This document shows, piece by piece, positions 1-64,000 of a stretch of 64,000 nt of DNA; position 1 is the first letter of the stretch; the number at the start of each line of letters is the position of its first letter. Origin of the DNA: Ruminococcus sp. (GTDB taxonomy: Bacteria; Bacillota; Clostridia; Oscillospirales; Ruminococcaceae); assembly GCA_015066805.1 (NCBI GenBank), contig SVNP01000007.1, forward strand, positions 1 through 64,000, written 5' to 3'. The notes beneath the pieces were generated by a model that saw only the letters and a program-made list of their open reading frames with translations, did not search any database and was not told the DNA's origin. The translations under genes were made by a program, and so were the position numbers.

Positions 1-192
1 GTCCGCAGGCGCAGGCTCTGCGGAATACTCTCGCTCGGGGGCTGCTTCCCGTGCGGGCTTTGCCTCTCTTGTCTCTCTGGATTCTCTGCTCCACTTGGAC
101 TCAGAGCGGCTTTCACGCTCGGTTTCGGTCTCGTAGCCCTCGTCCTCCTTGGGTGCCAGGAAGTCAGCGATCTTGTTCAAGATTTTGCTCAT
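1..192 (-). CDS. sepF: Cell division protein SepF, N-terminal part (cut by window edge)
   Basis: The first 64 codons are present, starting at the ATG at 192; the rest lies left of the window. The protein begins MSKILNKIADFLAPKEDEGY, the amphipathic membrane-anchoring N-terminus typical of SepF, followed by a charged Glu/Arg/Ser linker. The conserved FtsZ-binding SepF core is not in view. SepF anchors and aligns FtsZ filaments at the division site in Gram-positive bacteria. It directly follows yggS on the same strand, the ylmE-ylmF order of Firmicutes, which is the main support for the call because the linker is low in information. Confidence 0.75.
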   Translation of the reverse strand, partial: MSKILNKIADFLAPKEDEGYETETERESRSESKWSRESRETREAKPAREAAPEREYSAEPAPAD

Positions 193-267
193 AGCGATTC
201 TCCTTTTTCTTTTGTTTTATGGCTTCAGCGATTCTATCCACAGCCCGCAGGCTGCAAAAAACGGATA

Positions 268-987
268 TCAGATTCCCTTTTGGGGGTAGATTCTTGGGCC
301 GAACAGCGCACTGCCCAGCCGCACCATTGTAGAGCCGTGTCGCACGGCAGAGGTATAATCTCCGGACATACCCATAGAAAGCACGGGCAGCGGAGCGATC
401 TGCTGCAATTTTTGGTGCAAGGCGGCGATCTGTGCAAACATGGCATCCGCCTCGGACTCATGGGCCACCGGGGGCGGAATGGTCATCAGCCCTTTTACCT
501 CCAGGTGGGGCATTGCCATCACCTGCCGCAGAAGATCGGGCAGAAAGCGGGGGTCGGCACCGGATTTGGTGGCTTCCCCTGCGGCATTGACCTCCAGCAG
601 CACGGGCTGGACGATCTGCTTTGCGGCGGCGGCCTTCTCAACGGCTTCTGCCAGATGAAGGCTGTCCACCGAATGGATCAGCGTGACGCTGCCCACGATC
701 TGCCGCACCTTATTGGTTTGCAGGTGGCCGATGAACTGCACCTCTGCGGCGGGGTCATAGGCATCCCGCTTGGAGAGATACTCCTGCACACGGTTTTCGC
801 CCAACACACGGATCCCTGCGGAAACGGCGGTATTCACCAGCACGGGGTCAACGGTCTTGGTCACAGCCATAAGAGTCACCCCGGCGGGATCACGGCCACA
901 GGCGGCACAGGCTGCACGGATCTTTTCCTGTGCTTCGGCGCAGCGCAGCAGCACCGCATTGCGGATGTCATTGGATTCAGTTGCCAT
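268..987 (-). CDS. yggS: YggS/YlmE-family pyridoxal phosphate homeostasis protein
   Basis: 239-residue single-domain PLP-binding protein with the alanine-racemase-like barrel fold. Visible motifs are AVTKTV with the PLP lysine near residue 44, GENRVQEY, FIGHLQTNKV, GLMTIPP, and the phosphate-binding MGMSGDYTSAVRHGSTMVR at the C-terminus. The family buffers cellular pyridoxal 5'-phosphate and has no known catalytic activity. The start at 987 has GGAG nine bases upstream and overlaps the end of the HlyD-like gene by 11 bases, so the two are translationally coupled. sepF follows 75 bases on. Length is normal for the family. Confidence 0.93.
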   Translation of the reverse strand: MATESNDIRNAVLLRCAEAQEKIRAACAACGRDPAGVTLMAVTKTVDPVLVNTAVSAGIRVLGENRVQEYLSKRDAYDPAAEVQFIGHLQTNKVRQIVGSVTLIHSVDSLHLAEAVEKAAAAKQIVQPVLLEVNAAGEATKSGADPRFLPDLLRQVMAMPHLEVKGLMTIPPPVAHESEADAMFAQIAALHQKLQQIAPLPVLSMGMSGDYTSAVRHGSTMVRLGSALFGPRIYPQKGI

Positions 988-2230
988 CAGCCATCACTCC
1001 ATCCACAATAATGTCATCATACAGGGCGATATAATCTGCTCCTGCATTCAGCTCCGAAAGATAGAAATCCTCGGTTTCGTAAACAATATTCAGCTTTTTG
1101 AAGGCGGCGTTTTCACCCACCAGCACCCAAACGCCCATGTAGCGGTTGGTGGTCTGGTACTGGGAGCCGTCTTCATTGACCACCGTTTCCTCAATATCCA
1201 TAAAGCGGATGGCGGAACGGGGGATCTTGATGCCTTCCACGGTCTTCCGCACGATCTCCACACGCTCGGTGCGGTGCTGCACGGTATCATAGGTCATGGT
1301 TTCGCATCGCATAATGATCTGTGTCTCACCGATATTGCCGGCGGAGGCCAGAGAGATCACCTCTGCGCGCATGGTATCCGATGCGGAATCCGGACGGATA
1401 TCCACACGGTCACCTTCGGAAAGGCGCAGGGTCGTATTATCAAATATGCCCACAATATACCAGGCGTAACCATCCACCAGCTTGCCGATGACACCTTTAT
1501 GGTCGGTGGTCAGTGCACCGTCATCGTTGATCTCCGCAAGCTGCTGCGGGGTAAGAGAAGCCATGGTATCCACGGTCAGCTCCGACTCATAGCCGTCAAT
1601 ATAGCTGATAAAGTAGGCACTTTCGTCTGCGGTAATGATCTCCCTCGGTTCTGTTTTCTTGGCCTCCAGCGCGGCGATCTCCTGCTTTAACGCAGCGATC
1701 CTGCCGGAAAAGTCCACATTCTCCTCGGTGATCTTCTGATAGGTGCTCATCAGCACGGCCAGCTCGCTTTTTTCCTCCACAATACTGCCATAGGAGCCCT
1801 GCTCCCGCAGCTTCATCAGTGCCCTGTACTGGTCACCGATCAGTGCCGACAGATTGGAAGGCTGTGCATTTTCGCTGGTACCGGGGTTTTCGATTTTATT
1901 CAGCAGTGCAAGCTCCGCCTGCTTTTCCGCGATCAAGCGGCGCAGGTCGATCTGTTCTTCGCTGCCGTATACCTCTGCGATGACACTGCCCACGCCCAGC
2001 TTTGCGCCATCTGCGACGCAATAACGCACGGCACCGCTGCCGGAATACCCGGCCACGATCTCATCACGGACATACACGCCCTGAAAGGATTCCGACTCAC
2101 TGACCGCACCATAGACGGCCGTTTCGGTTTTATAATCCCGGTTGAACAGATTGAAGATCATACTGACTGCCAGCATAACGACGAACGCAACGACGAGCCC
2201 CTGAAGGATCCGCGTTGTGATCTCATTCAT
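977..2230 (-). CDS. HlyD-like membrane protein with coiled coil
   Basis: 417 residues. One N-terminal membrane segment (about residues 9-28) is followed by an extracytoplasmic part. That part has a lipoyl/HlyD-like beta region (around VRDEIVAGYSGSGAVRY and DGAKLGVGSVIAEVYG), a coiled coil of roughly 110 residues with a second long Glu/Lys-rich helix ending EIAALEAKKTE, and a C-terminal beta-rich adaptor-like region. It resembles membrane-fusion adaptor subunits, but no ABC transporter or outer membrane partner is nearby. Proteins of this type occur upstream of sepF in many Clostridia, which suggests a role at the division site or envelope (inference). It starts four bases after hfq ends, with AGAAGG upstream. 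Confidence 0.75.
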   Translation of the reverse strand: MNEITTRILQGLVVAFVVMLAVSMIFNLFNRDYKTETAVYGAVSESESFQGVYVRDEIVAGYSGSGAVRYCVADGAKLGVGSVIAEVYGSEEQIDLRRLIAEKQAELALLNKIENPGTSENAQPSNLSALIGDQYRALMKLREQGSYGSIVEEKSELAVLMSTYQKITEENVDFSGRIAALKQEIAALEAKKTEPREIITADESAYFISYIDGYESELTVDTMASLTPQQLAEINDDGALTTDHKGVIGKLVDGYAWYIVGIFDNTTLRLSEGDRVDIRPDSASDTMRAEVISLASAGNIGETQIIMRCETMTYDTVQHRTERVEIVRKTVEGIKIPRSAIRFMDIEETVVNEDGSQYQTTNRYMGVWVLVGENAAFKKLNIVYETEDFYLSELNAGADYIALYDDIIVDGVMADGN

Positions 2231-2234
2231 GGTC

Positions 2235-2477
2235 TCAGCCTTCTTCCTTCTCGGCTGCGTCCAGAATGGAGATCGGTCTCATGGGGATAATGGTAGAGAT
2301 GGCATGCTTGTACACAAGCTGCTGCTTGCCATCGCAATCCAGGATCACGATATAGCTGTCAAATCCTCTGACAACGCCCTTGAACTGGTAGCCATTGGTC
2401 AAGAAGATGGTCAGCGAGATGCGCTCCTTTCGTGCCTGATTCAGGAAAACGTCCTGCAGATTGAGAGTCTTGCTCAT
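2235..2477 (-). CDS. hfq: RNA chaperone Hfq
   Basis: 80-residue Sm-like protein. The Sm1 region ([20 protein letters not shown] through [13 protein letters not shown]) and the Sm2 signature YKHAIST are intact, so a normal hexameric RNA chaperone is expected. Hfq binds A-rich and U-rich RNA and helps small RNAs pair with mRNAs. Its position directly after miaA matches the conserved miaA-hfq gene pair. The C-terminal tail after Sm2 is only about 15 residues, short as in other Gram-positives. Confidence 0.96.
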
Positions 2478-2575
2478 AATAACATTGCCTCATTTCTCTA
2501 AAAAAATATGTGTCTTTGGAAGTGCAGGTCTGCCATAAAGGGAAAAAACCAGTTACCTACACAAATTACATTATA

Positions 2576-3532
2576 TCACAACTCGCCGTGTTTGGCTATG
2601 ATTTTTTGGCATTTCCGAAAAATTTCCAGATTATCACAAATATCATCCCGCCACACCCACATGATTTGCTCATTTCGACGAAACCACGTGCATTGCCGCT
2701 TGGCATACCGGCAGGTTTCCCGTTTAAGAACCTCCAGGCAATCCTCAATGGGGGCTTCATTTTTCAGCCACGGCAGCAGCTCCTTATACCCGATGGCCGC
2801 TGCGGCGGTGGCACGGCGGCGGCCGCTTTCGTATTCCTCCCGCACCTCTTCGGCAAGGCCAAGCTCCATCATACGGTCCACCCGCCTGCCGATGCGCTCA
2901 TACAGCTTTTGTCTGTCCTGAAAGCCCACACCCAGCCGTGTTATCTCCCACGGGGAGGGCACACTGCGGCTTTGCTCCGCAAATACGCTTAAGGGGGTGC
3001 CGGTCAGCTCATAAACCTCCAGCGCACGGATGACCCTGCGCAGGTTATTCTCATGGAGCTTTGCCGCAGATACGGGATCGCAGTGCTTCAGACGCTCCAG
3101 CAGCACAGCAGCACCCTCTGTTTCCGCCTCCTTCGCCAGTCGGTCTCTCACCGCCTGCGAGGAAGGCACATCGGGAAACTGAATGTTATCCAACAGGCTG
3201 TCGATGTACAAGCCGGTGCCGCCTACTACAATGGGCAGCTTGCCTCTTGCGTGGATATCCGCAATGGCGGCACGGGCATATTCCACATAATCCGCCACAG
3301 AACAAGGCGTTTCGGGGGAAAGGGTGCCGATGAGATGATGGGGAATGCCCTGCATCTCCTCCGCCGAGGGCTTGGCTGTGGCAATATCCAGCCCTTGGTA
3401 AATCTGCATGGAATCGGCGGAAACCACCTCGCCGTTATAATGCAAAGCAAGCTGCACGCCCAGATCGGTCTTGCCCGATGCGGTAGCACCTACCACAGCC
3501 CATACAGGGGGCTTCCGAGTCATATGCTGCAA
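2576..3532 (-). CDS. miaA: tRNA dimethylallyltransferase MiaA
   Basis: About 318 residues. It transfers the dimethylallyl group to N6 of A37 in tRNAs reading UNN codons; MiaB, encoded at 35142, then methylthiolates the product. The P-loop GATASGKTDL is at the N-terminus, followed by SADSMQIYQGLDIATAKPS, GTGLYIDSLL and the C-terminal CRYAKRQCTWFRR motif. The start is ambiguous. A strong AGGAGG lies eight bases before a TTG at 3532, which fits best; a GTG at 3541 overlaps the ribosome site and an ATG at 3523 is 17 bases away. It follows mutL by 18 bases. Confidence 0.95.
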   Translation of the reverse strand: MQHMTRKPPVWAVVGATASGKTDLGVQLALHYNGEVVSADSMQIYQGLDIATAKPSAEEMQGIPHHLIGTLSPETPCSVADYVEYARAAIADIHARGKLPIVVGGTGLYIDSLLDNIQFPDVPSSQAVRDRLAKEAETEGAAVLLERLKHCDPVSAAKLHENNLRRVIRALEVYELTGTPLSVFAEQSRSVPSPWEITRLGVGFQDRQKLYERIGRRVDRMMELGLAEEVREEYESGRRRATAAAAIGYKELLPWLKNEAPIEDCLEVLKRETCRYAKRQCTWFRRNEQIMWVWRDDICDNLEIFRKCQKIIAKHGEL

Positions 3533-3550
3533 GGCAGTCACCTCCTTTTT

Positions 3551-5599
3551 TCAGTTCTGAATGCGCTTAAACTGTTTTTCCAGTTGATATTTGGAGAGAA
3601 TAAACATCACAGGCCTGCCATGGGGGCAATGGCGGATGGCATCATCCTCCCACACACGGTTTGCAAGAACCTGCAGCTCCTCTGCCGTATTGCGGTCACC
3701 TGCACGGATGGCGGCTTTACAAGCCAGATCATGGAAATAATCATCCAGCAGATGGGCCTCGGGCTGCTGCATTTCCAGCAGGCAATGCTTTGCCAGCCGC
3801 GGCAGCATCTCGTCAAAATCCAGCCCTTCGCAGCTCATGGGGATCCCCGTCAGCTTCACGATGGGCGCATCTTCAAAATCAAAGGTAAACCCTACCTGCT
3901 CCAACATGGCCGCTTGTTCCTGCAAAGCCGCACACTGATCCATAGGCAGCAGCAGAGAAACAGGCTGCAGCAAAATCTGCCGGTCTTTGCACTGTCGGGA
4001 ACGGAATCGTTCAAACAGGATCCGTTCGTGGGCGGCGTGCTTGTCAATGATGACCATTTGCTCGCCGGATTCCGCCAGCACATAGTTGGAAAACAGCTCT
4101 CCCACCACCCGTATGGGCAATTGCCGCTGCTGAACGGTTGCTTCGAGGGCAGGCTCAGCCGGCTTTGGCTGCGGTGCGGATCGCTCCTCCTGCTGCTTCA
4201 CCGCCGCCATCAGATGAGGGAAGGCTGCTGTTTCCTGTTGGGTGGGAATGATCTTCGGGGCAGGTGCAGGAGACGGTGCTGCAGGCTGTACTGCCTTAGG
4301 TGCAGACACAGGGGCAGGCATGGGGTTGGGGCCAGATATGGTTTCTTTCGGGAGAATGGCAGCAGGTGCAGCGGGCAAAGGCTGCTGCACGGAAGAAGCA
4401 GGCTTCTTTCCTACGGCTTCTTCCGCTGTGGAAACCATCTGCACCGTTACATCGGGCACAGGGGGCTCCGGCTGATGCACGGGCAGGGGAGCTGCCGGGG
4501 TATTGGAATCCTTTTCGGGTACGGGCGCATACCAGTCGGTTTTGGGACGTGCCGCCGCACCGGTTTGCCCCGGCAGACGGAAATCATACACCAGACCGTT
4601 TTGGGAAAGCGCGTTCAGTACGGCAAAATAAACGGCAGAAAACATCCGCTTTTCATCGGAAAACCGAACCTCCGCCTTGGTGGGATGCATATTCACATCC
4701 ACCGTTCTGGGGGAAATACGGATCTGCAGTACACAGGCAGGGTATTTTCCCGTCATAACCAGATTGCGGTATGCCTCTTCCAGCGCAGCGGTACAGGTCA
4801 TGGAGCGCACTGCTCTGCCGTTGACGAAAAAGAACTGGAATGCACGGTTCTGCTTGGCATACAGCGGTTTTACGGCGTAGCCTGTCACCGTGATGCCGTC
4901 ACCGCCCGCCGTATCCTCGGTATATTGCACCGGCAGCAGATCTCTTGCAAAATCCTTGCCGAAAATGGCATAAACAGCGGAATACAGCTTACCGTCACCG
5001 GGGGTACAGAACTCTGTTTTATTCTCACGGATCAGTCGGAAAGAGATCTCGGGATGAGACATGGCGATCTTCTGGAACACAGCAGCGCAGGCATTGCCTT
5101 CGGCGGCATCTTTTTTCAGAAAGCCTGCACGAACAGGCACATTGTAGAACAGATCCCGCACGATAATGGTGGTGCCTTCGGGGCAGCCGATCTGTTCCGG
5201 TTCCTGCTCCTCGCCGCCCTCTATGGCATAGCGCACACCAAGGGGCGCACCCTTCTGTCGGGTCATCAGCTCCGTGCGGGAAACCGCACACACCGAAGCC
5301 AGTGCTTCTCCGCGGAAGCCCAGTGTAAAGATGCTTTCCAGGTCATCCTTTTCACGGATCTTACTGGTGGCATGACGCAAAAATGCCGTCTGCACCTGAT
5401 CGGGCGCAATGCCGCAGCCGTCATCGGTCACCCGAAGATACAGCACGCCGCCCCGCTTCAGCTCGGCGGTAATGCGTGTGGCACCGGCATCAATGGCGTT
5501 TTCGGTCAGCTCCTTCAGCACCGAGGCAGGCCGTTCAATGACCTCACCTGCGGCGATCAGCTCCGCAATATCCTTTGGCAAAACCTGAATCTCCGGCAT
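3551..5599 (-). CDS. mutL: DNA mismatch repair protein MutL (endonuclease type)
   Basis: 682 residues from the ATG at 5599, chosen because AGAAAGGAG lies just upstream; a longer frame reaches back to 5665 without such a site. The N-terminal GHKL ATPase motifs are ELTENAIDAGA, DDGCGI and GFRGEALAS. A long Pro/Ala-rich linker covers about residues 360-480. The C-terminal domain has the metal-binding endonuclease motif as DKHAAHERILFE (519-530), then ACKAAIRA and CPHGRP (658-663). The usual DQHA is DKHA here, but the Asp, His and Glu are kept, so nicking activity is expected. It lies in the mutS-mutL-miaA-hfq operon. Confidence 0.96.
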   Translation of the reverse strand: MPEIQVLPKDIAELIAAGEVIERPASVLKELTENAIDAGATRITAELKRGGVLYLRVTDDGCGIAPDQVQTAFLRHATSKIREKDDLESIFTLGFRGEALASVCAVSRTELMTRQKGAPLGVRYAIEGGEEQEPEQIGCPEGTTIIVRDLFYNVPVRAGFLKKDAAEGNACAAVFQKIAMSHPEISFRLIRENKTEFCTPGDGKLYSAVYAIFGKDFARDLLPVQYTEDTAGGDGITVTGYAVKPLYAKQNRAFQFFFVNGRAVRSMTCTAALEEAYRNLVMTGKYPACVLQIRISPRTVDVNMHPTKAEVRFSDEKRMFSAVYFAVLNALSQNGLVYDFRLPGQTGAAARPKTDWYAPVPEKDSNTPAAPLPVHQPEPPVPDVTVQMVSTAEEAVGKKPASSVQQPLPAAPAAILPKETISGPNPMPAPVSAPKAVQPAAPSPAPAPKIIPTQQETAAFPHLMAAVKQQEERSAPQPKPAEPALEATVQQRQLPIRVVGELFSNYVLAESGEQMVIIDKHAAHERILFERFRSRQCKDRQILLQPVSLLLPMDQCAALQEQAAMLEQVGFTFDFEDAPIVKLTGIPMSCEGLDFDEMLPRLAKHCLLEMQQPEAHLLDDYFHDLACKAAIRAGDRNTAEELQVLANRVWEDDAIRHCPHGRPVMFILSKYQLEKQFKRIQN

Positions 5600-5637
5600 A
5601 TTACGCTCCTTTCTGTTAAGATCCGAAATGATATCAT

Positions 5638-8268
5638 TTATTGCAGCATAGCGGAAAGATCGCAAAGCAGCTCACGGCATTCGGCATCGCTGAGCTCTGC
5701 GATATTGGTTTTCCGCAGTTGGGAGATCACCTGTTCATCGGCATCGGAAGCAAAGCTCATCTGCAATGTATCCTGCCGCTGCATGGCTTTATGCGCCTCT
5801 TTTTCGGCACGGCTCTGGGCTTCCAGCTCTGTCAGCAGAGCCTTGGCTCTTGCGGTGACCTTTGCGGGCAGGCCTGCCAGCTTTGCCACCTCGATGCCAT
5901 AGCTGTCATCAGCCGCACCATCCACGATCTTGCGAAGGAACCGGATGGTGTCTCCATGCTTTTTCACAGCAACGCTCAGATTCCGCACACCCTCACACTG
6001 ACCCTCCAGCATGGTCAGCTCGTGATAATGAGTGGCGAACAAGGTTTTGCAGCCGATATTTTTTCCTGCGATGTACTCTGCAACCGCCCTGGCAATGCTG
6101 ATGCCGTCAAAGGTGGAGGTTCCTCTGCCTACCTCATCCAGGATCACCAGACTGTTGACGGTAGCGTTCTTAAGAATGTTGGAGACCTCATGCATCTCCA
6201 CCATAAAGGTACTTTCACCTGCCGCCAGATCATCCGATGCGCCCACACGGGTGAAGATATGATCCACCACGGAGATCTTGGCGTAGGAGGCAGGCACAAA
6301 GCTGCCCATCTGTGCCATCAGCACGATCAGCGCAGTCTGCCGCATATAGGTGGATTTACCGCTCATATTGGGTCCTGTGATCATAGCCAGCCGATTGCTT
6401 TTGCAGTCCAGCAGCACATCATTGGGGACGAACACCGTATCGTTCAGCATTTGCTCCACCACGGGGTGGCGGCCGTCACGGATCTCGATTCTGCCATCCA
6501 CCGAGATCTCGGGCTTGCAGTATTCGTTTTCCATGGCAACTGCCGCCAGGGAGCAAAGCACATCCACCTGTGCCACTGCCGAAGCAGTCTGCTGCACGGG
6601 AGCAAGCCGCTGTGCAATAAAATCACGCAGCTCGTTGAAGATCTGGTTTTCCAGTGCCAGAGCCTTATCTCTTGCACCGATGATGGTGTTTTCCGCCTGC
6701 TTCAGCTCTTGGGTGATAAAGCGTTCGCAGTTGGCAAGGGTTTGTTTTCTGGTCCAGTCATCGGGCACCATATCGTAGTAGGAACGGCTGACCTCCAGAT
6801 AGTAACCGAACACACGGTGGTAGCCTGTTTTCAGGTTTTTGATGCCCGTGCGTTCCCGTTCCTTCTGTTCAATGCTTTCAATCAGCTCGCTGCCGTGATT
6901 CATGGCATGACGCAGCGCATCCAGCTCCTCATGGAAGCCGTCACGGATCACGCCGCCGTCCTTCAGCACAATGGGAGGTTCATCCACCAGCGCACGTTCT
7001 GCCAGTTCCGCAATATCGTCCAGCGGAGCGATCTCCTGCTCCAGGCGCAGCATCAGCTTGCTCTGAGGCAGTCCGCGGAGCTGTTCCTTGATGTTGGGAA
7101 GCTGGCGGGCAGTACAGGCCAGTGCCTTGATATCACGGGGGGTGGCCTTCTGGAAGATCACCCGGGACATGAGGCGTTCCAGATCAAACACCTGCTCCAT
7201 CAGCTCCTGCAGCTCCATGGTGATCACGCTGTTGCGGATGAGCTGCTCCACTGCGCCATGCCGTTCTATGATACGGGCGGGAGCTGTCAGGGGCTGCTCG
7301 ATCCAGGTACGGAGCATTCTTCTGCCCATGGCGGTACGGGTACGGTCCAGCACGCCCAGCAAAGAACCTTTTTTCTCGTGAGAACGCAGCGTTTCCGTCA
7401 GCTCCAGATTTCTTCTGGCAGCGGAATCCAGCCCCATGACGCTTTCCGTGGCATGAACGGTAATGGCTGTAAAGCGGTTCACCATTGCCTTCTGGGTTTC
7501 CGCGATGTACTCAAACAGACCGCATACACAGGCAGCATCCATACCGCCTTGGGAAAGCCCCAATGCCTCCATGGATTCGGCGGCACACTGACGCAGCACC
7601 GTTTCCTTCTGCACTGCGGGGTCAAAGCAGATATGATCCCGCAAGGTCACCAGGCATTCGGTGCGGGTACGCAGAAAATCCGTAACGGGCTTGCAGTCCA
7701 GCAGATCTTCGGTAATCAGCACCTCGGAGGGATGGTATCTGTCCAGCAGACCGATCAGCTCGGTATAGCGGTCTTTTCCCTCGGTAAAATGGAGATTCAC
7801 CGCACCGGTGGAGATATCGGCAGCACAAAGGGCGCACCGGTCACCTTCGGCATACACCGCCGCCAGATAGTTGCAGTCGGATTCATCCAGCATAGTGGAT
7901 TCGATGATGGTGCCGGGGGTCACAATGCGTATGACACTGCGCTCCACCAGCCCCTTTGCGGAAGCAGGATCCTCCATCTGCTCACAAATTGCCACACGGT
8001 AGCCCAGATTCACCAGCCGCTTCAGATATTGCTCTGCGCTGTGATAGGGCACGCCGCACATGGGTGCACGGGTGGGCAGACCGCAATCTCTGCCCGTAAG
8101 GGTCAGCTCCAGCAGCTTGGAGACCATCACTGCATCATCAAAGAACATCTCATAAAAATCACCCAGACGAAAGAATACAATGGCTTCTCCCACCGCCTGC
8201 TTGATTTTGAAATACTGCTGCATCATAGGGGAAAGCTGCTGCTTTTCCTCCTCTGTGATCTGCGGCAT
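5638..8268 (-). CDS. mutS: DNA mismatch repair protein MutS
   Basis: 876 residues, normal for MutS1. The mismatch-recognition start is MMQQYFKIKQ followed by FFRLGDFYEMFFDDA, which contains the mismatch-wedging Phe-x-Glu as FYE. Connector, lever and clamp regions follow, then the ATPase with Walker A GPNMSGKSTYMRQ, Walker B region SLVILDEVGRGTSTFDG and FATHYHEL. MutS binds mispairs and recruits MutL, encoded 38 bases downstream. The ATG at 8268 follows GGGAGGAGG. The gene is in the same transcription unit as the upstream ylbF/ymcA-like gene, 77 bases away. Confidence 0.97.
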   Translation of the reverse strand: MPQITEEEKQQLSPMMQQYFKIKQAVGEAIVFFRLGDFYEMFFDDAVMVSKLLELTLTGRDCGLPTRAPMCGVPYHSAEQYLKRLVNLGYRVAICEQMEDPASAKGLVERSVIRIVTPGTIIESTMLDESDCNYLAAVYAEGDRCALCAADISTGAVNLHFTEGKDRYTELIGLLDRYHPSEVLITEDLLDCKPVTDFLRTRTECLVTLRDHICFDPAVQKETVLRQCAAESMEALGLSQGGMDAACVCGLFEYIAETQKAMVNRFTAITVHATESVMGLDSAARRNLELTETLRSHEKKGSLLGVLDRTRTAMGRRMLRTWIEQPLTAPARIIERHGAVEQLIRNSVITMELQELMEQVFDLERLMSRVIFQKATPRDIKALACTARQLPNIKEQLRGLPQSKLMLRLEQEIAPLDDIAELAERALVDEPPIVLKDGGVIRDGFHEELDALRHAMNHGSELIESIEQKERERTGIKNLKTGYHRVFGYYLEVSRSYYDMVPDDWTRKQTLANCERFITQELKQAENTIIGARDKALALENQIFNELRDFIAQRLAPVQQTASAVAQVDVLCSLAAVAMENEYCKPEISVDGRIEIRDGRHPVVEQMLNDTVFVPNDVLLDCKSNRLAMITGPNMSGKSTYMRQTALIVLMAQMGSFVPASYAKISVVDHIFTRVGASDDLAAGESTFMVEMHEVSNILKNATVNSLVILDEVGRGTSTFDGISIARAVAEYIAGKNIGCKTLFATHYHELTMLEGQCEGVRNLSVAVKKHGDTIRFLRKIVDGAADDSYGIEVAKLAGLPAKVTARAKALLTELEAQSRAEKEAHKAMQRQDTLQMSFASDADEQVISQLRKTNIAELSDAECRELLCDLSAMLQ

Positions 8269-8345
8269 TGGGGTTCCTCCTCCCTTTTATGTTTGTCGGG
8301 AAAGGGAGCCGCCCGCAGGCGACCCCTTTTTTCGTATATGGTCTG

Positions 8346-8765
8346 TCAGTGGCAGCCGCTGCAGCCGGAGCAATTGCCGCTGCAGGCACTGTGTGCGTCG
8401 GGGTCGTAGGAATCGGGATCCTGACCGGCGGCGCTCATTGCAATAATGCGGTTGATGTTATCCAGAAGCTGCTCAAACTCAGCTCTTGCGGTCTGGTAGG
8501 CCACCATGCTCTTGTTCTGCATGATCTCGCCGTACAAGGACTGACCCTGCGCCTGCAAAGCCTTGATGCGGTCCTGATCGGGCTGCTCCTTGTTCTGCTC
8601 GTTCTCCATATCCAGCCGCAGCAGATTAAACTTGCCGATCATATCCTGCAGAGTCTTGTCATTGTCGTTGTCATCCGCTGCCTTGCGGAATGCCAGATAG
8701 CGGTCATCGGTCTGTAAAGCCTTGCCCAGTGCCTTTGCCATTTCCATGAGATTAGCGTTTGCCAT
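8346..8765 (-). CDS. YlbF/YmcA (RicF/RicA) family protein with Cys-rich tail
   Basis: 139-residue mostly helical protein of the YlbF/YmcA family (MANANLMEMAKALGKALQTD, then two long helices). The C-terminus ends CSGNCSGCSGCH, a cluster of four cysteines plus a His. In Bacillus the RicA, RicF and RicT proteins form a complex that carries iron-sulfur clusters and promotes RNase Y-dependent RNA maturation; the tail fits such ligands (inference). The position upstream of mutS-mutL-miaA-hfq matches ymcA in Bacillus. The ATG at 8765 is preferred over a TTG six bases earlier because AAGGAAGG is ten bases upstream of it. A ricT homologue is at 52427. Confidence 0.85.
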   Translation of the reverse strand: MANANLMEMAKALGKALQTDDRYLAFRKAADDNDNDKTLQDMIGKFNLLRLDMENEQNKEQPDQDRIKALQAQGQSLYGEIMQNKSMVAYQTARAEFEQLLDNINRIIAMSAAGQDPDSYDPDAHSACSGNCSGCSGCH

Positions 8766-8853
8766 AATCAAAAAACCTTCCTTTCAATGCGGTGCCCCCA
8801 AGGGATATTCTGCCCTGTAAAAAGGCGGGGACACCAATAAAAATCCAACTTAA

Positions 8854-8882
8854 AATATACCATATTTCCGCTGTTTTGTCAA
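8854..8882 (-). promoter_or_regulatory. Sigma-A type promoter for the ylbF-mutS-mutL-miaA-hfq operon
   Basis: On the minus strand there is a TTGACA (8877-8882), a 17-base spacer and a TATATT (8854-8859), about 85 bases upstream of the ylbF/ymcA-like start. The spacer end carries TGG just before the -10 box, an extended -10. Confidence 0.75.
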
Positions 8883-8971
8883 GGATGGCAAAGACTGGCG
8901 AAGAGGGCGGAATTTTCCTGCTTTTACAAAGTCAAAGTGCATTTGCAGCGCAATTTTGTGAATATCGTTTC

Positions 8972-9000
8972 TTGCAATTGAACGGGAAATATGGTATAAT
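8972..9000 (+). promoter_or_regulatory. Sigma-A type promoter for the 2-oxoacid oxidoreductase operon
   Basis: TTGCAA (8972-8977), a 17-base spacer, then TATAAT (8995-9000) with an extended TGG before it. It lies 40 bases upstream of the ATPase start at 9040 and faces away from the minus-strand promoter at 8854-8882. Confidence 0.75.
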
Positions 9001-9039
9001 ATAGGGTAATCCTGCAATACAGAAAGGATTTTCTCTGCT

Positions 9040-9714
9040 ATGAAGCTCCCACTGAAGCGAATTGTGGTGGTCACAGGCCACTACGGTTCGGGAAAAACCA
9101 ATTTTACCGCTGCCCTTGCCCTGCAGCTTGCCCGTGAAGGCAAAAAAGTCACGGTGGTGGATTTTGACCTGGTAAACCCCTACTTCCGCACCGCAGATTT
9201 TGCAGAGGCCTTTGCCGAAAAGGGCATTACCCTGCGTGCCCCCGATTTCGCCAATACCAACGTGGATATCCCCAGCATTCAGTTTGATCTGGGTGGACTT
9301 GCCGCCGAAGGGGAGACCCTGCTCATTGATGTGGGCGGCGATGATGACGGTGCCGTTGCCCTGGGGCGGTATTCCCATATGCTCAACAGCTATGCCGAAA
9401 CCGGTGAGCTGGATATGATCGCTGTGGTTTCCTTCCGCCGCTACCTGACCCGTACCGCCGAGGAAGCACAGACCTACCTGCAAAGCATTGAACGTGTCAG
9501 CCGCATGAAGCTGACCGGCATTGTCAACAACACCAACCTGGGTGCGGAAACCACCACGGAAATGATCGAGCAGAGCGTTGCGGAAGCACAGAAGCTCTCG
9601 CAGCTTACCGACCTGCCCCTGATCTGCACCACCGCTCCCGAGACCATCAGCCCGCCCCAAACCGGCATCTGCCCTCTGATGACTCTGCCTGTTATGGTAA
9701 AGCTGCCCTGGTGA
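9040..9714 (+). CDS. MinD/ParA-like P-loop ATPase
   Basis: 224-residue nucleotide-binding protein. Walker A is GHYGSGKTNF near residue 13, followed by the strand VTVVDFDLVNPYFR and a DVGGDDDG segment. It belongs to the SIMIBI (CobQ/CobB/MinD/ParA) group. It opens a unit that continues with ferredoxin and the three large subunits of a 2-oxoacid:ferredoxin oxidoreductase, and such an ATPase often accompanies these genes in Clostridia. A role in assembling or loading the iron-sulfur complex is possible but is only inferred. No membrane segment is seen. The ribosome site is AGAAAGG, about 15 bases before the ATG. Confidence 0.8.
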   Translation: MKLPLKRIVVVTGHYGSGKTNFTAALALQLAREGKKVTVVDFDLVNPYFRTADFAEAFAEKGITLRAPDFANTNVDIPSIQFDLGGLAAEGETLLIDVGGDDDGAVALGRYSHMLNSYAETGELDMIAVVSFRRYLTRTAEEAQTYLQSIERVSRMKLTGIVNNTNLGAETTTEMIEQSVAEAQKLSQLTDLPLICTTAPETISPPQTGICPLMTLPVMVKLPW

Positions 9715-9800
9715 CGATATACATCATGTAGAATCCGGAGGCGACGAATGCCGCCGTCTCTGTTACTCTAAAATCTCAAAAGGAAAGGAATGGACCTTCT

Positions 9801-10007
9801 ATGGCTAAAATGACTGTCATTTTCGACCGCTGCAAGGGATGTGAGTTATGCACCACCGCCTGTCCCAAGCACATTGTCGCATTGCAGCATGAAAAGCGTA
9901 ACAAGGAAGGCGTGTTTACTGCGGTCTGTACCGATGAATCCGCCTGCATCGGCTGCGCTATGTGTGCAATGATCTGTCCCGATTGTGCCATCGTCATTGA
10001 AAAATAA
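9801..10007 (+). CDS. korD: 4Fe-4S ferredoxin subunit of 2-oxoacid:ferredoxin oxidoreductase
   Basis: 68 residues with two complete 4Fe-4S cluster motifs, CKGCELCTTACP and CIGCAMCAMICP, in the arrangement of delta subunits of KOR/VOR complexes. It should carry electrons from the TPP-bearing subunits to free ferredoxin. It sits 20 bases before the alpha subunit gene. Start at 9801 after AAAGGAAAGG. The symbol follows its position and is less sure than the family. Confidence 0.93.
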   Translation: MAKMTVIFDRCKGCELCTTACPKHIVALQHEKRNKEGVFTAVCTDESACIGCAMCAMICPDCAIVIEK

Positions 10008-10027
10008 TTCGGAAAGGAAGATTTTCA

Positions 10028-11089
10028 TTGGAAAAAGTTTTGATGAAAGGTAACGAAGCCCTGGCCGAAGCCGCTATCCGTGCCGGCTGCAAGTGCTTCT
10101 TCGGTTACCCCATTACCCCTCAGACCGAGCTGTCTGAGTATCTCTCCAAGCAGATGCCCAAGCGGGGCGGCGTGTTCCTGCAGGCAGAATCCGAGGTGGC
10201 TGCCATTAACATGGTGCTGGGCGCAGCAGCAACCGGTACCCGTGTTATGACCTCCTCCTCCTCTCCCGGCGTTTCCCTGAAGTCCGAGGGTATCTCCTAC
10301 ATCGCAGGCTCCGATGTGCCTGCCGTTATCATCAACGTACAGCGCGGCGGCCCCGGTCTGGGCGGTATCCAGCCTTCTCAGGCAGACTACTGGCAGGCCA
10401 CCAAGGGTCTGGGCCATGGCGACTTCCACCTCATCGTCCTCGCTCCCTCCTCTGTGCAGGAAGTGGTCGATCTGGTGAGCAAGGCCTTTGATCTGGGCGA
10501 TAAGTACCGTGTGCCTGTTATGCTGCTCTCCGATGGCCTGCTGGGTCAGATGATGGAGCCCGTTTCCTTCCCCGAGGCTACCGAATCCAAGTTCGATAAA
10601 TCCGGCTGGGCCGCAAACGGCACCAAGATGGAGCGTGAGCATCACATCGTCAACTCCCTGTACATCGAGGCAAACGATCTGGAAGATATCGTCAAGGAGC
10701 GTTATGCCCGTTATGCCGCCATTGAAGAGGCAGAAAGCGATGCGGAAAGCTACCTGACCGAGGATGCAGACATTGTGGTCGTGGCTTACGGCGCAACTGC
10801 CCGTGTGGTCAAGTCCGCTGTTAACAAGGCAAGAGCAGAAGGCATCAAGGTGGGTATGCTTCGTCCCATTACCCTGTGGCCCTTCCCCAAGAAGCAGCTC
10901 TGCGCCGCCTGCGAAAACGCAAAGGCTGTGCTGACTGTGGAAATGAGCATGGGTCAGATGGTAGATGATGTGAAGCTGGCTCTGGAATGCAAAAAGCCCG
11001 TTTCCTTCTTCGGCAGAACCGGCGGCGTGATCCCCACTCCCGCTGAAGTGTATGCCGAGATCGTAAAACTGAACGGAGGTGCGCTGTAA
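10028..11089 (+). CDS. vorB: 2-oxoacid:ferredoxin oxidoreductase alpha subunit (VorB/KorA type)
   Basis: 353 residues. The pyrimidine-binding domain begins MKGNEALAEAAIRAGCKCFF with the conserved GYPITPQTEL motif. Its middle has QRGGPGLGG, and the C-terminal domain II starts at DIVVVAYGATARVVKSAV. With the beta, gamma and ferredoxin subunits it oxidatively decarboxylates a branched-chain 2-oxoacid or 2-oxoglutarate to the acyl-CoA, reducing ferredoxin. Substrate choice cannot be read from the sequence. The start is a TTG at 10028, seven bases after GGAAAGGAAG; the next in-frame ATG (10043) would be too far from that site. Confidence 0.93.
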   Translation: MEKVLMKGNEALAEAAIRAGCKCFFGYPITPQTELSEYLSKQMPKRGGVFLQAESEVAAINMVLGAAATGTRVMTSSSSPGVSLKSEGISYIAGSDVPAVIINVQRGGPGLGGIQPSQADYWQATKGLGHGDFHLIVLAPSSVQEVVDLVSKAFDLGDKYRVPVMLLSDGLLGQMMEPVSFPEATESKFDKSGWAANGTKMEREHHIVNSLYIEANDLEDIVKERYARYAAIEEAESDAESYLTEDADIVVVAYGATARVVKSAVNKARAEGIKVGMLRPITLWPFPKKQLCAACENAKAVLTVEMSMGQMVDDVKLALECKKPVSFFGRTGGVIPTPAEVYAEIVKLNGGAL

Positions 11090-11847
11090 TGGCTGTTGTT
11101 TTTGAAAGACCGCACGCTCTGTGCGATGTCCGTCTGCACTACTGCGCAGGCTGTACCCACGGTATCATTCACCGTCTGGTCTGCGAAGTCATCGACGAAA
11201 TGGGCATTGAGGGCGAGACCGTAGGCGTATGTCCTGTTGGCTGCTCCGTGTTTGCCTATAACTACTTCAACTGCGATATGATCGAGGCTCCCCACGGCCG
11301 TGCTCCGGCTGTGGCAACCGGCGTAAAGCGTGCCCGCCCCGATCTGAACGTCTTTACCTACCAGGGTGACGGCGACCTTGCCGCCATCGGTACCGCTGAG
11401 ACCGTTCACGCCGCTACCCGTGGCGAGAACATCGTGGTCATCTTCGTCAACAATACCACCTATGGTATGACCGGCGGCCAGATGGCTCCCACCACTCTGC
11501 CCGGCCAGGTGACTACCACCACCCCCTACGGCAGAGATCCCAAGGCAAACGGCTACCCCATCCGTGTCTGTGAGATGCTCTCCACTCTGACCGGTACCTC
11601 CTATGCCGTGCGTACCGCTGTGGATACCGTTCCTCACATCCGTGAGACCAAAAAGGCCATCCGCAAGGCTTTTGAGAACCAGAAGGCAGGCAAGGGCTTC
11701 TCTATCGTGGAAGTGCTTTCCACCTGTCCTTCCAACTGGGGTCTGACCCCCAAGGAGTCCATTAAGCGGCTCCAGGAGGAGTGCATTCCTTACTATCCCC
11801 TTGGTGTATACAAGGATATCGACGCAGAGGGAGGCGAAACCAAATGA
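11089..11847 (+). CDS. vorA: 2-oxoacid:ferredoxin oxidoreductase beta subunit (TPP-binding)
   Basis: 252 residues. The thiamine diphosphate-binding motif is GDGDLAAIGTAETVHAATRG ending with NNTTYGMTGGQ, and the N-terminal CAGCTHGIIHRL carries the cysteines typical of this subunit. It forms the catalytic core with VorB. Its ATG overlaps the last base of the vorB stop codon (TAATG), so the two are coupled. Length and motif spacing are normal. Confidence 0.94.
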   Translation: MAVVFERPHALCDVRLHYCAGCTHGIIHRLVCEVIDEMGIEGETVGVCPVGCSVFAYNYFNCDMIEAPHGRAPAVATGVKRARPDLNVFTYQGDGDLAAIGTAETVHAATRGENIVVIFVNNTTYGMTGGQMAPTTLPGQVTTTTPYGRDPKANGYPIRVCEMLSTLTGTSYAVRTAVDTVPHIRETKKAIRKAFENQKAGKGFSIVEVLSTCPSNWGLTPKESIKRLQEECIPYYPLGVYKDIDAEGGETK

Positions 11848-12380
11848 CCTACGAAATTCTTCTGGCAGGCTTTGGCGGACAGGGCGTTTTGTTCGCCGGC
11901 AAGCTGCTGGCATACTGTGCCCTGTTTGAGGGCAAGGAGATTAGCTGGCTGCCCAGCTACGGCCCCGAAATGCGCGGCGGTAAGTGCAACTGCTCCGTCT
12001 GCATCTCCGATGAGCCCATTGGTTCCCCCAAGGTGCTGGAGCCTGATCTGCTCATCGCACTGAACGGCCCCTCCTTTGAGGCATTTGTGCCTACCGTAAA
12101 GGCAGGCGGTAAGGTCTTTGCAGACAGCTCTCTCATTGATGCCGCCTGCGACCGCACCGACATCGACTGCTACATGGTACCCGCCACCCAGATCGCTGAT
12201 GATAACGGTCTGGCAAAGGGCTCCAACATCGTGCTGCTGGGCAAACTGCTGGCAGAAACCGGCATCTTCTCCACCGAGACTGTTCGCAAGGCTCTGGAAA
12301 AGAACACCCCTGCTTCCCGCGCACACACCATTGACAACAACATGAAGGCCATCGCTCTGGGCATGGAGTATCAGGGCTGA
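11844..12380 (+). CDS. vorC: 2-oxoacid:ferredoxin oxidoreductase gamma subunit
   Basis: 178 residues of the POR/KOR gamma family, beginning MTYEILLAGFGGQGVLFAGK. The glycine-rich GFGGQGV, PSYGPEMRGG and SNIVLLGKLL segments are typical. The gamma subunit takes part in CoA handling and complex assembly. The ATG at 11844 overlaps the vorA stop (ATGA). An upstream in-frame extension to 11781 lies inside vorA and lacks a ribosome site. A strong terminator follows 35 bases later. Confidence 0.94.
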   Translation: MTYEILLAGFGGQGVLFAGKLLAYCALFEGKEISWLPSYGPEMRGGKCNCSVCISDEPIGSPKVLEPDLLIALNGPSFEAFVPTVKAGGKVFADSSLIDAACDRTDIDCYMVPATQIADDNGLAKGSNIVLLGKLLAETGIFSTETVRKALEKNTPASRAHTIDNNMKAIALGMEYQG

Positions 12381-12415
12381 GCATAAAACCCATCACACTG
12401 TCCTATTGGAATAAA

Positions 12416-12452
12416 AAAAATGCACGCATCCATCGGTGGATGCGTGCATTTT
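12416..12452. terminator. Bidirectional rho-independent terminator
   Basis: A hairpin with stem AAAATGCACGCATCCA and its complement, and loop TCGG. On the plus strand it ends the oxidoreductase operon. On the minus strand it is followed by eight Us and ends the small membrane protein gene at 12502. Confidence 0.93.
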
Positions 12453-12501
12453 ACTTGCCAGTGGGTCTGAACAATCGAAATGAATGGTTTTTTGCCTTGC
12501 T

Positions 12502-12837
12502 TTATTTCTCCCAAGGCTTTCCTCTTCCGGAGCTGCTTGTCGCTGCTGAAGGAATACTTGTGTTTGCATGAACCGACGCTACACTTTTATCAGCACGAGT
12601 GTTATTCCGTTTCTCGATTTCCAATTGCAACAATGCCCTTGTGCTTTGTTCTGTCTCCTGAACCGATTTGAAAATCTTACTCAAAAAATGGTGAACAACG
12701 GTCATGCACAGGCAAATTGTTGCTGCAATCAGAAGTGCACAACCCATATTTATTTCGGAAAGGCTCTCGCCGCCAACCCAAAAAGCATATCCCCAAAAGG
12801 CAAAAAAGCCGGAAAAAATTAACCAAATAATAGCCAT
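12502..12837 (-). CDS. Small two-helix membrane protein, unknown function
   Basis: 111 residues. Two hydrophobic segments, IIWLIFSGFFAFWGYAFW near residue 3 and CALLIAATICLCMTVVHHFL near residue 33, are followed by a polar, probably cytoplasmic tail rich in Ser and Thr. I do not recognise the family. The ribosome site AAGGAGG sits seven bases upstream of the ATG. It is transcribed away from the XRE gene at 13114. The consensus promoter overlapped by the twin operators at 13017-13061 would feed it through a leader of about 190 bases, so it is probably the regulator's target (inference). A weaker TATAAT at 12871-12876 lies closer. Confidence 0.6.
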   Translation of the reverse strand: MAIIWLIFSGFFAFWGYAFWVGGESLSEINMGCALLIAATICLCMTVVHHFLSKIFKSVQETEQSTRALLQLEIEKRNNTRADKSVASVHANTSIPSAATSSSGRGKPWEK

Positions 12838-12871
12838 TATCTCACCTCCTTCAGCTTATATTTTCACCGCA

Positions 12872-13015
12872 TTATAACTGCAAAACAAACAGTAATAACA
12901 CGGCGATGATTATGTGAAAATTCATGATTTCCCGCATTGATTCAAAAGACCGAATCCTCGACGAGTTAATTTCCACATTTCCTGCAATCCGACATGATAT
13001 TTCCTCCATTCTCAT
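12872..13015 (-). other. Leader with short ORFs, possibly a decayed zinc-ribbon gene
   Basis: A 47-codon frame (start MRMEEISCRI, end IIIAVLLLFVLQL, a short hydrophobic tail) has no ribosome site. A second frame inside it starts at 12995 after an excellent GGAGG and reads only MSDCRKCGN before a stop. Reading on across frames gives EINSSR and then NQCGKS, which together look like a CxxCG...CxxCG zinc ribbon broken by frameshifts. It could be a pseudogene, a leader peptide or chance. Confidence 0.35.
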
Positions 13016-13016
13016 T

Positions 13017-13035
13017 CTAGGACAAAATGTCCTAG
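13017..13035. promoter_or_regulatory. Operator 1, perfect palindrome
   Basis: CTAGGACA, AAA, TGTCCTAG: eight-base perfect arms with a three-base centre. It spans the expected start of transcription of the minus-strand promoter at 13040-13068. Same core as operator 2. Centre-to-centre distance is 26 bases. Confidence 0.8.
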
Positions 13036-13039
13036 ACAT

Positions 13040-13068
13040 ATTATAGGACATTTTGTCCTATTTGTCAA
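13040..13068 (-). promoter_or_regulatory. Perfect-consensus sigma-A promoter under operator control
   Basis: On the minus strand there is a TTGACA (13063-13068), a 17-base spacer and a TATAAT (13040-13045), both boxes exact. It points to the small membrane protein at 12837. Confidence 0.85.
13043..13061. promoter_or_regulatory. Operator 2, perfect palindrome inside the promoter spacer
   Basis: ATAGGACA, TTT, TGTCCTAT: it fills the space between the -35 and -10 boxes of the minus-strand promoter and touches the -10 box, so a bound protein would block RNA polymerase. The likely binder is the XRE protein encoded 50 bases to the right. Confidence 0.8.
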
Positions 13069-13088
13069 GTACTTTTTTCAATTTGCTC

Positions 13089-13094
13089 TATAAT
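13089..13094 (+). promoter_or_regulatory. Candidate -10 box for the XRE regulator gene
   Basis: TATAAT twenty bases before the start codon. No good -35 box stands 16-18 bases upstream; TTGTCA at 13062-13067 is 21 bases away. Transcription may therefore be weak or depend on the operator region. Confidence 0.5.
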
Positions 13095-13113
13095 AAATTA
13101 TAGAGGTGATATC

Positions 13114-13326
13114 ATGTTTGTAAGAATCCGGAATCTGCGTGAGGATAACGATAAAACCCAGCGCGAAATCGCGGAATATCTTTTCTGCGATCAGTCCTTG
13201 TATTCAAAATATGAACGTGGCTTGCGGGATGTGCCTGTTGAAATTGTGATTCGGCTTGCAAAATATTATCACACAAGCACTGATTATATCCTTGGCTTAA
13301 CAGATTGTAAAACGCCTTATGAATGA
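13114..13326 (+). CDS. XRE-family transcriptional regulator
   Basis: 70 residues, a single Cro/CI-type helix-turn-helix (about residues 5-60: RIRNLREDNDKTQREIAEYL, then QSLYSKYERGLRD, then LAKYYHTSTDYILGLTD). No dimerisation or effector domain follows, so it is a minimal repressor-type protein. The ribosome site is AGAGGTGAT. Its operators are probably the two palindromes at 13017-13061, which would make the module a divergent repressor and target pair. A terminator follows 17 bases after the stop. Confidence 0.92.
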   Translation: MFVRIRNLREDNDKTQREIAEYLFCDQSLYSKYERGLRDVPVEIVIRLAKYYHTSTDYILGLTDCKTPYE

Positions 13327-13342
13327 TGATTTTATAGAAAAC

Positions 13343-13374
13343 AAACCGCATCAGAAGTCCTCTGATGCGGTTTT
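13343..13374 (+). terminator. Rho-independent terminator of the XRE gene
   Basis: Stem AAACCGCATCAGA and its complement with loop AGTCC, followed by TTTT. The opposite strand also has a T-rich run, so it may act in both directions. Confidence 0.85.
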
Positions 13375-13414
13375 GCATTGTGATAATCGGAGAGTCAGCC
13401 CTGATGCTCCACAC

Positions 13415-13448
13415 AAAAACTGTGGGGATGCAATACGCATCCCCACAG
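13415..13448 (-). terminator. Rho-independent terminator of the dockerin protein gene
   Basis: On the minus strand there is a stem CTGTGGGGATGC and its complement, a five-base loop, then five Us. It lies 14 bases after the stop codon at 13462. Confidence 0.88.
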
Positions 13449-13461
13449 CAAAGAGTTTGAA

Positions 13462-15513
13462 TTACAGACCTGCCAGAATCTTCAGAATTGCGATGGAGTC
13501 GTTGCCGGTTACGCCCTCAACGCCATCAGCCTCTGCATTGAGCATACCCTGTGCAGTGATCTCAATGGTCTGATCCTCGGCCAGGAAGCGGTTCAGCAGA
13601 ATAACGTCACCGATCTTCACATTGCCGTCGCAGTTTACGTCGCCTACGTTCACCTCAACCTCAGGCTCATCGCCGGGGATGGGTGCGGGGTTCAGCTCTT
13701 CCTCGGTCAGGCCGTTGATGCCGATCACGTTGCCCTCAGCATCATACATGATAACAGACAGCAGCTTTGCGGTACCTTCGCCAACGTACTCGGTGATCTC
13801 CTCCTCGGTCTCGGGGTCGATCTCACCGGTGCCCACACGATTCTCGTTAACCCACCACATCTGCACCTGAGGAGCATAGCCTGCGGGAATACCGCCATCA
13901 ATGCCTTCCACCAGAACAGAGCCGAAGTTGCCGGAGAAATCATAGTTTACGGAATGCCATTCGTCATCGGCATCGGCATAGCCTACTGCGCCGTTGACAT
14001 AGCCGGTATCTACCTGGAAGAACAGCTCCATGGAAGCCACCTGAGTAGCGTCCACATCGGTCATATCCACGATATAAGCCACAGAGTCGCCATCGTAGTC
14101 TGCGCCATTGCCGTACTTCTTTGCCAGATAGTCATCGGTGTTTACAGGGACAATCTGATTGCCGTCAGCATCATACAGCTTTACATAAACAAGCTGTGCA
14201 GTACCTACGGAGCCTGCTTCCATAATGGGGTTGCCGTCCTCGTCAACCGCACCGGAATCCTTATCATAGAAGGGATTGGTGTACCAGAACTGTACCTGTG
14301 CAGAGGGATAGTTGGGATCCAGCTTGCCTGCCAGACCGGTCATCTCCCAAACGCCGTACTTCTCGGAGGTCTCGCACTCCACGGTAGTCCAGACATCTTC
14401 CTCGCCGGAAACATCGTTGTAGCCCATGCAGCCGTTCACATAGGAGGAATCCACATAGATACCTGCCTCGATACGGTCGATGACAGATGCATCAATGCCG
14501 GTGAAGGGGATCACATAAGCGGTATCGAATTCCTCATCACTGGTACGCTCCAGCAGAGAGTTGGTGATGTCCACGGGAACCAGCTCGTTGCCGTCTGCAT
14601 CGTAGTAGCGGACAGCCATGAGCTGAACGGTACCGGGATCGCCGGGAACAGACTCTTCCGTTTCCTCATCGTAGACATAGAAGGGGTTCACATACCAGAA
14701 CTGCAGGTTTGCAGCGGGGAACTCGGGATCCAGCTTACCTGCCAGGCCATCCACAGACCAGGTGTCGTACAGACCGCTGGTTTCCTGCTCGACCTGTACC
14801 CAGTTGGTGGAGGTTTCGTCGTCGGGGTCTACTTCAATGGTGGTATCGGTATAACCGATGGAACCGTTGACAAAGCCGGTGTTTACAGCCACATCAGCCT
14901 CGATCTTGTCCACGGCGGAAGCGTCGATACCAACGAAGTTGAAGTTGTAGGTGACATTCTCATCATCGGTCTGTGCAGAGATGAGTGCGTCCTCGTAGGT
15001 ACCGAAGTAACCAAGAATGTTGTCGTCTGCGTCATACAGCGTCACATCATACAGGGTTGCGGTACCGTCGCCGGTGGCCTCACCGTCGGCATCGTAGAAG
15101 GACTGGATCCACCAGATCTGGAACATGAAGTTTGCGCTTTCCTGCTCCATGGTGCCTGCCAGACCGTCTGCGGAAACGACCATCTCAGCGTTAGGGGAGC
15201 CTTTGCAATCCCACGAAACCTGATTCCAGGTGAACTTGTCGTCCTCGTCGGTGGCCTCGGGGTTGGCAACATTGTAACCGAAGCAGCCGTTTGCCTCGCC
15301 GGTATCTACGGAGATAGTGGCATCAATACGGTCTACGGCGGTTACGTCGATGCTGCTGATGTCAAAGCTGATCTCCTTGGTACCATCAGCGGTAGACAAC
15401 AGAGCGGTTTCGGCATCTGCTGCCTGAACGCCCACAAACTGGCAGCTCAGCGCGGAAAGCGTGAGTGCAGCGGCGGTCATGGCAGAGAAGCCCTTGCGAA
15501 TAGATTTTTGCAT
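13462..15513 (-). CDS. Secreted dockerin protein with four repeated beta-rich modules
   Basis: 683 residues. The signal peptide ends near VQA at residue 30. Four related modules follow at about 45-175, 186-315, 331-460 and 478-600. Each has a D-x-I-x-A-x-x-x-V-x-T/S-x-x-x-N-G core with GY, a Trp-bearing middle with GLAGKLDP or similar, a WW/FWY strand and a closing YDADGN strand. A type I dockerin ends the protein (623-683, starting GDVNCDGNVKIGDVILLNRF), with a clear first calcium loop and a less regular second one. It should dock onto a cohesin scaffoldin at the cell surface. No catalytic domain is seen; the modules may bind polysaccharide (inference). Transcribed alone, with its own terminator. 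Confidence 0.85.
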   Translation of the reverse strand: MQKSIRKGFSAMTAAALTLSALSCQFVGVQAADAETALLSTADGTKEISFDISSIDVTAVDRIDATISVDTGEANGCFGYNVANPEATDEDDKFTWNQVSWDCKGSPNAEMVVSADGLAGTMEQESANFMFQIWWIQSFYDADGEATGDGTATLYDVTLYDADDNILGYFGTYEDALISAQTDDENVTYNFNFVGIDASAVDKIEADVAVNTGFVNGSIGYTDTTIEVDPDDETSTNWVQVEQETSGLYDTWSVDGLAGKLDPEFPAANLQFWYVNPFYVYDEETEESVPGDPGTVQLMAVRYYDADGNELVPVDITNSLLERTSDEEFDTAYVIPFTGIDASVIDRIEAGIYVDSSYVNGCMGYNDVSGEEDVWTTVECETSEKYGVWEMTGLAGKLDPNYPSAQVQFWYTNPFYDKDSGAVDEDGNPIMEAGSVGTAQLVYVKLYDADGNQIVPVNTDDYLAKKYGNGADYDGDSVAYIVDMTDVDATQVASMELFFQVDTGYVNGAVGYADADDEWHSVNYDFSGNFGSVLVEGIDGGIPAGYAPQVQMWWVNENRVGTGEIDPETEEEITEYVGEGTAKLLSVIMYDAEGNVIGINGLTEEELNPAPIPGDEPEVEVNVGDVNCDGNVKIGDVILLNRFLAEDQTIEITAQGMLNAEADGVEGVTGNDSIAILKILAGL

Positions 15514-15664
15514 ACAGGTGACCTCCTCTTTCTTATTCTGTATTTTCAGTATATCACAAATTTTCCCTGTATTTGTTGCGAAATTATGAACAAAAGGACG
15601 ACGAAACCCCCAAAGATTAACTGAAAAATGGCGAAAACCTCTATCATTTTAGCAAAAAACAAAG

Positions 15665-15710
15665 CAAATCCGGCATCTGTGAAGCATTTTCTTCACAGAT
15701 GCCGGTGTTT
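15665..15710 (-). terminator. Rho-independent terminator after the GGDEF/EAL gene
   Basis: A 15-base perfect stem CCGGCATCTGTGAAG and its complement with a six-base loop, 27 bases after the stop at 15732. T-rich sequence follows on both strands. Confidence 0.88.
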
Positions 15711-15731
15711 TTTTGATCTTTCATTGGGGGC

Positions 15732-18700
15732 TTATTCGTTAATATCCAACTGCTGGGAGCCGCCGATATGCAGCAGCTTGCCCTCTGCGGCAGCCATATG
15801 CATGGTTGTGGCGGCCTGTGCTTTTACGCACAAATTGGCATCCGTCACAGTAATGTCGGCATCATATGCGGCACTGCCGATGGTCAGCACACGGGTACCC
15901 TCGCAGTCCAGCGTCACATCGCTGCGCTTGAGTACAATATTGGGTGCGCCGTCATCGGAGCCGAGCACCGTTGCCGATCTTGCCTTCAGCGCAGCATTCA
16001 GGGTAGAATCCTTCAGCTTGATATTGGCACCGCCCTTCAGGGAACCAACAGCCACCACCTGTTTGCCGGAACCTGTCACGTCCAGCTCTGCGGTGTTCAT
16101 TATCACATCCGGTCTGCCTTCCTTTGCGCCGATGGCAATGCCCGAAACGGAACGGATCTCAATACAAGCACTACAGCCGGAAAGCTCAATACTGCAATCG
16201 CCTTCCTCCGCACCGATACCGATGCTTTCTGCGCCGTCCATCATCATAAACAGCTTCGTACCGCAAATCTTGATCTCCTGCCCGTGGGCATAGCCGCCGC
16301 CGATGCCGATAGCACGGTCACCGCCGGTGGTGATTTGCAGACAGCCCGCCATATCAATGTTGATATTGCCAAAGCCCATTTCCACATCGCCGCCGATGGC
16401 ACTGCTTTGCACGTCGGCGCAGCCGATGGTCAGGTTGCCTCGTCCCGTCAGATGGAGAGAAGCGGTTTCCGGCACGCAGATGCCTGCGTGATCCAGGCGG
16501 TTATCGCCGTTGATTTCCAACGTAATATTGCTGTTGCGCCCCAGCACAATGGAGGGGGCGTTGGTCATGGAGCTGAGATGCACGTCCCGCATCACAATGC
16601 GGGAGGTCAGGTGATCCTTGCACTTAACGGTAATATTGCTGGAGATACCGAAGTTGCCTACGATCTCCGCATAGGGCTGGGAAATAAAGATATCGGTGTA
16701 TTTTTCCAGTGCCAGCTTGGCGATGTCAATGGGCTCACTGCCCGTTGCCATAAAGGTCTTGCGGATGCTGTGGCCGGAAACACTGGTGCTGATCTTCAGC
16801 ATATTGATCTTAATGGCAGGGTCGATCTCCGCAGCGGGCATAGGCTCCGGCTTTGCTGTATAGTTGCCTTGGATCAGATCCACGCCGAAACGGATGACCG
16901 CACGCATTTCCTCGGGGGTTTCCACGCCCTCTGCCAGTGCAAGGAAGCCGTTGGCATGGGCAAATTCAATGATGTTGGTCACAAAATGCTGCTTTTTCGG
17001 CTCCTCGTGGATATTGCTGATGAGGCTGTGGTCGATCTTCACATAGTTGGGGGAATAATGCAGCAGATTGGTAATGTTGGAGTAGCCTGTACCGTAATCA
17101 TCTACGGCGATCTCCATATTCTCACGCTGGCAGCGTCCCTGAATATGGTTCAGCTCATCGCCCACCGTTTCGGCTCGCTCGGTAAACTCCACCACCAGGC
17201 GGGGCAGCAAATCGGCATACTCCGCACGGAGGGTTTCAAAATCGGGGTCTGTCAGGAAATGCCCCGGAATACTGTTTAAAAAGATCTTATGGTCGGCAAA
17301 CAGGGCTTCGTGGTCACGCAGATAGCCCAGCACATTGCGGTAGGTGAGCCATTCCACCTCATACAGCTTGCCCAGATCCGCAGCATACTGCAGCAGCAGC
17401 AGCGGAGAGATCTGTCGTTCGCCGTTGGTACGCATCAAAGCCTCATAGGCATAGATATCACCTGTTTTGGCGTGCACAATGGGCTGGAAATGGTAAGTCA
17501 GGCGATTTTCGGAAAGAATATCCGCCACCACACGGGCAGTTTCGCTGTCTGCGGGGGCTTTTTTACCCTGCTGCAAAGCGGTCTGCTTGTAGGCATTCTT
17601 ACGGGCAATGGCTTCGGAGATCAGACTCTCCACGGCAGGTGCGGAGGAAAGAGGCACCGTCACCTTGCCCACGGCCAGCTCCAGACTGTAATTTTTGCCC
17701 GATACCTGATTATAGCTGCGGATACGGCTTGTCAGCACATCCACAATGGCATCGGCGGTATTCACACGCAGGTCGGACACCACAAACGATACCAGAAACT
17801 CATCGCCGCCCACGCGGGCAGAAAGCACGTTGCTGTCAATACAATCGCTGATGGCACCGGCAAGACTCAGCAATGCCTGATCGCCCTCATCGTGCCCGAA
17901 CACTGCATTGATCTGCCGCAGATTGGTCAGACCGAACACCAGCATCACCAGCCGGCGGTCATCTCCGTGTTCTTCTTCCAGACACTCATGCAGTGCCTTA
18001 ACCACACCGTTCATATTCAGCATACCGGTCAGGGCATCACGGATACGGGCAGAGCGCAGCTCTTCATTCATGGCCTTCAGGCGGCCGGTATTCAGGCTTG
18101 CACCGATCACATTGCCCGCAGAATGCATAAACTTGGGCAGCTTAAAGCATTCCTCATCCATATCGTTGCCGTAGTAGGCGTAGTAGCCGTAGATCTCATT
18201 CTGCCAGTAGATAGAGGTGATCAGCACCACAGGCTCTTTTGTAAGAATATCCTCCAGCGCAGGCAGCAGATCGGCACGGGTGACCAGAGCAAAGCGTTTC
18301 TCCTTGCCCTTCAGCGTCACCGTACTCATAAGCTCGGTACCATCTGCAAAATGATTATACGCCGTGGCAGGCGTTTCTGCCGAAAGGCAATCCCGCAGGC
18401 AGATATAGGACTGGGGCGGCATATGATTTGCCAGCACATCCAGATAATCAATGACGGTACAGGTTTCCCGCTCCATCAGCATCCCCAGAAAATGGTGTAC
18501 ATAGGATTCCAATATAATGCCTGCCTGCAGGCGGTTATGATAAAACTCCAGCGCACGGTTCTGATCCAACTGCTCCGTGGCACGGCAGCCGCAGGATTCG
18601 GAGATCCGCAGCACAGGGGGTACCTCATGCTCGGAATCCACATTGCAGCCCTCCATGGCCATTTCCGCCACATCGAAGAAGGTTGCGGTCAGGGTGTCCA

Positions 18701-19442
18701 GATCCTTGGCGCAGGTAGTCAGTCTGGGGGTATGGTACTGCTCCCGCACAATGCCGTCGCAGCCGGTCACGATCACATCCTCGGGCACATTCAGTCCATG
18801 CTGCCGCAAAACGGCGCAGCAAGCCATGGCCATGTCATCATTTGCACAGATGATGGCCTCGGGGATATCATATGCCAGCAGACGCTCGGTGGCGGCTATG
18901 GCAGGCCGCGACCAATATTCGCCATATTCCACACGGTTTTCATCGTATGCCACACCATGGGCACGCAGTACCTCCTGGTAGGCAAAGTGCATGCACTCGG
19001 AGCCGTAATGCCCGCGGATACCTGTGATGAGATCCACACGGCGGCAGCCATGCACGGAAAAAACATGGTTCAGCAACTGGGTAAAGCCCTGATTGGAATA
19101 GCAGAATACACTGGGGCAATCGGAAAAACGCCCCGCATATGCCAGCACGGGGGTATGGTGCTCCTCCGCAGCGGCACAGATCATATGAGAAATGGTATGG
19201 TTGGAGATGGTCTCCGGCATGAGCACAACGGCATCGGCAATGGCAAAGGGGATCAGATCAAACACGCTGTGGCAGCCTGCATCGGCTGCACCGATCTCTG
19301 TTTCTTCCAATGCGGAATTACACACAATAACGGCATAGTTTCGCTTGGCGGCTTCTTTTACAAAATGTCGCACACTTTTCCGCACTTCATCATTATGGAT
19401 CCGTGCGGTACACAGCACAAACAATTTCTTTCCGCCGATCAT
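15732..19442 (-). CDS. LacI-type sensor, degenerate GGDEF, EAL phosphodiesterase and beta-helix-like tail fusion
   Basis: 1236 residues with no signal peptide or membrane segment, so cytoplasmic. Residues 1-280 form a LacI/GalR-type ligand-binding domain without the DNA-binding head. Residues 290-460 are a helical/GAF-like linker. A GGDEF domain covers about 465-620: the RVGGDEF signature (543-549) is intact, but the usual metal-binding Asp of DxDxFK is Gly in FGLTNLRQIN, so cyclase activity is doubtful. An EAL domain covers about 640-880 with EALMR (667-671), FLN, VEFTE, DDYGTGYSN (781 on), VKID, AEGVET and QG all present, so cyclic-di-GMP hydrolysis is expected. Residues 900-1236 are short beta repeats (IGIGGG, IGIGAEEG, IAIGAKEG), like beta-helix carbohydrate-binding proteins. 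It has its own promoter and terminator. Confidence 0.88.
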   Translation of the reverse strand: MIGGKKLFVLCTARIHNDEVRKSVRHFVKEAAKRNYAVIVCNSALEETEIGAADAGCHSVFDLIPFAIADAVVLMPETISNHTISHMICAAAEEHHTPVLAYAGRFSDCPSVFCYSNQGFTQLLNHVFSVHGCRRVDLITGIRGHYGSECMHFAYQEVLRAHGVAYDENRVEYGEYWSRPAIAATERLLAYDIPEAIICANDDMAMACCAVLRQHGLNVPEDVIVTGCDGIVREQYHTPRLTTCAKDLDTLTATFFDVAEMAMEGCNVDSEHEVPPVLRISESCGCRATEQLDQNRALEFYHNRLQAGIILESYVHHFLGMLMERETCTVIDYLDVLANHMPPQSYICLRDCLSAETPATAYNHFADGTELMSTVTLKGKEKRFALVTRADLLPALEDILTKEPVVLITSIYWQNEIYGYYAYYGNDMDEECFKLPKFMHSAGNVIGASLNTGRLKAMNEELRSARIRDALTGMLNMNGVVKALHECLEEEHGDDRRLVMLVFGLTNLRQINAVFGHDEGDQALLSLAGAISDCIDSNVLSARVGGDEFLVSFVVSDLRVNTADAIVDVLTSRIRSYNQVSGKNYSLELAVGKVTVPLSSAPAVESLISEAIARKNAYKQTALQQGKKAPADSETARVVADILSENRLTYHFQPIVHAKTGDIYAYEALMRTNGERQISPLLLLQYAADLGKLYEVEWLTYRNVLGYLRDHEALFADHKIFLNSIPGHFLTDPDFETLRAEYADLLPRLVVEFTERAETVGDELNHIQGRCQRENMEIAVDDYGTGYSNITNLLHYSPNYVKIDHSLISNIHEEPKKQHFVTNIIEFAHANGFLALAEGVETPEEMRAVIRFGVDLIQGNYTAKPEPMPAAEIDPAIKINMLKISTSVSGHSIRKTFMATGSEPIDIAKLALEKYTDIFISQPYAEIVGNFGISSNITVKCKDHLTSRIVMRDVHLSSMTNAPSIVLGRNSNITLEINGDNRLDHAGICVPETASLHLTGRGNLTIGCADVQSSAIGGDVEMGFGNINIDMAGCLQITTGGDRAIGIGGGYAHGQEIKICGTKLFMMMDGAESIGIGAEEGDCSIELSGCSACIEIRSVSGIAIGAKEGRPDVIMNTAELDVTGSGKQVVAVGSLKGGANIKLKDSTLNAALKARSATVLGSDDGAPNIVLKRSDVTLDCEGTRVLTIGSAAYDADITVTDANLCVKAQAATTMHMAAAEGKLLHIGGSQQLDINE

Positions 19443-19494
19443 ATGCAGTCTGCACTCCCTTCATTCCCAGGATAACTTTTTGTATATTTCCTTC

Positions 19495-19523
19495 ATTCTA
19501 TCACATTTTCATGATATTGTCAA
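19495..19523 (-). promoter_or_regulatory. Promoter of the GGDEF/EAL gene
   Basis: On the minus strand there is a TTGACA (19518-19523), a 17-base spacer and a TAGAAT (19495-19500), 52 bases upstream of the start codon. Confidence 0.75.
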
Positions 19524-19618
19524 GGGAAAGGAAACTTTTTTCGTTCAAAATCGCCCATTGGGAAATTTTTTTCTTATTTACACAAAATGTTCATATTTTC
19601 ATGCGACAAAGAAATATA

Positions 19619-19652
19619 CAAAAAGCACCCCCGCAACCGGACACGGGAGTGC
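19619..19652 (-). terminator. Rho-independent terminator of cysS
   Basis: On the minus strand there is a stem GCACTCCCG paired with CGGGGGTGC (one G-U pair), then five Us, 36 bases after the cysS stop. Confidence 0.8.
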
Positions 19653-19687
19653 CTTGTATGTGATATGCGATGCAGAATGAGAATCGG

Positions 19688-21103
19688 TCAGTCCTTCTTC
19701 TCAAAGGAAACGCCCTGACGTGTTTCACGGATCTCCCAGCCCAAAGCCTGAATCTCCGCACGCAATGCGTCTGCCTTGGCAAAATCCTTTGCCTGACGTG
19801 CAGCCTTACGTTCTTCGGCAAGAGCCAGAACCTCTGCGGGAACCTCAGGCTCTGCGGTTTCGGCAGCCAGAGCCTTGGCATTTTCCAGCAGACCCAGAGA
19901 AAGCACGGTGTCCATCTCTGCGATGCAGGCGAGCTTTGTGGCGGCATTGGTCTTTGCCTTCAGCACGTCATACAACACGGTAATGGCCTGTGCGGTGTTC
20001 AGATCGTTATCCATGGCTTCACGGTACTGTGCCAGATATGCCTCCTTGACTGCTTCGTCCACGGCCTCGGCAGGGGCAGCCTGCAGCGCAGCAATCTTTG
20101 CCAGCAGCTTCTGATAAGCCTGTGCAGCGTTGTCCAGATTCTCATAGGAGAACACCAGAGATTTGCGGTAATGGGACTGCATACAGAAGAAACGGTATGC
20201 CATGGGAGAATACCCTTTGCTTTCCAGCAGAGAAACGGTCAGGAACTCGCCGCTGGATTTGCTCATTTTACCGCTGTTGGTGTTCAGGTGCAGCACATGG
20301 AACCAATGCTTGCACCAAGGATGACCCAGATATGCCTCACTCTGTGCGATCTCGTTGGTGTGGTGGGGGAATACGTTATCAATGCCGCCACAGTGCAGAT
20401 CCAGTGTTTCGCCGCAGTATTTCATACTGATGCCGGAGCACTCAATGTGCCAGCCGGGGTAACCCAGACCCCAGGGGCTTTCCCACTTCAGCTCCTGGTC
20501 ATCAAACTTGGATTTGGTGAACCACAGAACGAAATCCGCCTTATTGCGCTTGTTTTCGTCGGCATCCACGCCATCACGCACGCCGACCTCCAGATCCTCC
20601 TCCTTGAAATCAAGGAACACATAGTAGCGCTCCAGCTTGGAGGTATCAAAATAAATGTTGCCGCCGGCTTCATAGGCATAACCCTTTTCCAGCAGGCCTT
20701 CCACCAGCGTAATAAACTCGGCAATGCAGCCCGTTGCGGGAGCCACCACCTCGGGACGCTTGATGTGCAGCTTTTCGCAGTCACTGAAGAAGGCATCGGT
20801 ATAAAACTGTGCGATCTCCATGACGGTTTTCTTCTCACGCTTGGCACCCTTGAGCATCTTATCATCGCCGGTGTCACCGTCAGAGGTCAGATGTCCCACG
20901 TCGGTGATATTCATAACGCGCAGCACATCATAGCCAATGTAGCGCAGATATTTATCCAGCACATCCTCCATCATATAGGTACGCAGGTTGCCGATGTGTG
21001 CGTAGTGATATACCGTAGGGCCGCAGGTGTACATTTTCACCTTGCCCTCCTCCACAGTGGTAAAGGTTTCCTTTTGCTTGGTCAAAGAGTTATAAAGCAG
21101 CAT
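19688..21103 (-). CDS. cysS: Cysteine--tRNA ligase
   Basis: 471 residues, normal length. The class I signature is YHYAHIGNLR and the second signature is GKMSKSSGEF. The zinc-binding cysteine is in CGPTVY, and the HxxE-type ligands lie in WHIECSGIS and HHTNEIAQSE. It charges tRNA-Cys. The ribosome site AAAGGA is seven bases before the ATG. No T-box leader is seen between the promoter at 21147-21175 and the gene. It has its own promoter and terminator, so it is probably a single-gene unit. Confidence 0.97.
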   Translation of the reverse strand: MLLYNSLTKQKETFTTVEEGKVKMYTCGPTVYHYAHIGNLRTYMMEDVLDKYLRYIGYDVLRVMNITDVGHLTSDGDTGDDKMLKGAKREKKTVMEIAQFYTDAFFSDCEKLHIKRPEVVAPATGCIAEFITLVEGLLEKGYAYEAGGNIYFDTSKLERYYVFLDFKEEDLEVGVRDGVDADENKRNKADFVLWFTKSKFDDQELKWESPWGLGYPGWHIECSGISMKYCGETLDLHCGGIDNVFPHHTNEIAQSEAYLGHPWCKHWFHVLHLNTNSGKMSKSSGEFLTVSLLESKGYSPMAYRFFCMQSHYRKSLVFSYENLDNAAQAYQKLLAKIAALQAAPAEAVDEAVKEAYLAQYREAMDNDLNTAQAITVLYDVLKAKTNAATKLACIAEMDTVLSLGLLENAKALAAETAEPEVPAEVLALAEERKAARQAKDFAKADALRAEIQALGWEIRETRQGVSFEKKD

Positions 21104-21146
21104 AGCAATATCCTTTCTTGCAAAACGCTATCATTTCCACGGCTAT

Positions 21147-21175
21147 ATTATAGCACAAGCCGCCCATAAAGTCAA
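21147..21175 (-). promoter_or_regulatory. Promoter of cysS
   Basis: On the minus strand there is a TTGACT (21170-21175), a 17-base spacer and a TATAAT (21147-21152) with extended TGC. Confidence 0.8.
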
Positions 21176-21196
21176 TCATTCCGATAGGAGATGCCC

Positions 21197-21457
21197 CTAT
21201 TTCCTGCGGATGAAAAACCACACCGTACAAATCAGTAACGGCAGGGAGCCGCAGTCGATCAGAAAAGCAAGCCACCATAAATGCGAAACGGGATTATGGG
21301 GCATCAGCGCAAACCCAACGGCAAGGAACGCTCCGCCAAGCAGCGGAATGCGGCTGGAAGTATGCCCGTGCTTGTAATAGCGGTATACCCCCACCCAGTT
21401 GGCAGCAGTGATCCCCAAACCAAACAGTGCTGAAATTGCCGCAATGCACCACCGCAT
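21197..21457 (-). CDS. Small three-helix membrane protein, unknown function
   Basis: 86 residues with three hydrophobic segments (CIAAISALFGLGITAANWVG, then PLLGGAFLAVGFALM, then FLIDCGSLPLLICTVWFFI) and a basic end RRK. I do not recognise the family. It follows the 172-residue membrane protein gene by 18 bases and has GGGAG nine bases before the ATG, so it is probably expressed as the last gene of the M16-lgt-folD unit. Confidence 0.7.
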   Translation of the reverse strand: MRWCIAAISALFGLGITAANWVGVYRYYKHGHTSSRIPLLGGAFLAVGFALMPHNPVSHLWWLAFLIDCGSLPLLICTVWFFIRRK

Positions 21458-21475
21458 AACGATACACTCCCTTTA

Positions 21476-21994
21476 TTATTGCAATCGGGCGTAGGGGTCA
21501 GCGGCATCATAGCATTGAATGGCATACCGCTTGCCGTTACCCAGTGTAATACCGATCATCTCGGTGCCCGGCTCGGCGTATTTGTAATCCAGAAAAGAAA
21601 CACAGATATAGTCAAAGCCCTGGGCATCGGTGACAAAATAGGGGTGCTTATTCTTGTTTGCGTCTTTTGACTTGACGGTAAAGTATTGACATCCGTATTC
21701 GCTGCGGCGGATGCAGTCATAATCGGAACGGGGACCGAATATCCTGCCCAGTCCTCTGATCAGCAGCACAATAAGCATCAGGGCTGCTCCAAGCAAATAT
21801 CCGGCTGCAGAATAGCGGCGTCTGCCGCTGTGGACAGGATCCAGATCAAGCTGAACTTCAATTGCGGCAAGGGGCAACAGCAGCAATGTAGCGCCCAGAA
21901 AGAAATAAAAGGCAACCATAAAGGTACCGCGCTGCTCCTGAATAAATTTGCGGGTCTTTTCGTATTGTTCTTCGGTCAGAGAAACAGTTGCCAT
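21476..21994 (-). CDS. Two-helix membrane protein, unknown function
   Basis: 172 residues. An N-terminal charged helix (LTEEQYEKTRKFIQEQRGT) is followed by two membrane segments (FMVAFYFFLGATLLLLPLAAI and YLLGAALMLIVLLIRGLG). A soluble C-terminal half of mixed beta strands follows, with YVDSF-like content around DYICVSFLDYKYAEPG. Family not recognised; it may present a small cytoplasmic sensor-like domain. GGAGG is nine bases upstream of the ATG. It lies between the M24 peptidase gene and the 86-residue membrane protein. Confidence 0.72.
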   Translation of the reverse strand: MATVSLTEEQYEKTRKFIQEQRGTFMVAFYFFLGATLLLLPLAAIEVQLDLDPVHSGRRRYSAAGYLLGAALMLIVLLIRGLGRIFGPRSDYDCIRRSEYGCQYFTVKSKDANKNKHPYFVTDAQGFDYICVSFLDYKYAEPGTEMIGITLGNGKRYAIQCYDAADPYARLQ

Positions 21995-22040
21995 GATAAA
22001 CGTCCTCCCTATGATGTAATCCTTGGGATGGCTTTGGCCA

Positions 22041-23120
22041 TCACAAAATCTGCAAATGCTTTGGGAAAGCGGTCAGGTTTTGGGGCGTATCCCCCTGTAT
22101 GACCACCATATCCTCAATGCGGATGCCAAACGCTCCCGGCAGATACACTCCCGGCTCCACGGTCATGACAACGCCGTTTTCCAAAGGCTGCTCGCAGCGG
22201 GGAGAAGCAGAGGGGGATTCATGGATCTCCAGCCCCACGGAATGCCCCAGTGCATGGGTAAAATATGCCCCAAGCCCTGCATCTGCCAGCGTATTGGCGG
22301 CGGCTTCGTGCATCAAACGGCAGGGCAGACCTGCTTTTGCCTGTGCAATGGCTGCCTGCTGCGCCTGCAATACCGCATCATATGCCTGTACAAAGGCAGG
22401 GGATGCCTCACCAAAGGCAAAGGTACGGGTCATATCGGAATGATACCCCCGATATACCGCACCGAAATCAATGAGAATGCAATCGCCCCGACGGAGCTTT
22501 CGGTCTTCGGGCACACCATGGGGCATACTGGCACGCTCACCAAACAGCAATATGGTCTGGAAGGAAGGCTGCTCGCTGCCCCCCAGTGCCATGAGATAAT
22601 CCAGCCCGGCGGCTGCCTCACGCTCTGTGATACCCTCATGGAGGGTGGGCAGAAGCTGGGTCAGAGCCTGCTCCGCAATGCGCTGTGCCTTTTGGATGCA
22701 GGCGATTTCTTCCGCAGATTTCCGCATCCGCAGCATAGCAAGATGTTCCCCCAGCGGCAGCCAGTCGATCATGGGCATATCATCCTCCAGATGACAGCAT
22801 TGCCGATAGGTCAGTACATCATCCTCAAACAGCACACGCTCTGCGTGATGTTGTTCAAACAACTGCTTCAGGTACTCCTTTTCGCTCATCTGTGCAGGCC
22901 TTGCGGAAACCGTAAAGCCCTTGGGCACCAGCAGCTTTTCCGCCCGTTCGATGTATCGTCCGTCGGTGATGAACTGTGCGGCTCCATCGGCAAAGACCAG
23001 GCATTTGCCCTCAAACGCGGTTTCGCCCGCAGCATAAGTGAGATGCACCTCGCCGGTCAGCATAACGCAATGAGCATCGGCAGCACGAACCATAGCAGCA
23101 ATTTCAGCAATGCGATGCAT
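22041..23120 (-). CDS. M24 family Xaa-Pro aminopeptidase/dipeptidase
   Basis: 359 residues. An N-terminal creatinase-like domain (to about residue 125) is followed by the pita-bread metallopeptidase domain. Metal ligands are visible as the two Asp of IDFGAVYRGYHSDMTR, the His of HALGHSVGLEIHE, and the Glu of MTVEPGVYLP and GIRIEDMV. It removes or splits residues next to proline in peptides. AAGGAGGG lies just upstream of the ATG. It follows folD by 71 bases in the same direction. Confidence 0.93.
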   Translation of the reverse strand: MHRIAEIAAMVRAADAHCVMLTGEVHLTYAAGETAFEGKCLVFADGAAQFITDGRYIERAEKLLVPKGFTVSARPAQMSEKEYLKQLFEQHHAERVLFEDDVLTYRQCCHLEDDMPMIDWLPLGEHLAMLRMRKSAEEIACIQKAQRIAEQALTQLLPTLHEGITEREAAAGLDYLMALGGSEQPSFQTILLFGERASMPHGVPEDRKLRRGDCILIDFGAVYRGYHSDMTRTFAFGEASPAFVQAYDAVLQAQQAAIAQAKAGLPCRLMHEAAANTLADAGLGAYFTHALGHSVGLEIHESPSASPRCEQPLENGVVMTVEPGVYLPGAFGIRIEDMVVIQGDTPQNLTAFPKHLQIL

Positions 23121-23191
23121 GGTATCCCTCCTTATCCGTTCAAAAGAGAATACGCCGCGCAGCCGTTGCCACGCAGCGCATTTTGTAGGAT

Positions 23192-24040
23192 TTACTTTAG
23201 CTGCTCCTTGGCGGCAGTCAGAGTATTCCGCATAAGAATGGCACGGGTCATGGGGCCTACACCACCGGGTACAGGCGTAATGGCAGATGCCACCTTCTCC
23301 ACCTCATCATATGCCACATCGCCGCAAAGCTTGCCTTGGGCGTTGCGGTTCATGCCTACATCAATCACAACTGCACCGGGCTTTACCATATCGGCAGTGA
23401 CAAAATCCGCCTTGCCCACGGCTGCCACCAGAATATCTGCCTGTCTGGTCTGCTCTGCCAGATCGGCAGTACGGGAATGGCAGATGGTCACGGTACCGTT
23501 GCGGTGCAGCAGCAGCATACCCATGGGCTTGCCCACAATATTGCTTCTGCCGATGACCACACAATGCTTGCCGTTGATATCACAGCCGATGCTGTCCAGC
23601 ATCTCAATAACACCTGCGGGGGTGCAGGGCAGGAAGGAATAGTCGCCGATCATAATGCGGCCTACGTTTTCGGGGTGGAAGGCATCCACATCCTTGGCGG
23701 AAGAAATGGCGTGCAGAATGGTCTGCTCGCAGATATGCTTGGGCAGGGGGAGCTGCACCAGAATACCATTGACACCGGCATCCGCATTGAGCTTTGCGAT
23801 CAGTTCCAGCAGCTCTGCTTCGGTGGTTTCTGCCGGCAGGGCGTACTCGTAGGAAGCAAAGCCTACCTCCTCACAGTCCTTCTTCTTGTTGTTGACATAC
23901 ACACGGGAGGCAGGATTATCACCTACCAGCACCACAGCCAGTCCGGGGTTATGTCCCATCTCCTTCAGCTTTGCCACCTCTGCGGCGACTTCAGCTTTCA
24001 CCTTTGCGGCAATTTCTTTTCCGTTGATAATAGCAGCCAT
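23192..24040 (-). CDS. folD: Bifunctional methylenetetrahydrofolate dehydrogenase/cyclohydrolase
   Basis: 282 residues. Motifs are [14 protein letters not shown] with the catalytic Lys, [28 protein letters not shown], the NADP-binding [10 protein letters not shown], and the C-terminal [10 protein letters not shown]. It interconverts 5,10-methylene-, methenyl- and 10-formyl-tetrahydrofolate. It follows lgt by only five bases. The one-carbon link with the ThyX-type protein at 29880 is functional only, not by operon. Confidence 0.97.
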
Positions 24041-24045
24041 GATTT

Positions 24046-25149
24046 TTACTCCTTGTCAGTCTGATTTTCGGTTTCCTCGGCATCCGTTCCGGAGTCCGTT
24101 GTTTCTTCCGTGGGTTCGGTCAGCTCTGCCGCATCGGCAGCAGCCAGCAGGGTATGGGTGATCTCCTCATCTGCCTTATGCTTTGCGGATTTCTTCTCCT
24201 CCCGCTGTTTGCGGTATTCTTCCTCACGGGCATCGGCCTCCGCCAGCAGCTTCTGAGATTCCACGGTATTCACATACAGCACATAGTCGCCATGCATTCT
24301 CTGCACACGGCTGTACATCACAAAGAACAGGATCAGACCGGCAGCGGCGGTGAGCACAGCCACCACCTGGGAAACCCGCAAGGTGCCTACATACAGGCTG
24401 TCGGTACGCAGACCCTCGATGAAGAATCTGCCCAGACCGTACCAGACCATGTACAGCAAAAAGATCTGTCCGTCAAATTTGCGCCATTTCTTGGAGATCA
24501 GGTGCAGCAGGGCAAAGCCCAGCAGGCACCAGAAGGATTCATACAAAAAGCAGGGGTGTACCGGCTGATCTGCCACTACACCGGGCAGCTCTGCGGCATG
24601 ATTGGTGATCCATGCCTGGATTTTGCCGCTGGACATACCAAAGATACCGTCAGTATTGCAGCCAAAGGCTTCGTGGTTGGTGAAGTTGCCCCATCTGCCA
24701 ATGCCCTGACCGATGAGAAAGCCCAGGGCAGCCAGATCCAGAATGGGCAGCAGCCGCACCTTACGCAGCTTGCAGATGATGACACCCACCAGTAGCGCAC
24801 CGATCAGGCCGCCGTAAATGGCAAGACCGCCGCTGCGGATATCCAGAATGGCCTTCCAGTCACCTGCGTAGTGATCCCAGCGGCAGGCAACATAGTAGGC
24901 TCTTGCGCCCACCACGCCGCCGATGATGCCGCCGATGACACCATCAATGGCACGATCGGGGTCAATGCCAAAGCTGCGCATTCTGGAGAAGCCGTACCAC
25001 ATGGCAAGCAGCAGGCCTACGGTGATCAGGATGCCGTACCACTTGACTTCCATGCCGAACAGGGTAAAGGCTACGCTGTCCACAGTAAAATCCAGACCGA
25101 GCTTCGGGAATACGATCTGATAAGTTTCCAAAGAACCAAGCTGAGTCAT
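24046..25149 (-). CDS. lgt: Prolipoprotein diacylglyceryl transferase with charged tail
   Basis: 367 residues, longer than the usual 260-300. Seven membrane segments carry the signature [13 protein letters not shown] and [10 protein letters not shown] with conserved arginines. It transfers diacylglycerol from phosphatidylglycerol to the lipobox cysteine of prelipoproteins, for example the one encoded at 33469. The last 85 residues form a hydrophilic Glu/Lys/Thr-rich extension, mostly helical then acidic ([20 protein letters not shown]), not part of the catalytic fold. It lies between the M16 peptidase gene and folD. Confidence 0.95.
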
Positions 25150-25162
25150 ATGCGCCTTCCTT

Positions 25163-26470
25163 TCACGATTCGGTTGTATGAGGTGCGATCACCGAAAGAC
25201 ACACACGATCGGCACGGAACCGCTGACGCAGACATTCCATGGCATCCTCGGGTGTGAGAGAAGAAAGCACCTGTGCTCTGGCAAAGGGAGAAATGCGGTG
25301 GGTCATAAAGGAATCCACCAGCGTGGAAACAGCACCCTCGGGTGCGCTGTTGGCGGTAATGGCTTCACCGTAAGCAGCACGCTTCAGGGTATTGAACAGG
25401 TTGATATCCAGACCCTCTGCCTTGACCCGCTCGATCTCCTCCAGCAGGGCATCCAGCACAGCCTGAGGATCATCGGACTCACCCCCTGCCAGCATACAGA
25501 AGAATCCGTCGCCGCTGAGGTAATCGGTATTAAAGGCATCGTTAATGAGCTGCTCCGACATCAGCTTCTGATACAGAGGCGATGCCGAGCCTGCAATGAC
25601 CGTAAAGGTCAGCATGGCAGTCAGGGCGGCACGCAGCTCCTCCAGACCCTCCTCGGGGCTGCTCTTAAAGCCGATCATAAACATGGTTTTGCCCACTGCC
25701 ATTTTGGTGCAGGCATAGGACTTCACCACTGTTTCCGGCTCCGGCAGGAATACCGCTTCCAGCTTTTGCTTGGGGGCGGTGACCAGCATTTTATCGGCTA
25801 CTGCAAGCACCTGCTCCACAGTGATGTTGCCGGCACAGCACAGCACCATATTATGCAGATTGTAGAAGGTGCGGTAGCAGGCATACAACAGCTCCGGCGT
25901 GATCTGTGCAATGCTTTCTACGCTGCCTGCCACATCAAGCTGCACCGGATGATTGTGATACAGCCCCCGCAGCAGTTGGAAAAACAAGCGGTCGCCGGGG
26001 TCATCCAGATACATTTTGATCTCCTGTGCGATGATGCCCTGTTCCTTTTCCACAGTCGCTTCGGTGAAATAGGGCTTCTGGACAAAATCCAGCAGGATCT
26101 CCAGAGAACGGTCAAAATTCCGGGAGCAGGAGAACAGATACACAGTACGGTCAAAGGAGGTATAGGCGTTGGCGCAGGCACCCTCCCGATTAAACAGTGC
26201 AAAGGTGTCGCAGTCCTCGTTTTCAAACAGCTTATGCTCCAGAAAGTGTGCAATGCCCTCGGGAACCTCGGTGTAAGCGGGGTCGCCCTCCAAACGGAAG
26301 CGGGTGTGAATGGAGCCGTATTTGGTTCCGAACATGGCATGGGCTGTACTGAAGCCGGGCTGCTCCATGACTCGGATCTCCAGACCGCTGGGGTGTTGGA
26401 TGCAGGTACACACATCTCCGGTACGCTCATCCCGCAAAACGGTGTGTTCATATTGACATACATAAGCCAT
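25163..26470 (-). CDS. M16 family zinc peptidase, YmfH-like (active copy)
   Basis: 435 residues. The inverted zinc motif HFLEH is at about residue 72 in GIAHFLEHKLFEN, with the third ligand in the downstream EKEQGIIAQEIKMYLDDP helix, so this copy should be active. The second M16 domain follows (about 200-430). It is paired with a sister gene ending three bases upstream, as in Bacillus ymfF-ymfH; such pairs form a heterodimer with one active half. Start at 26470 after GGAGGG. Its substrate is unknown; peptide export or processing is possible. Confidence 0.9.
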   Translation of the reverse strand: MAYVCQYEHTVLRDERTGDVCTCIQHPSGLEIRVMEQPGFSTAHAMFGTKYGSIHTRFRLEGDPAYTEVPEGIAHFLEHKLFENEDCDTFALFNREGACANAYTSFDRTVYLFSCSRNFDRSLEILLDFVQKPYFTEATVEKEQGIIAQEIKMYLDDPGDRLFFQLLRGLYHNHPVQLDVAGSVESIAQITPELLYACYRTFYNLHNMVLCCAGNITVEQVLAVADKMLVTAPKQKLEAVFLPEPETVVKSYACTKMAVGKTMFMIGFKSSPEEGLEELRAALTAMLTFTVIAGSASPLYQKLMSEQLINDAFNTDYLSGDGFFCMLAGGESDDPQAVLDALLEEIERVKAEGLDINLFNTLKRAAYGEAITANSAPEGAVSTLVDSFMTHRISPFARAQVLSSLTPEDAMECLRQRFRADRVCLSVIAPHTTES

Positions 26471-26472
26471 GT

Positions 26473-27756
26473 TCAGCCCTCCTCTCCGTCATCGGCATCG
26501 GATTTGGTAGCCAGCAAGGTATAAACGGTATCAAGCTGTAATTTTTTTGCGGCGGCAATGACCTGTTCACGGGTCACGGCACGCAGATCGGCAGCGGATT
26601 CTTCCATGGTACGGGGGGCATCGGTCTGCTTCTGGGTAAACACCCAAGCAGCCAGCCCGCTTTGAGAATCGGATGCGGAAGCCAGCGAATGCTCATAGTA
26701 CATGGCGCATTCGTTCATCTGCTCATCGGTAAAGCCGCCGCTGCACAGGGTCTCGATCTGCTCGGTGATGGCGGCCTTGGTTTCCTCCAGATTTTCGGTA
26801 CGCACACCGCAATCCACAGTCAGTGCGTGCTTGCTGCGGAGATAGCGGGAAGCACAATAATAGCAAAGGCTGCGTTTTTCTCTGACATTGACAAACAGCA
26901 GAGAGCCGGTGGTACCGCCCAGCAGCAGATTCACCATCCGCATAGCATCGTGGTCGGCATCCTGTGTTTTCATGACCATGACCAGCTTGCACTGTGTTAC
27001 GGGCATGGGTTCTTCCACCTGTTTTACCTCCGGTTTTACCGGACTGAGGCTTTCAAACACCACAGGCTGAGGCTCACGGGGGAGCGTGTGCAAGGCCTCA
27101 CGCAGGGCAGGCAGCAGATTGGGCTTTTCCTCGGGCAATACGGCAACGATCTCCAACGGTGCGGTATGCAGCATCCGCTGCCATGCGGCATAGGCGGATT
27201 CTGCGGTCACAGCCTCTGCGGATTCTCTGGTGCCATAAGGCGGACAAGCGGCAGGCTCGCCTGCAAAGGCTGCTTCTGCGGCACGGTGCATGGCATAGCT
27301 GCGCTTCTGGTTGATCTCGCAATCAATGGTATCCAGCAGATTTTGCTTGCAGAAGCGGAAGGCTGCTGCATCAAAAGCGTTGTTTTCCGCATTGGGACGC
27401 AGCAGACAGCCCAGCATCAGCTTCAGCATGGCATCGGTAACAGATGCACCATCCAGCGCAAATCTGTCGTCGATCCAATGGGCAGATACGGTCAGCTCCT
27501 GCACATCACCCACACAGCCGCGGCTGCTGTGCAAAGAAGCACCATACAAGGACTGCTTCTGCAGGGTAAGAGATGCAAGGGTGGGGTAATCGGCGGAGCA
27601 ATTGGTCAACAGGTCAATCATCAGCGCATTTTCCGCACAGGTTGCGGCATCGCGCTTGACATAAAACCGAAAATACAAAGAGCAGGTCTTGAACTTAGGG
27701 TCATACAGCTCTGTATAAGAGATGCCCTGACCCAGAAAAACAGGCTGCTGCGCCAT
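26473..27756 (-). CDS. M16 family peptidase-like protein, YmfF-like (inactive copy)
   Basis: 427 residues from the ATG at 27756, chosen because AGGAGG is nine bases upstream; the frame extends to 27804 without support. It has the two-domain M16 layout and ends with a typical LRAVTREQVIAAAKKL segment, but the HxxEH zinc motif is absent from the N-terminal half. It also keeps the Arg/Tyr-type second-half region GTTGSLLFVNVREKRSLCYY. It probably forms the non-catalytic half of a heterodimer with the following gene. It begins the operon that runs through lgt and folD. Confidence 0.87.
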   Translation of the reverse strand: MAQQPVFLGQGISYTELYDPKFKTCSLYFRFYVKRDAATCAENALMIDLLTNCSADYPTLASLTLQKQSLYGASLHSSRGCVGDVQELTVSAHWIDDRFALDGASVTDAMLKLMLGCLLRPNAENNAFDAAAFRFCKQNLLDTIDCEINQKRSYAMHRAAEAAFAGEPAACPPYGTRESAEAVTAESAYAAWQRMLHTAPLEIVAVLPEEKPNLLPALREALHTLPREPQPVVFESLSPVKPEVKQVEEPMPVTQCKLVMVMKTQDADHDAMRMVNLLLGGTTGSLLFVNVREKRSLCYYCASRYLRSKHALTVDCGVRTENLEETKAAITEQIETLCSGGFTDEQMNECAMYYEHSLASASDSQSGLAAWVFTQKQTDAPRTMEESAADLRAVTREQVIAAAKKLQLDTVYTLLATKSDADDGEEG

Positions 27757-27812
27757 CGGGTATTTCCTCCTTTTCACGGTTACGGTGGCACCCCAAGGGT
27801 GCATACAAGGAT

Positions 27813-27823
27813 ATTATACCACA
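27813..27823 (-). promoter_or_regulatory. Extended -10 promoter of the M16-lgt-folD operon
   Basis: TGTGGTATAAT on the minus strand, 57 bases before the start. No clear -35 box lies upstream, as often with extended -10 promoters. Confidence 0.55.
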
Positions 27824-27900
27824 ACCACGAGAAAAAAGCGATACCTTTACAGGATTTTTTTCAAATTTTACCGTGATTTTCATTTTTGGGGCATGAAAAA

Positions 27901-27937
27901 CACAAACCGCACCCCTGTCATGCAACAAGGGTGCGGC
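27901..27937 (-). terminator. Rho-independent terminator of the choice-of-anchor A gene
   Basis: On the minus strand there is a stem CCGCACCC and its complement GGGTGCGG, then TTTGTG, 17 bases after the stop at 27954. Confidence 0.75.
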
Positions 27938-27953
27938 GGAAAAAGCCTTTCAA

Positions 27954-29585
27954 TTACCGCTGCTTGCGGCGGAACGCAAAGGCCGCTGCCAGTGCAAGCA
28001 GACCGGCAGCCGCAATTCCGACAGGAGCTGTATCACCGGTCTGCACGCTGAGTGCCGTGGTGACCGTGGTGCTTTCATCGGTTGCGATCTGCATGGATGC
28101 GGGAGTCGTGGTTGTAGTGGCTTCTGTGGTGGATTCTGCGGCAGTTGTTGTCGTAGTTGTGGTGGATTCTGTGGTGGTCGTGGTAGTTGCTGTTGTTGTG
28201 GATTCGGTGGTGGTAGTTGTGGTAGTAGTTGTGGTTGTGGAGGTTGTAGTGGTGGTCGTGGTCGTAGTAGTTGTAGTCGTAGTAGTTGTGGTCGTGGTTG
28301 TGGTGGTTGTAGTCGTCGTGGTGGTTGTTGTAGTCGTCGTGGTGGTGGTTGTGGTTGTAGTTGTGGAGGTAGTAGTAGGCTCGGTAGTAGTAGTGGTGGT
28401 TGTTGTGGTGGTAGTGATAGGCTCGGTAGTAGTGGTGGTTGTTGTGGTGGTGGTAATAGGCTCGGTAGTAGTGGTGGTCGTTGTGGTAGTGGTAATAGGC
28501 TCGGTAGTAGTAGTGGTGGTTGTTGTGGTGGTGGTAGTAGTTGTTGTGGTGGTTGTGGTGGTAGTGGTTTCTTCTTCCTCTTCTGCGGAAAGCAGATCAT
28601 CGGGGGCGTCAAAATGGGCATAGCCGAACTCAATGCCGCCGACATAGGATTTTGCAATGGTCTGACCGGAAACATGGGCACCGGCTACCATATCATCGCT
28701 GCCGTCTGCATTGGGTGCCAACACGGAGCCAAAGAATGTTCCGTAGCCTGCATAAGTGAAGGTTTCGGCATCGGGCAGATTATACAGGATCCGTTCGGAG
28801 CCGGGGCCGTCATTGCCTGCGATCCGCACATCATTGAATGCCACGCCTGCGCTCATGGTAGCCATAACGGGGGCATCCCCTGTAATATTGATCAGGGCAT
28901 AGCTGCCCTCGGGAATGATAAAATTGAAATAAGTGGCGTAGGGATTGTACAGAGCAGCCCATTCCTCTGCGGTAAAGCTCCATACATACAGATCGGCATC
29001 GCCTTCACCCACAAAGCGTACCTCGCCTGCCCAGGAGCCTGTTTCCGTATAGCCGTTCACAGGCATCTGTGCCAGCTTTGCAGAGGTCGTGCGCAGTGCG
29101 GCAAATTCTGCGGCAAAATCAATCAGATCGGCACGATACAGCACAGGGGTGCTGTCAAGCTGTACATTTTCATCGGGCATATCCTTGCCGATGACCACTG
29201 CCGCTTCATTCCGGAACGTGAAATTGGAGATGGGGCCTTCCCCCACAATGACCATAGCCACTTCCGATGCATAATCGGCAAACTCCATACCCACATGATA
29301 GAAGGGGGTCATGGTGCTGATGTTGGCAGCACCGCCTGCGGCCAGTCTGCCTTCGCAGTCAGAGCCGTTTGCACCGAAATCCTCCTCCACAAACACGGAA
29401 AACAACGATGCGGTACCCAGCAGCAGATCCTCTGCGCCCTGTGCGTTCAGCAATTGTGCAGCACGGTCTGCATCCGGTACTGTGCCAATGCTGTAATCCT
29501 CTGCAAAGCCAACGGTCACGCCCACACTTAAGGCCAGTGCCGCTGCGGCCGCAGATGCCAGACCTTGCAAGCCTTGTTTCTTCAT
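27954..29585 (-). CDS. Cell-wall-anchored choice-of-anchor A protein with poly-Thr stalk
   Basis: 543 residues. A signal peptide (about residues 1-28) is followed by the adhesin-like choice-of-anchor A domain (about 50-340, with GSDCEGRLAAGGAANIST). A stalk of some 160 residues is almost all Thr, broken by EPITTT blocks. The C-terminus has a sorting signal with QTGDTAPVG, a hydrophobic stretch and RRKQR, a variant of the LPxTG-type signal. It is probably linked to the wall by a sortase, with the stalk holding the domain away from the surface. Thr-rich stalks can be O-glycosylated (inference). Confidence 0.87.
   Translation of the reverse strand: MKKQGLQGLASAAAAALALSVGVTVGFAEDYSIGTVPDADRAAQLLNAQGAEDLLLGTASLFSVFVEEDFGANGSDCEGRLAAGGAANISTMTPFYHVGMEFADYASEVAMVIVGEGPISNFTFRNEAAVVIGKDMPDENVQLDSTPVLYRADLIDFAAEFAALRTTSAKLAQMPVNGYTETGSWAGEVRFVGEGDADLYVWSFTAEEWAALYNPYATYFNFIIPEGSYALINITGDAPVMATMSAGVAFNDVRIAGNDGPGSERILYNLPDAETFTYAGYGTFFGSVLAPNADGSDDMVAGAHVSGQTIAKSYVGGIEFGYAHFDAPDDLLSAEEEEETTTTTTTTTTTTTTTTTTTTTTEPITTTTTTTTTTEPITTTTTTTTTTEPITTTTTTTTTTTEPTTTSTTTTTTTTTTTTTTTTTTTTTTTTTTTTTTTTTTTTTTTTTSTTTTTTTTTTTESTTTATTTTTTESTTTTTTTAAESTTEATTTTTPASMQIATDESTTVTTALSVQTGDTAPVGIAAAGLLALAAAFAFRRKQR
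28096..28572 (-). repeat. Low-complexity Thr-codon tract
   Basis: Nearly unbroken ACC/ACT/ACA/ACG codons (minus strand) encoding the stalk of the surface protein. Codons are mixed, so the DNA is not an exact short repeat, but three longer blocks ending in the codons for EPI recur every 13 residues. Such a tract is prone to length change by slippage or unequal recombination. Confidence 0.9.
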
Positions 29586-29686
29586 ATACTACCTCCTGAT
29601 TCCTGTGCGGATGCATTCTTTCTCTTTCAATGGGGGGATCCCGCAAAGCATCATCCGCATATGCCTCTGCGTATAATCCATGCGCT

Positions 29687-29715
29687 ATTATACCATATGA
29701 TGTGTGCTTTGTCCA
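29687..29715 (-). promoter_or_regulatory. Promoter of the choice-of-anchor A gene
   Basis: On the minus strand there is a TGGACA (29710-29715), a 17-base spacer and a TATAAT (29687-29692) with extended TGG. Confidence 0.75.
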
Positions 29716-29833
29716 TGCCTTTTTGCGCCGAATTTATGACCGTTTGTATCCGAATTTTCGTGCAAAACAGAGCTTTTTCACAAATTTTGCATAGATTTTG
29801 GCAAAACTGCACCCAAGGTCTGCCACCCCTTTG

Positions 29834-29870
29834 CAAAACAAAACGGAGAAGCCCGTAACGCTTCTCCGTT
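29834..29870 (-). terminator. Rho-independent terminator of the LUD-PPTase-SDR-ThyX unit
   Basis: Stem AACGGAGAAGC and its complement, followed on the minus strand by TTGTTTTG, ten bases after the ThyX stop. Confidence 0.85.
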
Positions 29871-29879
29871 ATTTTCCAT

Positions 29880-31247
29880 TTATCGGGAATATTTCCGCTG
29901 CATTTCCTGCATTTTACCGCAGCAAAATCTGCCTTCGGGGCAGCAGCCGCCCGTATAGCAGCTTGGGCCGAACAACCGGAACACCTCACCATGCTCCCGC
30001 AGTGCAAACAGCAGCTCCTCTGCCACCGCACGGATCTCCCACTGGGCACGGTTGCAGGTACGCAAGGCAAAGAAATGCTTCAGCTCACGACCGTTCATGG
30101 CGCAGCTACAATCCAGCAGATGACCTGCCATGGCAAAATACTGCATGGCCGAAACCGGCAGACCCTTTTCGGCAAGCTCCCGCAGCACACGGGTATTTTC
30201 CGCAAAGGCATGATGATACACGGCGGCAGCTTCGGGATTTTCCGCAACGGTAGGCGGCAGCACATAGCGGTTTGCAACGATCGCCTGCATGACCTGAGGC
30301 ACCAGAACGGACTGCACCCGATGCCGCACCAGATGCGTCACCGCAGCCAGCGAAAGTCCTTCGATACGGAACACCGCACGGATCAGCTCCAGCTCTCTGG
30401 GGCGTTCTCCGCTTACAATCTCCTCCAAGGTCATGGGGGGAAGCGCACAGGTCATGGCACCGTTCTGCATGGCAGCACAGCGCACGGTTTCATCTGCCTC
30501 CGGCGTAACCGAACACAACACGCCCCGTGCAGCGGCAACAGCAGGCTCTGCCACGGCAGGAATGGTTTCGGGCAGGCGATAGCGCATATCGCCGTTATGT
30601 TTTTCATACTGTGACCGCATGGTATCCGGCAGATTCGGGAAAAACGCCTCAAGCTGCTGCTTGAGAGAGGTACCCAGCGCCACCAGCTCGGGGATCTCTC
30701 TGCCTCTGCCCCAGAGCATGGTCGCCATCATATGCATCAGCTCACGGGCATTCATGGTGCAGTAAAAATTGCTGCGGAAGCAATAGGGCAGCACAAACCG
30801 TGCATCCTCCTTGGGGATCCCCATATCCAGCAAACGGGCATAGGTCTCAAACAATGCCGTCATATGGCTCTTGTAGGGTCCCTCACAGGCCTGCGGCATA
30901 TCAGGCGTATAAAAGCCGATATCGGAAAAATCCACATAGCGGCGGGACTGCACCGTATAGGATGCCAGTCGGAATTCAATGACAAATTCCTCGGTGCATA
31001 CACTGACATTATCAAAGGCAACGGTAAACACGGCATGCTCCACCACCGAACGATGACCCGAAGCCACTACCTTTTCGATGAGTGTGCCGTTGTTTTCCTT
31101 TTCCTTGGAGCGTTCAAATACGGTAAGGGCAGAGCCCTGTGTAGTGGAAATGCGTGCGGCGGATGCACAGACCAGCTCTCCCGCATCCGAATGGGAGATG
31201 ATTTGTACACGGGGTGCATCACTGCCGGAACAAAGGGTTGGATTCAT
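29880..31247 (-). CDS. Tandem double-domain ThyX-like FAD-dependent thymidylate synthase
   Basis: 455 residues, about twice the usual ThyX length. Domain 1 (about 13-200) has SVVEHAVFTVAF, RLASYTVQSRRY (93-104) and KEDARFVLP. Domain 2 (about 285-420) has FRIEGLSLAAVTHLVRHR (RHR at 308-310) and NGRELKHFF, LRTCNRAQWEIR. The family motif RHR...S..RY is thus split: domain 1 keeps the SxRY end but has EFR for RHR, domain 2 keeps RHR but not SxRY. A Cys-rich tail (SCYTGGCCPEGRFCC) follows. ThyX makes dTMP from dUMP with methylene-tetrahydrofolate. It is the last gene of the unit, 20 bases after the SDR gene. Confidence 0.85.
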   Translation of the reverse strand: MNPTLCSGSDAPRVQIISHSDAGELVCASAARISTTQGSALTVFERSKEKENNGTLIEKVVASGHRSVVEHAVFTVAFDNVSVCTEEFVIEFRLASYTVQSRRYVDFSDIGFYTPDMPQACEGPYKSHMTALFETYARLLDMGIPKEDARFVLPYCFRSNFYCTMNARELMHMMATMLWGRGREIPELVALGTSLKQQLEAFFPNLPDTMRSQYEKHNGDMRYRLPETIPAVAEPAVAAARGVLCSVTPEADETVRCAAMQNGAMTCALPPMTLEEIVSGERPRELELIRAVFRIEGLSLAAVTHLVRHRVQSVLVPQVMQAIVANRYVLPPTVAENPEAAAVYHHAFAENTRVLRELAEKGLPVSAMQYFAMAGHLLDCSCAMNGRELKHFFALRTCNRAQWEIRAVAEELLFALREHGEVFRLFGPSCYTGGCCPEGRFCCGKMQEMQRKYSR

Positions 31248-31267
31248 AGCAGATTCCTCCTGTCAGA

Positions 31268-32038
31268 TCAGATCGCAGGCATAACACGCCCGCCGGAAAC
31301 GGGAATATAGGCACCTGTGGTAAAGCTTGCCAGATCAGATGCCAGAAACGCACACATCTGGGCAATTTCCTGATCGGTACCCCGCCGCCCCAGGGGAACG
31401 GTACGGTCATAATCGGGCTGCACCTCTGTGTGATGATCACGGTCATTTTCGGTAATGGTCCAGCCGGGTGCCACCTGATTCACGGTAATGGCATGGGGAC
31501 CAAGCTCCTTGGCAAGGCAGCGCACCAGACCATCCAAGCCACGCTTGGCGGCGGTATAGGCACCGCAGTTTGCCTCTGCCATGGCGGCGCATTCCGTGTT
31601 GATGACCACAATGCGTCCACCCTTGCCGGCCGCAATGATATCGGGAACAAAGGCCTGTGTCATATGCACCGTCTGCATCACACAGGATTGATATTGGCTG
31701 TCAAAATCCCCCAGCGGCTGCTCCACCACAGGCTTCCATGCATACTGGATCACCGCATTATGCACCAGAATATCCGCAACGCCAAGCTGTGCCTTTACCT
31801 GTTCGTGCATCCTGCGGACATCTTCGGATTTGGTGATATCCGCACCCACGGTAATGATACGGCGGCCTGTTTCGGCACGCAGCTCCTCCGCCAGACGATT
31901 TGCCTGTTCCTCACCGTGAAAATAATGCAGAGCCAGATCCGCACCGCAGTGTGCGAAGTTGCGGGCCATGACTCTGCCCAGCATACCGGAAGCACCGGTG
32001 ATCACAGCAATATGTCCATGCAGATCAATCTGCAGCAT
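31268..32038 (-). CDS. Short-chain dehydrogenase/reductase, FabG-like
   Basis: 256 residues from the ATG at 32038 (GGAG nine bases upstream); the longer frame to 32092 runs into the PPTase gene. A Rossmann fold with TGASGMLGRVMA binds the cofactor, LVHNAV is the usual NNAG-like element, and YTAAK is the catalytic Tyr/Lys motif. The catalytic Ser that normally precedes it by about 13 residues is replaced in INTECAAM, where a Thr takes that position. It may reduce a 3-oxoacyl or other carbonyl substrate; the exact role is unknown. It overlaps the PPTase gene by 14 bases, which suggests linked function in acyl or polyketide-type chemistry (inference). Confidence 0.87.
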   Translation of the reverse strand: MLQIDLHGHIAVITGASGMLGRVMARNFAHCGADLALHYFHGEEQANRLAEELRAETGRRIITVGADITKSEDVRRMHEQVKAQLGVADILVHNAVIQYAWKPVVEQPLGDFDSQYQSCVMQTVHMTQAFVPDIIAAGKGGRIVVINTECAAMAEANCGAYTAAKRGLDGLVRCLAKELGPHAITVNQVAPGWTITENDRDHHTEVQPDYDRTVPLGRRGTDQEIAQMCAFLASDLASFTTGAYIPVSGGRVMPAI

Positions 32039-32708
32039 AACAAAACACTCCTCTCGGAAAGCTTTCGCTGCCCATGACGGAAATACCCTCACGGCAGTGT
32101 ATTTTCATAGGGGAAAAGGGCTGCTGCATACAAACGGAAACCACGGTTTTCTCCGGCAGCAACAACTGCAGGAAACCGTATGCTTCTTTTTGTGTATGCA
32201 GAAACCGCAGCGTTTCATGGGAAAAATCAAATTCGGCATGGGCAAGGGGCATACGGATCCCTTCGCCGGTGCATTTGCCGTAGGCTTCCTTCAGTGTCCA
32301 TAAACGGGCAAAATCGTAGGCGGGCTCTCCGCTTTGCAGCAGAAGCTGCTGTTCACTTTCGGCGCAGACCCGCTGCACCGTGGCAGATTTTACCTGCCTT
32401 GGGCCTTCGCAATCCACCCCCAAAGGAGTGAGCGCAATGCCGCACACCGCCATATTGCGGCTGTGGGAAAGATTCACATACACGCCGCTGCACACAAGCA
32501 TGGGCTTGCCTTTTGCATCCCGCACCATACGGCAATGGTGCAGACCCCAATCCTCCGCCAGCGCAGCGGAAAGCAGCTCCAATGCGGCAAAATGTGCATG
32601 AGTATGCCGCTTTTCCCTTGGCAGCTCCTCGGAAAGGGGGCAGGCATACAGCCCCAGCGCAAGCCTGCCGTGGTGATCATGGGCAGTACAAAGACGTTGT
32701 ATCCGCAT
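32025..32708 (-). CDS. Sfp-type 4'-phosphopantetheinyl transferase
   Basis: 227 residues. The magnesium/CoA-binding motifs are LGVDCEGPRQV (GxDxE type) near residue 105 and FARLWTLKEAYGKCTGEG (WxxKEAxxK type) near residue 140. These enzymes attach the phosphopantetheine arm of CoA to carrier proteins. The length is that of Sfp-type rather than AcpS-type enzymes, so it may serve a secondary-metabolite carrier or be the only holo-ACP enzyme. No carrier-protein or synthase gene lies in the window. It overlaps the next gene. Confidence 0.9.
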   Translation of the reverse strand: MRIQRLCTAHDHHGRLALGLYACPLSEELPREKRHTHAHFAALELLSAALAEDWGLHHCRMVRDAKGKPMLVCSGVYVNLSHSRNMAVCGIALTPLGVDCEGPRQVKSATVQRVCAESEQQLLLQSGEPAYDFARLWTLKEAYGKCTGEGIRMPLAHAEFDFSHETLRFLHTQKEAYGFLQLLLPEKTVVSVCMQQPFSPMKIHCREGISVMGSESFPRGVFCYAAD

Positions 32709-32724
32709 GGTTTTCGGCAGCCGA

Positions 32725-33384
32725 TCAGAAGCCCAGATCTTCCGCTACCAGAATCACCTTGATGCGGTTGGGCACCCGCTGCCATGCATTGACCACATAG
32801 GTGCAGCAGATGCGCTGCTCACTGCGGCAGCCTGCTGCCATTTCTCCGTTGATTCCTGCACAGACACCGCAGCGGGAGCAGGGGGTTTCCTGGGCAAGGC
32901 GTGCCGCATTCACGGGTGCGGCAATCCGCTTGACTCTGGCAATGGCGTCCTCCAGCGTAGGCACGATCTTATTGGCACCTGCCACCACGATCACCGACTT
33001 GGGGCCGAAGGTCATGGCTGCCACACGGTTGGAATTGCCATCCACATTGTACAATGCGCCGCTTTCCAGCACAGCATTGCTGCTGCACAGGTAAACATCC
33101 GCAGAAAAAGCCTTGCGGTAGATCTCGCCGATCTCCTCGGGGGCACAGGTCTCACGGTCCAGATATTGGTAGTCCCCGCAGCGCAGCAGCTCCATAATGC
33201 CGCATTCCTTCAGGGTAGCGGAACCGCCGCTGGTGATCACGCTGCCCTTGGGCAGCATGGATTTTACCAGCTCCAGTGCTTCCTCCTTGGTCTTGACCCA
33301 GTGTGCATCCATGCGATTGACACAAAGGGCATCCGCCGTGCGCTCCAGCTTCTGATACAAGTGCTTCTGTACATTTTCGTTCAT
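32725..33384 (-). CDS. LUD-domain protein (LutC-like)
   Basis: 219 residues, LUD/DUF162 domain throughout: the N-terminal LVKSMLPKGSVITSGGSATL, the GALYNVDGNSNRVAAMTFGP motif and the Cys-rich ETPCSRCGVCAGI segment near residue 165. LutC-type proteins take part in lactate use with LutA and LutB, which are absent here, so the function is uncertain. The 16-base gap to the PPTase gene suggests cotranscription. GGGATG just upstream serves as the ribosome site. Confidence 0.88.
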   Translation of the reverse strand: MNENVQKHLYQKLERTADALCVNRMDAHWVKTKEEALELVKSMLPKGSVITSGGSATLKECGIMELLRCGDYQYLDRETCAPEEIGEIYRKAFSADVYLCSSNAVLESGALYNVDGNSNRVAAMTFGPKSVIVVAGANKIVPTLEDAIARVKRIAAPVNAARLAQETPCSRCGVCAGINGEMAAGCRSEQRICCTYVVNAWQRVPNRIKVILVAEDLGF

Positions 33385-33410
33385 GAATCATCCCAGCCTT
33401 TCCGTTCAAA

Positions 33411-33453
33411 TGCAAAAAGGAGACAATGAAAACGCATTCTCACTGTCTCCTTT
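33411..33453 (-). terminator. Terminator of the lipoprotein gene
   Basis: Hairpin with stem AAAGGAGACA and its complement and an 18-base loop, followed on the minus strand by TTGC. It precedes the LUD start by only 27 bases, so some readthrough into the next unit is likely. Confidence 0.7.
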
Positions 33454-33468
33454 CCCGTTTCTAAAAGA

Positions 33469-34953
33469 TCAATAGCCGTAATAGTAGCCGTAGTAGCTCT
33501 GCATCAATGCCGCCTGATATTCCACGACATCCACATCCAGCACCTTATAGCGTTTATAGGCCTTCTCGTTACGCTCCTCGGTGTAGCCCACATAGACCTT
33601 CTCGTCCATCATGGTCTCGAACTCCTCGTAATACAGGGTAGAGCGAACGGATTCCTTGGCATTGTCATTCCACAGGTCGTCCTCGGTCATACGATCCTCA
33701 ATATCCATCTTCATGACGATATAGTAGCACTCGTCATCCTTGATGAGCGTAGGCTCGTTGTACTCGGTGTCCTCATCTGCAACCCAGTTGTAGACCTTCT
33801 CACAGGGGGTGTACTTGGGGGCGGTAGTTGTGGTGGTTTCATCATCCTCTGCCTTTTCGTCCTCCTCAGCGGTGGTGCTGACAGCAACGATGATCTCCTC
33901 ATCCACCGCATAGCCCAGGGCATTGGTGGTGGTAGTAGTGGTAGTTGCGGAAGTACCGGTACCGGTGGTGTCGGTGGTCTCGGCAGTGGTAGTAGTGGTA
34001 GTGGTGGTAGTCGTGGTTTCTGCGAAGGTAGTGGTATCGCCGGCTACAGTGGTCTCGGTGGTATCGGTGGTCGTTTCCTCCGGAGTGGTGGTGGTCGCCT
34101 TCTCAGTGGTAGTGAGCTTTGCGGTAGTGGCGGTGGTCACGGTAGAGCCGTTTGCGTCGGTGGTGGTAACGGCTGCCTTGGAAAGAGAAGTCACATAAGC
34201 CTCATGCTCGTCGATGAGGTAGTCAAACTCCTTCATCAGATCGGCTTCATTATCGGATTTCTTCTCCAGACGTGCCAGATAATCCTTTGCCATCTTCTCG
34301 ATCTCTGCCTTACCGTCAGCCTTCAGCAGATTGCCCTTGCCGTCCTTCAGAGGCATTTCAATATACTTAAAGCGCAGGTAGTTGTCCTTGTAGTGATCGT
34401 AAAGGGTATCGTCCTTCACGCCCACGGAGCCATCCTCGCCGTAGTATGCCTGCCAGATGAGATCCAGCTTCTTGGTGGAGGTCAGCACGTCCTTTGCGGA
34501 CTGCTCGCTGATGCCGGTATCCTCAAAGAATGCGGCAAAATACTGCATGGTGCCTGCCAGGCTGGAGTCGATCTCTGCCAGATCCTCACCGGAAAGGGTC
34601 AGCTCCAGACGCTCGAACTCACGCTGAATGGCCACATACTCGATGCAGTATTCGGTTGCCTTGTTCTGGATCCATTCCTCGGCGGAGACACCGTCGATAT
34701 CGGTCTTCTTCAGGATCTTCTTGACATCCTTGGTGGTTTCGCAGTCGGCGAAGGTCTCACCGTTCTCCTGTGCCACGGAAATGGCATCATTGTAGGCATT
34801 GACTACATAGTAAAGATAAATGCCGGCACGGACATCCACACCATCAATGGTCATGGCGATGCCGGTATCCTCACCGCAGGCAAAGCAGGTCAGCATCATG
34901 CAGAGAGTGGTGACCGCAGCGGTAATACGCTTCCAAAGTTTCATGGGAATCAT
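33469..34953 (-). CDS. Foldase-like lipoprotein with Thr-rich insert
   Basis: 494 residues. The signal peptide MKLWKRITAAVTTLCMMLTC is followed by a Cys at FACGED, lipobox-like though not canonical at -3. The N-terminal helical half (TIDGVDVRAGIYLYYVVNAY on) looks like SurA/PrsA-type chaperone domains. About 130 residues of Thr/Glu-rich low complexity follow at about 265-400, where PrsA has its peptidyl-prolyl isomerase domain. A C-terminal segment with DECYYIVMKMDIEDR and a Tyr-rich end YYGYYYGY closes it. The start is either 34953 or 34944; the second gives the better signal peptide. It has its own promoter. Confidence 0.75.
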   Translation of the reverse strand: MIPMKLWKRITAAVTTLCMMLTCFACGEDTGIAMTIDGVDVRAGIYLYYVVNAYNDAISVAQENGETFADCETTKDVKKILKKTDIDGVSAEEWIQNKATEYCIEYVAIQREFERLELTLSGEDLAEIDSSLAGTMQYFAAFFEDTGISEQSAKDVLTSTKKLDLIWQAYYGEDGSVGVKDDTLYDHYKDNYLRFKYIEMPLKDGKGNLLKADGKAEIEKMAKDYLARLEKKSDNEADLMKEFDYLIDEHEAYVTSLSKAAVTTTDANGSTVTTATTAKLTTTEKATTTTPEETTTDTTETTVAGDTTTFAETTTTTTTTTTTAETTDTTGTGTSATTTTTTTNALGYAVDEEIIVAVSTTAEEDEKAEDDETTTTTAPKYTPCEKVYNWVADEDTEYNEPTLIKDDECYYIVMKMDIEDRMTEDDLWNDNAKESVRSTLYYEEFETMMDEKVYVGYTEERNEKAYKRYKVLDVDVVEYQAALMQSYYGYYYGY

Positions 34954-34988
34954 TTGCCTCCTTGTGCAAAAATAATCATATACAATCC

Positions 34989-35017
34989 ATTATACATGAT
35001 AATTCTGAAAATGTCCA
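34989..35017 (-). promoter_or_regulatory. Promoter of the foldase-like lipoprotein
   Basis: On the minus strand there is a TGGACA (35012-35017), a 17-base spacer and a TATAAT (34989-34994), 36 bases before the start. Confidence 0.75.
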
Positions 35018-35080
35018 GTCTTTTTTTGCATTTTCACCGTTTTTTCAAAGAAAATCTCTCGCGGCAGTCTTCCGCAGCCC

Positions 35081-35109
35081 TTGTCAAGGGGGAGAAAATA
35101 TGCTATACT
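35081..35109 (+). promoter_or_regulatory. Promoter of miaB
   Basis: TTGTCA (35081-35086), a 17-base spacer, TATACT (35104-35109), with extended TGC. It is 33 bases before the miaB start. Confidence 0.8.
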
Positions 35110-35141
35110 GTAAAAAACAACGGTTGAAAGGACGTGCCGCC

Positions 35142-36524
35142 ATGATGGCATCCAACACAGAAAACCTTGCGGTATGGCAGAAAATGCACGCTGTACTCCA
35201 AGGATTTTCCCATACACCCAAGGCCTTTGTGCAGAGCTTCGGCTGTCAGCTGAATTTCTGCGACGGCGAAAAATATAAGGGCATTCTTGCCGATCTGGGC
35301 TATACCCTGATGGATTCCCCCGAGGAAGCCGATGTGATCCTGTTCAACACCTGTGCCGTGCGTGCCCATGCGGAATCCCGGGTGCTGGGACGGCTGGGGA
35401 CTCTGAAGCCTCTGTACGAGCGCAACCCCAAGCTGATCATCGGCTTGTGCGGCTGCATGGCAGAGGAACAAGAGGTACAGGAACAGCTCCGGAGATCCTA
35501 CCCCTTTGTACGCCTGATCTTAGGTGCGGGAGCCATGGAGCATCTGCCGACAGCACTGCTGCGGATCTACGAGGGCGAAAAACGGCTGACTGTCACCGAG
35601 GTAACGGGGATCCCCGATGAAGCCCTGCCTACGGTCAGGGAAAGCGGCTTTATGGCAAGTGTTCCCGTGATGTACGGCTGCAACAACTTCTGCACCTATT
35701 GTATTGTACCCTATGTGCGGGGCAGAGAGCGCAGCCGACAGCCCGAAGCCATTGAACAGGAGGTACGGAAGCTGGTGGAAGCCGGCTACAAGGAGATCCT
35801 GCTGCTGGGACAGAATGTCAACTCCTACGGCAAGGATCTGGATGAGCCTGTGAGCTTTCCTGCCCTGCTGCGGCGGCTGGATGCCATTGAGGGCGAGTAT
35901 TTCATCCGCTTTATGAGCTCGCACCCCAAGGATGCTACGCCGGAGCTGATCGACACCATGCTGGGCTCCAAGCACATTGAACACCACCTGCATCTGCCTG
36001 TGCAAAGCGGCAGTGACCGTGTTCTGCAGGAGATGAACCGTCACTACACCACGGAGCAATATCTGCGGCTCATCGACGATACCCGCAAGAAAGACCCCGA
36101 TTTCTCCTTCTCCAGCGATTGTATTGTGGGTTTCCCCACCGAAACCGCCGAGGATTTTGAACAGACCCTCAGCCTCATCCGCCATGTGAAATACGATAAT
36201 CTGTATACATTTATTTACAGTCCCCGTCCCGGCACAAAGGCGGCAGCCTATCCGCAGTGCTCCACACAAACGGAGATCGCTGACCGTATGCAGCGGATGC
36301 TGCAGGCACAGCGGGAGATCACCGAAGGCTTCAACAAGCGGTTTCTGGGGCGTGTCTGCACAGTGCTTGCCGAAAAATTCAACGAAGAAACCGGTATGCT
36401 GGTGGGCAAAAACCGTCACGCCATGAACGTGGAATGGAAGGGCGACCCCGCTTTGGTGGGAAAAATGCTGCCTGTCCGCATCATTGCCGTGAAAAACTGG
36501 GCACTGACCGGTGAAATGCTCTGA
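35142..36524 (+). CDS. miaB: tRNA-2-methylthio-N6-dimethylallyladenosine synthase MiaB
   Basis: 460 residues from the ATG at 35142, nine bases after AAAGGA; the open frame extends far upstream but across the promoter. The N-terminal MTTase domain has the three cluster cysteines in SFGCQLNFCD, NTCAVR and GLCGCM. The radical SAM cluster is CNNFCTYC with VPYVRGRERSR after it. A C-terminal TRAM domain closes the protein. It adds the methylthio group to the i6A made by MiaA, so both steps of ms2i6A37 formation are encoded in this window. Normal length. Confidence 0.96.
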   Translation: MMASNTENLAVWQKMHAVLQGFSHTPKAFVQSFGCQLNFCDGEKYKGILADLGYTLMDSPEEADVILFNTCAVRAHAESRVLGRLGTLKPLYERNPKLIIGLCGCMAEEQEVQEQLRRSYPFVRLILGAGAMEHLPTALLRIYEGEKRLTVTEVTGIPDEALPTVRESGFMASVPVMYGCNNFCTYCIVPYVRGRERSRQPEAIEQEVRKLVEAGYKEILLLGQNVNSYGKDLDEPVSFPALLRRLDAIEGEYFIRFMSSHPKDATPELIDTMLGSKHIEHHLHLPVQSGSDRVLQEMNRHYTTEQYLRLIDDTRKKDPDFSFSSDCIVGFPTETAEDFEQTLSLIRHVKYDNLYTFIYSPRPGTKAAAYPQCSTQTEIADRMQRMLQAQREITEGFNKRFLGRVCTVLAEKFNEETGMLVGKNRHAMNVEWKGDPALVGKMLPVRIIAVKNWALTGEML

Positions 36525-36784
36525 GCCGTAAAACTTCAGATGCTGTTCACCTTGCTTTCCATGGATTTTCAGCGGGATTTCACGTTTCACTCACATTGGC
36601 GTAGTAAGATATACTTGTACGCAAGAGGGGGTGCGGTCGAAAGCACACCGGGCGCAAAAAAGCCCGCTCTTGCGATACAGCCAAAATTAACAAGCGCAAA
36701 CTTCTTTTTTCCTTTCTGTTTTCCCTCGCTGAACCGAAGGCGTTCCCCAACGTCTTCACCATCAAACATCCTTTATGTGCAAGG
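36525..36784. other. Gap without a supported gene
   Basis: Together with the terminator this makes 334 bases between miaB and the next gene. It holds no convincing ORF. Two overlapping minus-strand frames of 60 and 70 codons have no ribosome sites. It contains a strong three-way-junction fold at 36616-36679 and a pyrimidine-rich run near 36705-36730, and ends in a terminator. Confidence 0.6.
36616..36679. other. Three-way-junction structured element
   Basis: The outer helix pairs TGTACGCAAGAG (36616-36627) with CTCTTGCG-A-TACA (36667-36679; one bulged A). Two inner hairpins are GTGC/GCAC (36631-36634 with 36643-36646) and CGGGC/GCCCG (36649-36653 with 36662-36666). It could be a small RNA, a regulatory 3' end of miaB mRNA or a dispersed palindromic repeat. 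Confidence 0.5.
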
Positions 36785-36825
36785 CGGCGCACCGTTCCAC
36801 TCCACCCGGAACGATGCGCCGTTTT
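36785..36825 (+). terminator. Rho-independent terminator
   Basis: Stem CGGCGCACCGTTCC with its complement (one G-U pair), nine-base loop, then TTTT on the plus strand. It lies 261 bases after the miaB stop, so the transcript has a long 3' part or a separate RNA ends here. Confidence 0.8.
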
Positions 36826-36858
36826 GCTGTATATCCATAATCTATGGCAAGGGATCTC

Positions 36859-37140
36859 TTACAAAATCACAAACCGAAAGACCACAATACCGGCAATAAA
36901 AAGGGCAACTATCAGTGAAAACACTGCCACCGCCCGCTGACTCCGCCAGTCACGCACACATTGCGCCAGCATCAGCAGGCTGAGCAGCGGAATGTAAATG
37001 TCGCCGCCGCGGGGCAGGATACCCAAAAGAGTAAGCACGGCCAGCACCAATACCGCCGCCGATATCAGCAGCCCGACCACAGTTGCGATCTTTTCCACAA
37101 GATTGCGGCTGCTCCAAGGCAAACCGTTTGCGTTGTTCAT
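36859..37140 (-). CDS. Small membrane protein, unknown function
   Basis: 93 residues from the ATG at 37140, with GGAG eight bases upstream; the frame continues to 37383 inside the LRR gene and is ignored. Three hydrophobic segments: VVGLLISAAVLVLAVLTLLG, IYIPLLSLLMLAQCV and VAVFSLIVALFIAGIVVFRF. Family not recognised. It follows the LRR gene by 13 bases and is the last gene of the unit read from 39454. Confidence 0.72.
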   Translation of the reverse strand: MNNANGLPWSSRNLVEKIATVVGLLISAAVLVLAVLTLLGILPRGGDIYIPLLSLLMLAQCVRDWRSQRAVAVFSLIVALFIAGIVVFRFVIL

Positions 37141-37153
37141 GTCATACACTCCT

Positions 37154-37987
37154 TCAGCGGTAGGAAGCCAGAATCTCCTCGGTTTGCAGACCGGCACCGC
37201 CGTTGCAGTCGTATTCCTCATAGAACAGGCGGGTAGGCTCATTCTTGGGGATGGTATGGCTGCCGCCTGCATGGGTATAACGGGTAATGCGGAAGCTGAT
37301 GCGCTCTTCATCGCAGGCATCCAGCACCACAGACATCTCACGCTCGTTCTGCTCCACACCAATGAGACGGGGCACAGCGGCAAACTGGTAGATCTCGGGC
37401 AGACCGAAGGAGGAGGTGTGCATTACGGTGAGCACGGGCTTACGCAGGTCGGTAATGTACTCATGCTGGGGGGTCTCCACAAAGGCATCTGCGGCAATCA
37501 GCTCGGGAATGGCAGGCATATCCAGTGTTTCCAGTCTGGCACAGCCGGAAAACGCACCGCTGCGGATGGCACGCAGGGTACGGGGCAGCTTGACATACTC
37601 CAGAGCGGCACAGTTATGGAAGGCATTGGCGTGGATCACCGCAACACCCTCCGGAATGATCAGACGGCGCAGCAGACCGCAGCCATCGAAGCAGCCGATA
37701 CCGATCTCACCGTTGGAACCGTCGGGATAACGCATTTCCTCGGGGAACACAATGGATTCCATGGCATCACAGTCACGGAAGGCATAGGCACCCAGCTCAC
37801 ATACATTCTGCGAAAGTGTCACGGTCTTCAGGTTGCGGCACTCACGGAAGGCATCCTCTGCTACAATACGGATGGTATCCGGCAGCACCAGATTGGCAAT
37901 GGGGTTGCCGCGGAATTCACTGCGCTCCACCATCTCCTTGCTGCGGAATTTCAAAGTGTCATTGTTCTTCTTGGAAAACAGTCCCAT
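37154..37987 (-). CDS. BspA-type leucine-rich repeat (LRR_5) protein
   Basis: 277 residues. At least five repeats of about 23 residues are visible, such as LPDTIRIVAEDAFRECRNLK, TLSQNVCELGAYAFRDCDAM, IPEGVAVIHANAFHNCAALE and LPRTLRAIRSGAFSGCARLE. No signal peptide is seen; the start MGLFSKKNNDTLKFR is hydrophilic, so this copy seems cytoplasmic, unlike most BspA proteins. The C-terminal 90 residues are not repeats. It lies 19 bases after the U32-like gene. Its function is probably protein binding. Confidence 0.88.
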   Translation of the reverse strand: MGLFSKKNNDTLKFRSKEMVERSEFRGNPIANLVLPDTIRIVAEDAFRECRNLKTVTLSQNVCELGAYAFRDCDAMESIVFPEEMRYPDGSNGEIGIGCFDGCGLLRRLIIPEGVAVIHANAFHNCAALEYVKLPRTLRAIRSGAFSGCARLETLDMPAIPELIAADAFVETPQHEYITDLRKPVLTVMHTSSFGLPEIYQFAAVPRLIGVEQNEREMSVVLDACDEERISFRITRYTHAGGSHTIPKNEPTRLFYEEYDCNGGAGLQTEEILASYR

Positions 37988-38006
37988 AACGATCGTTCCT
38001 TTCTGC

Positions 38007-38939
38007 TTAAAAATACTTGTATTTACGGGTCAGCCGCAGCAGCAGCTCCAACCGGATGCGGTCTTGCCACTGAGGCTTTACCATATAGTAGACGTAGCTT
38101 TCCAGCACGTTTACATCGGGCAGGGAGCGTCCCTCCAGCTTAAAGTTCACAAAGCCTGCGGGGACGTATTTCTCATACAGTGCTTCAGGCGTTACATGGG
38201 TGGAAAATCCCACCGTATCATACAAAGAGAGCGTCATATAGGGGCAGGTGAATTTCTGCACCTCCAGCGGCGGCACAGGTGCGCCGGGCTTGGCGGTTTT
38301 TGCCCACTTTGCATATTGAAGCTGAGATTTTCCGATGCAGCGGTAGTGGGCAGTGCGGCGGGTACAGGCAGGGTCGCAGCAGGCATTGACAAGGATCTCG
38401 CATTTTTCGGGGCGGGTGATCCGGGAAAGCACCTCCCAATGATTATTATGGCGATAATCCAGCACCACCAGCTTGTAATCCTTTTCCAGCTCCTCCGCCA
38501 GCGCAGCGGGATCGGTCAGCTCCTTGCAGGTAGAGGAGATAATGGGGTAGGCGGGATAGTTTTCCCGTATGTACTGCTCCAGCACAGGGGAAGTAACGAT
38601 CACCTCGTTGAGGCCGTTTTCCGCCATACGCAGCAGGCTGTTGCAAAAGCTGTCCTGCAGATGCCGTTCGTCGATCAGGGGATTGGTAAAGGTAAAGCGG
38701 CAGGGCACCCCCTGCTGATTAAAGGCCTTCAGGATCTCCTGCATCACACGGGTATCACAGTTACCCTGCAAAAAGCGGCCGCCGTTCCAGAGGGCGGTAG
38801 GGAACACACCGAACACCGAACCGATGGTGATGTTTTCACGGAAGGCCTCGGGCTTCTGCTGCATCATCTGCAAAAGATGCATATTCAGGGAAAAATGCTT
38901 GAGAAAATCGGGGATATGAAAACGGATCTGTTGGCTCAT
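38007..38939 (-). CDS. U32-peptidase-like barrel protein with Cys cluster
   Basis: 310 residues. The middle and C-terminal parts recall the U32 family: GLNEVIVTSPVLEQYIREN, ISSTCKELTDP, then LVNACCDPACTRRTAHYR with four cysteines, and finally AGFVNFKLEGR near the end. In U32 proteins such cysteines can bind an iron-sulfur cluster. The standard U32 signature is not clearly present, so this is a distant relative or a different radical/TIM-barrel protein. It sits between a small membrane protein and the LRR gene. Function unknown. Confidence 0.6.
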   Translation of the reverse strand: MSQQIRFHIPDFLKHFSLNMHLLQMMQQKPEAFRENITIGSVFGVFPTALWNGGRFLQGNCDTRVMQEILKAFNQQGVPCRFTFTNPLIDERHLQDSFCNSLLRMAENGLNEVIVTSPVLEQYIRENYPAYPIISSTCKELTDPAALAEELEKDYKLVVLDYRHNNHWEVLSRITRPEKCEILVNACCDPACTRRTAHYRCIGKSQLQYAKWAKTAKPGAPVPPLEVQKFTCPYMTLSLYDTVGFSTHVTPEALYEKYVPAGFVNFKLEGRSLPDVNVLESYVYYMVKPQWQDRIRLELLLRLTRKYKYF

Positions 38940-38974
38940 GGCTTCCTCCGCAGATATCAGAATTGGGGCTGCTG

Positions 38975-39352
38975 TTACCCGACAGTGCTGCCGCCTGGGA
39001 TCAGGGTGATGTTTTCCACACGGGTGGTGCCGTCATGGAAGGTCAGCACCATGCCCACGGTCACGGGCTTGTCGGAAACGGTCACAGAATGCTCATAGCC
39101 CACGGAAAACAGATTTTCGGGGTAATCCTTTGCATTCAGGGTCAGAACAGGGTCGGGCAGGTCGCAGTAGGCATCCACGATCAGCTCGTTGTAAACATAA
39201 TCCGGCGCAAAGGGGGAGGTCTCCTTGCTGCGGCCGCCCAGAAGCACCGCACCGCCCATGCAGACGATCAGGAGAAAAACAGTCAGTATGCTGACCGCTG
39301 TGGCAGCTAAGATCAGCTTGCGGCTCAGCGGCAGGGAATCGGTACGCTTCAT
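38975..39352 (-). CDS. Membrane-anchored exported protein, unknown function
   Basis: 125 residues. One N-terminal membrane segment (about 12-38, LILAATAVSILTVFLLIVCMG) is followed by an extracytoplasmic domain of about 85 residues with beta character (YVYNELIVDAYCDLPDPV, GMVLTFHDGTTRVENITLIP). Family not recognised. It opens the unit that continues with the U32-like and LRR genes and has a good promoter of its own 74 bases upstream. Confidence 0.72.
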   Translation of the reverse strand: MKRTDSLPLSRKLILAATAVSILTVFLLIVCMGGAVLLGGRSKETSPFAPDYVYNELIVDAYCDLPDPVLTLNAKDYPENLFSVGYEHSVTVSDKPVTVGMVLTFHDGTTRVENITLIPGGSTVG

Positions 39353-39425
39353 AGCGGTTGTACCCTTCTTTCCATCAATTATGAAGCAGCGGTCAATTGG
39401 TCAAAAGACATACCACTACATATAT

Positions 39426-39454
39426 ATTGTAGCATGAAGCAGCCTGACTGTCAA
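39426..39454 (-). promoter_or_regulatory. Promoter of the 125-residue protein/U32-like/LRR unit
   Basis: On the minus strand there is a TTGACA (39449-39454), a 17-base spacer and a TACAAT (39426-39431) with extended TGC. Confidence 0.78.
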
Positions 39455-39580
39455 GGCTTTGGGGTACGGTATGCCGATTTTCTCCGCACGGGGCAATATT
39501 TCATGGGAAATTACCCCGAAAAATAGATATCCTGTCGGATTCTGCACCCTGCCTTAAGAAATTCTTCAGAAAAAAGCCCC

Positions 39581-39609
39581 TTGTATCTTAAGGGAAAATC
39601 CGCTATAAT
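39581..39609 (+). promoter_or_regulatory. Promoter of the two-component system
   Basis: TTGTAT (39581-39586), a 17-base spacer, TATAAT (39604-39609). The -35 side is flanked by two TTAAG-containing arms that may be regulator half-sites. Confidence 0.65.
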
Positions 39610-39663
39610 AGAATCGGAAACTAAAAAACAACCCAAACGGGGAAAGGGAAGGACGTAATACAA

Positions 39664-40356
39664 ATGGAAACCATACTGATCTGTGATGATGAAAAAGACA
39701 TCGTATCCGCTTTGCAGATTTACCTGAAGGCAGAGGGCTACCACACGCTGACAGCCTACAACGGCAGACAGGCACTTGAGATCGTAAGAAATGAGGCGGT
39801 GCAGCTTGTGCTGATGGACATTATGATGCCCGAAATGGACGGCATCACCGCCATGACGGAGATCCGCAGCTTCAGCAATGTGCCGGTGATCCTGCTGACT
39901 GCCAAAAGTGAGGATTCCGATAAGATCCTTGGCCTGAATGTGGGTGCGGATGATTACATCACCAAGCCCTTTTTGCCCGTAGAGGTGGTTGCCCGTGTGA
40001 AATCACAGTTGCGGCGGTATCTGCGGCTGGGCTCTGCCGCACCCAAGAACCCCGATCTGCTGACGGTGGGCAGCATTGCCCTGAACGAAAAGGAAAAAAC
40101 CGTTACCATGGATGGCGAGCCCATCAGCCTGACCCCTACGGAATTTTCCATTCTTGCGCTGATGATGCACAGCCCGGGCACCGTGTTTTCTCCCCGCAGC
40201 ATTTACAGTGCCATCCGCAACGAAAACCCCATCGGGGCGGAAAACACCATTGCTGTACATATCCGCCACCTGCGGGAGAAGATCGAAGTCAACCCTGCGG
40301 AGCCACGCTACATCAAGGTGGTATGGGGACAGGGCTATAAGCTGGAAAAGCAATGA
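39664..40356 (+). CDS. OmpR/PhoB-family response regulator
   Basis: 230 residues. The receiver domain has the acidic pair DDEKD, the phosphoacceptor Asp in LVLMDIMMPEMDG (about residue 52), the Thr in ILLTAKSEDSDK, and the Lys in DDYITKPF. The C-terminal winged helix ends with the usual KVVWGQGYKLEK. It is cognate to the kinase encoded 40 bases downstream. AAGGA lies ten bases before the ATG. It resembles VanR-type regulators, but the regulated genes cannot be told from the window. Confidence 0.95.
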   Translation: METILICDDEKDIVSALQIYLKAEGYHTLTAYNGRQALEIVRNEAVQLVLMDIMMPEMDGITAMTEIRSFSNVPVILLTAKSEDSDKILGLNVGADDYITKPFLPVEVVARVKSQLRRYLRLGSAAPKNPDLLTVGSIALNEKEKTVTMDGEPISLTPTEFSILALMMHSPGTVFSPRSIYSAIRNENPIGAENTIAVHIRHLREKIEVNPAEPRYIKVVWGQGYKLEKQ

Positions 40357-40396
40357 GCCGCCCATTCTGCCATCATACTGACCGAAAGGAGCGTTT

Positions 40397-42811
40397 ATGA
40401 GCAATCAGCTAAAAAAATCGCTGGCTGCACGGATCGCCGCCATTGTTGCGGCAGTGGTGCTGCTGTGGCTGACTGTCTGCTTTGGCATACTGACGATTCT
40501 CTGCATTCATCTGGGGGCTTTTACCGACGGACAGCTTTCTGCGGTACAGATGCTCAGCCTGACCTATTTCTCCGAAGGCGACAGCAATCACTCGCAGGAT
40601 GATCTTTCCGCTTATGTGGAAGCAGCCGTCAACGGCTCGGAGGATCTGCGGGCAATGCTGCAAAAACAGTTTTCCCCCGAAGCCACCAACCTGCGGTTTA
40701 CGGTGACCGATGAAAACGGTGAGGTGATCGTGACCAACAACACCGGCCTTACCGAGCAGACCGCAATGGCTTCTCTGTACACGGATCTGTACCTGACCAC
40801 CCACCATTTCCGCTATAAGGTGCAGAAGGTGTTTTCCTCCTACAACCAGATCGTTACCACCGATCTGACGCAGTTTCTGCAATCAAGGGCAGATTACAGC
40901 CATTGGTATTTCACCAGTGATGCAGTGAACAACGCTTACCGCAGCGGTATGTTTGTCACCATCCAAACCATGCTGCCGGCAGACAGACTGACCTTCCCCG
41001 ACAGAGAAACCGCCGAGCAGTTTGATTATGCTTCCCGCTACGGCCCCGAGGCGGTCTGGGAGATCGTTGAGGAAACTACGGCGGAATCCACCACCACAAC
41101 CACCAATGCCGACGGCTACGGTACGCCCAACAGTACGCATCCCACAGTAACGGTAGAGGTACGGCAGATATCGGAGACCGAACATACCATGATCTCCCTC
41201 AGCCAATACTATGAGGAGATGCAGAAAAGTGACCGTATCATCACCATAGATGACCCCGCACTGGCACAGGAACTGGCAAACGGCATTGATGTTACCATTG
41301 TGGGCGAGACCGAAGAAACCACCCGCTACGATGTATGCCTGTATCTGCCCCCTGAACTGACCGTTCAGGATGCCTACGCCGAAAGCATCCGCATGGGGGA
41401 GCTGGCAATTGCCAACCGCTATATTTTCTTGGGCGGCGTGTTTGTTCTGGTGCTGCTGACCATTACTGCCATGATCGCCCTGTGCAAGGTGGCAGGTTAT
41501 GTTTCGGACTATGAAATGCCCGTGTGCGGCTGGACACACCGCATCCCCTATGAGCTGCTGCTCTGCCTTTGCCCTGCGGCGGGTTATCTGCTGATTGTGA
41601 TACTGGATGAGATGTTTTACATGGGCTTTTCCTGGACAGGCAGAGCCGTGCTGGTAGGCGGTCTGATGCTTTGCGGCTCCGCACTGGCGGTATTTATGCT
41701 GTACACCACCGCCGTCAGAGTCAAAACACACCATTTCTGGGATGGATTTTTTACGGTGCGTGTACTGCGGCTGCTGTACCGCCTTTGCAGCAGCCGTGCA
41801 GTTGCCTGTATTGCACTGATCATCGGTGCGGCAGTGCTGTTTATTGCCAATGTGCTGATGCTGCCCAACACCAATGTAGTTTTGTTTATGCTGCTGATAT
41901 TGATGCTGGATGGCTGGGCCTTGCTGGGTGCGATATACTGCATCTACGCCTTTGAGGTGCTGCGGCAGTATGCCAAACGGCTGGAGCAGGGCGATTATTC
42001 CCCTCTGGAGCCTTCTGTGCCGCTGATCGGTGTGTTCCGCAGTTATGCGGAGTCCCTGATGCAGATCAACGCAGGCATCGGGGCGGCTGTGGCAAAGCAG
42101 ACCAAGGCGGAACGGATGCGTACCGCCCTCATCACCAATGTTTCCCATGATCTGAAAACGCCCCTGACCTCTATTGTCAACTATGTGGATCTGATGAAGC
42201 GGGAGCCTGTGGAGAATCCTGCCGTTGCGGAATATCTGGAGGTGCTGGAAAGACAATCCGCCCGCCTGAAAAAGCTGACCGAGGATCTGGTGGAGGCTTC
42301 CAAGGCATCTACGGGCAATCTTTCGGTGGATCTGCAGCCTACCAATGTACAGGTTCTGGTAGAACAGCTGATGGGTGAATACGATGCCCGCTTTGCTGCG
42401 GCAAATCTGACCGCAGTGGTGGATATGCCCGACGAAGACCTGTATGTATCCGCAGACAGCCGTCTGATCTGGCGTGTGTTTGATAATCTGCTGGGGAATA
42501 TCCGCAAATATGCCATGGGCGGTACCCGTGTGTACTTTGATGTTGTCCGTGGGGAGGATTCGGTCTCATTTACCCTGCGGAATATTTCCGAATCCGCCCT
42601 GCATCTTTCCCCCGAGGAGCTGACCGAGCGTTTTGTACGGGGCGATGATTCCCGCAATACCGAAGGCAGCGGTCTGGGGCTTTCCATTGCAAAGGATCTC
42701 ATCCGACTGCAAAACGGCACGCTGGAGCTGCGGATCGACGGTGATCTGTTCAAAGCCGAGGTCACCCTGCCCATTGTGGCACCCCCCGCAGACCCGGATA
42801 TGACCCAATGA
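40397..42811 (+). CDS. Multi-span sensor histidine kinase
   Basis: 804 residues. A first membrane helix (about 14-38) is followed by an extracytoplasmic sensor of about 300 residues with a short Thr-rich loop (TAESTTTTTNADGYG). Five more membrane helices lie in the region 345-520, then HisKA with NVSHDLKTPLTS and a HATPase domain with FDNLLGNIRKYA and GSGLGLSIAKDLI. It should sense an envelope signal and phosphorylate the regulator at 39664. The polytopic region between sensor and kinase is unusual compared with the common two-helix layout. A terminator follows. Confidence 0.93.
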   Translation: MSNQLKKSLAARIAAIVAAVVLLWLTVCFGILTILCIHLGAFTDGQLSAVQMLSLTYFSEGDSNHSQDDLSAYVEAAVNGSEDLRAMLQKQFSPEATNLRFTVTDENGEVIVTNNTGLTEQTAMASLYTDLYLTTHHFRYKVQKVFSSYNQIVTTDLTQFLQSRADYSHWYFTSDAVNNAYRSGMFVTIQTMLPADRLTFPDRETAEQFDYASRYGPEAVWEIVEETTAESTTTTTNADGYGTPNSTHPTVTVEVRQISETEHTMISLSQYYEEMQKSDRIITIDDPALAQELANGIDVTIVGETEETTRYDVCLYLPPELTVQDAYAESIRMGELAIANRYIFLGGVFVLVLLTITAMIALCKVAGYVSDYEMPVCGWTHRIPYELLLCLCPAAGYLLIVILDEMFYMGFSWTGRAVLVGGLMLCGSALAVFMLYTTAVRVKTHHFWDGFFTVRVLRLLYRLCSSRAVACIALIIGAAVLFIANVLMLPNTNVVLFMLLILMLDGWALLGAIYCIYAFEVLRQYAKRLEQGDYSPLEPSVPLIGVFRSYAESLMQINAGIGAAVAKQTKAERMRTALITNVSHDLKTPLTSIVNYVDLMKREPVENPAVAEYLEVLERQSARLKKLTEDLVEASKASTGNLSVDLQPTNVQVLVEQLMGEYDARFAAANLTAVVDMPDEDLYVSADSRLIWRVFDNLLGNIRKYAMGGTRVYFDVVRGEDSVSFTLRNISESALHLSPEELTERFVRGDDSRNTEGSGLGLSIAKDLIRLQNGTLELRIDGDLFKAEVTLPIVAPPADPDMTQ

Positions 42812-42826
42812 CCCTTTACCCCGAAT

Positions 42827-42861
42827 CAGGAGAGGATACTGCTGTATTCTCTCCTGTTTTT
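42827..42861 (+). terminator. Rho-independent terminator of the two-component operon
   Basis: Stem CAGGAGAGGATA paired with TATTCTCTCCTG (one G-U pair), then five Us. Confidence 0.85.
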
Positions 42862-43070
42862 ATCATTTCCCATGATGTTGATATCAGTTTTTTCTGCACA
42901 GTGCGAAAAACTTTCGGCGATTTTCCACAAAATTAACAGTTTGTTCATGGTTACGTCATAAAATATCCGATGTTCTATGATATTCTATTCTTGTTATGAT
43001 ATGCGCCTATGTTCGGTGATGACCGGTCACCGAGGCGTATTTTGGAGACTTGAAAGGAAGGAACCCCATT

Positions 43071-44885
43071 ATGCAGAACATCACTCAAGGCAAACGGCTG
43101 CTTTCCGGCGTACTCAGTGTATGCCTGACCGCCGCACTTGCCGCATTCCCCGCACCTGCGGCATCTGCCGCATCCGTCACCGTGAACCAGAAGCTGGCTG
43201 TGGACGCTACCTATACCGGCTACATCGCAGATCTGGCAACCTCGGGACTGGATACCATCGTCATCTACGTTACAAGCAGCGTGGATACCAACTTCAGCTA
43301 CGGCTTCGGTGTCGGTACCGCCTCCAGCCCCTACTGGTACGAAATCGACGCAGGTAAGTTCATTGTGGACGGCACAGGCGATTCCATTTCCCTGAAGGCC
43401 GGTGAATCCACCCCCATTGTTTTTGATGTTTCCGATCTGGATCTCAGCTACAATCCCAAGACCGATGCCTACCCCGGCAAGTTTGAGTTCCGCAACTATT
43501 ACAGCGCAGGTACGCTGACCATCGACAAGATCAGCGACAGCGTCAGCGGCACCACCACACCGGGTACCGGTACGGGCAGCACAGGTACATCCAATACCGA
43601 AAGCGGCACCTATACCTTTAAGGATAACAAGGACGGTACCGCTACCATCACCGCAACCCTGGCCGCTACTGTGGATGGCATTGATGCTCTGCTGACACAG
43701 GGCTACGATGAAGAGCTGTATCTGGATGAAAATGAGGTATCCTCCTGGCAGGAGGGCGACCCCATCAACAGCCACAAGATCAGCTATGGGGAGTTCGGCG
43801 TGCCCGCAGGCGAAGGCATTACGCTGGAATCCTTTACCTTTACCATTGAATCCAACGAGGATATGGGCACCTTTATGTACGGCTGCGGCATGAATGTTGT
43901 ACAGAATTCCCCCGCAGACACCGAGGCGGTTCTGGGTAAGAACGGCTACTGGTACAACGAGCACGGCGATGATGCCGACGACGTGGAGTTCGAGATCGAA
44001 GTGGGCAAGGGTACCACCCTTGAAGAGTGCGGGAGCTGGATGGAAGTTACCTGGGATGTCCCCGCTGACGTTCAGCCCTACGCTACCACCGGTGCTGCCG
44101 ATACCGTTTCCATTCAGTATTGGTACGGCGATCTGGATGAAGTCACCCTGACCGCTGCAACCTGCACCTATACCGTGACCAAGACCGTTCCCTACAACGG
44201 TCAGGCAAGTGTGTCCCTCTCCAAGGAGATCGACTCCTCCTCCGAGACCGCAAATTCCGTGCAGACCGCTATTTCCGAGCTGGGTCTGGGCGAAAACGAT
44301 ACCATTCAGGCTGTGAAGTTTACCATCGAGGGCGGCTCTGCTCTGGGTAAGATCGTGTTCGGCATGGGTATCTCCGTAACCGAAGACTGCACCGCAGCCA
44401 CCAGCGATTACTTCTACATGAGCGGCAGCTACGCCATCCTCAATGAGGCTGACGGCACCGCCGAGATCATGTGGATCCTGCCCGACGGCGTGGCAGGCTA
44501 TGCCGATCATCAGTACGGCAATATCCTGTTCGGCTACTGGTACGGCCAGAACGAAGAAACCGTTGATCTCACCGACATTACCGTTTACTACAACACCGTG
44601 GAGGAAACCACTACCACGACGACTACTACCACCACCACTACCACCACCACAACAACCACTACTACCACTACTACCTCCGAAGAGATCAAGGCAAGCCGCT
44701 GGGGCGATGTGAACTGCGATAACTACGTCAAGATCGACGATGTTATCCTGCTCAACCGCTTCCTGGGTGAGGATGTTACCATTACCATCAGCGACCAGGG
44801 CCTTGCCAATGCCGAGTGCGACGATGTGGCAGGCTTAAGCCCCAATGACAGCACTGCCATTCTCTCCTATCTGGCAGGTCTGTAA
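43071..44885 (+). CDS. Secreted dockerin protein with beta modules and Thr linker
   Basis: 604 residues from the ATG at 43071 (AAGGAAGG nine bases upstream); an upstream ATG at 43050 lacks a site. The signal peptide ends near AASA at residue 33. Three beta-rich modules follow (about 35-145, 170-375, 385-505), sharing FGxGV/GMGI turns and a WYG strand before the end; the last two are the more alike. A linker of about 25 Thr is followed by a type I dockerin (545-604, starting GDVNCDNYVKIDDVILLNRF). No catalytic domain is visible, so it is probably a binding or structural component of a cohesin-organised complex. Single-gene unit. Confidence 0.85.
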   Translation: MQNITQGKRLLSGVLSVCLTAALAAFPAPAASAASVTVNQKLAVDATYTGYIADLATSGLDTIVIYVTSSVDTNFSYGFGVGTASSPYWYEIDAGKFIVDGTGDSISLKAGESTPIVFDVSDLDLSYNPKTDAYPGKFEFRNYYSAGTLTIDKISDSVSGTTTPGTGTGSTGTSNTESGTYTFKDNKDGTATITATLAATVDGIDALLTQGYDEELYLDENEVSSWQEGDPINSHKISYGEFGVPAGEGITLESFTFTIESNEDMGTFMYGCGMNVVQNSPADTEAVLGKNGYWYNEHGDDADDVEFEIEVGKGTTLEECGSWMEVTWDVPADVQPYATTGAADTVSIQYWYGDLDEVTLTAATCTYTVTKTVPYNGQASVSLSKEIDSSSETANSVQTAISELGLGENDTIQAVKFTIEGGSALGKIVFGMGISVTEDCTAATSDYFYMSGSYAILNEADGTAEIMWILPDGVAGYADHQYGNILFGYWYGQNEETVDLTDITVYYNTVEETTTTTTTTTTTTTTTTTTTTTTTSEEIKASRWGDVNCDNYVKIDDVILLNRFLGEDVTITISDQGLANAECDDVAGLSPNDSTAILSYLAGL

Positions 44886-44963
44886 TCTCCTTACGATTGA
44901 TCCACTTTCTTATACTTCTCCTTTCTAAACTTCTTTCATTTTCATTCCTTATCTGTATTGCCT

Positions 44964-44997
44964 TGCTGCGGAGCGTTTCACTCCGCAGCATTTTTTT
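44964..44997 (+). terminator. Rho-independent terminator of the second dockerin gene
   Basis: Stem TGCTGCGGAG and its complement, loop CGTTTCA, then seven Us. Confidence 0.92.
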
Positions 44998-45092
44998 GCG
45001 GAGATCCCCCTCATCCCCCTTGTGAAAAGCATACAAAACAACTGCCCCGTGCCGGATTCCCGCTGTAAAAAGAGGAAATTTCTGTAAAGCCC

Positions 45093-45121
45093 TTGACATT
45101 TACAGCAAAAACTGGTATAAT
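45093..45121 (+). promoter_or_regulatory. Consensus promoter of the ylxM-ffh-rpsP-khpA operon
   Basis: TTGACA (45093-45098), a 17-base spacer, TATAAT (45116-45121), both boxes exact. It lies 69 bases before the ylxM start. Confidence 0.88.
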
Positions 45122-45189
45122 ACATCTTGCGTGTAAAGGCAAGAACTATGACAGCATATCCGATTTCTCCCACAGCGAGGAACGATACA

Positions 45190-45531
45190 ATGAAAAATCT
45201 GGATTTTGTTCTGCTGCTGGATTGCTACGGCAGCCTGCTGACCCAACGGCAGCGTGAGCTGCTGGAGGGCTACTATAATGAGGACCTCTCCCTGGCAGAG
45301 CTGGCAGAGCCACTGGGTGTCTCACGGCAGGCGGTGCATGACAGCATCCGCAGAGGAGAACGGCAGCTCCTTGCCTTGGAAGAACAGATGGGTCTGGCAC
45401 AGCGGTTAAGACAGTGCCGCTCCCTGTTTGAATCCATTGAGGCATACAGCGCAAAGCTGTGCGCCCCCGAAACCGAAACCATCGCAAAAGCCATTGCAGA
45501 AGCCGCACAGGCAGGCAAGGCTCTGCTTTGA
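45190..45531 (+). CDS. ylxM: YlxM-family helix-turn-helix protein
   Basis: 113 residues from the ATG at 45190, eight bases after AGGA; the frame runs back to 45127 but without support. It has a sigma-70 region 4-like helix-turn-helix (LLTQRQRELLEGYYNEDLSL then GVSRQAVHDSIRRGERQL) and a helical tail. YlxM lies next to ffh in most Firmicutes and is linked to the SRP pathway, though its exact role is unclear. Here ffh starts 37 bases downstream. Confidence 0.92.
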   Translation: MKNLDFVLLLDCYGSLLTQRQRELLEGYYNEDLSLAELAEPLGVSRQAVHDSIRRGERQLLALEEQMGLAQRLRQCRSLFESIEAYSAKLCAPETETIAKAIAEAAQAGKALL

Positions 45532-45568
45532 ACATAACAACCGAACGCAAAAAAGGAGGGAATCCACC

Positions 45569-46963
45569 ATGGCATTTGAAGGTTTGTCCGGCAAGCTGAA
45601 TCAGGTGTTCAAAAAGCTCAGATCCCGCGGTAAGCTCACCGAGGCCGATGTAAAAGAAGCCATGCGTGAAGTCCGCCTTGCCCTGCTGGAGGCAGACGTA
45701 AGCTATAAGGTCGTTAAGGATTTTGTCGGCAAGGTCACCGAGCGTGCCGTGGGCAGCGACGTGCTGACCAGCCTGACCCCCGCACAGCAGGTGGTCAAAA
45801 TCGTAAACGAGGAGCTATGCGCTCTGATGGGCAACGCCAACGCCCGCATCAATTTCCCCTCCAAGCCCCCCTGCGTTATGATGCTCTGCGGTCTGCAGGG
45901 CTCCGGTAAGACCACCCACTCCGCAAAGCTGGCGAAATACCTGAAAAAAGACGGGCATCACCCCTTGCTGGTGGCCTGTGATATCTACCGCCCCGCCGCT
46001 ATTGATCAGTTGAAGATCGTGGGCGAGCAGGCAGGCGTGGCTGTCTTTGAAATGGGACAGACCGACCCCGTGGAGATCGCACGGCAAAGCCTGCGCTATG
46101 CCGCCGACCATAACCACGATGTGGTCATTCTGGATACGGCAGGCCGCCTGCATATCGACGAAAAGCTTATGGATGAGCTGAAAAACGTCAAGGCGGTGGC
46201 GCAGCCCCACGAGATCATGCTGGTGGTGGATGCCATGACCGGTCAGGATGCCGTCAATGTGGCAAAGGCCTTTGATGAGGCTCTGGGCATCCACAGCGTG
46301 CTCATGTCCAAGCTGGATTCCGATACCAGAGGCGGTGCCGCACTTTCCGTGCTTTCCGTTACCGGTAAGCCCATTAAGTTTGTGGGTATGGGCGAAAAGC
46401 TGGATGAGTTTGAACAGTTCCACCCCGAGCGTATGGCTTCCCGTATTCTGGGTATGGGCGATGTGCTGACCCTCATTGAGAAGGCGGAAACCGTCTACTC
46501 TCAGCAGGAGGCCGAAAAGCTCACCCAGAAGCTGCAGAAAAATCAGTTTGATATGAATGACCTGCTGGAGCAGATCCGCCAGATACAGAAAATGGGCAGC
46601 ATCAAAAGCCTGCTTTCTATGATGCCCGGTGTGGGCGACAAGCTGGATGAGATGGATGTGGATGAACGGCAGTTCGGCAGAGTGCAGGCCATTATTACCT
46701 CCATGACCCCCGCAGAACGGGCAAAGCCCTCTATCATTAACCCCTCCCGCAAGCGCAGAATCGCCAAAGGCAGCGGCGCAAAGGTGGAGGATGTCAACCG
46801 CCTGCTGAAGCAGTTTGAACAGATGCAGCAGCTCATGAAGAAAATGGGCGGCGGTAAGGGCCTGATGAAAAATAAAGCCATGAGCCGCAGAATGCGTAAG
46901 CAAATGGCCATGATGGATAAAAAAGGCATGGGCGGCGGCATGGGCGGCTTCCCCGGAATGTAA
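45569..46963 (+). CDS. ffh: Signal recognition particle protein Ffh
   Basis: 464 residues from the ATG at 45569 (AGGAGG upstream). The N domain begins MAFEGLSGKLNQVFKKLRSR. The G domain has the P-loop GLQGSGKTTHSAKLA, DTAGRLHID, and SKLDSDTRGGAAL. The C-terminal M domain is rich in Met and ends in the Gly/Met-rich GMGGGMGGFPGM. It binds signal sequences and the SRP RNA and directs nascent chains to FtsY and the translocon. The SRP RNA gene is not in the window. Confidence 0.97.
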   Translation: MAFEGLSGKLNQVFKKLRSRGKLTEADVKEAMREVRLALLEADVSYKVVKDFVGKVTERAVGSDVLTSLTPAQQVVKIVNEELCALMGNANARINFPSKPPCVMMLCGLQGSGKTTHSAKLAKYLKKDGHHPLLVACDIYRPAAIDQLKIVGEQAGVAVFEMGQTDPVEIARQSLRYAADHNHDVVILDTAGRLHIDEKLMDELKNVKAVAQPHEIMLVVDAMTGQDAVNVAKAFDEALGIHSVLMSKLDSDTRGGAALSVLSVTGKPIKFVGMGEKLDEFEQFHPERMASRILGMGDVLTLIEKAETVYSQQEAEKLTQKLQKNQFDMNDLLEQIRQIQKMGSIKSLLSMMPGVGDKLDEMDVDERQFGRVQAIITSMTPAERAKPSIINPSRKRRIAKGSGAKVEDVNRLLKQFEQMQQLMKKMGGGKGLMKNKAMSRRMRKQMAMMDKKGMGGGMGGFPGM

Positions 46964-46975
46964 AGGAGCTGTGCC

Positions 46976-47179
46976 GTGCGGATTTTAATGTGTCTGGTGG
47001 GCATCGGCGTGGGAATCTTCAGCATTTGCGGTGCCGTCTGCGACTGGAATTTCTTTATGAACAACTATAAGGCGCAGTTTTTTGTCAGAATCTTCGGCAG
47101 AACCGGTGCAAGAATCTTTTATGGCATTCTGGGTGCGTTTATCGTCGTCTGCGGCGTGCTGGCACTTACGGGTGCGTGA
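46976..47179 (+). CDS. Imm17-like small membrane protein
   Basis: 67 residues starting with GTG at 46976, seven bases after GGAG. Two membrane helices (about 3-22 and 46-65) flank the motif WNFFMNNYKAQFFVRIFGRT-GARIFY, which matches the immunity protein 17 family. In polymorphic toxin loci Imm17 proteins protect against a partner toxin, but no toxin gene is near: the neighbours are ffh 12 bases upstream and rpsP 70 bases downstream. A housekeeping membrane role, perhaps linked to protein export, is as likely as immunity. Confidence 0.75.
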   Translation: MRILMCLVGIGVGIFSICGAVCDWNFFMNNYKAQFFVRIFGRTGARIFYGILGAFIVVCGVLALTGA

Positions 47180-47249
47180 TCAATCGCTTCAATGCGGAGC
47201 TTTTCCGCTTTGATATATCAACATCAATTTTTTCGGAGGTGAAAGTAAC

Positions 47250-47492
47250 ATGGCAGTTAAGATTCGTCTGAGAAGAATGGGTGCCAAGAAGGCTCCTTTC
47301 TATCGTATTGTTGTCGCTGACGGCAGATACCCCAGAGATGGCCGCTTCATCGAGGAGCTGGGCTACTATGATCCCACCAAGGAGCCTACTGTGGTAAAGG
47401 TTGACGCTGATAAGGCTAAGACCTGGCTGGCAAACGGCGCACAGCCTACCGATACCGTCAGAGTGATCCTGAAGAAGCAGGGCATTCTGTAA
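47250..47492 (+). CDS. rpsP: 30S ribosomal protein S16
   Basis: 80 residues, beginning [20 protein letters not shown] with [20 protein letters not shown], the complete S16 signature. GGAGGTGAAAG lies just upstream. It is in the conserved ffh-rpsP-khpA order; the usual rimM and trmD do not follow here. A small hairpin stands in the 70-base leader. Confidence 0.97.
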
Positions 47493-47527
47493 GGTGCAAT
47501 TCATCACTTTTTTGGAGAGAACCGAAC

Positions 47528-47761
47528 ATGAAAGAGCTGTTGTATGCCATCGCAGAGGGTCTGGTTGCAGATAAGAATGCAATTCAGATCACCCAGGAGG
47601 AGCCCAATGAAGAGGGTGTCATCGTGCTGCATCTGACTGTTGCCCCCGAGGATATGGGCAGAGTCATCGGCAAGCAGGGCAGAATCGCAAAGGCGATCCG
47701 CACTGTTATGCGTGCCGGTGCTGCCCGTGAGAACCTGAAGGTAGCAGTAGAGATCGACTGA
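47528..47761 (+). CDS. khpA: KH-domain RNA-binding protein KhpA
   Basis: 77 residues, one KH domain with the RNA-binding GRVIGKQGRIAKAIRTVMRA loop (GxxG as GKQG). KhpA works with KhpB (Jag) in RNA binding and cell division control in Firmicutes. It follows rpsP by 35 bases and is the last gene of the operon, with a terminator 24 bases after the stop. Confidence 0.95.
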   Translation: MKELLYAIAEGLVADKNAIQITQEEPNEEGVIVLHLTVAPEDMGRVIGKQGRIAKAIRTVMRAGAARENLKVAVEID

Positions 47762-47784
47762 TTCTCTGTGATTCATGAACAGGA

Positions 47785-47815
47785 AGGCTGTGCAGTTATG
47801 CTGCGCAGTCTTTTT
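47785..47815 (+). terminator. Rho-independent terminator of the ffh-rpsP-khpA operon
   Basis: Stem AGGCTGTGCAG paired with CTGCGCAGTCT (two G-U pairs), loop TTATG, then a U-rich run. Confidence 0.85.
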
Positions 47816-47868
47816 CTGTTTTTTGGGGAAAGAGGGGGGGATTTCCCCGCCTTTCAGATGCTCAAGGT

Positions 47869-47938
47869 TGCCAAGAGTGCCACTTTTCATAGGGAGAAAA
47901 AGTGGCACCCTTGGCACTCTTGGCATCCTTGGCACCCT
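47869..47938 (+). repeat. Palindromic element copy A with four 9-base tandem units
   Basis: TGCCAAGAGTGCCACTTTTC faces AGTGGCACCCTTGGCA across ATAGGGAGAAA, and is followed by TGGCACCCT, TGGCACTCT, TGGCATCCT, TGGCACCCT at 47903-47938. The element reappears inverted at 48503-48564. Confidence 0.85.
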
Positions 47939-47961
47939 TGGGGGATAAGAATCTGATGCAG

Positions 47962-47979
47962 CCCCTCTTAATTGCGCTA
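47962..47979 (+). repeat. 18-base direct repeat, left copy
   Basis: CCCCTCTTAATTGCGCTA, identical to 48433-48450. It lies just inside palindromic copy A. Confidence 0.8.
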
Positions 47980-48071
47980 TTCCAAGTGAAGCGGTGGGGG
48001 GATTTTTTTGGATTTACAAGTAACCTCTATGGGTGTAAATCAGAGAGGATGAGGATAAGGAAGGGGATCGG

Positions 48072-48166
48072 AAGGGGGAAACTCAAGGAGAAGGGGAGAT
48101 AAGCAAAACCCGCAGACGAAGTCGGAGGGAATTTGCGCCCTTCCCTTCGCCTTGTGGTTCCCCCTT
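48072..48166. repeat. Imperfect inverted repeat of 24 bases
   Basis: AAGGGGGAA...AAGGAGAAGGG at 48072-48095 pairs with 48143-48166 at 21 of 24 positions around a 47-base loop. Confidence 0.7.
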
Positions 48167-48190
48167 GCACTTACGGCTCAACCGTAAAAG

Positions 48191-48250
48191 TATGGATTGG
48201 CTGTAAATGATGGGTTGACTGCAAAAAACATAGGTTGACTGCAAAACCGT
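48191..48250 (+). repeat. Three 20-base tandem units
   Basis: Two near-identical units with GGTTGACTGCAAAA (48213-48226 and 48233-48246) and a diverged first unit GGATTGGCTGTAAATG (48195-48210). Spacing is 20 bases, close to two helical turns, as in iterons or regulator arrays. Confidence 0.65.
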
Positions 48251-48432
48251 GACTTGCTATCAATTTCATAGGTAACGCAAGAAAGGGGGGAACCCGACAG
48301 GAGAGGGGGGATGTTCGAGCTTCGCTCTCCAATTCCCCCCTCTCCTTACAAGGCTTCACGCCAAATGCTCCGCATTATGGCATCAAGTTTCTGACGAAAC
48401 TTGCCCCCTTAGACCCCCCTCCGCTCACCTCT

Positions 48433-48450
48433 CCCCTCTTAATTGCGCTA
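48433..48450 (+). repeat. 18-base direct repeat, right copy
   Basis: CCCCTCTTAATTGCGCTA, identical to 47962-47979, 471 bases apart. Confidence 0.8.
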
Positions 48451-48502
48451 ATCGGCTTACAATCGCCATATCTCAACGCTCATAAGCCGTCAGGAAATTC
48501 TA

Positions 48503-48564
48503 AGGATGCCAAGGGTGCCAAGAGTGCCACTTTTTCTCCCTATGAAAAGTGGCACCCTTGGCAT
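48503..48564 (-). repeat. Palindromic element copy B, inverted relative to copy A
   Basis: Three 9-base units (AGGATGCCA, AGGGTGCCA, AGAGTGCCA at 48503-48529) followed by CTTTTTCTCCCTATGAAAAG and TGGCACCCTTGGCA: the reverse complement of copy A with small differences. Confidence 0.85.
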
Positions 48565-48591
48565 TGTTAAAACCACTGCCACCACCATGCC

Positions 48592-48620
48592 TTGACATTT
48601 TCCCCATCCTGTGCTATAAT
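48592..48620 (+). promoter_or_regulatory. Perfect consensus promoter of the tRNA gene
   Basis: TTGACA (48592-48597), a 17-base spacer, TATAAT (48615-48620), extended TGC. It is 14 bases from the tRNA 5' end, so the leader is very short. Confidence 0.92.
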
Positions 48621-48633
48621 ATCCTTGTCATAT

Positions 48634-48709
48634 GGGCCCGTAGCTCAGCCGGGAGAGCGCTGCGTTCGCAACGCAGAGGCCGAGGGTTCGATCCCCTTCG
48701 GGTCCACCA
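48634..48709 (+). tRNA. tRNA-Ala (anticodon CGC)
   Basis: A complete 76-base cloverleaf with encoded CCA. Acceptor stem GGGCCCG pairs with CGGGTCC including G3-U70, the alanine identity pair. The anticodon loop is TTCGCAA, giving anticodon CGC, which reads GCG. The T arm is GAGGG-TTCGATC-CCCTT. A consensus promoter stands directly upstream, and a hairpin-like run AAACGGGTACC...GGCACCCGTTTTTT at about 48729-48763 can serve as terminator. Confidence 0.97.
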
Positions 48710-48728
48710 GCAGGCAGGTCCTGCATAA

Positions 48729-48763
48729 AAACGGGTACCATTTGATTGTGGCACCCGTTTTTT
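48729..48763 (+). terminator. Terminator after the tRNA gene
   Basis: AAACGGGTACC pairs with GGCACCCGTTT with small mismatches, followed by TTTT. Confidence 0.75.
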
Positions 48764-48780
48764 CAAATCTGAATTGCCGT

Positions 48781-48812
48781 GCCGTAACGCCGTAATGCCG
48801 TAATGCCGTAAT
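48781..48812 (+). repeat. 8-base tandem repeat, four units
   Basis: GCCGTAAC followed by three exact copies of GCCGTAAT, ending 17 bases before the start codon of the next gene. It may change copy number by slippage. Confidence 0.85.
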
Positions 48813-48829
48813 GATTTCGGGAGATGTTC

Positions 48830-49510
48830 ATGAGAAAGTACAAGTACAGATATGAAGCCGTATCGGAAATAATCGTCAAATGCGTCGTTATGGTGATAGT
48901 CGGCGCTGGGATGATGGGAGCTGCAGCAGTTGGATGTTTTTTGAACCATTCGTTTATTCCGGGTGCTGTGTTTATGCTGATATGCCTCGTTTTGTGGTGC
49001 GCCGGTGTCATCGCTGCAACTGTGCGGGATGTAAAATATACCCTGAAGCGTCAACGGCAGCGGCAGGCACAGAAAAACGCAGGAATCACCCCTCAGCGCA
49101 GAACCGATTACTTTGATGGAAGCGGTCAGATCCGCCGGATCAGACCGCGGAAGCGCGTGCTCAGCAAGGAGGCTCTGAAATCCCACATCAAAGTGGCAGT
49201 CATTATAACCGGTATCAGCAGTCTTTTCATGGTACCTGCCATCATCACCGGACGCAGTGTAATTCCTCGGGTTTTCGCCATTGCGTGGATGGTTGCGTTA
49301 GGTATCGCTATTGCAAGAGATATCATAAGGCTGCGGATATATGATCGGTATGAGCTGCATGATGTGGATGACTACGAACTGTATGATGACACAGAATCAC
49401 ACCTGACCAACGATGAACAGCAGGTGGGCAGAACGACCTGCCCCTATTGCGGCAAGGAAGTGCTGTCTACCTATCTGTTTTGTGATGGCTGCGATAAAGA
49501 ATTGCCCTGA
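48830..49510 (+). CDS. Membrane protein with C-terminal zinc ribbon
   Basis: 226 residues from the ATG at 48830, six bases after GGGAG; an ATG at 48824 is too close to that site. Two pairs of membrane helices (about 12-35 and 43-65, then about 115-135 and 142-160) are separated by a basic loop rich in Arg/Gln. The tail ends with CPYCGKEVLSTYLFCDGCDK, a two-CxxC zinc ribbon. Family not recognised; zinc-ribbon membrane proteins of this kind are common in Clostridia. A tandem 8-base repeat lies in its leader, and a terminator follows. Confidence 0.75.
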   Translation: MRKYKYRYEAVSEIIVKCVVMVIVGAGMMGAAAVGCFLNHSFIPGAVFMLICLVLWCAGVIAATVRDVKYTLKRQRQRQAQKNAGITPQRRTDYFDGSGQIRRIRPRKRVLSKEALKSHIKVAVIITGISSLFMVPAIITGRSVIPRVFAIAWMVALGIAIARDIIRLRIYDRYELHDVDDYELYDDTESHLTNDEQQVGRTTCPYCGKEVLSTYLFCDGCDKELP

Positions 49511-49526
49511 ATATGCCGCTGCAATC

Positions 49527-49572
49527 GCCTTGGAAATCCCCTCCGATCTGCGGGATCTCCAAGGCTTTTTTT
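49527..49572 (+). terminator. Rho-independent terminator of the zinc-ribbon protein gene
   Basis: GCCTTGGA with an inner ATCCC pairs with GGGAT and TCCAAGGC, then seven Us. Confidence 0.88.
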
Positions 49573-49581
49573 ATTTTCCTA

Positions 49582-49610
49582 TTGCGTAACTGCAATTTTT
49601 ATGATATACT
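49582..49610 (+). promoter_or_regulatory. Promoter of the decarboxylase-darA-holB-ricT operon
   Basis: TTGCGT (49582-49587), a 17-base spacer, TATACT (49605-49610) with extended TGA, 50 bases before the GTG start. Confidence 0.72.
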
Positions 49611-49659
49611 GATAGTGTGGGTCATTGTGACCGATCTTACAGAAAGGACAGAAGCTGCC

Positions 49660-51063
49660 GTGGTTACTACGCCGATTTATGACTACCTGGTTCAGTATTC
49701 CCGCAAGGGTGACCTGCGGATGCATATGCCCGGCCATAAGGGAAAAGGCCTTGACCATTGGCTGGCGGCAGCCTACCCCTTGGATATTACCGAGATCTGC
49801 GGCGCAGACAGCCTGTATGAAGCCGACGGTATCATTGCCGAAAGCGAACACAATGCCGCAGAGCTGTTCGGTGCAGGTGCAACCTTGTATTCCGCAGGGG
49901 GCTCCACCCTTTGCATTCAGGCAATGCTGATGCAGATGAAACGGGAGGGCAGAACCATTCTGGCAGGAAGAAATGTCCACCGCAGTATGCTCAATACCTG
50001 TATTCTGCTGGATCTGCCTGTGCGCTGGATGTACCCCAGGGATGGCGCATTGCTTTCCGGAGCAGTCTCGGCACAATCGGTGCAGTTTGCACTGGCAAAT
50101 TGCCGCACCCCTGCCTGTGTGTATCTTACTACCCCCGATTATCTGGGTTCTATGGCCGATATTGCCGCCATAGCCGCCATCTGCAAGCGTCATAACGCAA
50201 GGCTTGTGGTGGATAATGCCCACGGTGCCCACCTTGCCTTTGTGACCCCCAGCCTGCACCCTATTGCGCTGGGTGCGGATTTCTGCTGTGACTCCTACCA
50301 CAAGCTGCTGCCTGCCCTCACCGGTGCCGCTTGTCTGCATTGTAAAGACCCTGCCGATGCCCCTGCACTCCGCAGTGCCATGGCTATGTTCGGCTCTACC
50401 AGCCCCTCTTATCTGATCATGGCATCTATGGATCTTTGCAACCGGTATCTGGACAATCAGGTACGGCATGATCTTGCCACCACCGCACGCCGTCTGGAGC
50501 GTATGCGGAATCATCTGCATAAAAAATTCGTGTTCCGTCGGGGTGACCCCTTCCATGTGTGTATCTGTGCAGGAGAAAGCGGATATCGGGGTACCATGCT
50601 GGCGGCATGGCTTGTGCAGCAGGGTATTATGTATGAATACGCCGATGCGGATTATGTGGTGCTGCTCTGCTCCCCCAAAACACCGCTGCAGGATATCGAA
50701 ACACTGGAGCAGGTGCTGGAACGCTGCGATCTGCCCAAAACCGTAAATCCCCTGCGGTATGAACCCCCCAAGGCAACCGCCCTTTTTGCCGCCATGACCC
50801 CCAAGGAAGCCGCCGCACAGCCTGTGGAGATGGTTCCTGTCAGCGCAGCCGTGGGAAGGATCTGTGCCATGACACAGCCCCCATGCCCCCCTGCCGTGCC
50901 CATTGCCATCTGCGGCGAACAACTGAATGAAGCTGCGGTTTCTCTGCTGCTGTACTACGGCGTTACGGAAATTGCAGTGGTAAAAGAAAAAAAGCCCCCC
51001 TCCGATGATCTTTCGGATCTTCTGGGCACCTACACAACGAAAGGAACAGGGATACAATCATGA
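49660..51063 (+). CDS. Orn/Lys/Arg decarboxylase family protein (YaaO-like)
   Basis: 467 residues from a GTG at 49660, 11 bases after AGAAAGGA; upstream in-frame starts fall before the promoter. The PLP-dependent fold type I core has MHMPGHKGKG, SAGGSTLCIQAML, VVDNAHGAHLAF and the Schiff-base lysine in CDSYHKLLPALTG. The C-terminal domain is about 100 residues, shorter than in full-size decarboxylases, as in YaaO/SpeA-type enzymes. It should decarboxylate arginine or lysine for polyamine synthesis; substrate not readable. It overlaps darA by ATGA. Confidence 0.9.
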   Translation: MVTTPIYDYLVQYSRKGDLRMHMPGHKGKGLDHWLAAAYPLDITEICGADSLYEADGIIAESEHNAAELFGAGATLYSAGGSTLCIQAMLMQMKREGRTILAGRNVHRSMLNTCILLDLPVRWMYPRDGALLSGAVSAQSVQFALANCRTPACVYLTTPDYLGSMADIAAIAAICKRHNARLVVDNAHGAHLAFVTPSLHPIALGADFCCDSYHKLLPALTGAACLHCKDPADAPALRSAMAMFGSTSPSYLIMASMDLCNRYLDNQVRHDLATTARRLERMRNHLHKKFVFRRGDPFHVCICAGESGYRGTMLAAWLVQQGIMYEYADADYVVLLCSPKTPLQDIETLEQVLERCDLPKTVNPLRYEPPKATALFAAMTPKEAAAQPVEMVPVSAAVGRICAMTQPPCPPAVPIAICGEQLNEAAVSLLLYYGVTEIAVVKEKKPPSDDLSDLLGTYTTKGTGIQS

Positions 51064-51389
51064 AGCTGATTTTTGCCATTGTCAACGGTGATGACAGCGC
51101 GGCTGTCTCCAAATCGCTCTCCAAGCACGGGTTCCGTGCCACAAAGCTGGCATCCTCCGGCAGCTTTCTCAGTGCCGGCAACACCACCTTCCTCATCTGC
51201 GTGGAAGACCATCAGGTAGATGATGTCATCGGTGTGGTGCAGCGGAAATGCCACCACCGCAAGCAGTTTGTGCCCTCTACCCCCACCTATGGCGACAGTG
51301 TGGGTGAGGTCAACGCAATGCCTCTGGAGGTCTCCGTGGGCGGTGCCACCATTTTTGTAACTGCCATTGAGCGGTTTGAAAAGCTGTGA
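51060..51389 (+). CDS. darA: Cyclic-di-AMP receptor DarA/PstA
   Basis: 109 residues, PII-like fold: MKLIFAIVNGDDSAAVSKSL, the LASSGSFLSAGNTTFLI loop that contacts the ligand, and VSVGGATIFVTAIERFEKL at the end. The family binds cyclic-di-AMP as a trimer; its downstream role is poorly known. The gene is in the yaaO-darA-holB-ricT order of Bacillus. Start overlaps the decarboxylase stop (ATGA) and its own stop overlaps the holB start (GTGA). Confidence 0.94.
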   Translation: MKLIFAIVNGDDSAAVSKSLSKHGFRATKLASSGSFLSAGNTTFLICVEDHQVDDVIGVVQRKCHHRKQFVPSTPTYGDSVGEVNAMPLEVSVGGATIFVTAIERFEKL

Positions 51390-52378
51390 GCAGACCCACC
51401 ACTGCCGCCCCCTATCTTGCAGGCAATGAAACCCTGCTGCAGGATCTGCGGCATATGCGAAAACAAAACCGCCTGCCCCATGCCCTGCTGCTTCACGGAG
51501 AACCGGGCTGCGGCAAAAAAACCATGGCTCTGTGGTTTGCCATGCTGACATTATGTGAAGATGCCCACCACGCACCCTGCGGACAATGCCGCACCTGTCG
51601 GCTCATTGCAGAGGGAAACCACCCCGATGTCATGTTCGCAGAGCATTCCGGCAAGCGGATGGGCTTTTCTGTGGAAACCGTGCGGAATATCCGCAAGGAA
51701 GCTGCTGTTTTGCCCAATAACGGCGAAAAACGGCTGTTTCTGTTCTGCGATGCCGACGGCATGAGTGTACAGGCGCAAAACGCTCTCCTCAAATCCGTGG
51801 AAGAGCCGCCCCCCCATGCCTGCTTTGTGTTTACAGCACGCACAGCCCATGTGCTGCTGCCCACGCTGCTTTCCCGTATGACCGCAAAGGCGGTGTTCCC
51901 CGTTACCAAGGGACAGTGTACCGAGGCTCTTTTGCGCCGTGGCTTTGATGAAGCCTTGGCACAGCAGGCTGTCAGCCGCTATGAGGGCAACATCGGTAAG
52001 TGCATTGCTTTTCTGGAGGATGAAACCATCCGCAAGGCAACGGAGCTTGCCGCAGAATGCACTCATGCGCTGGCTGCAAGAGATGAATACCGTATGCTCT
52101 GCTGCCTCACCGCCGCCGCTGCCGACCGTGACAGCTACCGACAGGTTCTGCAGCTTCTGGACAGCCAGATACGGGATGCGGCCATTATGACGCTGGAGGG
52201 CAGTTTTGATCGGCTGGGCTGTGACCGTGAGGGTGCTGCTGCTCTGGCCGCCGAAATGACCCCCGCACGCACGGCAAAAATGCACGGTGCCATTCTGGAG
52301 GCTTTGGCGGATTTGGATGGAAACGTAGGCACGGTGCTTTCCGCCACTGCATTGTGTGCGGCCCTTGCAAGATGTTAA
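51386..52378 (+). CDS. holB: DNA polymerase III subunit delta'
   Basis: 330 residues, GTG start at 51386 overlapping the darA stop. The AAA+ clamp-loader domain has HALLLHGEPGCGKKTMALWF, the zinc module CGQCRTC preceded by an outlying Cys, and ADGMSVQAQNALLKSVEEPP followed by SRM. The P-loop ends GKK instead of GKT, as is common in the non-hydrolysing delta' subunit. It is part of the clamp loader with DnaX and HolA. The C-terminal half is divergent but of normal length. Confidence 0.94.
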   Translation: MSRPTTAAPYLAGNETLLQDLRHMRKQNRLPHALLLHGEPGCGKKTMALWFAMLTLCEDAHHAPCGQCRTCRLIAEGNHPDVMFAEHSGKRMGFSVETVRNIRKEAAVLPNNGEKRLFLFCDADGMSVQAQNALLKSVEEPPPHACFVFTARTAHVLLPTLLSRMTAKAVFPVTKGQCTEALLRRGFDEALAQQAVSRYEGNIGKCIAFLEDETIRKATELAAECTHALAARDEYRMLCCLTAAAADRDSYRQVLQLLDSQIRDAAIMTLEGSFDRLGCDREGAAALAAEMTPARTAKMHGAILEALADLDGNVGTVLSATALCAALARC

Positions 52379-52426
52379 ACCCCACGCATACGCATCTGCG
52401 TGAATATATAGATATTGGATGGTACT

Positions 52427-53608
52427 ATGATGACTGATATTATCGGTGTGAAATTCAAAACAAACGGTAAGGTGTATTCCTTTGCCCCGGGTGAGTTTTC
52501 TCCCCCCGAGGGCAGCTATGTGGTGGTGGATACCGCCCGTGGACCGGAATGCGGCATTGTGGCAAGCCGCCGCCATGCGGTGCCCGATGACAGCCTGACC
52601 TCTCCCTTAAAGCCCATTCTGCGGCTGGCAACTCCGGAGGATCTGGAAGCACTGGAGCGCAATAAGCAATATATGGCAGATGCCATGCGGGTGTGCGAGG
52701 AACGCATCGCCGCCCGAAAGCTGCCTATGCGTCTGGTGGATGTGGAGTGCGGCTTTGACAGCAATAAGCTGATCTTCTACTTTACCGCAGAATCCCGCGT
52801 GGATTTCCGTGATCTGGTCAAGGATCTGGCTGCGGCGTTCCATGTACGCATCGAGCTGCGGCAGATCGGTGACAGAGATGAAGCCAAGCTGCTGGGGGGC
52901 TTAGGCATCTGCGGCAGAGAGTTCTGCTGCAAGGGCTATTTGTCCGATTTCCAGCCTGTGACCATCAAAATGGCAAAGGAACAGGGTCTGGCACTGAATC
53001 CCGCAAAAATTTCCGGTACCTGCGGCAGACTGATGTGCTGCCTGCGCTACGAAAGCCCCGTGTATGAGGAGCTGATCAAGCTGATCCCCAAGGCAGGCTC
53101 TACGGTGCTTCTGCCCGGGGAACCCCCTGTCCGTGCCTATGTGCTGGAAGCCAATCTGGTCAGCGGCAAGCTGCGGGTCAAGCCGGAAAACTCCGAGCTG
53201 CCCATTACGGTGGATCATACCGAGGTGGAACGCCTGCAGGATATGAGCCGCCGCATGACCAAGGACGATCTGCGGGATAAGCGGGATGCCGCAAAAAATA
53301 CTGCGCCCGCCCCTGCACCTGCACCCAAACAGCAGCCCCCCAAGGCAGAGCAGAAGCCTGCCGTGCTGCACCCCGAATTCGGTGAAAAACAGCACAATGC
53401 CCCTGCTGCCGAAGAACCCGGACAGAATCAGGAGCAGGGCAGCCGCCCCCAGAAGAAAAACCATAACCGTGGTGCAAACGGCAGCCGGCCCCGCCCCGGG
53501 CAGAATCACGGCAATGCTCCCAAAAACGGTGAGCAGAAGCCCAGAAACCCCCGCTTCCGCCGCCCCAGAGCCCCCAAGGGTGATGGGCCTGCCGGCACTG
53601 AAGAATAA
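52427..53608 (+). CDS. ricT: PSP1-domain protein RicT (YaaT)
   Basis: 393 residues from the ATG at 52427 (a second ATG at 52430 is equally possible; GGATGG is the only ribosome site). The PSP1 core covers about residues 1-260. Six conserved cysteines sit in GICGREFCC (162, 167, 168) and TCGRLMCCL (199, 204, 205), the positions known to hold an iron-sulfur cluster in the family. A disordered Pro/Lys/Arg-rich tail of 110 residues follows. RicT acts with RicA/RicF-type proteins on RNase Y-dependent mRNA processing; a YlbF/YmcA-like partner is encoded at 8346. Confidence 0.93.
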   Translation: MMTDIIGVKFKTNGKVYSFAPGEFSPPEGSYVVVDTARGPECGIVASRRHAVPDDSLTSPLKPILRLATPEDLEALERNKQYMADAMRVCEERIAARKLPMRLVDVECGFDSNKLIFYFTAESRVDFRDLVKDLAAAFHVRIELRQIGDRDEAKLLGGLGICGREFCCKGYLSDFQPVTIKMAKEQGLALNPAKISGTCGRLMCCLRYESPVYEELIKLIPKAGSTVLLPGEPPVRAYVLEANLVSGKLRVKPENSELPITVDHTEVERLQDMSRRMTKDDLRDKRDAAKNTAPAPAPAPKQQPPKAEQKPAVLHPEFGEKQHNAPAAEEPGQNQEQGSRPQKKNHNRGANGSRPRPGQNHGNAPKNGEQKPRNPRFRRPRAPKGDGPAGTEE

Positions 53609-53614
53609 CAAAAT

Positions 53615-53653
53615 GCGGCCTTTGATGAGAACCATCAAGGGTCGCTTTCTTTT
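53615..53653 (+). terminator. Terminator of the decarboxylase-ricT operon
   Basis: GCGGCCTTTGATG pairs with CATCAAGGGTCGC (with G-U pairs) around AGAAC, then TTTCTTTT. Confidence 0.75.
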
Positions 53654-53669
53654 CCGGAAAATAGATTGT

Positions 53670-53687
53670 GAGAAAAAATTTTTTCTC
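53670..53687. promoter_or_regulatory. 18-base perfect AT-rich palindrome
   Basis: GAGAAAAAATTTTTTCTC, 69 bases upstream of the sigma factor start. It could be an operator or a bent DNA site. No clear ECF-type promoter was identified near it. Confidence 0.45.
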
Positions 53688-53755
53688 CCTGCACGAAAAA
53701 CCCCCTTCTGAATCGTGTTATCAGTGAAGGAGTTCTGAGAAAGGAGAAGCATCCC

Positions 53756-54250
53756 ATGAAAACGCAGAACCATGCCGGCTATGATGCGTTTGAATCTTTG
53801 GTCACCGCACACTATGATATGCTGCTGCGCCTTGCTCTGCATCACACGGAAAACCGTGCGGAAGCCGAGGACATTGTGCAGGATGTTTTTCTTGCTCTCC
53901 TGCAAAAGCCCAAGCTCTTTCGGGATGAGGAACACGCAAAAGCATTTCTGCTGCGGACCGTCATCAACCGCTGCAAGGATTATCACAAATCCAAGCGGCA
54001 CACCCACAGCGTGGCACTTTCAGCGGCAGAAGCCTTTCCCGCACCGGTGCAGGCCGCTTTTACGCCCATTGTACAAGCCATGGAAATGCTGCGCCCCGAA
54101 TACCGCAATGTGCTGTATCTCCACTTCTACGAGCAGTATTCCATCAGGGAGATCGCACAGCTCCTTGGCAAAAGCCCCAATACCGTCAGCTCATGGCTGA
54201 CACGGGCAAAATCTCATCTCAGGGAGGTTATGGACCATGACCCTACATGA
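53756..54250 (+). CDS. ECF-family RNA polymerase sigma factor
   Basis: 164 residues. Region 2 is at about 12-75 with AEDIVQDVFLALLQKPKLF, and region 4 at about 105-160 with LRPEYRNVLYLHFYEQYSIR and a helix-turn-helix ending SSWLTRAKSHLREVM. It is probably held inactive by the membrane protein encoded next, whose start overlaps by 14 bases. AGAAAGGAG is the ribosome site. Target promoters are unknown; envelope stress is a usual trigger for such pairs. Confidence 0.93.
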   Translation: MKTQNHAGYDAFESLVTAHYDMLLRLALHHTENRAEAEDIVQDVFLALLQKPKLFRDEEHAKAFLLRTVINRCKDYHKSKRHTHSVALSAAEAFPAPVQAAFTPIVQAMEMLRPEYRNVLYLHFYEQYSIREIAQLLGKSPNTVSSWLTRAKSHLREVMDHDPT

Positions 54251-55277
54251 ATACCGATCCGCACTGGATCAGATCACCACATCAGAGGAGGAAAAAGCCA
54301 TGAAAGCAAAGCAGATGTATGCAAAATCCGAAGAAGCTGTGGGTACACCCATGGTAAAACGGCGCAAAACCGCATGGATCGCAGCCGCTGCGGCTGTTGC
54401 CGTACTGGCAGGCACCACCCTTTCCGTAGGAGCAGCGGTGAAGTGGGATTACCGTTCCCTGTTTGACAAGTATTTCTCCGAGCAGACACCCGAAACCCAG
54501 CCTGTCACATATGTGGATCTTACCGGTATGGGGCTGGATCTCAACGAATCCGTTGACTTTGACGGCTTTACGCTGCATATGAAGTCTGTTGTGGCAGACA
54601 GCACTGCCCTGTATGCCATGTACGATATCACCCTGCATGATGTTACAGCCTTTGGGGGCGAGATCTACGACATCGCTCCGGTTTTTGTGGTGAATGCCCA
54701 AACCGCCGACGGCAAGTGCATCATGAATAGCACAGGCACCCCCGCACAGAAAATCACAGATGACACATATCGTTTGGTGAACGGTTATACACTTTCCTAT
54801 CCGAAGAAAGACTCTTTGAAGGATGCAAGCATCACCATCGGTCTGTATGGTGTAACTGTCATTTCCGACACGACAACGACGCTGAAGGCAGATTATACAC
54901 GGCAACTGGACAATGCATTTATCTCCGACAGCATGACCATCACCAAAGCAGTTGATTTTGCGATTCCCCACTACGAGCCCTACCGTGCTTCTTCTGTCAG
55001 CATTTCTCCCTTTGCCCTGCACCTGACAGCGGATCCAATCAAAGACGATTTCATGCCGAACAAGGAAGCCCTCCACGCAGGTGACTGGGTCATCAAGGCC
55101 ATTTACAACGACGGCACAGAGCAGCTTCTGTCAGGCGATATCATCAATAACTTAAAAAAAGATGCCATAACCGGCGAATCCTTAGGTGCCGATTTTAACA
55201 TCTTCCTGGACTACCCTGTTAATACAGGCGAGATCACAGCTATCTCCATTGACGGTATCATCCTACCGCTTGCATAA
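54237..55277 (+). CDS. Membrane anti-sigma factor, DUF4179-type
   Basis: 346 residues. An N-terminal cytoplasmic part of about 40 residues (helical, with EEEKAMKAKQMYAK) is followed by one membrane segment (AWIAAAAAVAVLAGTTLSVG, about 45-65). The extracytoplasmic domain of about 280 residues begins VKWDYRSLFDKYF, the DUF4179 start. The overlap with the sigma gene and this topology fit a regulator that releases the sigma factor on an outside signal. It has a typical beta-rich sensor region and no visible protease site. Confidence 0.85.
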   Translation: MTLHEYRSALDQITTSEEEKAMKAKQMYAKSEEAVGTPMVKRRKTAWIAAAAAVAVLAGTTLSVGAAVKWDYRSLFDKYFSEQTPETQPVTYVDLTGMGLDLNESVDFDGFTLHMKSVVADSTALYAMYDITLHDVTAFGGEIYDIAPVFVVNAQTADGKCIMNSTGTPAQKITDDTYRLVNGYTLSYPKKDSLKDASITIGLYGVTVISDTTTTLKADYTRQLDNAFISDSMTITKAVDFAIPHYEPYRASSVSISPFALHLTADPIKDDFMPNKEALHAGDWVIKAIYNDGTEQLLSGDIINNLKKDAITGESLGADFNIFLDYPVNTGEITAISIDGIILPLA

Positions 55278-55285
55278 TGCAAATC

Positions 55286-55329
55286 AACCGCCGCATCCGA
55301 TCGTTCCTCGGGTGCGGCGGTTGGTTTTT
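55286..55329 (+). terminator. Terminator of the sigma/anti-sigma operon
   Basis: AACCGCCGCA pairs with TGCGGCGGTT, followed by GGTTTTT. The converging cysE transcript ends two bases away and may share it. Confidence 0.82.
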
Positions 55330-55330
55330 C

Positions 55331-55954
55331 TCATGAATTCTGCTTTTTCTCCAATGCACGGATGCGCTTGGAAAGCTTATGCAGCTCCTGTGCCACAGGG
55401 TCGGGAATATGGATCTGGTCCAGATCGGGCACCCGCACACCGTTCATTTTCACCACTCTTGCAGGCACGCCCACGGCCGTTGCATTGGGTGGGATCTCCG
55501 TCAGCACCACCGCACCTGCGGCGATTTTTGCGTTATCTCCCACACGGAACGGCCCCAGCACCTTGGCACCTGCACCTACGGTCACATTGTTGCCCAGTGT
55601 GGGATGCCGCTTGCCGCGGTCTTTACCGGTACCGCCTAAGGTCACGCCCTGGTACAGGGTACAGTTATCACCAATCACAGTGGTTTCACCGATGACCACA
55701 CCCATACCGTGGTCAATAAACAAGCCCTTGCCGATCTTTGCACCGGGGTGGATCTCAATACCCGTAAACAGACGTGCAGTCTGTGAAACGATACGAGCCA
55801 TGGTGGGCATTCCCTTTTTCAGCAGAGAATGGGCAAACCGATATGCAATTACTGCGTGAAGTCCCGAATAGGTCAGCAGGATCTCCACGGAGCTGCGTGC
55901 CGCAGGGTCACGGTCACGGATCAGTGCAATTTCATCACGAAGCTGCTGCAGCAT
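55331..55954 (-). CDS. cysE: Serine O-acetyltransferase
   Basis: 207 residues, short form like Gram-positive CysE/EpsC. The N-terminal helical part is followed by the left-handed beta-helix of hexapeptide repeats with IHPGAKIGKGLFIDHGMGVV, GETTVIG, and LGGTGKDRGKRHPT. It makes O-acetylserine for cysteine synthesis; the partner CysK is not in the window. It ends the nine-gene minus-strand operon. Catalytic His and Asp are in the HGMG and DHG region. Confidence 0.95.
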   Translation of the reverse strand: MLQQLRDEIALIRDRDPAARSSVEILLTYSGLHAVIAYRFAHSLLKKGMPTMARIVSQTARLFTGIEIHPGAKIGKGLFIDHGMGVVIGETTVIGDNCTLYQGVTLGGTGKDRGKRHPTLGNNVTVGAGAKVLGPFRVGDNAKIAAGAVVLTEIPPNATAVGVPARVVKMNGVRVPDLDQIHIPDPVAQELHKLSKRIRALEKKQNS

Positions 55955-55983
55955 AAAAAGCCTCCTTGCAAATGGATGTGAAA

Positions 55984-56568
55984 TCAGGCTCTGGGGTCAA
56001 TATCCTTGCGGTAAGCCATCAGGTATTCGCCGCCCGACCATACTGTCAGTGCCGCAGCGATCCAGAACAGCCCCTGCAGCCCGAATTCTGTCCAGCGGTA
56101 TACGGCATCGGGCAGAGAAAGCCCAAAGCTGTCAAAATCCCGGCAGAAGGAAAGGTACACCATATAAGCGATCAGTGCCACCATGGTAAAAGCGGTTTTC
56201 AGCTTGCCGGAAAACCCTGCCGGCACCACAGTACCCTTGCCTGCAACCACCAGCCGCAGGGCAGAGACCATGAATTCCCGCACCATAATCAGCAAAAACA
56301 CCACAATATTCAGATATTGCCGTTCCAGCAGGCAGGCAAAGGCGGTCATCACCAGCACCTTATCCGCCAGCGGATCTAAGAATTTTCCGAAATCCGTTAC
56401 CAGCTTATATTTGCGTGCCAGATGTCCGTCTACCGCATCGGTAATGGATGCAAGCACAAACACCAGCGTCGCCGCCAGATAATGGGCAGGGAACTCCCAA
56501 TAAAACAGCAAAACAAACAGGGGAACCATAAAAACGCGTGCCAGCGTCAGTTTATTTGGCAGATTCAT
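55984..56568 (-). CDS. pgsA: CDP-diacylglycerol--glycerol-3-phosphate 3-phosphatidyltransferase
   Basis: 194 residues from the ATG at 56568 (GAGGTGG six bases upstream); the frame to 56583 adds five residues and lies deeper in rimO. The CDP-alcohol transferase motif is present: D..DG..AR from DAVDGHLARKYKLV and FGKFLDPLADK with all acidic residues. Five to six membrane helices. It makes phosphatidylglycerol phosphate. It overlaps the rimO end by 17 bases. Confidence 0.95.
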   Translation of the reverse strand: MNLPNKLTLARVFMVPLFVLLFYWEFPAHYLAATLVFVLASITDAVDGHLARKYKLVTDFGKFLDPLADKVLVMTAFACLLERQYLNIVVFLLIMVREFMVSALRLVVAGKGTVVPAGFSGKLKTAFTMVALIAYMVYLSFCRDFDSFGLSLPDAVYRWTEFGLQGLFWIAAALTVWSGGEYLMAYRKDIDPRA

Positions 56569-57895
56569 CTGCAACCACCTCACCGATCAAATCAAAATCC
56601 AGCATATCCGTGATCTCCACCTTCACATACTGCCCCACACGGTAGCCATCTGCGGGGGTACCCGCAATAAACAGCTTTCCGTCGATGTCGGGGGCATCGG
56701 CGGCAGTTCTGCCGAACCAGCACTCCGCCCATTTGTCATAGCCCTCGATCACAGCCTCGGTGACGGTTTCCATCCGCTGTTCATTCAGCGCATAGGAAAT
56801 GGTCATCTGCTGCTCGGTCAGCATCTCGGCACGGTGGATCCGTACCGCCTCCTCCACCATATCGGGCATGGAGGCTGCAACGGTCTGTTCCTCCTCGGAA
56901 TAAGAGAAGCAGCCCATGCGATCAAAGCGCATTTCCTCCACAAAAGCGGAAAGCTCTGCAAAATCCTCCTCGGTTTCACCGGGGAAGCCTGTCATCAGCG
57001 TAGTACGCAGGGTAATACCGGGGATCCGTTCTCTCAGCTTTGCAAACAGCACCCGCAAAGATTCCGCATCACCGCCCCGCCGCATGGCTTTTAAGATCTT
57101 ACCGCTGCAATGCTGCACGGGAATATCCAGATACTTCACGATCTTCGGCTCCTTAGCGATGACCTCGATCAGCTCATCGGTAATGCGCTCCGGGTAGCAA
57201 TACAGCACACGGATCCAGCGGAAGCCCTCTATCTTACAAAGCTCCGTCAGCAGCACAGGCAAGCGGGATTCTCCGTACAGGTCCTCACCATAACGGGTGG
57301 TATCCTGTGCCACCACCACCAGCTCGGTCACGCCGTTTTCCGCAAGCCACTGTGCCTCCTTGAGCACATCCTCCATGGGTACCGAGCGGTATCCGCCGCG
57401 GATGCGGGGAATGGCGCAGTAGGTACAGCCGTTGGAGCAGCCCTCTGCGATTTTGAGATAGGCAAAAAAGGGCAGCGTGGAAAGCACTCTGCCGCCGGTC
57501 AGAGGCAGCTCGTTTTTGGGCGAAAACTGCACCACACGCTGTCCTTCCTCCACACGGCGGATGACCTCGCAAAGCTGTTTTTCATCGCCCAGACCGATCA
57601 CCGCATCCACCTCGGGGAACTGCTCCGCCATTTCCTCACGATAGCGTTCCGCCAGGCAGCCTGTGACGATGATGGCCTTCAAAGTGCCTTCATTTTTGAG
57701 CTGTACCAGCTCCAGAATGGTTTCAATGGCTTCTTCCTTGGCGGATTGAATAAAGCCGCAGGTATTCACCACAGCGATCTCCGCATCACCGGGCTCTACT
57801 GTCAGTGTATGCCCGTTTTCCTTCAGCAGATACAGCATTCTTTCCGCATCCACCAGATTTTTTGCACAGCCCAGAGATACCATGCTTACGATCAT
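56552..57895 (-). CDS. rimO: Ribosomal protein S12 methylthiotransferase RimO
   Basis: 447 residues. The N-terminal cluster cysteines are in SLGCAKNLVD, NTCGFIQSAKEE and VTGCLAER. The radical SAM cluster is CSNGCTYC in AEGCSNGCTYCAIPRIRGGY. A C-terminal TRAM domain follows. RimO adds a methylthio group to an Asp of ribosomal protein S12; it is a sister of MiaB at 35142 but has RimO-type start and end. It overlaps recX by ATGA upstream. Confidence 0.95.
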   Translation of the reverse strand: MIVSMVSLGCAKNLVDAERMLYLLKENGHTLTVEPGDAEIAVVNTCGFIQSAKEEAIETILELVQLKNEGTLKAIIVTGCLAERYREEMAEQFPEVDAVIGLGDEKQLCEVIRRVEEGQRVVQFSPKNELPLTGGRVLSTLPFFAYLKIAEGCSNGCTYCAIPRIRGGYRSVPMEDVLKEAQWLAENGVTELVVVAQDTTRYGEDLYGESRLPVLLTELCKIEGFRWIRVLYCYPERITDELIEVIAKEPKIVKYLDIPVQHCSGKILKAMRRGGDAESLRVLFAKLRERIPGITLRTTLMTGFPGETEEDFAELSAFVEEMRFDRMGCFSYSEEEQTVAASMPDMVEEAVRIHRAEMLTEQQMTISYALNEQRMETVTEAVIEGYDKWAECWFGRTAADAPDIDGKLFIAGTPADGYRVGQYVKVEITDMLDFDLIGEVVADESAK

Positions 57896-58551
57896 GAATC
57901 TATCTCCTCTTCCTCATAATCTTCATCCGAAAAATAATCTTCGATGGCATTTCGCACATCGGAATAATCAAATCCTCTGCGGATCAGCGATGCCTTGACC
58001 GATTCAATGGCCTTACGGTCATGGGGGTCCGTCAGCCTGCGGGCATATTTCCGCTCCAGAAGCTGCATCAGCCGCTGTGCGGTATCCTCGGGATCTTCAT
58101 AGGGTGCAAGGGCGTTGTCGATCTCCTCAGCGGAAAGCCCCCTGTGCCGCATTTCCATGGCAGCACGGTGCAGCCCGTAGCGTTTCTGCTCCACAAGCTG
58201 CCTTGCCAGAGCTTCCGCATATCGTGCATCATTGAGAAACCCCAGCCGCACCAGCTTTTCCAGTGCGTGCAGCGTTGCCTGTTCATCGGCACGCTCTGCC
58301 TGCATCAGCTTATCGTACAGCTCACGGTAGGAATACCCCCTGCGCTCCAGCAGATACAGTCCGTACTCAAAGGCACGGCGGTCTGCCGCCTGCTGCAGCA
58401 GCTCGGTGATCTGCGCCTCGGTCAGCGTATCACCCTTATGCAGCCCCGCATCGTAGATCAGGGCATTGTGCAGCCACAGAGAACGCCCGTCGGAAAGAGC
58501 GACCTCCGCAACCTGCCCCTTAAACGGGGCAATGGATACGATCTGCGCCAT
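57892..58551 (-). CDS. recX: Regulatory protein RecX
   Basis: 219 residues, mostly helical, with the RecX repeats ERRGYSYRELYDKLMQ, LVRLGFLNDARYAEALARQL and DYSDVRNAI. RecX limits RecA filament growth. It directly follows recA (13 bases) and precedes rimO by an ATGA overlap, the order seen in many Firmicutes for recA-recX. The acidic end FSDEDYEEEEIDS is a low-complexity tail. Confidence 0.92.
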   Translation of the reverse strand: MAQIVSIAPFKGQVAEVALSDGRSLWLHNALIYDAGLHKGDTLTEAQITELLQQAADRRAFEYGLYLLERRGYSYRELYDKLMQAERADEQATLHALEKLVRLGFLNDARYAEALARQLVEQKRYGLHRAAMEMRHRGLSAEEIDNALAPYEDPEDTAQRLMQLLERKYARRLTDPHDRKAIESVKASLIRRGFDYSDVRNAIEDYFSDEDYEEEEIDS

Positions 58552-58564
58552 ACTCTACGCCCGC

Positions 58565-59752
58565 TTATGCCTCAACGGGGGCAAATTCTTCAAAATTATC
58601 GTCTGCATCATCGGCATCGGCAGCGGCGGCAGATGCTGCACTGACTGCGGTTTCTGCCTTTTCCTTGGCGGCAGATACGGCAGCAGCCTTTTTATTCTTC
58701 TTGGAGGTCAGTACCAGGCTGTCCTTCTGTGCCATGATTTTCTGCTCCACCTCGGCCAGCAGCTCCGGCTCTCTGAGCAGAACCTCTTTTGCTGCATCTC
58801 TGCCCTGTGCCAGCTTGCGGTCACCATAGCTGAACCAGGAGCCGCCCTTGTGGATGATATCCAGCTCAGCGGCAAGGTCAAGGATCTCACCCACCTTGGA
58901 GATACCGGTACCGTACATAATATCAAACTCACACTCACGGAAAGGCGGAGCGACCTTATTCTTTACCACCTTTACACGGGTACGGTTGCCGATGACCTCT
59001 GCGCCGTTTTTAATGGCCTCGCCCTTGCGGACTTCCATACGCACAGAGGAGTAGAACTTCAGCGCACGGCCGCCGGTGGTGGTTTCGGGGTTGCCGTACA
59101 TCACACCGATCTTCTCGCGCACCTGATTGATAAACACTGCTACACAATTGGATTGTGCAATGACAGGGGTCAGCTTACGCATTGCCTGGGACATCAGTCT
59201 TGCCAGCATACCCACATGGCTGTCGCCCATTTCGCCCTCGATCTCCGCACGGGTGGTCATAGCGGCAACGGAGTCGATGACGATGGCATCAATGGCACCG
59301 GAACGCACCAGTGCTTCGGCAATTTCCAGTGCCTGCTCACCACTGTCGGGCTGGGATACCAGCAGATTATCAATATTTACACCCAGATTTGCGGCATACA
59401 CGGGGTCCAGTGCGTGCTCTACGTCGATAAATGCCACTTCGCCGCCCAGCTTCTGTGCCTCTGCGATGATATGCAGGGCAACGGTAGTCTTACCGGAGCT
59501 TTCCGGTCCGTAGATCTCCACAATACGGCCTCTGGGCACACCGCCGATGCCCAAAGCCAGATCCAGCGACAGAGAGCCGGTGGAAATAGACTGCACATTC
59601 AGGGAAGAATCCTCACCCAGACGCATAACAGCACCTGCGCCGTAGGCCTTTTCAATCTGTGCGATGGCGTTTTCCAGTGCTTTTTTTCTGTCGTTTTCAT
59701 TGGCAGGCACCACAACGCCTGTATTTTTCTTCTTCAGTTCTGCTTTTGCCAT
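58565..59752 (-). CDS. recA: Recombinase RecA
   Basis: 395 residues from the ATG at 59752 (AGGA ten bases upstream); the longer frame to 59827 runs into prmC. Walker [11 protein letters not shown], the [12 protein letters not shown] loop, [20 protein letters not shown] (L2 and surroundings) and [12 protein letters not shown] are all present. It forms filaments on single-stranded DNA for repair and SOS induction. The last 50 residues are an Ala/Asp-rich tail longer than in most RecA proteins. Confidence 0.97.
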
Positions 59753-59771
59753 GATTCTATCATCCTTTCGG

Positions 59772-60599
59772 TCATGATTCGGTTTCTTCATTTCGATATC
59801 TGCCGCAGTTGTAACCGTACACCACACGGTCTATGCCGCACAGATCGGGTACAACGGCAATATTCTCAAAGGCATTTTCCGCCAGAATGGCTCTGACAGC
59901 CTCCGCCTGCCCCATGCCTACTTCAAAGGCAAGCAGGCCGCCGGGCTTTAGGGTATGCTTCCACAATGCGGTGATCTCACGATAAAACCGCAGGCCGTCC
60001 TCTCCGCCCGCCAGAGCCATGGAAGGCTCGTGGGTAACTTCCGTTTGCAGAGTATGCATATCATCGGCGGTCAGGTACGGGGGATTGCTGACGATCCCGT
60101 CCAGATCGGAAAACTGTGCCGCCATGGTGGGATCTAACACATTTGCATTGTAAAACTCCACGGGCAGATGATGAAACTCCGCATTTTTTCTTGCATATTC
60201 CAGTGCCTTGGGGCTTAGGTCAATACCGCAGATCTTCGTATCCCCAAGCTGCTGCTGCAAAGCCAGCGCAATACAGCCGCTGCCGGTGCATAAATCCACA
60301 ATGGTACCGCCGGAATACGCCCTCCGGCATTGCAGCACCGTATCCACCAGTGTTTCCGTATCGGCACGGGGGATCAGCACGCCTTCCCCCACAAGAAAAC
60401 GCATACCGTAGAATTCCCATGCCCCCAGCAGATATTGCAGGGGATAATGCTCTGCCCGTTTTTGGGCGATGCTGCGTGCCTGTTCTGCGTCCGTGATATC
60501 CTCGGTGATCCATCTTGCCTCCATGGCAGCGTTTTCAATGCCGCCTGCCAGCAGGATCTCCTCCAGCTCCTTTTGCAGCCGCACCACGGGGTTTACCAT
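59772..60599 (-). CDS. prmC: Peptide chain release factor N5-glutamine methyltransferase
   Basis: 275 residues. The N-terminal helical part is followed by a SAM-dependent methyltransferase with [14 protein letters not shown] and the NPPY active motif in [13 protein letters not shown]. It methylates the GGQ glutamine of release factors RF1 and RF2. It overlaps the DUF1385 gene by seven bases. The order DUF1385-prmC is common in Clostridia, though prfA and rpmE do not flank it here. Confidence 0.95.
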
Positions 60600-61813
60600 A
60601 GATCGTCCTCAATATTTTCGGGGATACAGGGCGTAATGGCAGCAATGGCACACTCGATCTGCTTGTCATCCGGCTCCTTGGTGGTAATGCGCTGGATCCA
60701 CAAGCCGGGTGCGGAAAGAATGCGTGTAAAGGCGTTATCGGCTCTGCCTGCAAGGCGGATCAGTTCATAGCTGATGCCAACCACCAGCGGCAGCAGGGCG
60801 ATGCTGCACAGCACTCTCTGCCACACAACGGTAAAGGGGATCAGGCAGCCCACAAAAATGCTGATGAGCAGCACCAGAAAGATAAAGCTGGTACCGCAGC
60901 GGGGGTGAAATCGCTTCTGCTTGCGGATATTTTCCACAGTCAGCGGCAAAGCAGCCTCCAGGCAGGCAATGGTTTTGTGCTCCGCACCGTGGTACTCATA
61001 GGTACGGCGGATGCTCTTCATGCAGCCTGTAACAGCCATATAGCCCACAAAAATCAGCATCTTCATAATGCCCTCGGCAGCGGAACGGATCACACGGTTT
61101 TCGGTCAGCGGCGTGATCCAGCCCACCACCAGCTTGGGCAGATACATAAACAATCCCAGAGAAAGCACCACGCTGAAGATCATGACAATGACCATTAAGA
61201 TGTCAAAGATCTTCTCGCCCAGCTTTTCATCCAGCCATTTTTCAAACTTGCTTGGTTCTTCGGCCTCATAGTATTGGGTGGCTTTCTGATAATACTCCCA
61301 CCGTTCCTTCAGCTTATCGCCCTCCAGCGGCTTCTCCTGAGAGCGCATCCACGCATCGAAACGGGCAAGCTGCTCCTCCTGCGGCAGCTTATCCAGCTTC
61401 TGCTTTTTCTTCCAGATCACAAAAGCGTCCAGCTCCTCATCCACCTGCTTTTCCGCAGAGCGCATCATGCAGCGGTAGCCGTCGATCATCTGGGTGACAA
61501 AATTCACACTGCCCCGCACAAGAGGGATCCTGCGATACCAGGGCAGCACCGGTCTGACTTTGCCGGTTTTGGGATCGGTCTGCAGCTTAACGGGGATCTC
61601 CCATGTTTCCAGGTCGATCTCACCGTTGGGCAGGCGGCAGGCCATGGCACCGCGAAAGGCACCCTTCATCATAATGCCTTCCACCAACGCCTGTCCGCCG
61701 ATCTTGGATTTATAGGCATACTCCGCACGGGCAGCCTGCTGTGCATCTGCGGGCTGCTGTGCGGGGGTATCGTTCATCGGCTCTTTGGTTTGTTCCTGAG
61801 AATGCTCGGGCAT
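60593..61813 (-). CDS. DUF1385 membrane protein (YqhQ-like)
   Basis: 406 residues. The DUF1385 core starts YKSKIGGQALVEGIMMKGAF and includes RPVLPWYRRIPLVRGSVNF, four to five membrane helices (about 210-235, 245-265, 320-375) and EYHGAEHKTIACLEA with conserved His and Glu. Function is unknown, though its constant position before prmC suggests a basic role. AAGGAG lies seven bases before the ATG. An inserted charged helical segment of about 60 residues (about 135-195) seems longer than in YqhQ. Confidence 0.9.
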   Translation of the reverse strand: MPEHSQEQTKEPMNDTPAQQPADAQQAARAEYAYKSKIGGQALVEGIMMKGAFRGAMACRLPNGEIDLETWEIPVKLQTDPKTGKVRPVLPWYRRIPLVRGSVNFVTQMIDGYRCMMRSAEKQVDEELDAFVIWKKKQKLDKLPQEEQLARFDAWMRSQEKPLEGDKLKERWEYYQKATQYYEAEEPSKFEKWLDEKLGEKIFDILMVIVMIFSVVLSLGLFMYLPKLVVGWITPLTENRVIRSAAEGIMKMLIFVGYMAVTGCMKSIRRTYEYHGAEHKTIACLEAALPLTVENIRKQKRFHPRCGTSFIFLVLLISIFVGCLIPFTVVWQRVLCSIALLPLVVGISYELIRLAGRADNAFTRILSAPGLWIQRITTKEPDDKQIECAIAAITPCIPENIEDDLW

Positions 61814-61842
61814 ATCGCTACTCCTTACTGAAAAAAATCCGT

Positions 61843-63261
61843 TTAGCGTTCCATGCTGTGAGAAGGCAGGGTAATGGTCACGGTGGTGCCCACGCCTTCG
61901 GTGCTTTCCACCTGCAGGGTGCCGCCGTGCATGGTAACGATCTCATCTGCCACCGCAAGACCGATGCCTGCACCTCTGCGCGTATGATTGGGCTTATAAA
62001 ATTTCGTCTTGATCTTAGGCAGATCTGCCGCCTTGATGCCGCAGCCCTGATCCGTTACGGTAACACGCACCGTATGCTTGGAGGGCGCATCGGCACAGAT
62101 AAACACGGTGCTGCCCGGCTCCGAATACTTCATGGCGTTATCTATAATGTTGATGAACACCTGCCGGATGCGGTTTTTATCGCCGTAAACAATGGGCAGC
62201 ATCTCGGGTTCATCGTACTCTATGGCAATGTGATCCTTTTTGGAACGCTCCATATAGATCAGCACGGCATCCCCCAGCTCTGCCAGCACATCCATGGCCG
62301 CACGGTTCAGGGTAAAATGGCCGCTCTGCATTCTGGAGAAGTCCAGCAGCTCCTCCACCATGCGGGAAAGTCGCTCTGTTTCACCCATGATCACCCGCAG
62401 ACCCTTCTGCATGGTTACGGGGTCGGCACCGTCATCCAGCGTTTCCGCCCAGCCCTTGATGGCAGTCAGCGGCGTACGCAGCTCATGGGAAACAGAGCTG
62501 ATGAATTCGTTTTTCATGGTTTCTGCGTTGGAAAGCTCATCCGCCATATGGTTGATGGCCACGCAGAGATCACCGATCTCATCCTCGCTTTGCCGTTCAA
62601 TGCGGGCGGTAAAATCGCCGCGGGCAAATTTTGCGGTATTGTCGCTGATGGCACGGATGGGCCGCACAATGGAGCGGACAAAGTACATTCCCGTAAAGCC
62701 CAGCAGCACCACTACTGCCACAGCAATGCAGGTTGCCGCCAGCACAAAGGTGGTAATGGAATCATCAATGGCCTCCAGAGAGGTAACCACACGGATGGCA
62801 CTGTACTGGTTGCTGATGTGATAAATGGGATATGAAACCGCCATGATCCGTTCGCCGCCTTCGGAACGGCTGATGCAGTACCCATAGGAGCTGACCGTAT
62901 CGCTTTCGCTCATGGCCATATCGTAATCGGGCATAGCGGTGGTCTCCTCCGGAGAAAAGCCCGAGGAGGTCAGCACGATGATGCCGTCGTTGTCAATGGC
63001 CATCATCTCCATCTTGTCCTTATCGGAAAAACCCTCCAGCGTGCGGCGCAGCTCTGTGCTGAGGTTCAGGTTGGAATCCGCCGCATAACGGGTCAGCACG
63101 CCTGCCACCGCATTCACCTTGGATACCAGATATTGCTGTGCGGAATTGTAGTAATAGCTCTGCACCGCATAGATCAGTGCCAGCTCGATCACCGTCAATA
63201 TCAGCACGATCACGCCCAGATTATTGGTAAACCAGCGGCGTGTGATGCTTCCTTTTGCCAT
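61843..63261 (-). CDS. HAMP-containing sensor histidine kinase
   Basis: 472 residues from the ATG at 63261 (AGGAG 11 bases upstream). Two membrane helices (about 10-32 and 165-190) enclose an extracytoplasmic sensor of about 130 residues. HAMP (about 190-245), HisKA with SSVSHELRTPLTAIKGW, and HATPase with FINIIDNAMKYSEPG, TDQGCGIK and GAGIGLAVADEI follow. It pairs with the regulator 36 bases upstream. The kinase resembles WalK/PhoR-type proteins. It is followed by DUF1385 after 29 bases. Confidence 0.95.
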   Translation of the reverse strand: MAKGSITRRWFTNNLGVIVLILTVIELALIYAVQSYYYNSAQQYLVSKVNAVAGVLTRYAADSNLNLSTELRRTLEGFSDKDKMEMMAIDNDGIIVLTSSGFSPEETTAMPDYDMAMSESDTVSSYGYCISRSEGGERIMAVSYPIYHISNQYSAIRVVTSLEAIDDSITTFVLAATCIAVAVVVLLGFTGMYFVRSIVRPIRAISDNTAKFARGDFTARIERQSEDEIGDLCVAINHMADELSNAETMKNEFISSVSHELRTPLTAIKGWAETLDDGADPVTMQKGLRVIMGETERLSRMVEELLDFSRMQSGHFTLNRAAMDVLAELGDAVLIYMERSKKDHIAIEYDEPEMLPIVYGDKNRIRQVFINIIDNAMKYSEPGSTVFICADAPSKHTVRVTVTDQGCGIKAADLPKIKTKFYKPNHTRRGAGIGLAVADEIVTMHGGTLQVESTEGVGTTVTITLPSHSMER

Positions 63262-63297
63262 GATGCGTAACGCTCCTTGCACCGGATGACGGGCAGA

Positions 63298-63996
63298 TCA
63301 TTTTTCTGCCCACTTGTAGCCGTACCCCCAGACGGTAACGATATACCGCGGGTTGGAAGGCTCCTCCTCGATCTTCATACGCAGGCGGCGGATGTTCACA
63401 TCCACGATCTTGTCGCCGCCGTAGTAATCATTGCCCCAGATCTGCGCCAGAATACTGCTGCGGTCAAGGGCGGTATTTTTGTTGCGGAGAAAATACTCCA
63501 GAATCTCGTATTCCACCTGGGTCAGCTCAATGGGCTTACCACGTTTGGTCATGGTATGGCTGGTCAGATTCAGCACAAACGGCCCGGATTCCAGCGTGGA
63601 TTCTTTTTTCACACGGGTCACGCTCATGCAGACACGCCGATAGATAGCATCCACACGGGCGGTCAGCTCCGAAGGCGCAAAGGGCTTGGTGATGTAGTCA
63701 TCGGCACCGATCATCAGGCCGTTGACCTTGTCCATCTCCTGGGATTTTGCGGTAAGCATAATGATACCGATGGAAGAGGAACGCTCCCGCAGACGCTTAC
63801 ACACGGTAAAGCCGTCGATGCCGGGCATCATAACATCCAGCAGCACCACATCGAAGTTGCCCCGTTCCCTGTCAAACATACGGATGGCAGCCTCGCCGCA
63901 GTCCACATCCACCACATCATAGCCGGCACGCTTCAGGTTGATGACCACAAACTCACGGATATTGGTTTCGTCCTCACATACCAGAACACGCTTCAT
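63298..63996 (-). CDS. OmpR/PhoB-family response regulator
   Basis: 232 residues. Receiver: CEDETN, the phosphoacceptor in VVLLDVMMPGIDG (about residue 55), IIMLTAKS and DDYITKPF. The winged-helix DNA-binding domain ends PRYIVTVWGYGYKWAEK. It is the first visible gene of the operon with its kinase. The start ATG is at 63996, four bases from the window end, so promoter and ribosome site lie outside. Confidence 0.95.
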   Translation of the reverse strand: MKRVLVCEDETNIREFVVINLKRAGYDVVDVDCGEAAIRMFDRERGNFDVVLLDVMMPGIDGFTVCKRLRERSSSIGIIMLTAKSQEMDKVNGLMIGADDYITKPFAPSELTARVDAIYRRVCMSVTRVKKESTLESGPFVLNLTSHTMTKRGKPIELTQVEYEILEYFLRNKNTALDRSSILAQIWGNDYYGGDKIVDVNIRRLRMKIEEEPSNPRYIVTVWGYGYKWAEK

Positions 63997-64000
63997 AAGA

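Follow-up and report, generated by a model that had tools for sequence, protein, structure and literature searches.

The gene at positions 15732..19442 of the window (the entire 64,000-nucleotide stretch of Ruminococcus sp. contig SVNP01000007.1 that was analysed) encodes one member of a recurrent protein family in which an EAL domain is followed by a beta-helix tail and the domains in front of the EAL are exchangeable. LacI-type or GGDEF inputs joined to EAL are of a known kind; the output formed by the beta-helix is an addition without a name, and the tail recurs as a companion of one EAL family in rumen and gut relatives of Ruminococcus. No fusion of EAL with a beta-helix is described in the titles and opening lines of abstracts among the literature matches listed, a body of text with most subscription papers and bioRxiv preprints outside its scope. 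The finding indicates that a well-studied signalling superfamily still contains an unannotated domain. Accounts of EAL proteins usually centre on the upstream domains; here a large downstream module stays while the inputs swap. We put forward that the protein in the window may be a LacI-controlled cytoplasmic c-di-GMP phosphodiesterase whose non-enzymatic beta-helix tail serves docking or scaffolding, an explanation that we regard as evenly poised between right and wrong.

Domain architecture and integrity of the reading frame

The gene and the parts of its product are arranged as follows.

15732..19442, minus strand: whole gene, 1236 amino acids, ATG start and TAA stop (single open frame; end-to-end homologues)
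18558..19442, minus strand: LacI-type periplasmic-binding-protein-like sensor, residues 1-295 (Pfam and our own family HMM for 1-295)
18081..18557, minus strand: region of about 160 residues (296-454) between sensor and GGDEF, without family match
17556..18080, minus strand: degenerate GGDEF domain, residues 455-629, with RVGGDEF intact but DxDxFK lost (Pfam, own profiles, motif reading)
16842..17522, minus strand: EAL domain, residues 641-867, with the eight expected catalytic residues (Pfam, own profiles, alignments)
15735..16817, minus strand: predicted beta-helix tail, residues 876-1236, with an N-terminal helix and regular 28-residue turns (predicted structure, glycine periodicity)

An earlier reading, made from the sequence alone, had placed an open frame at these outer coordinates, and the frame proved complete and real; the minus strand, which that reading had left unstated, is added here. 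Homologues that share the architecture from end to end occur in two genomes of the same genus, at 50% and 48% identity, so that the fusion is neither a matter of chance nor a mis-joined frame. The concern that an assembly error joins two genes, or that the fusion is a recent accident, is ruled out by the recurrence of the same fusion in independent genomes and retains a practically negligible probability; EAL and tail also stand together in every complete tail protein (48/48) and in loci from cultured Ruminococcus strains.

The LacI-type nature of the input domain was confirmed by two Pfam families, both above cut-off, Peripla_BP_3 at residues 131-280 (E 6e-18; 65.9 bits, cut-off 26.5) and Peripla_BP_1 at residues 57-227 (24.6 bits, cut-off 22.2). 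These matches are shared with LacI/PurR-type domains. Unlike in LacI/PurR regulators, an HTH was not found within residues 1-295, and c-di-GMP domains take the place of the DNA-binding domain; a signal peptide was not seen in this segment either. LacI domains close on small ligands and, by analogy with the fold, the ligand of the sensor is probably a sugar, though LacI-type domains also bind non-sugars, as in PurR. The adjoining residues 296-454 gave zero Pfam matches up to E 10, and their best sequence match in the PDB had an E-value of 1.3 or worse.

Linkage of EAL and tail and exchange of inputs

When the tail alone was used as a query, 34 of 197 genomes of the bacterial family, that of the window included, were matched. 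A tail profile found matches in 24 of 393 genomes of the class (16 over most of the profile, distributed over three families, and 8 in part only) and in 6 of 398 genomes of the phylum, 3 of them with a full tail. The family search contributed 39 and the class search 9 complete tail proteins, and in all 48 of them an EAL domain directly precedes the tail. The combination of EAL and beta-helix, for which the sequence-only reading had proposed a survey of architectures, is thus recurrent. Outside this set stand two proteins cut by contig ends (L044, L059), two further ones with EAL (L239, L240), four full-length places that were partly read and carry EAL (G577, G270, G368, G445), a partial match in a 132-residue frame (G071:C115) and weak partial matches from the class (L091, L092, L093) and the phylum (L103). 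Across all 151 frames with a tail match, a count that includes twice-fetched loci and loci found by the EAL-end pattern, EAL is present in 138; of the remaining 13, twelve match the tail in part only and one (L059) is truncated at a contig end. The less biased of the two linkage figures is 48/48. A scan of named genomes (475 relatives, 80 loci kept) was seeded on the EAL end and therefore carries no evidence for the linkage; it included R. flavefaciens FD-1, Y1 and YAD2003 as well as R. bicirculans 80/3. The cultured carriers accordingly include R. bicirculans and Ruminococcus flavefaciens, a model fibre degrader; in the literature covered, a single paper names both R. flavefaciens and GGDEF.

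The inputs of the 48 proteins vary. According to our own profiles, 11 carry LacI and GGDEF, 6 LacI, 15 GGDEF and 16 neither; Pfam at E 0.001 detects GGDEF in 24 and Peripla_BP_3 in 17. Paired N-terminal hydrophobic segments appear in nine of the 48 in a hydropathy scan.

A conserved gene partner was not found: nine neighbour clusters recur in at least three of the 48 loci, and none in more than five. A gene for a LacI-GGDEF protein does, on the other hand, lie within 5 kb in four of the 16 loci whose EAL-tail protein has neither domain (L038, L040, L048, L061), and by the same test in none of the other 32. Three of these four frames, on the same strand, overlap the EAL-tail frame or lie 4 bases away from it; they were read from stop to stop, and the true gaps may be larger. 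The chance that all four neighbours would fall among those 16 loci is about 0.009 (calculated by hand, post hoc, from flanks of at most 5 kb, some of them cut by contig ends). This distribution supports the view that LacI input and EAL-tail unit work together even when they are unfused.

The GGDEF and EAL domains

Pfam places the GGDEF match at residues 468-619 (E 4e-18). As had been read from the sequence, the signature is kept and the first Asp of DxDxFK is replaced by Gly; the second Asp is lost as well, the stretch being G-L-T-N-L-R where another protein encoded in this genome, a cyclase-like one, has D-M-D-G-L-K. Of the two motifs that mark an active cyclase, DxDxFK and GG[DE]EF, the window protein thus keeps only GGDEF. 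A GGDEF domain is recognisable in 26 family members; none of these retains both DxD and GG[DE]EF, and only three, the window protein among them, have the exact letters GGDEF. Decay of this domain is therefore the usual state in the EAL-tail family.

The EAL match at residues 643-865 lies above cut-off (E 2e-48; 165.5 bits, cut-off 31.3). The catalytic motifs had been described as complete, and all eight expected residues are indeed present: E667, N723, E752, D781, D782, K802, E838 and Q858 are invariant in 77/77 aligned rows, that of the window included, and likewise in a 48-row full-length alignment. These E, N, E, DD, K, E and Q residues are what we take to be the catalytic (metal- and substrate-binding) set. 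The window EAL aligns with solved EAL phosphodiesterases and, going by its intact motifs, probably cuts c-di-GMP. The order sensor-GGDEF-EAL and the intact EAL motifs are shared with GGDEF-EAL phosphodiesterases that have a degenerate GGDEF; in contrast to these, the window protein adds a C-terminal beta-helix of about 360 residues after the EAL.

A different role for the EAL domain has to be weighed here. It could be a receptor for c-di-GMP whose output, the beta-helix, would capture or release a partner upon c-di-GMP binding. The tail occupies the C-terminal, output position, the EAL has diverged from the general Pfam model (165 bits, where other EALs of the family reach up to 257), LapD and FimX, which are EAL-type c-di-GMP receptors, are among the remote matches, and the finding that 0/26 GGDEF domains keep both cyclase motifs is reminiscent of receptor-type GGDEF-EAL proteins. 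Receptor-type EALs, however, usually lose some catalytic residues, and the invariance of all eight in both alignments makes this reading unlikely.

The tail: fold, location and likely role

The beta-helix-like appearance of the tail, previously read from its repeats, is borne out by structure prediction, which yields a parallel beta-helix with high confidence (pLDDT 93, pTM 0.90) that matches solved beta-helices. Glycine-rich repeats do follow the EAL as described; the tail extends over about 360 residues (about 876-1236), slightly more than the roughly 330 given before. Conserved glycines repeat every 28 residues: over residues 1030-1215 the autocorrelation at lag 28 is 0.34, and 1000 permutations gave at most 0.31 at any lag. 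The orientation of the tail relative to the EAL is uncertain in the predicted model (pTM 0.62).

The protein had been described as lacking a signal peptide or membrane helix, and no hydrophobic segment showed up along it in a simple hydropathy scan; the same kind of scan found none after the EAL in any of the 48 complete tail proteins. Since the substrate of the EAL is cytoplasmic, the tail is very probably located in the cytoplasm, in support of the earlier proposal.

No known signalling domain matched the tail, a possibility that the sequence-only reading had itself raised. Pfam lists no family above cut-off for residues 876-1236 (a weak match to UPF0669 has E 0.045), and 39 tails gave scattered weak matches, 23 of 24 families appearing in one member each and the best, TruB-C_2, reaching E 0.00056 in one tail. 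DUF4353/Cthe_2159 is unlisted for the window protein (E <=1) and for the 39 tails (E <=10), and bactofilin is unlisted in the Pfam scans of both, in each case with HMMER filters that hide weak matches. The PDB offers no convincing sequence relative (best E 0.98, an arginase), and Foldseek returned zero matches at E 0.001 or better. A second structural comparison (VIA) places the tail in the beta-helix class, with alginate epimerases, polygalacturonases, inulin-active enzymes and tailspikes as neighbours. Autotransporter passengers, SRRP adhesins and alginate epimerases in the PDB have 5-14% identity to the tail and share only its fold; they are extracellular or periplasmic, and the tail is very probably not. 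Bactofilin and Cthe_2159 do not appear in the VIA neighbour list, an absence that excludes neither.

The tail is less conserved in sequence than the EAL. Of the columns conserved at 90% or more, 2 of 40 hold a charged residue in the tail and 15 of 63 in the EAL. So few conserved charged residues speak against an enzyme, and catalysis by the tail was judged unlikely from this pattern. Lower conservation, scarce conserved charge and a glycine framework taken together suggest a structural binding surface rather than a catalyst.

It might be argued that this surface binds, or acts on, an intracellular polysaccharide or oligosaccharide. The enzymes and tailspikes among the structural neighbours, and the surface-type proteins in which partial relatives of the tail reside, are in keeping with this idea. 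The neighbours nevertheless share one generic fold that demonstrates no function, none of them being found by Foldseek at E 0.001 or better; a conserved charged cluster is absent, and no carbohydrate family recurs in the weak Pfam matches of the 39 tails, where G8, NAGLU_N and others occur singly. We consider a carbohydrate-directed tail very unlikely. The tail might instead associate with itself, its beta-helices stacking into filaments or patches that cluster the phosphodiesterase. Bactofilins stack end to end, and with bactofilins and other cytoplasmic beta-helices the tail has its very probable location in common, next to a regular, confidently predicted, glycine-rich helix with few conserved charges; a sequence match to them is unlisted, and we know of no bactofilins fused to EAL. 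Both the helix predicted at the N-terminal end of the tail and the greater sequence variation compared with the EAL count against stacking, which we hold to be unlikely.

Resemblance to surface-type beta-helix proteins, expected from the look of the repeats, was found over part of the tail. Its partial relatives cover profile positions of about 44-280 and belong to long frames; as judged by eye, several of these frames have a signal-like N-terminus. All five that were scanned carry repeats of Beta_helix_3 (PF18889), a family that is unlisted for the 39 tails in the Pfam scan; one has SLH, two have cadherin-like and two Ig-like domains. EAL is present in none of ten whole or cut frames of such proteins. 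The glycine-rich repeat style is similar in both groups, whereas the full tail including its first 40 or so positions occurs only after EAL among the loci read. These relatives point to shared ancestry of the tail with surface-type beta-helices, or at least to a strong common sequence style. A solenoid of the surface-adhesin type could even have entered the cytoplasm on a single occasion, been fused to a single EAL subfamily and been retained in Ruminococcus relatives of gut and rumen as a new intracellular signalling output, serving as receptor for a polymer or protein scaffold inside the cell; we regard this as a doubtful extension. Stored glycogen and the surface-assembly machinery are candidate internal targets for such a receptor. 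If it existed, the removal of c-di-GMP would depend jointly on a small ligand from the nutrient supply and on a large target within the cell.

The EAL subfamily and the origin of the tail

When the EAL of the tail proteins was compared with the 197 genomes, at least 66 places scored at least 189 bits and the next 163, the counts being lower bounds as only some candidates were scored in large genomes. The tail is present in 41 of the 66 subfamily places (the 39 complete proteins plus L239 and L240, all of them also matched in the tail-only search of the family) and missing in 25. Other frames at the 25 tail-less loci gave no tail match better than E 0.4. The four closest tail-less members have the order LacI-GGDEF-EAL and terminate in the linker, 21-25 residues beyond the EAL. 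The further 21, of which 20 are complete and one is cut N-terminally, have an N-terminus that is longer and of a different kind, and likewise end soon after the EAL.

In a tree, 75 sampled rows of the subfamily group together at 100/100 against 20 other EALs, taken from the top of the Pfam-score list for the same bacterial family; the window EAL thus belongs to a deep subfamily. The 21 tail-less proteins, mostly of about 1000 residues, form one clade, and the four tail-less LacI types group with one tail-bearing protein. The presence of the tail changes four times on the tree, as opposed to a mean of 31.8 with shuffled labels. The simplest story, and best read of this tree, would be one gain and three losses of the tail; the deepest branches are not firm. 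The tail as a marker of the entire EAL clade was dropped in view of the 25 tail-less members. Dispensable in evolution, the tail is not essential to this EAL type and would refine rather than enable its function.

Proposed mode of action and the c-di-GMP network of the genome

In the explanation that we prefer, that of a phosphodiesterase with a docking tail, a small ligand, probably a sugar, would bind to the N-terminal LacI-type domain, and the ligand state would be relayed via region 296-454 and the degenerate GGDEF to the EAL. EAL dimers are regulated by N-terminal domains, and the EAL, probably dimeric, would cut c-di-GMP, as its intact motifs suggest. The C-terminal beta-helix would offer an elongated docking or scaffold surface that holds the EAL at a partner, site or assembly; c-di-GMP would then be removed locally or the state of the EAL passed on. 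Should the LacI domain bind a plant-derived sugar, the protein would offer a way into the question of how adhesion or motility is set by the supply of fibre. Counting against this explanation are the 25 tail-less proteins among the 66 subfamily members, the diverged EAL, the uncertain orientation of the tail, the lack of a conserved gene partner and the binding of non-sugars by LacI-type domains such as PurR.

In the assembly, which is 79.6% complete, the EAL of the window protein is the only one found, next to one HD_5 match; a single knock-out or assay could therefore be informative. No PilZ match was found in the same assembly. Ten GGDEF matches, eight of them above cut-off, include the window protein. 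Seven of the nine others were scanned (L207 was left out, and L212 shares its frame with L205), and five of the seven have a LacI-type sensor: two with intact cyclase motifs, two with GGDEF and an AraC-type HTH, and one with an AraC HTH and no GGDEF at threshold. The remaining two combine a receiver domain (L205) or an AraC HTH (L211) with GGDEF. The LacI sensor hence is a shared chassis joined to different outputs within one genome, the EAL with its beta-helix being one of them.

Signals around the gene

Two further features flank the reading frame.

19495..19523, minus strand: TTGACA-17-TAGAAT, a promoter-like site upstream of the ATG in which TG precedes the second hexamer (consensus match)
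15670..15705, both strands: terminator-like hairpin with a 15-pair stem, 9 of the pairs GC, just past the stop codon

Five promoter-like sites occur in the region where 4.3 are expected, so that the match at 19495..19523 is weak when taken alone. Terminator-like sites number 12, as against 3.2 expected; the hairpin past the stop codon has its longer T run on the plus strand, and a second one lies between the gene and its upstream neighbour. With a promoter-like site and hairpins on both sides, the gene may form its own transcription unit. The neighbouring frames on the same strand extend over 19688-21103, read as cysteinyl-tRNA synthetase-like, and 13462-15513.

LacI-type sensors and the cysteine motif

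The protein encoded at 15732..19442 carries a short cysteine motif that could represent a hinge, a metal site or a redox site:

18576-18614 (protein residues 277-289), Ser-Cys-Gly-Cys motif immediately C-terminal to the LacI domain

The same motif directly follows the LacI domain in ten of the 17 LacI-bearing EAL proteins with a beta-helix tail, in five of seven LacI-type proteins encoded close to EAL-tail genes and in other LacI proteins of the source genome (2/5). Three loci of this genome combine a LacI-type sensor with a DNA-binding output:

L208:1153-3384, LacI-type sensor, GGDEF and AraC-type HTH
L210:1153-3387, LacI-type sensor, GGDEF and AraC-type HTH
L213:1156-3321, LacI-type sensor and AraC-type HTH

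In L208 and L210 the GGDEF domain lies between sensor and HTH. All three are possibly transcription factors under ligand and nucleotide control that share the LacI chassis of the EAL-tail protein.

Other proteins in the window and in searched genomes

Two further window genes were noted:

13462-15513, reverse strand, protein that looks secreted and on visual inspection contains repeat units, adjoining the 15732..19442 gene
27954-29585, reverse strand, surface-type protein with an ice-binding-like adhesive domain (PF20597, E 1e-39)

The former matches dockerin weakly at its C-terminus (E 0.02, under the cut-off); the latter contains a very long threonine tract and ends in a C-terminus that looks anchor-like by eye. 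In one tail-less group (L241-L261) of the EAL subfamily to which the 15732..19442 protein belongs, most proteins possess an N-terminal region of about 560 residues, and in L251, the one scanned, GGDEF and EAL were the sole domains named by Pfam. Loci L262-L265 encode proteins of about 600 residues with an N-terminal EAL domain, a middle part that we read as CBS-like and a C-terminal GGDEF-like domain.
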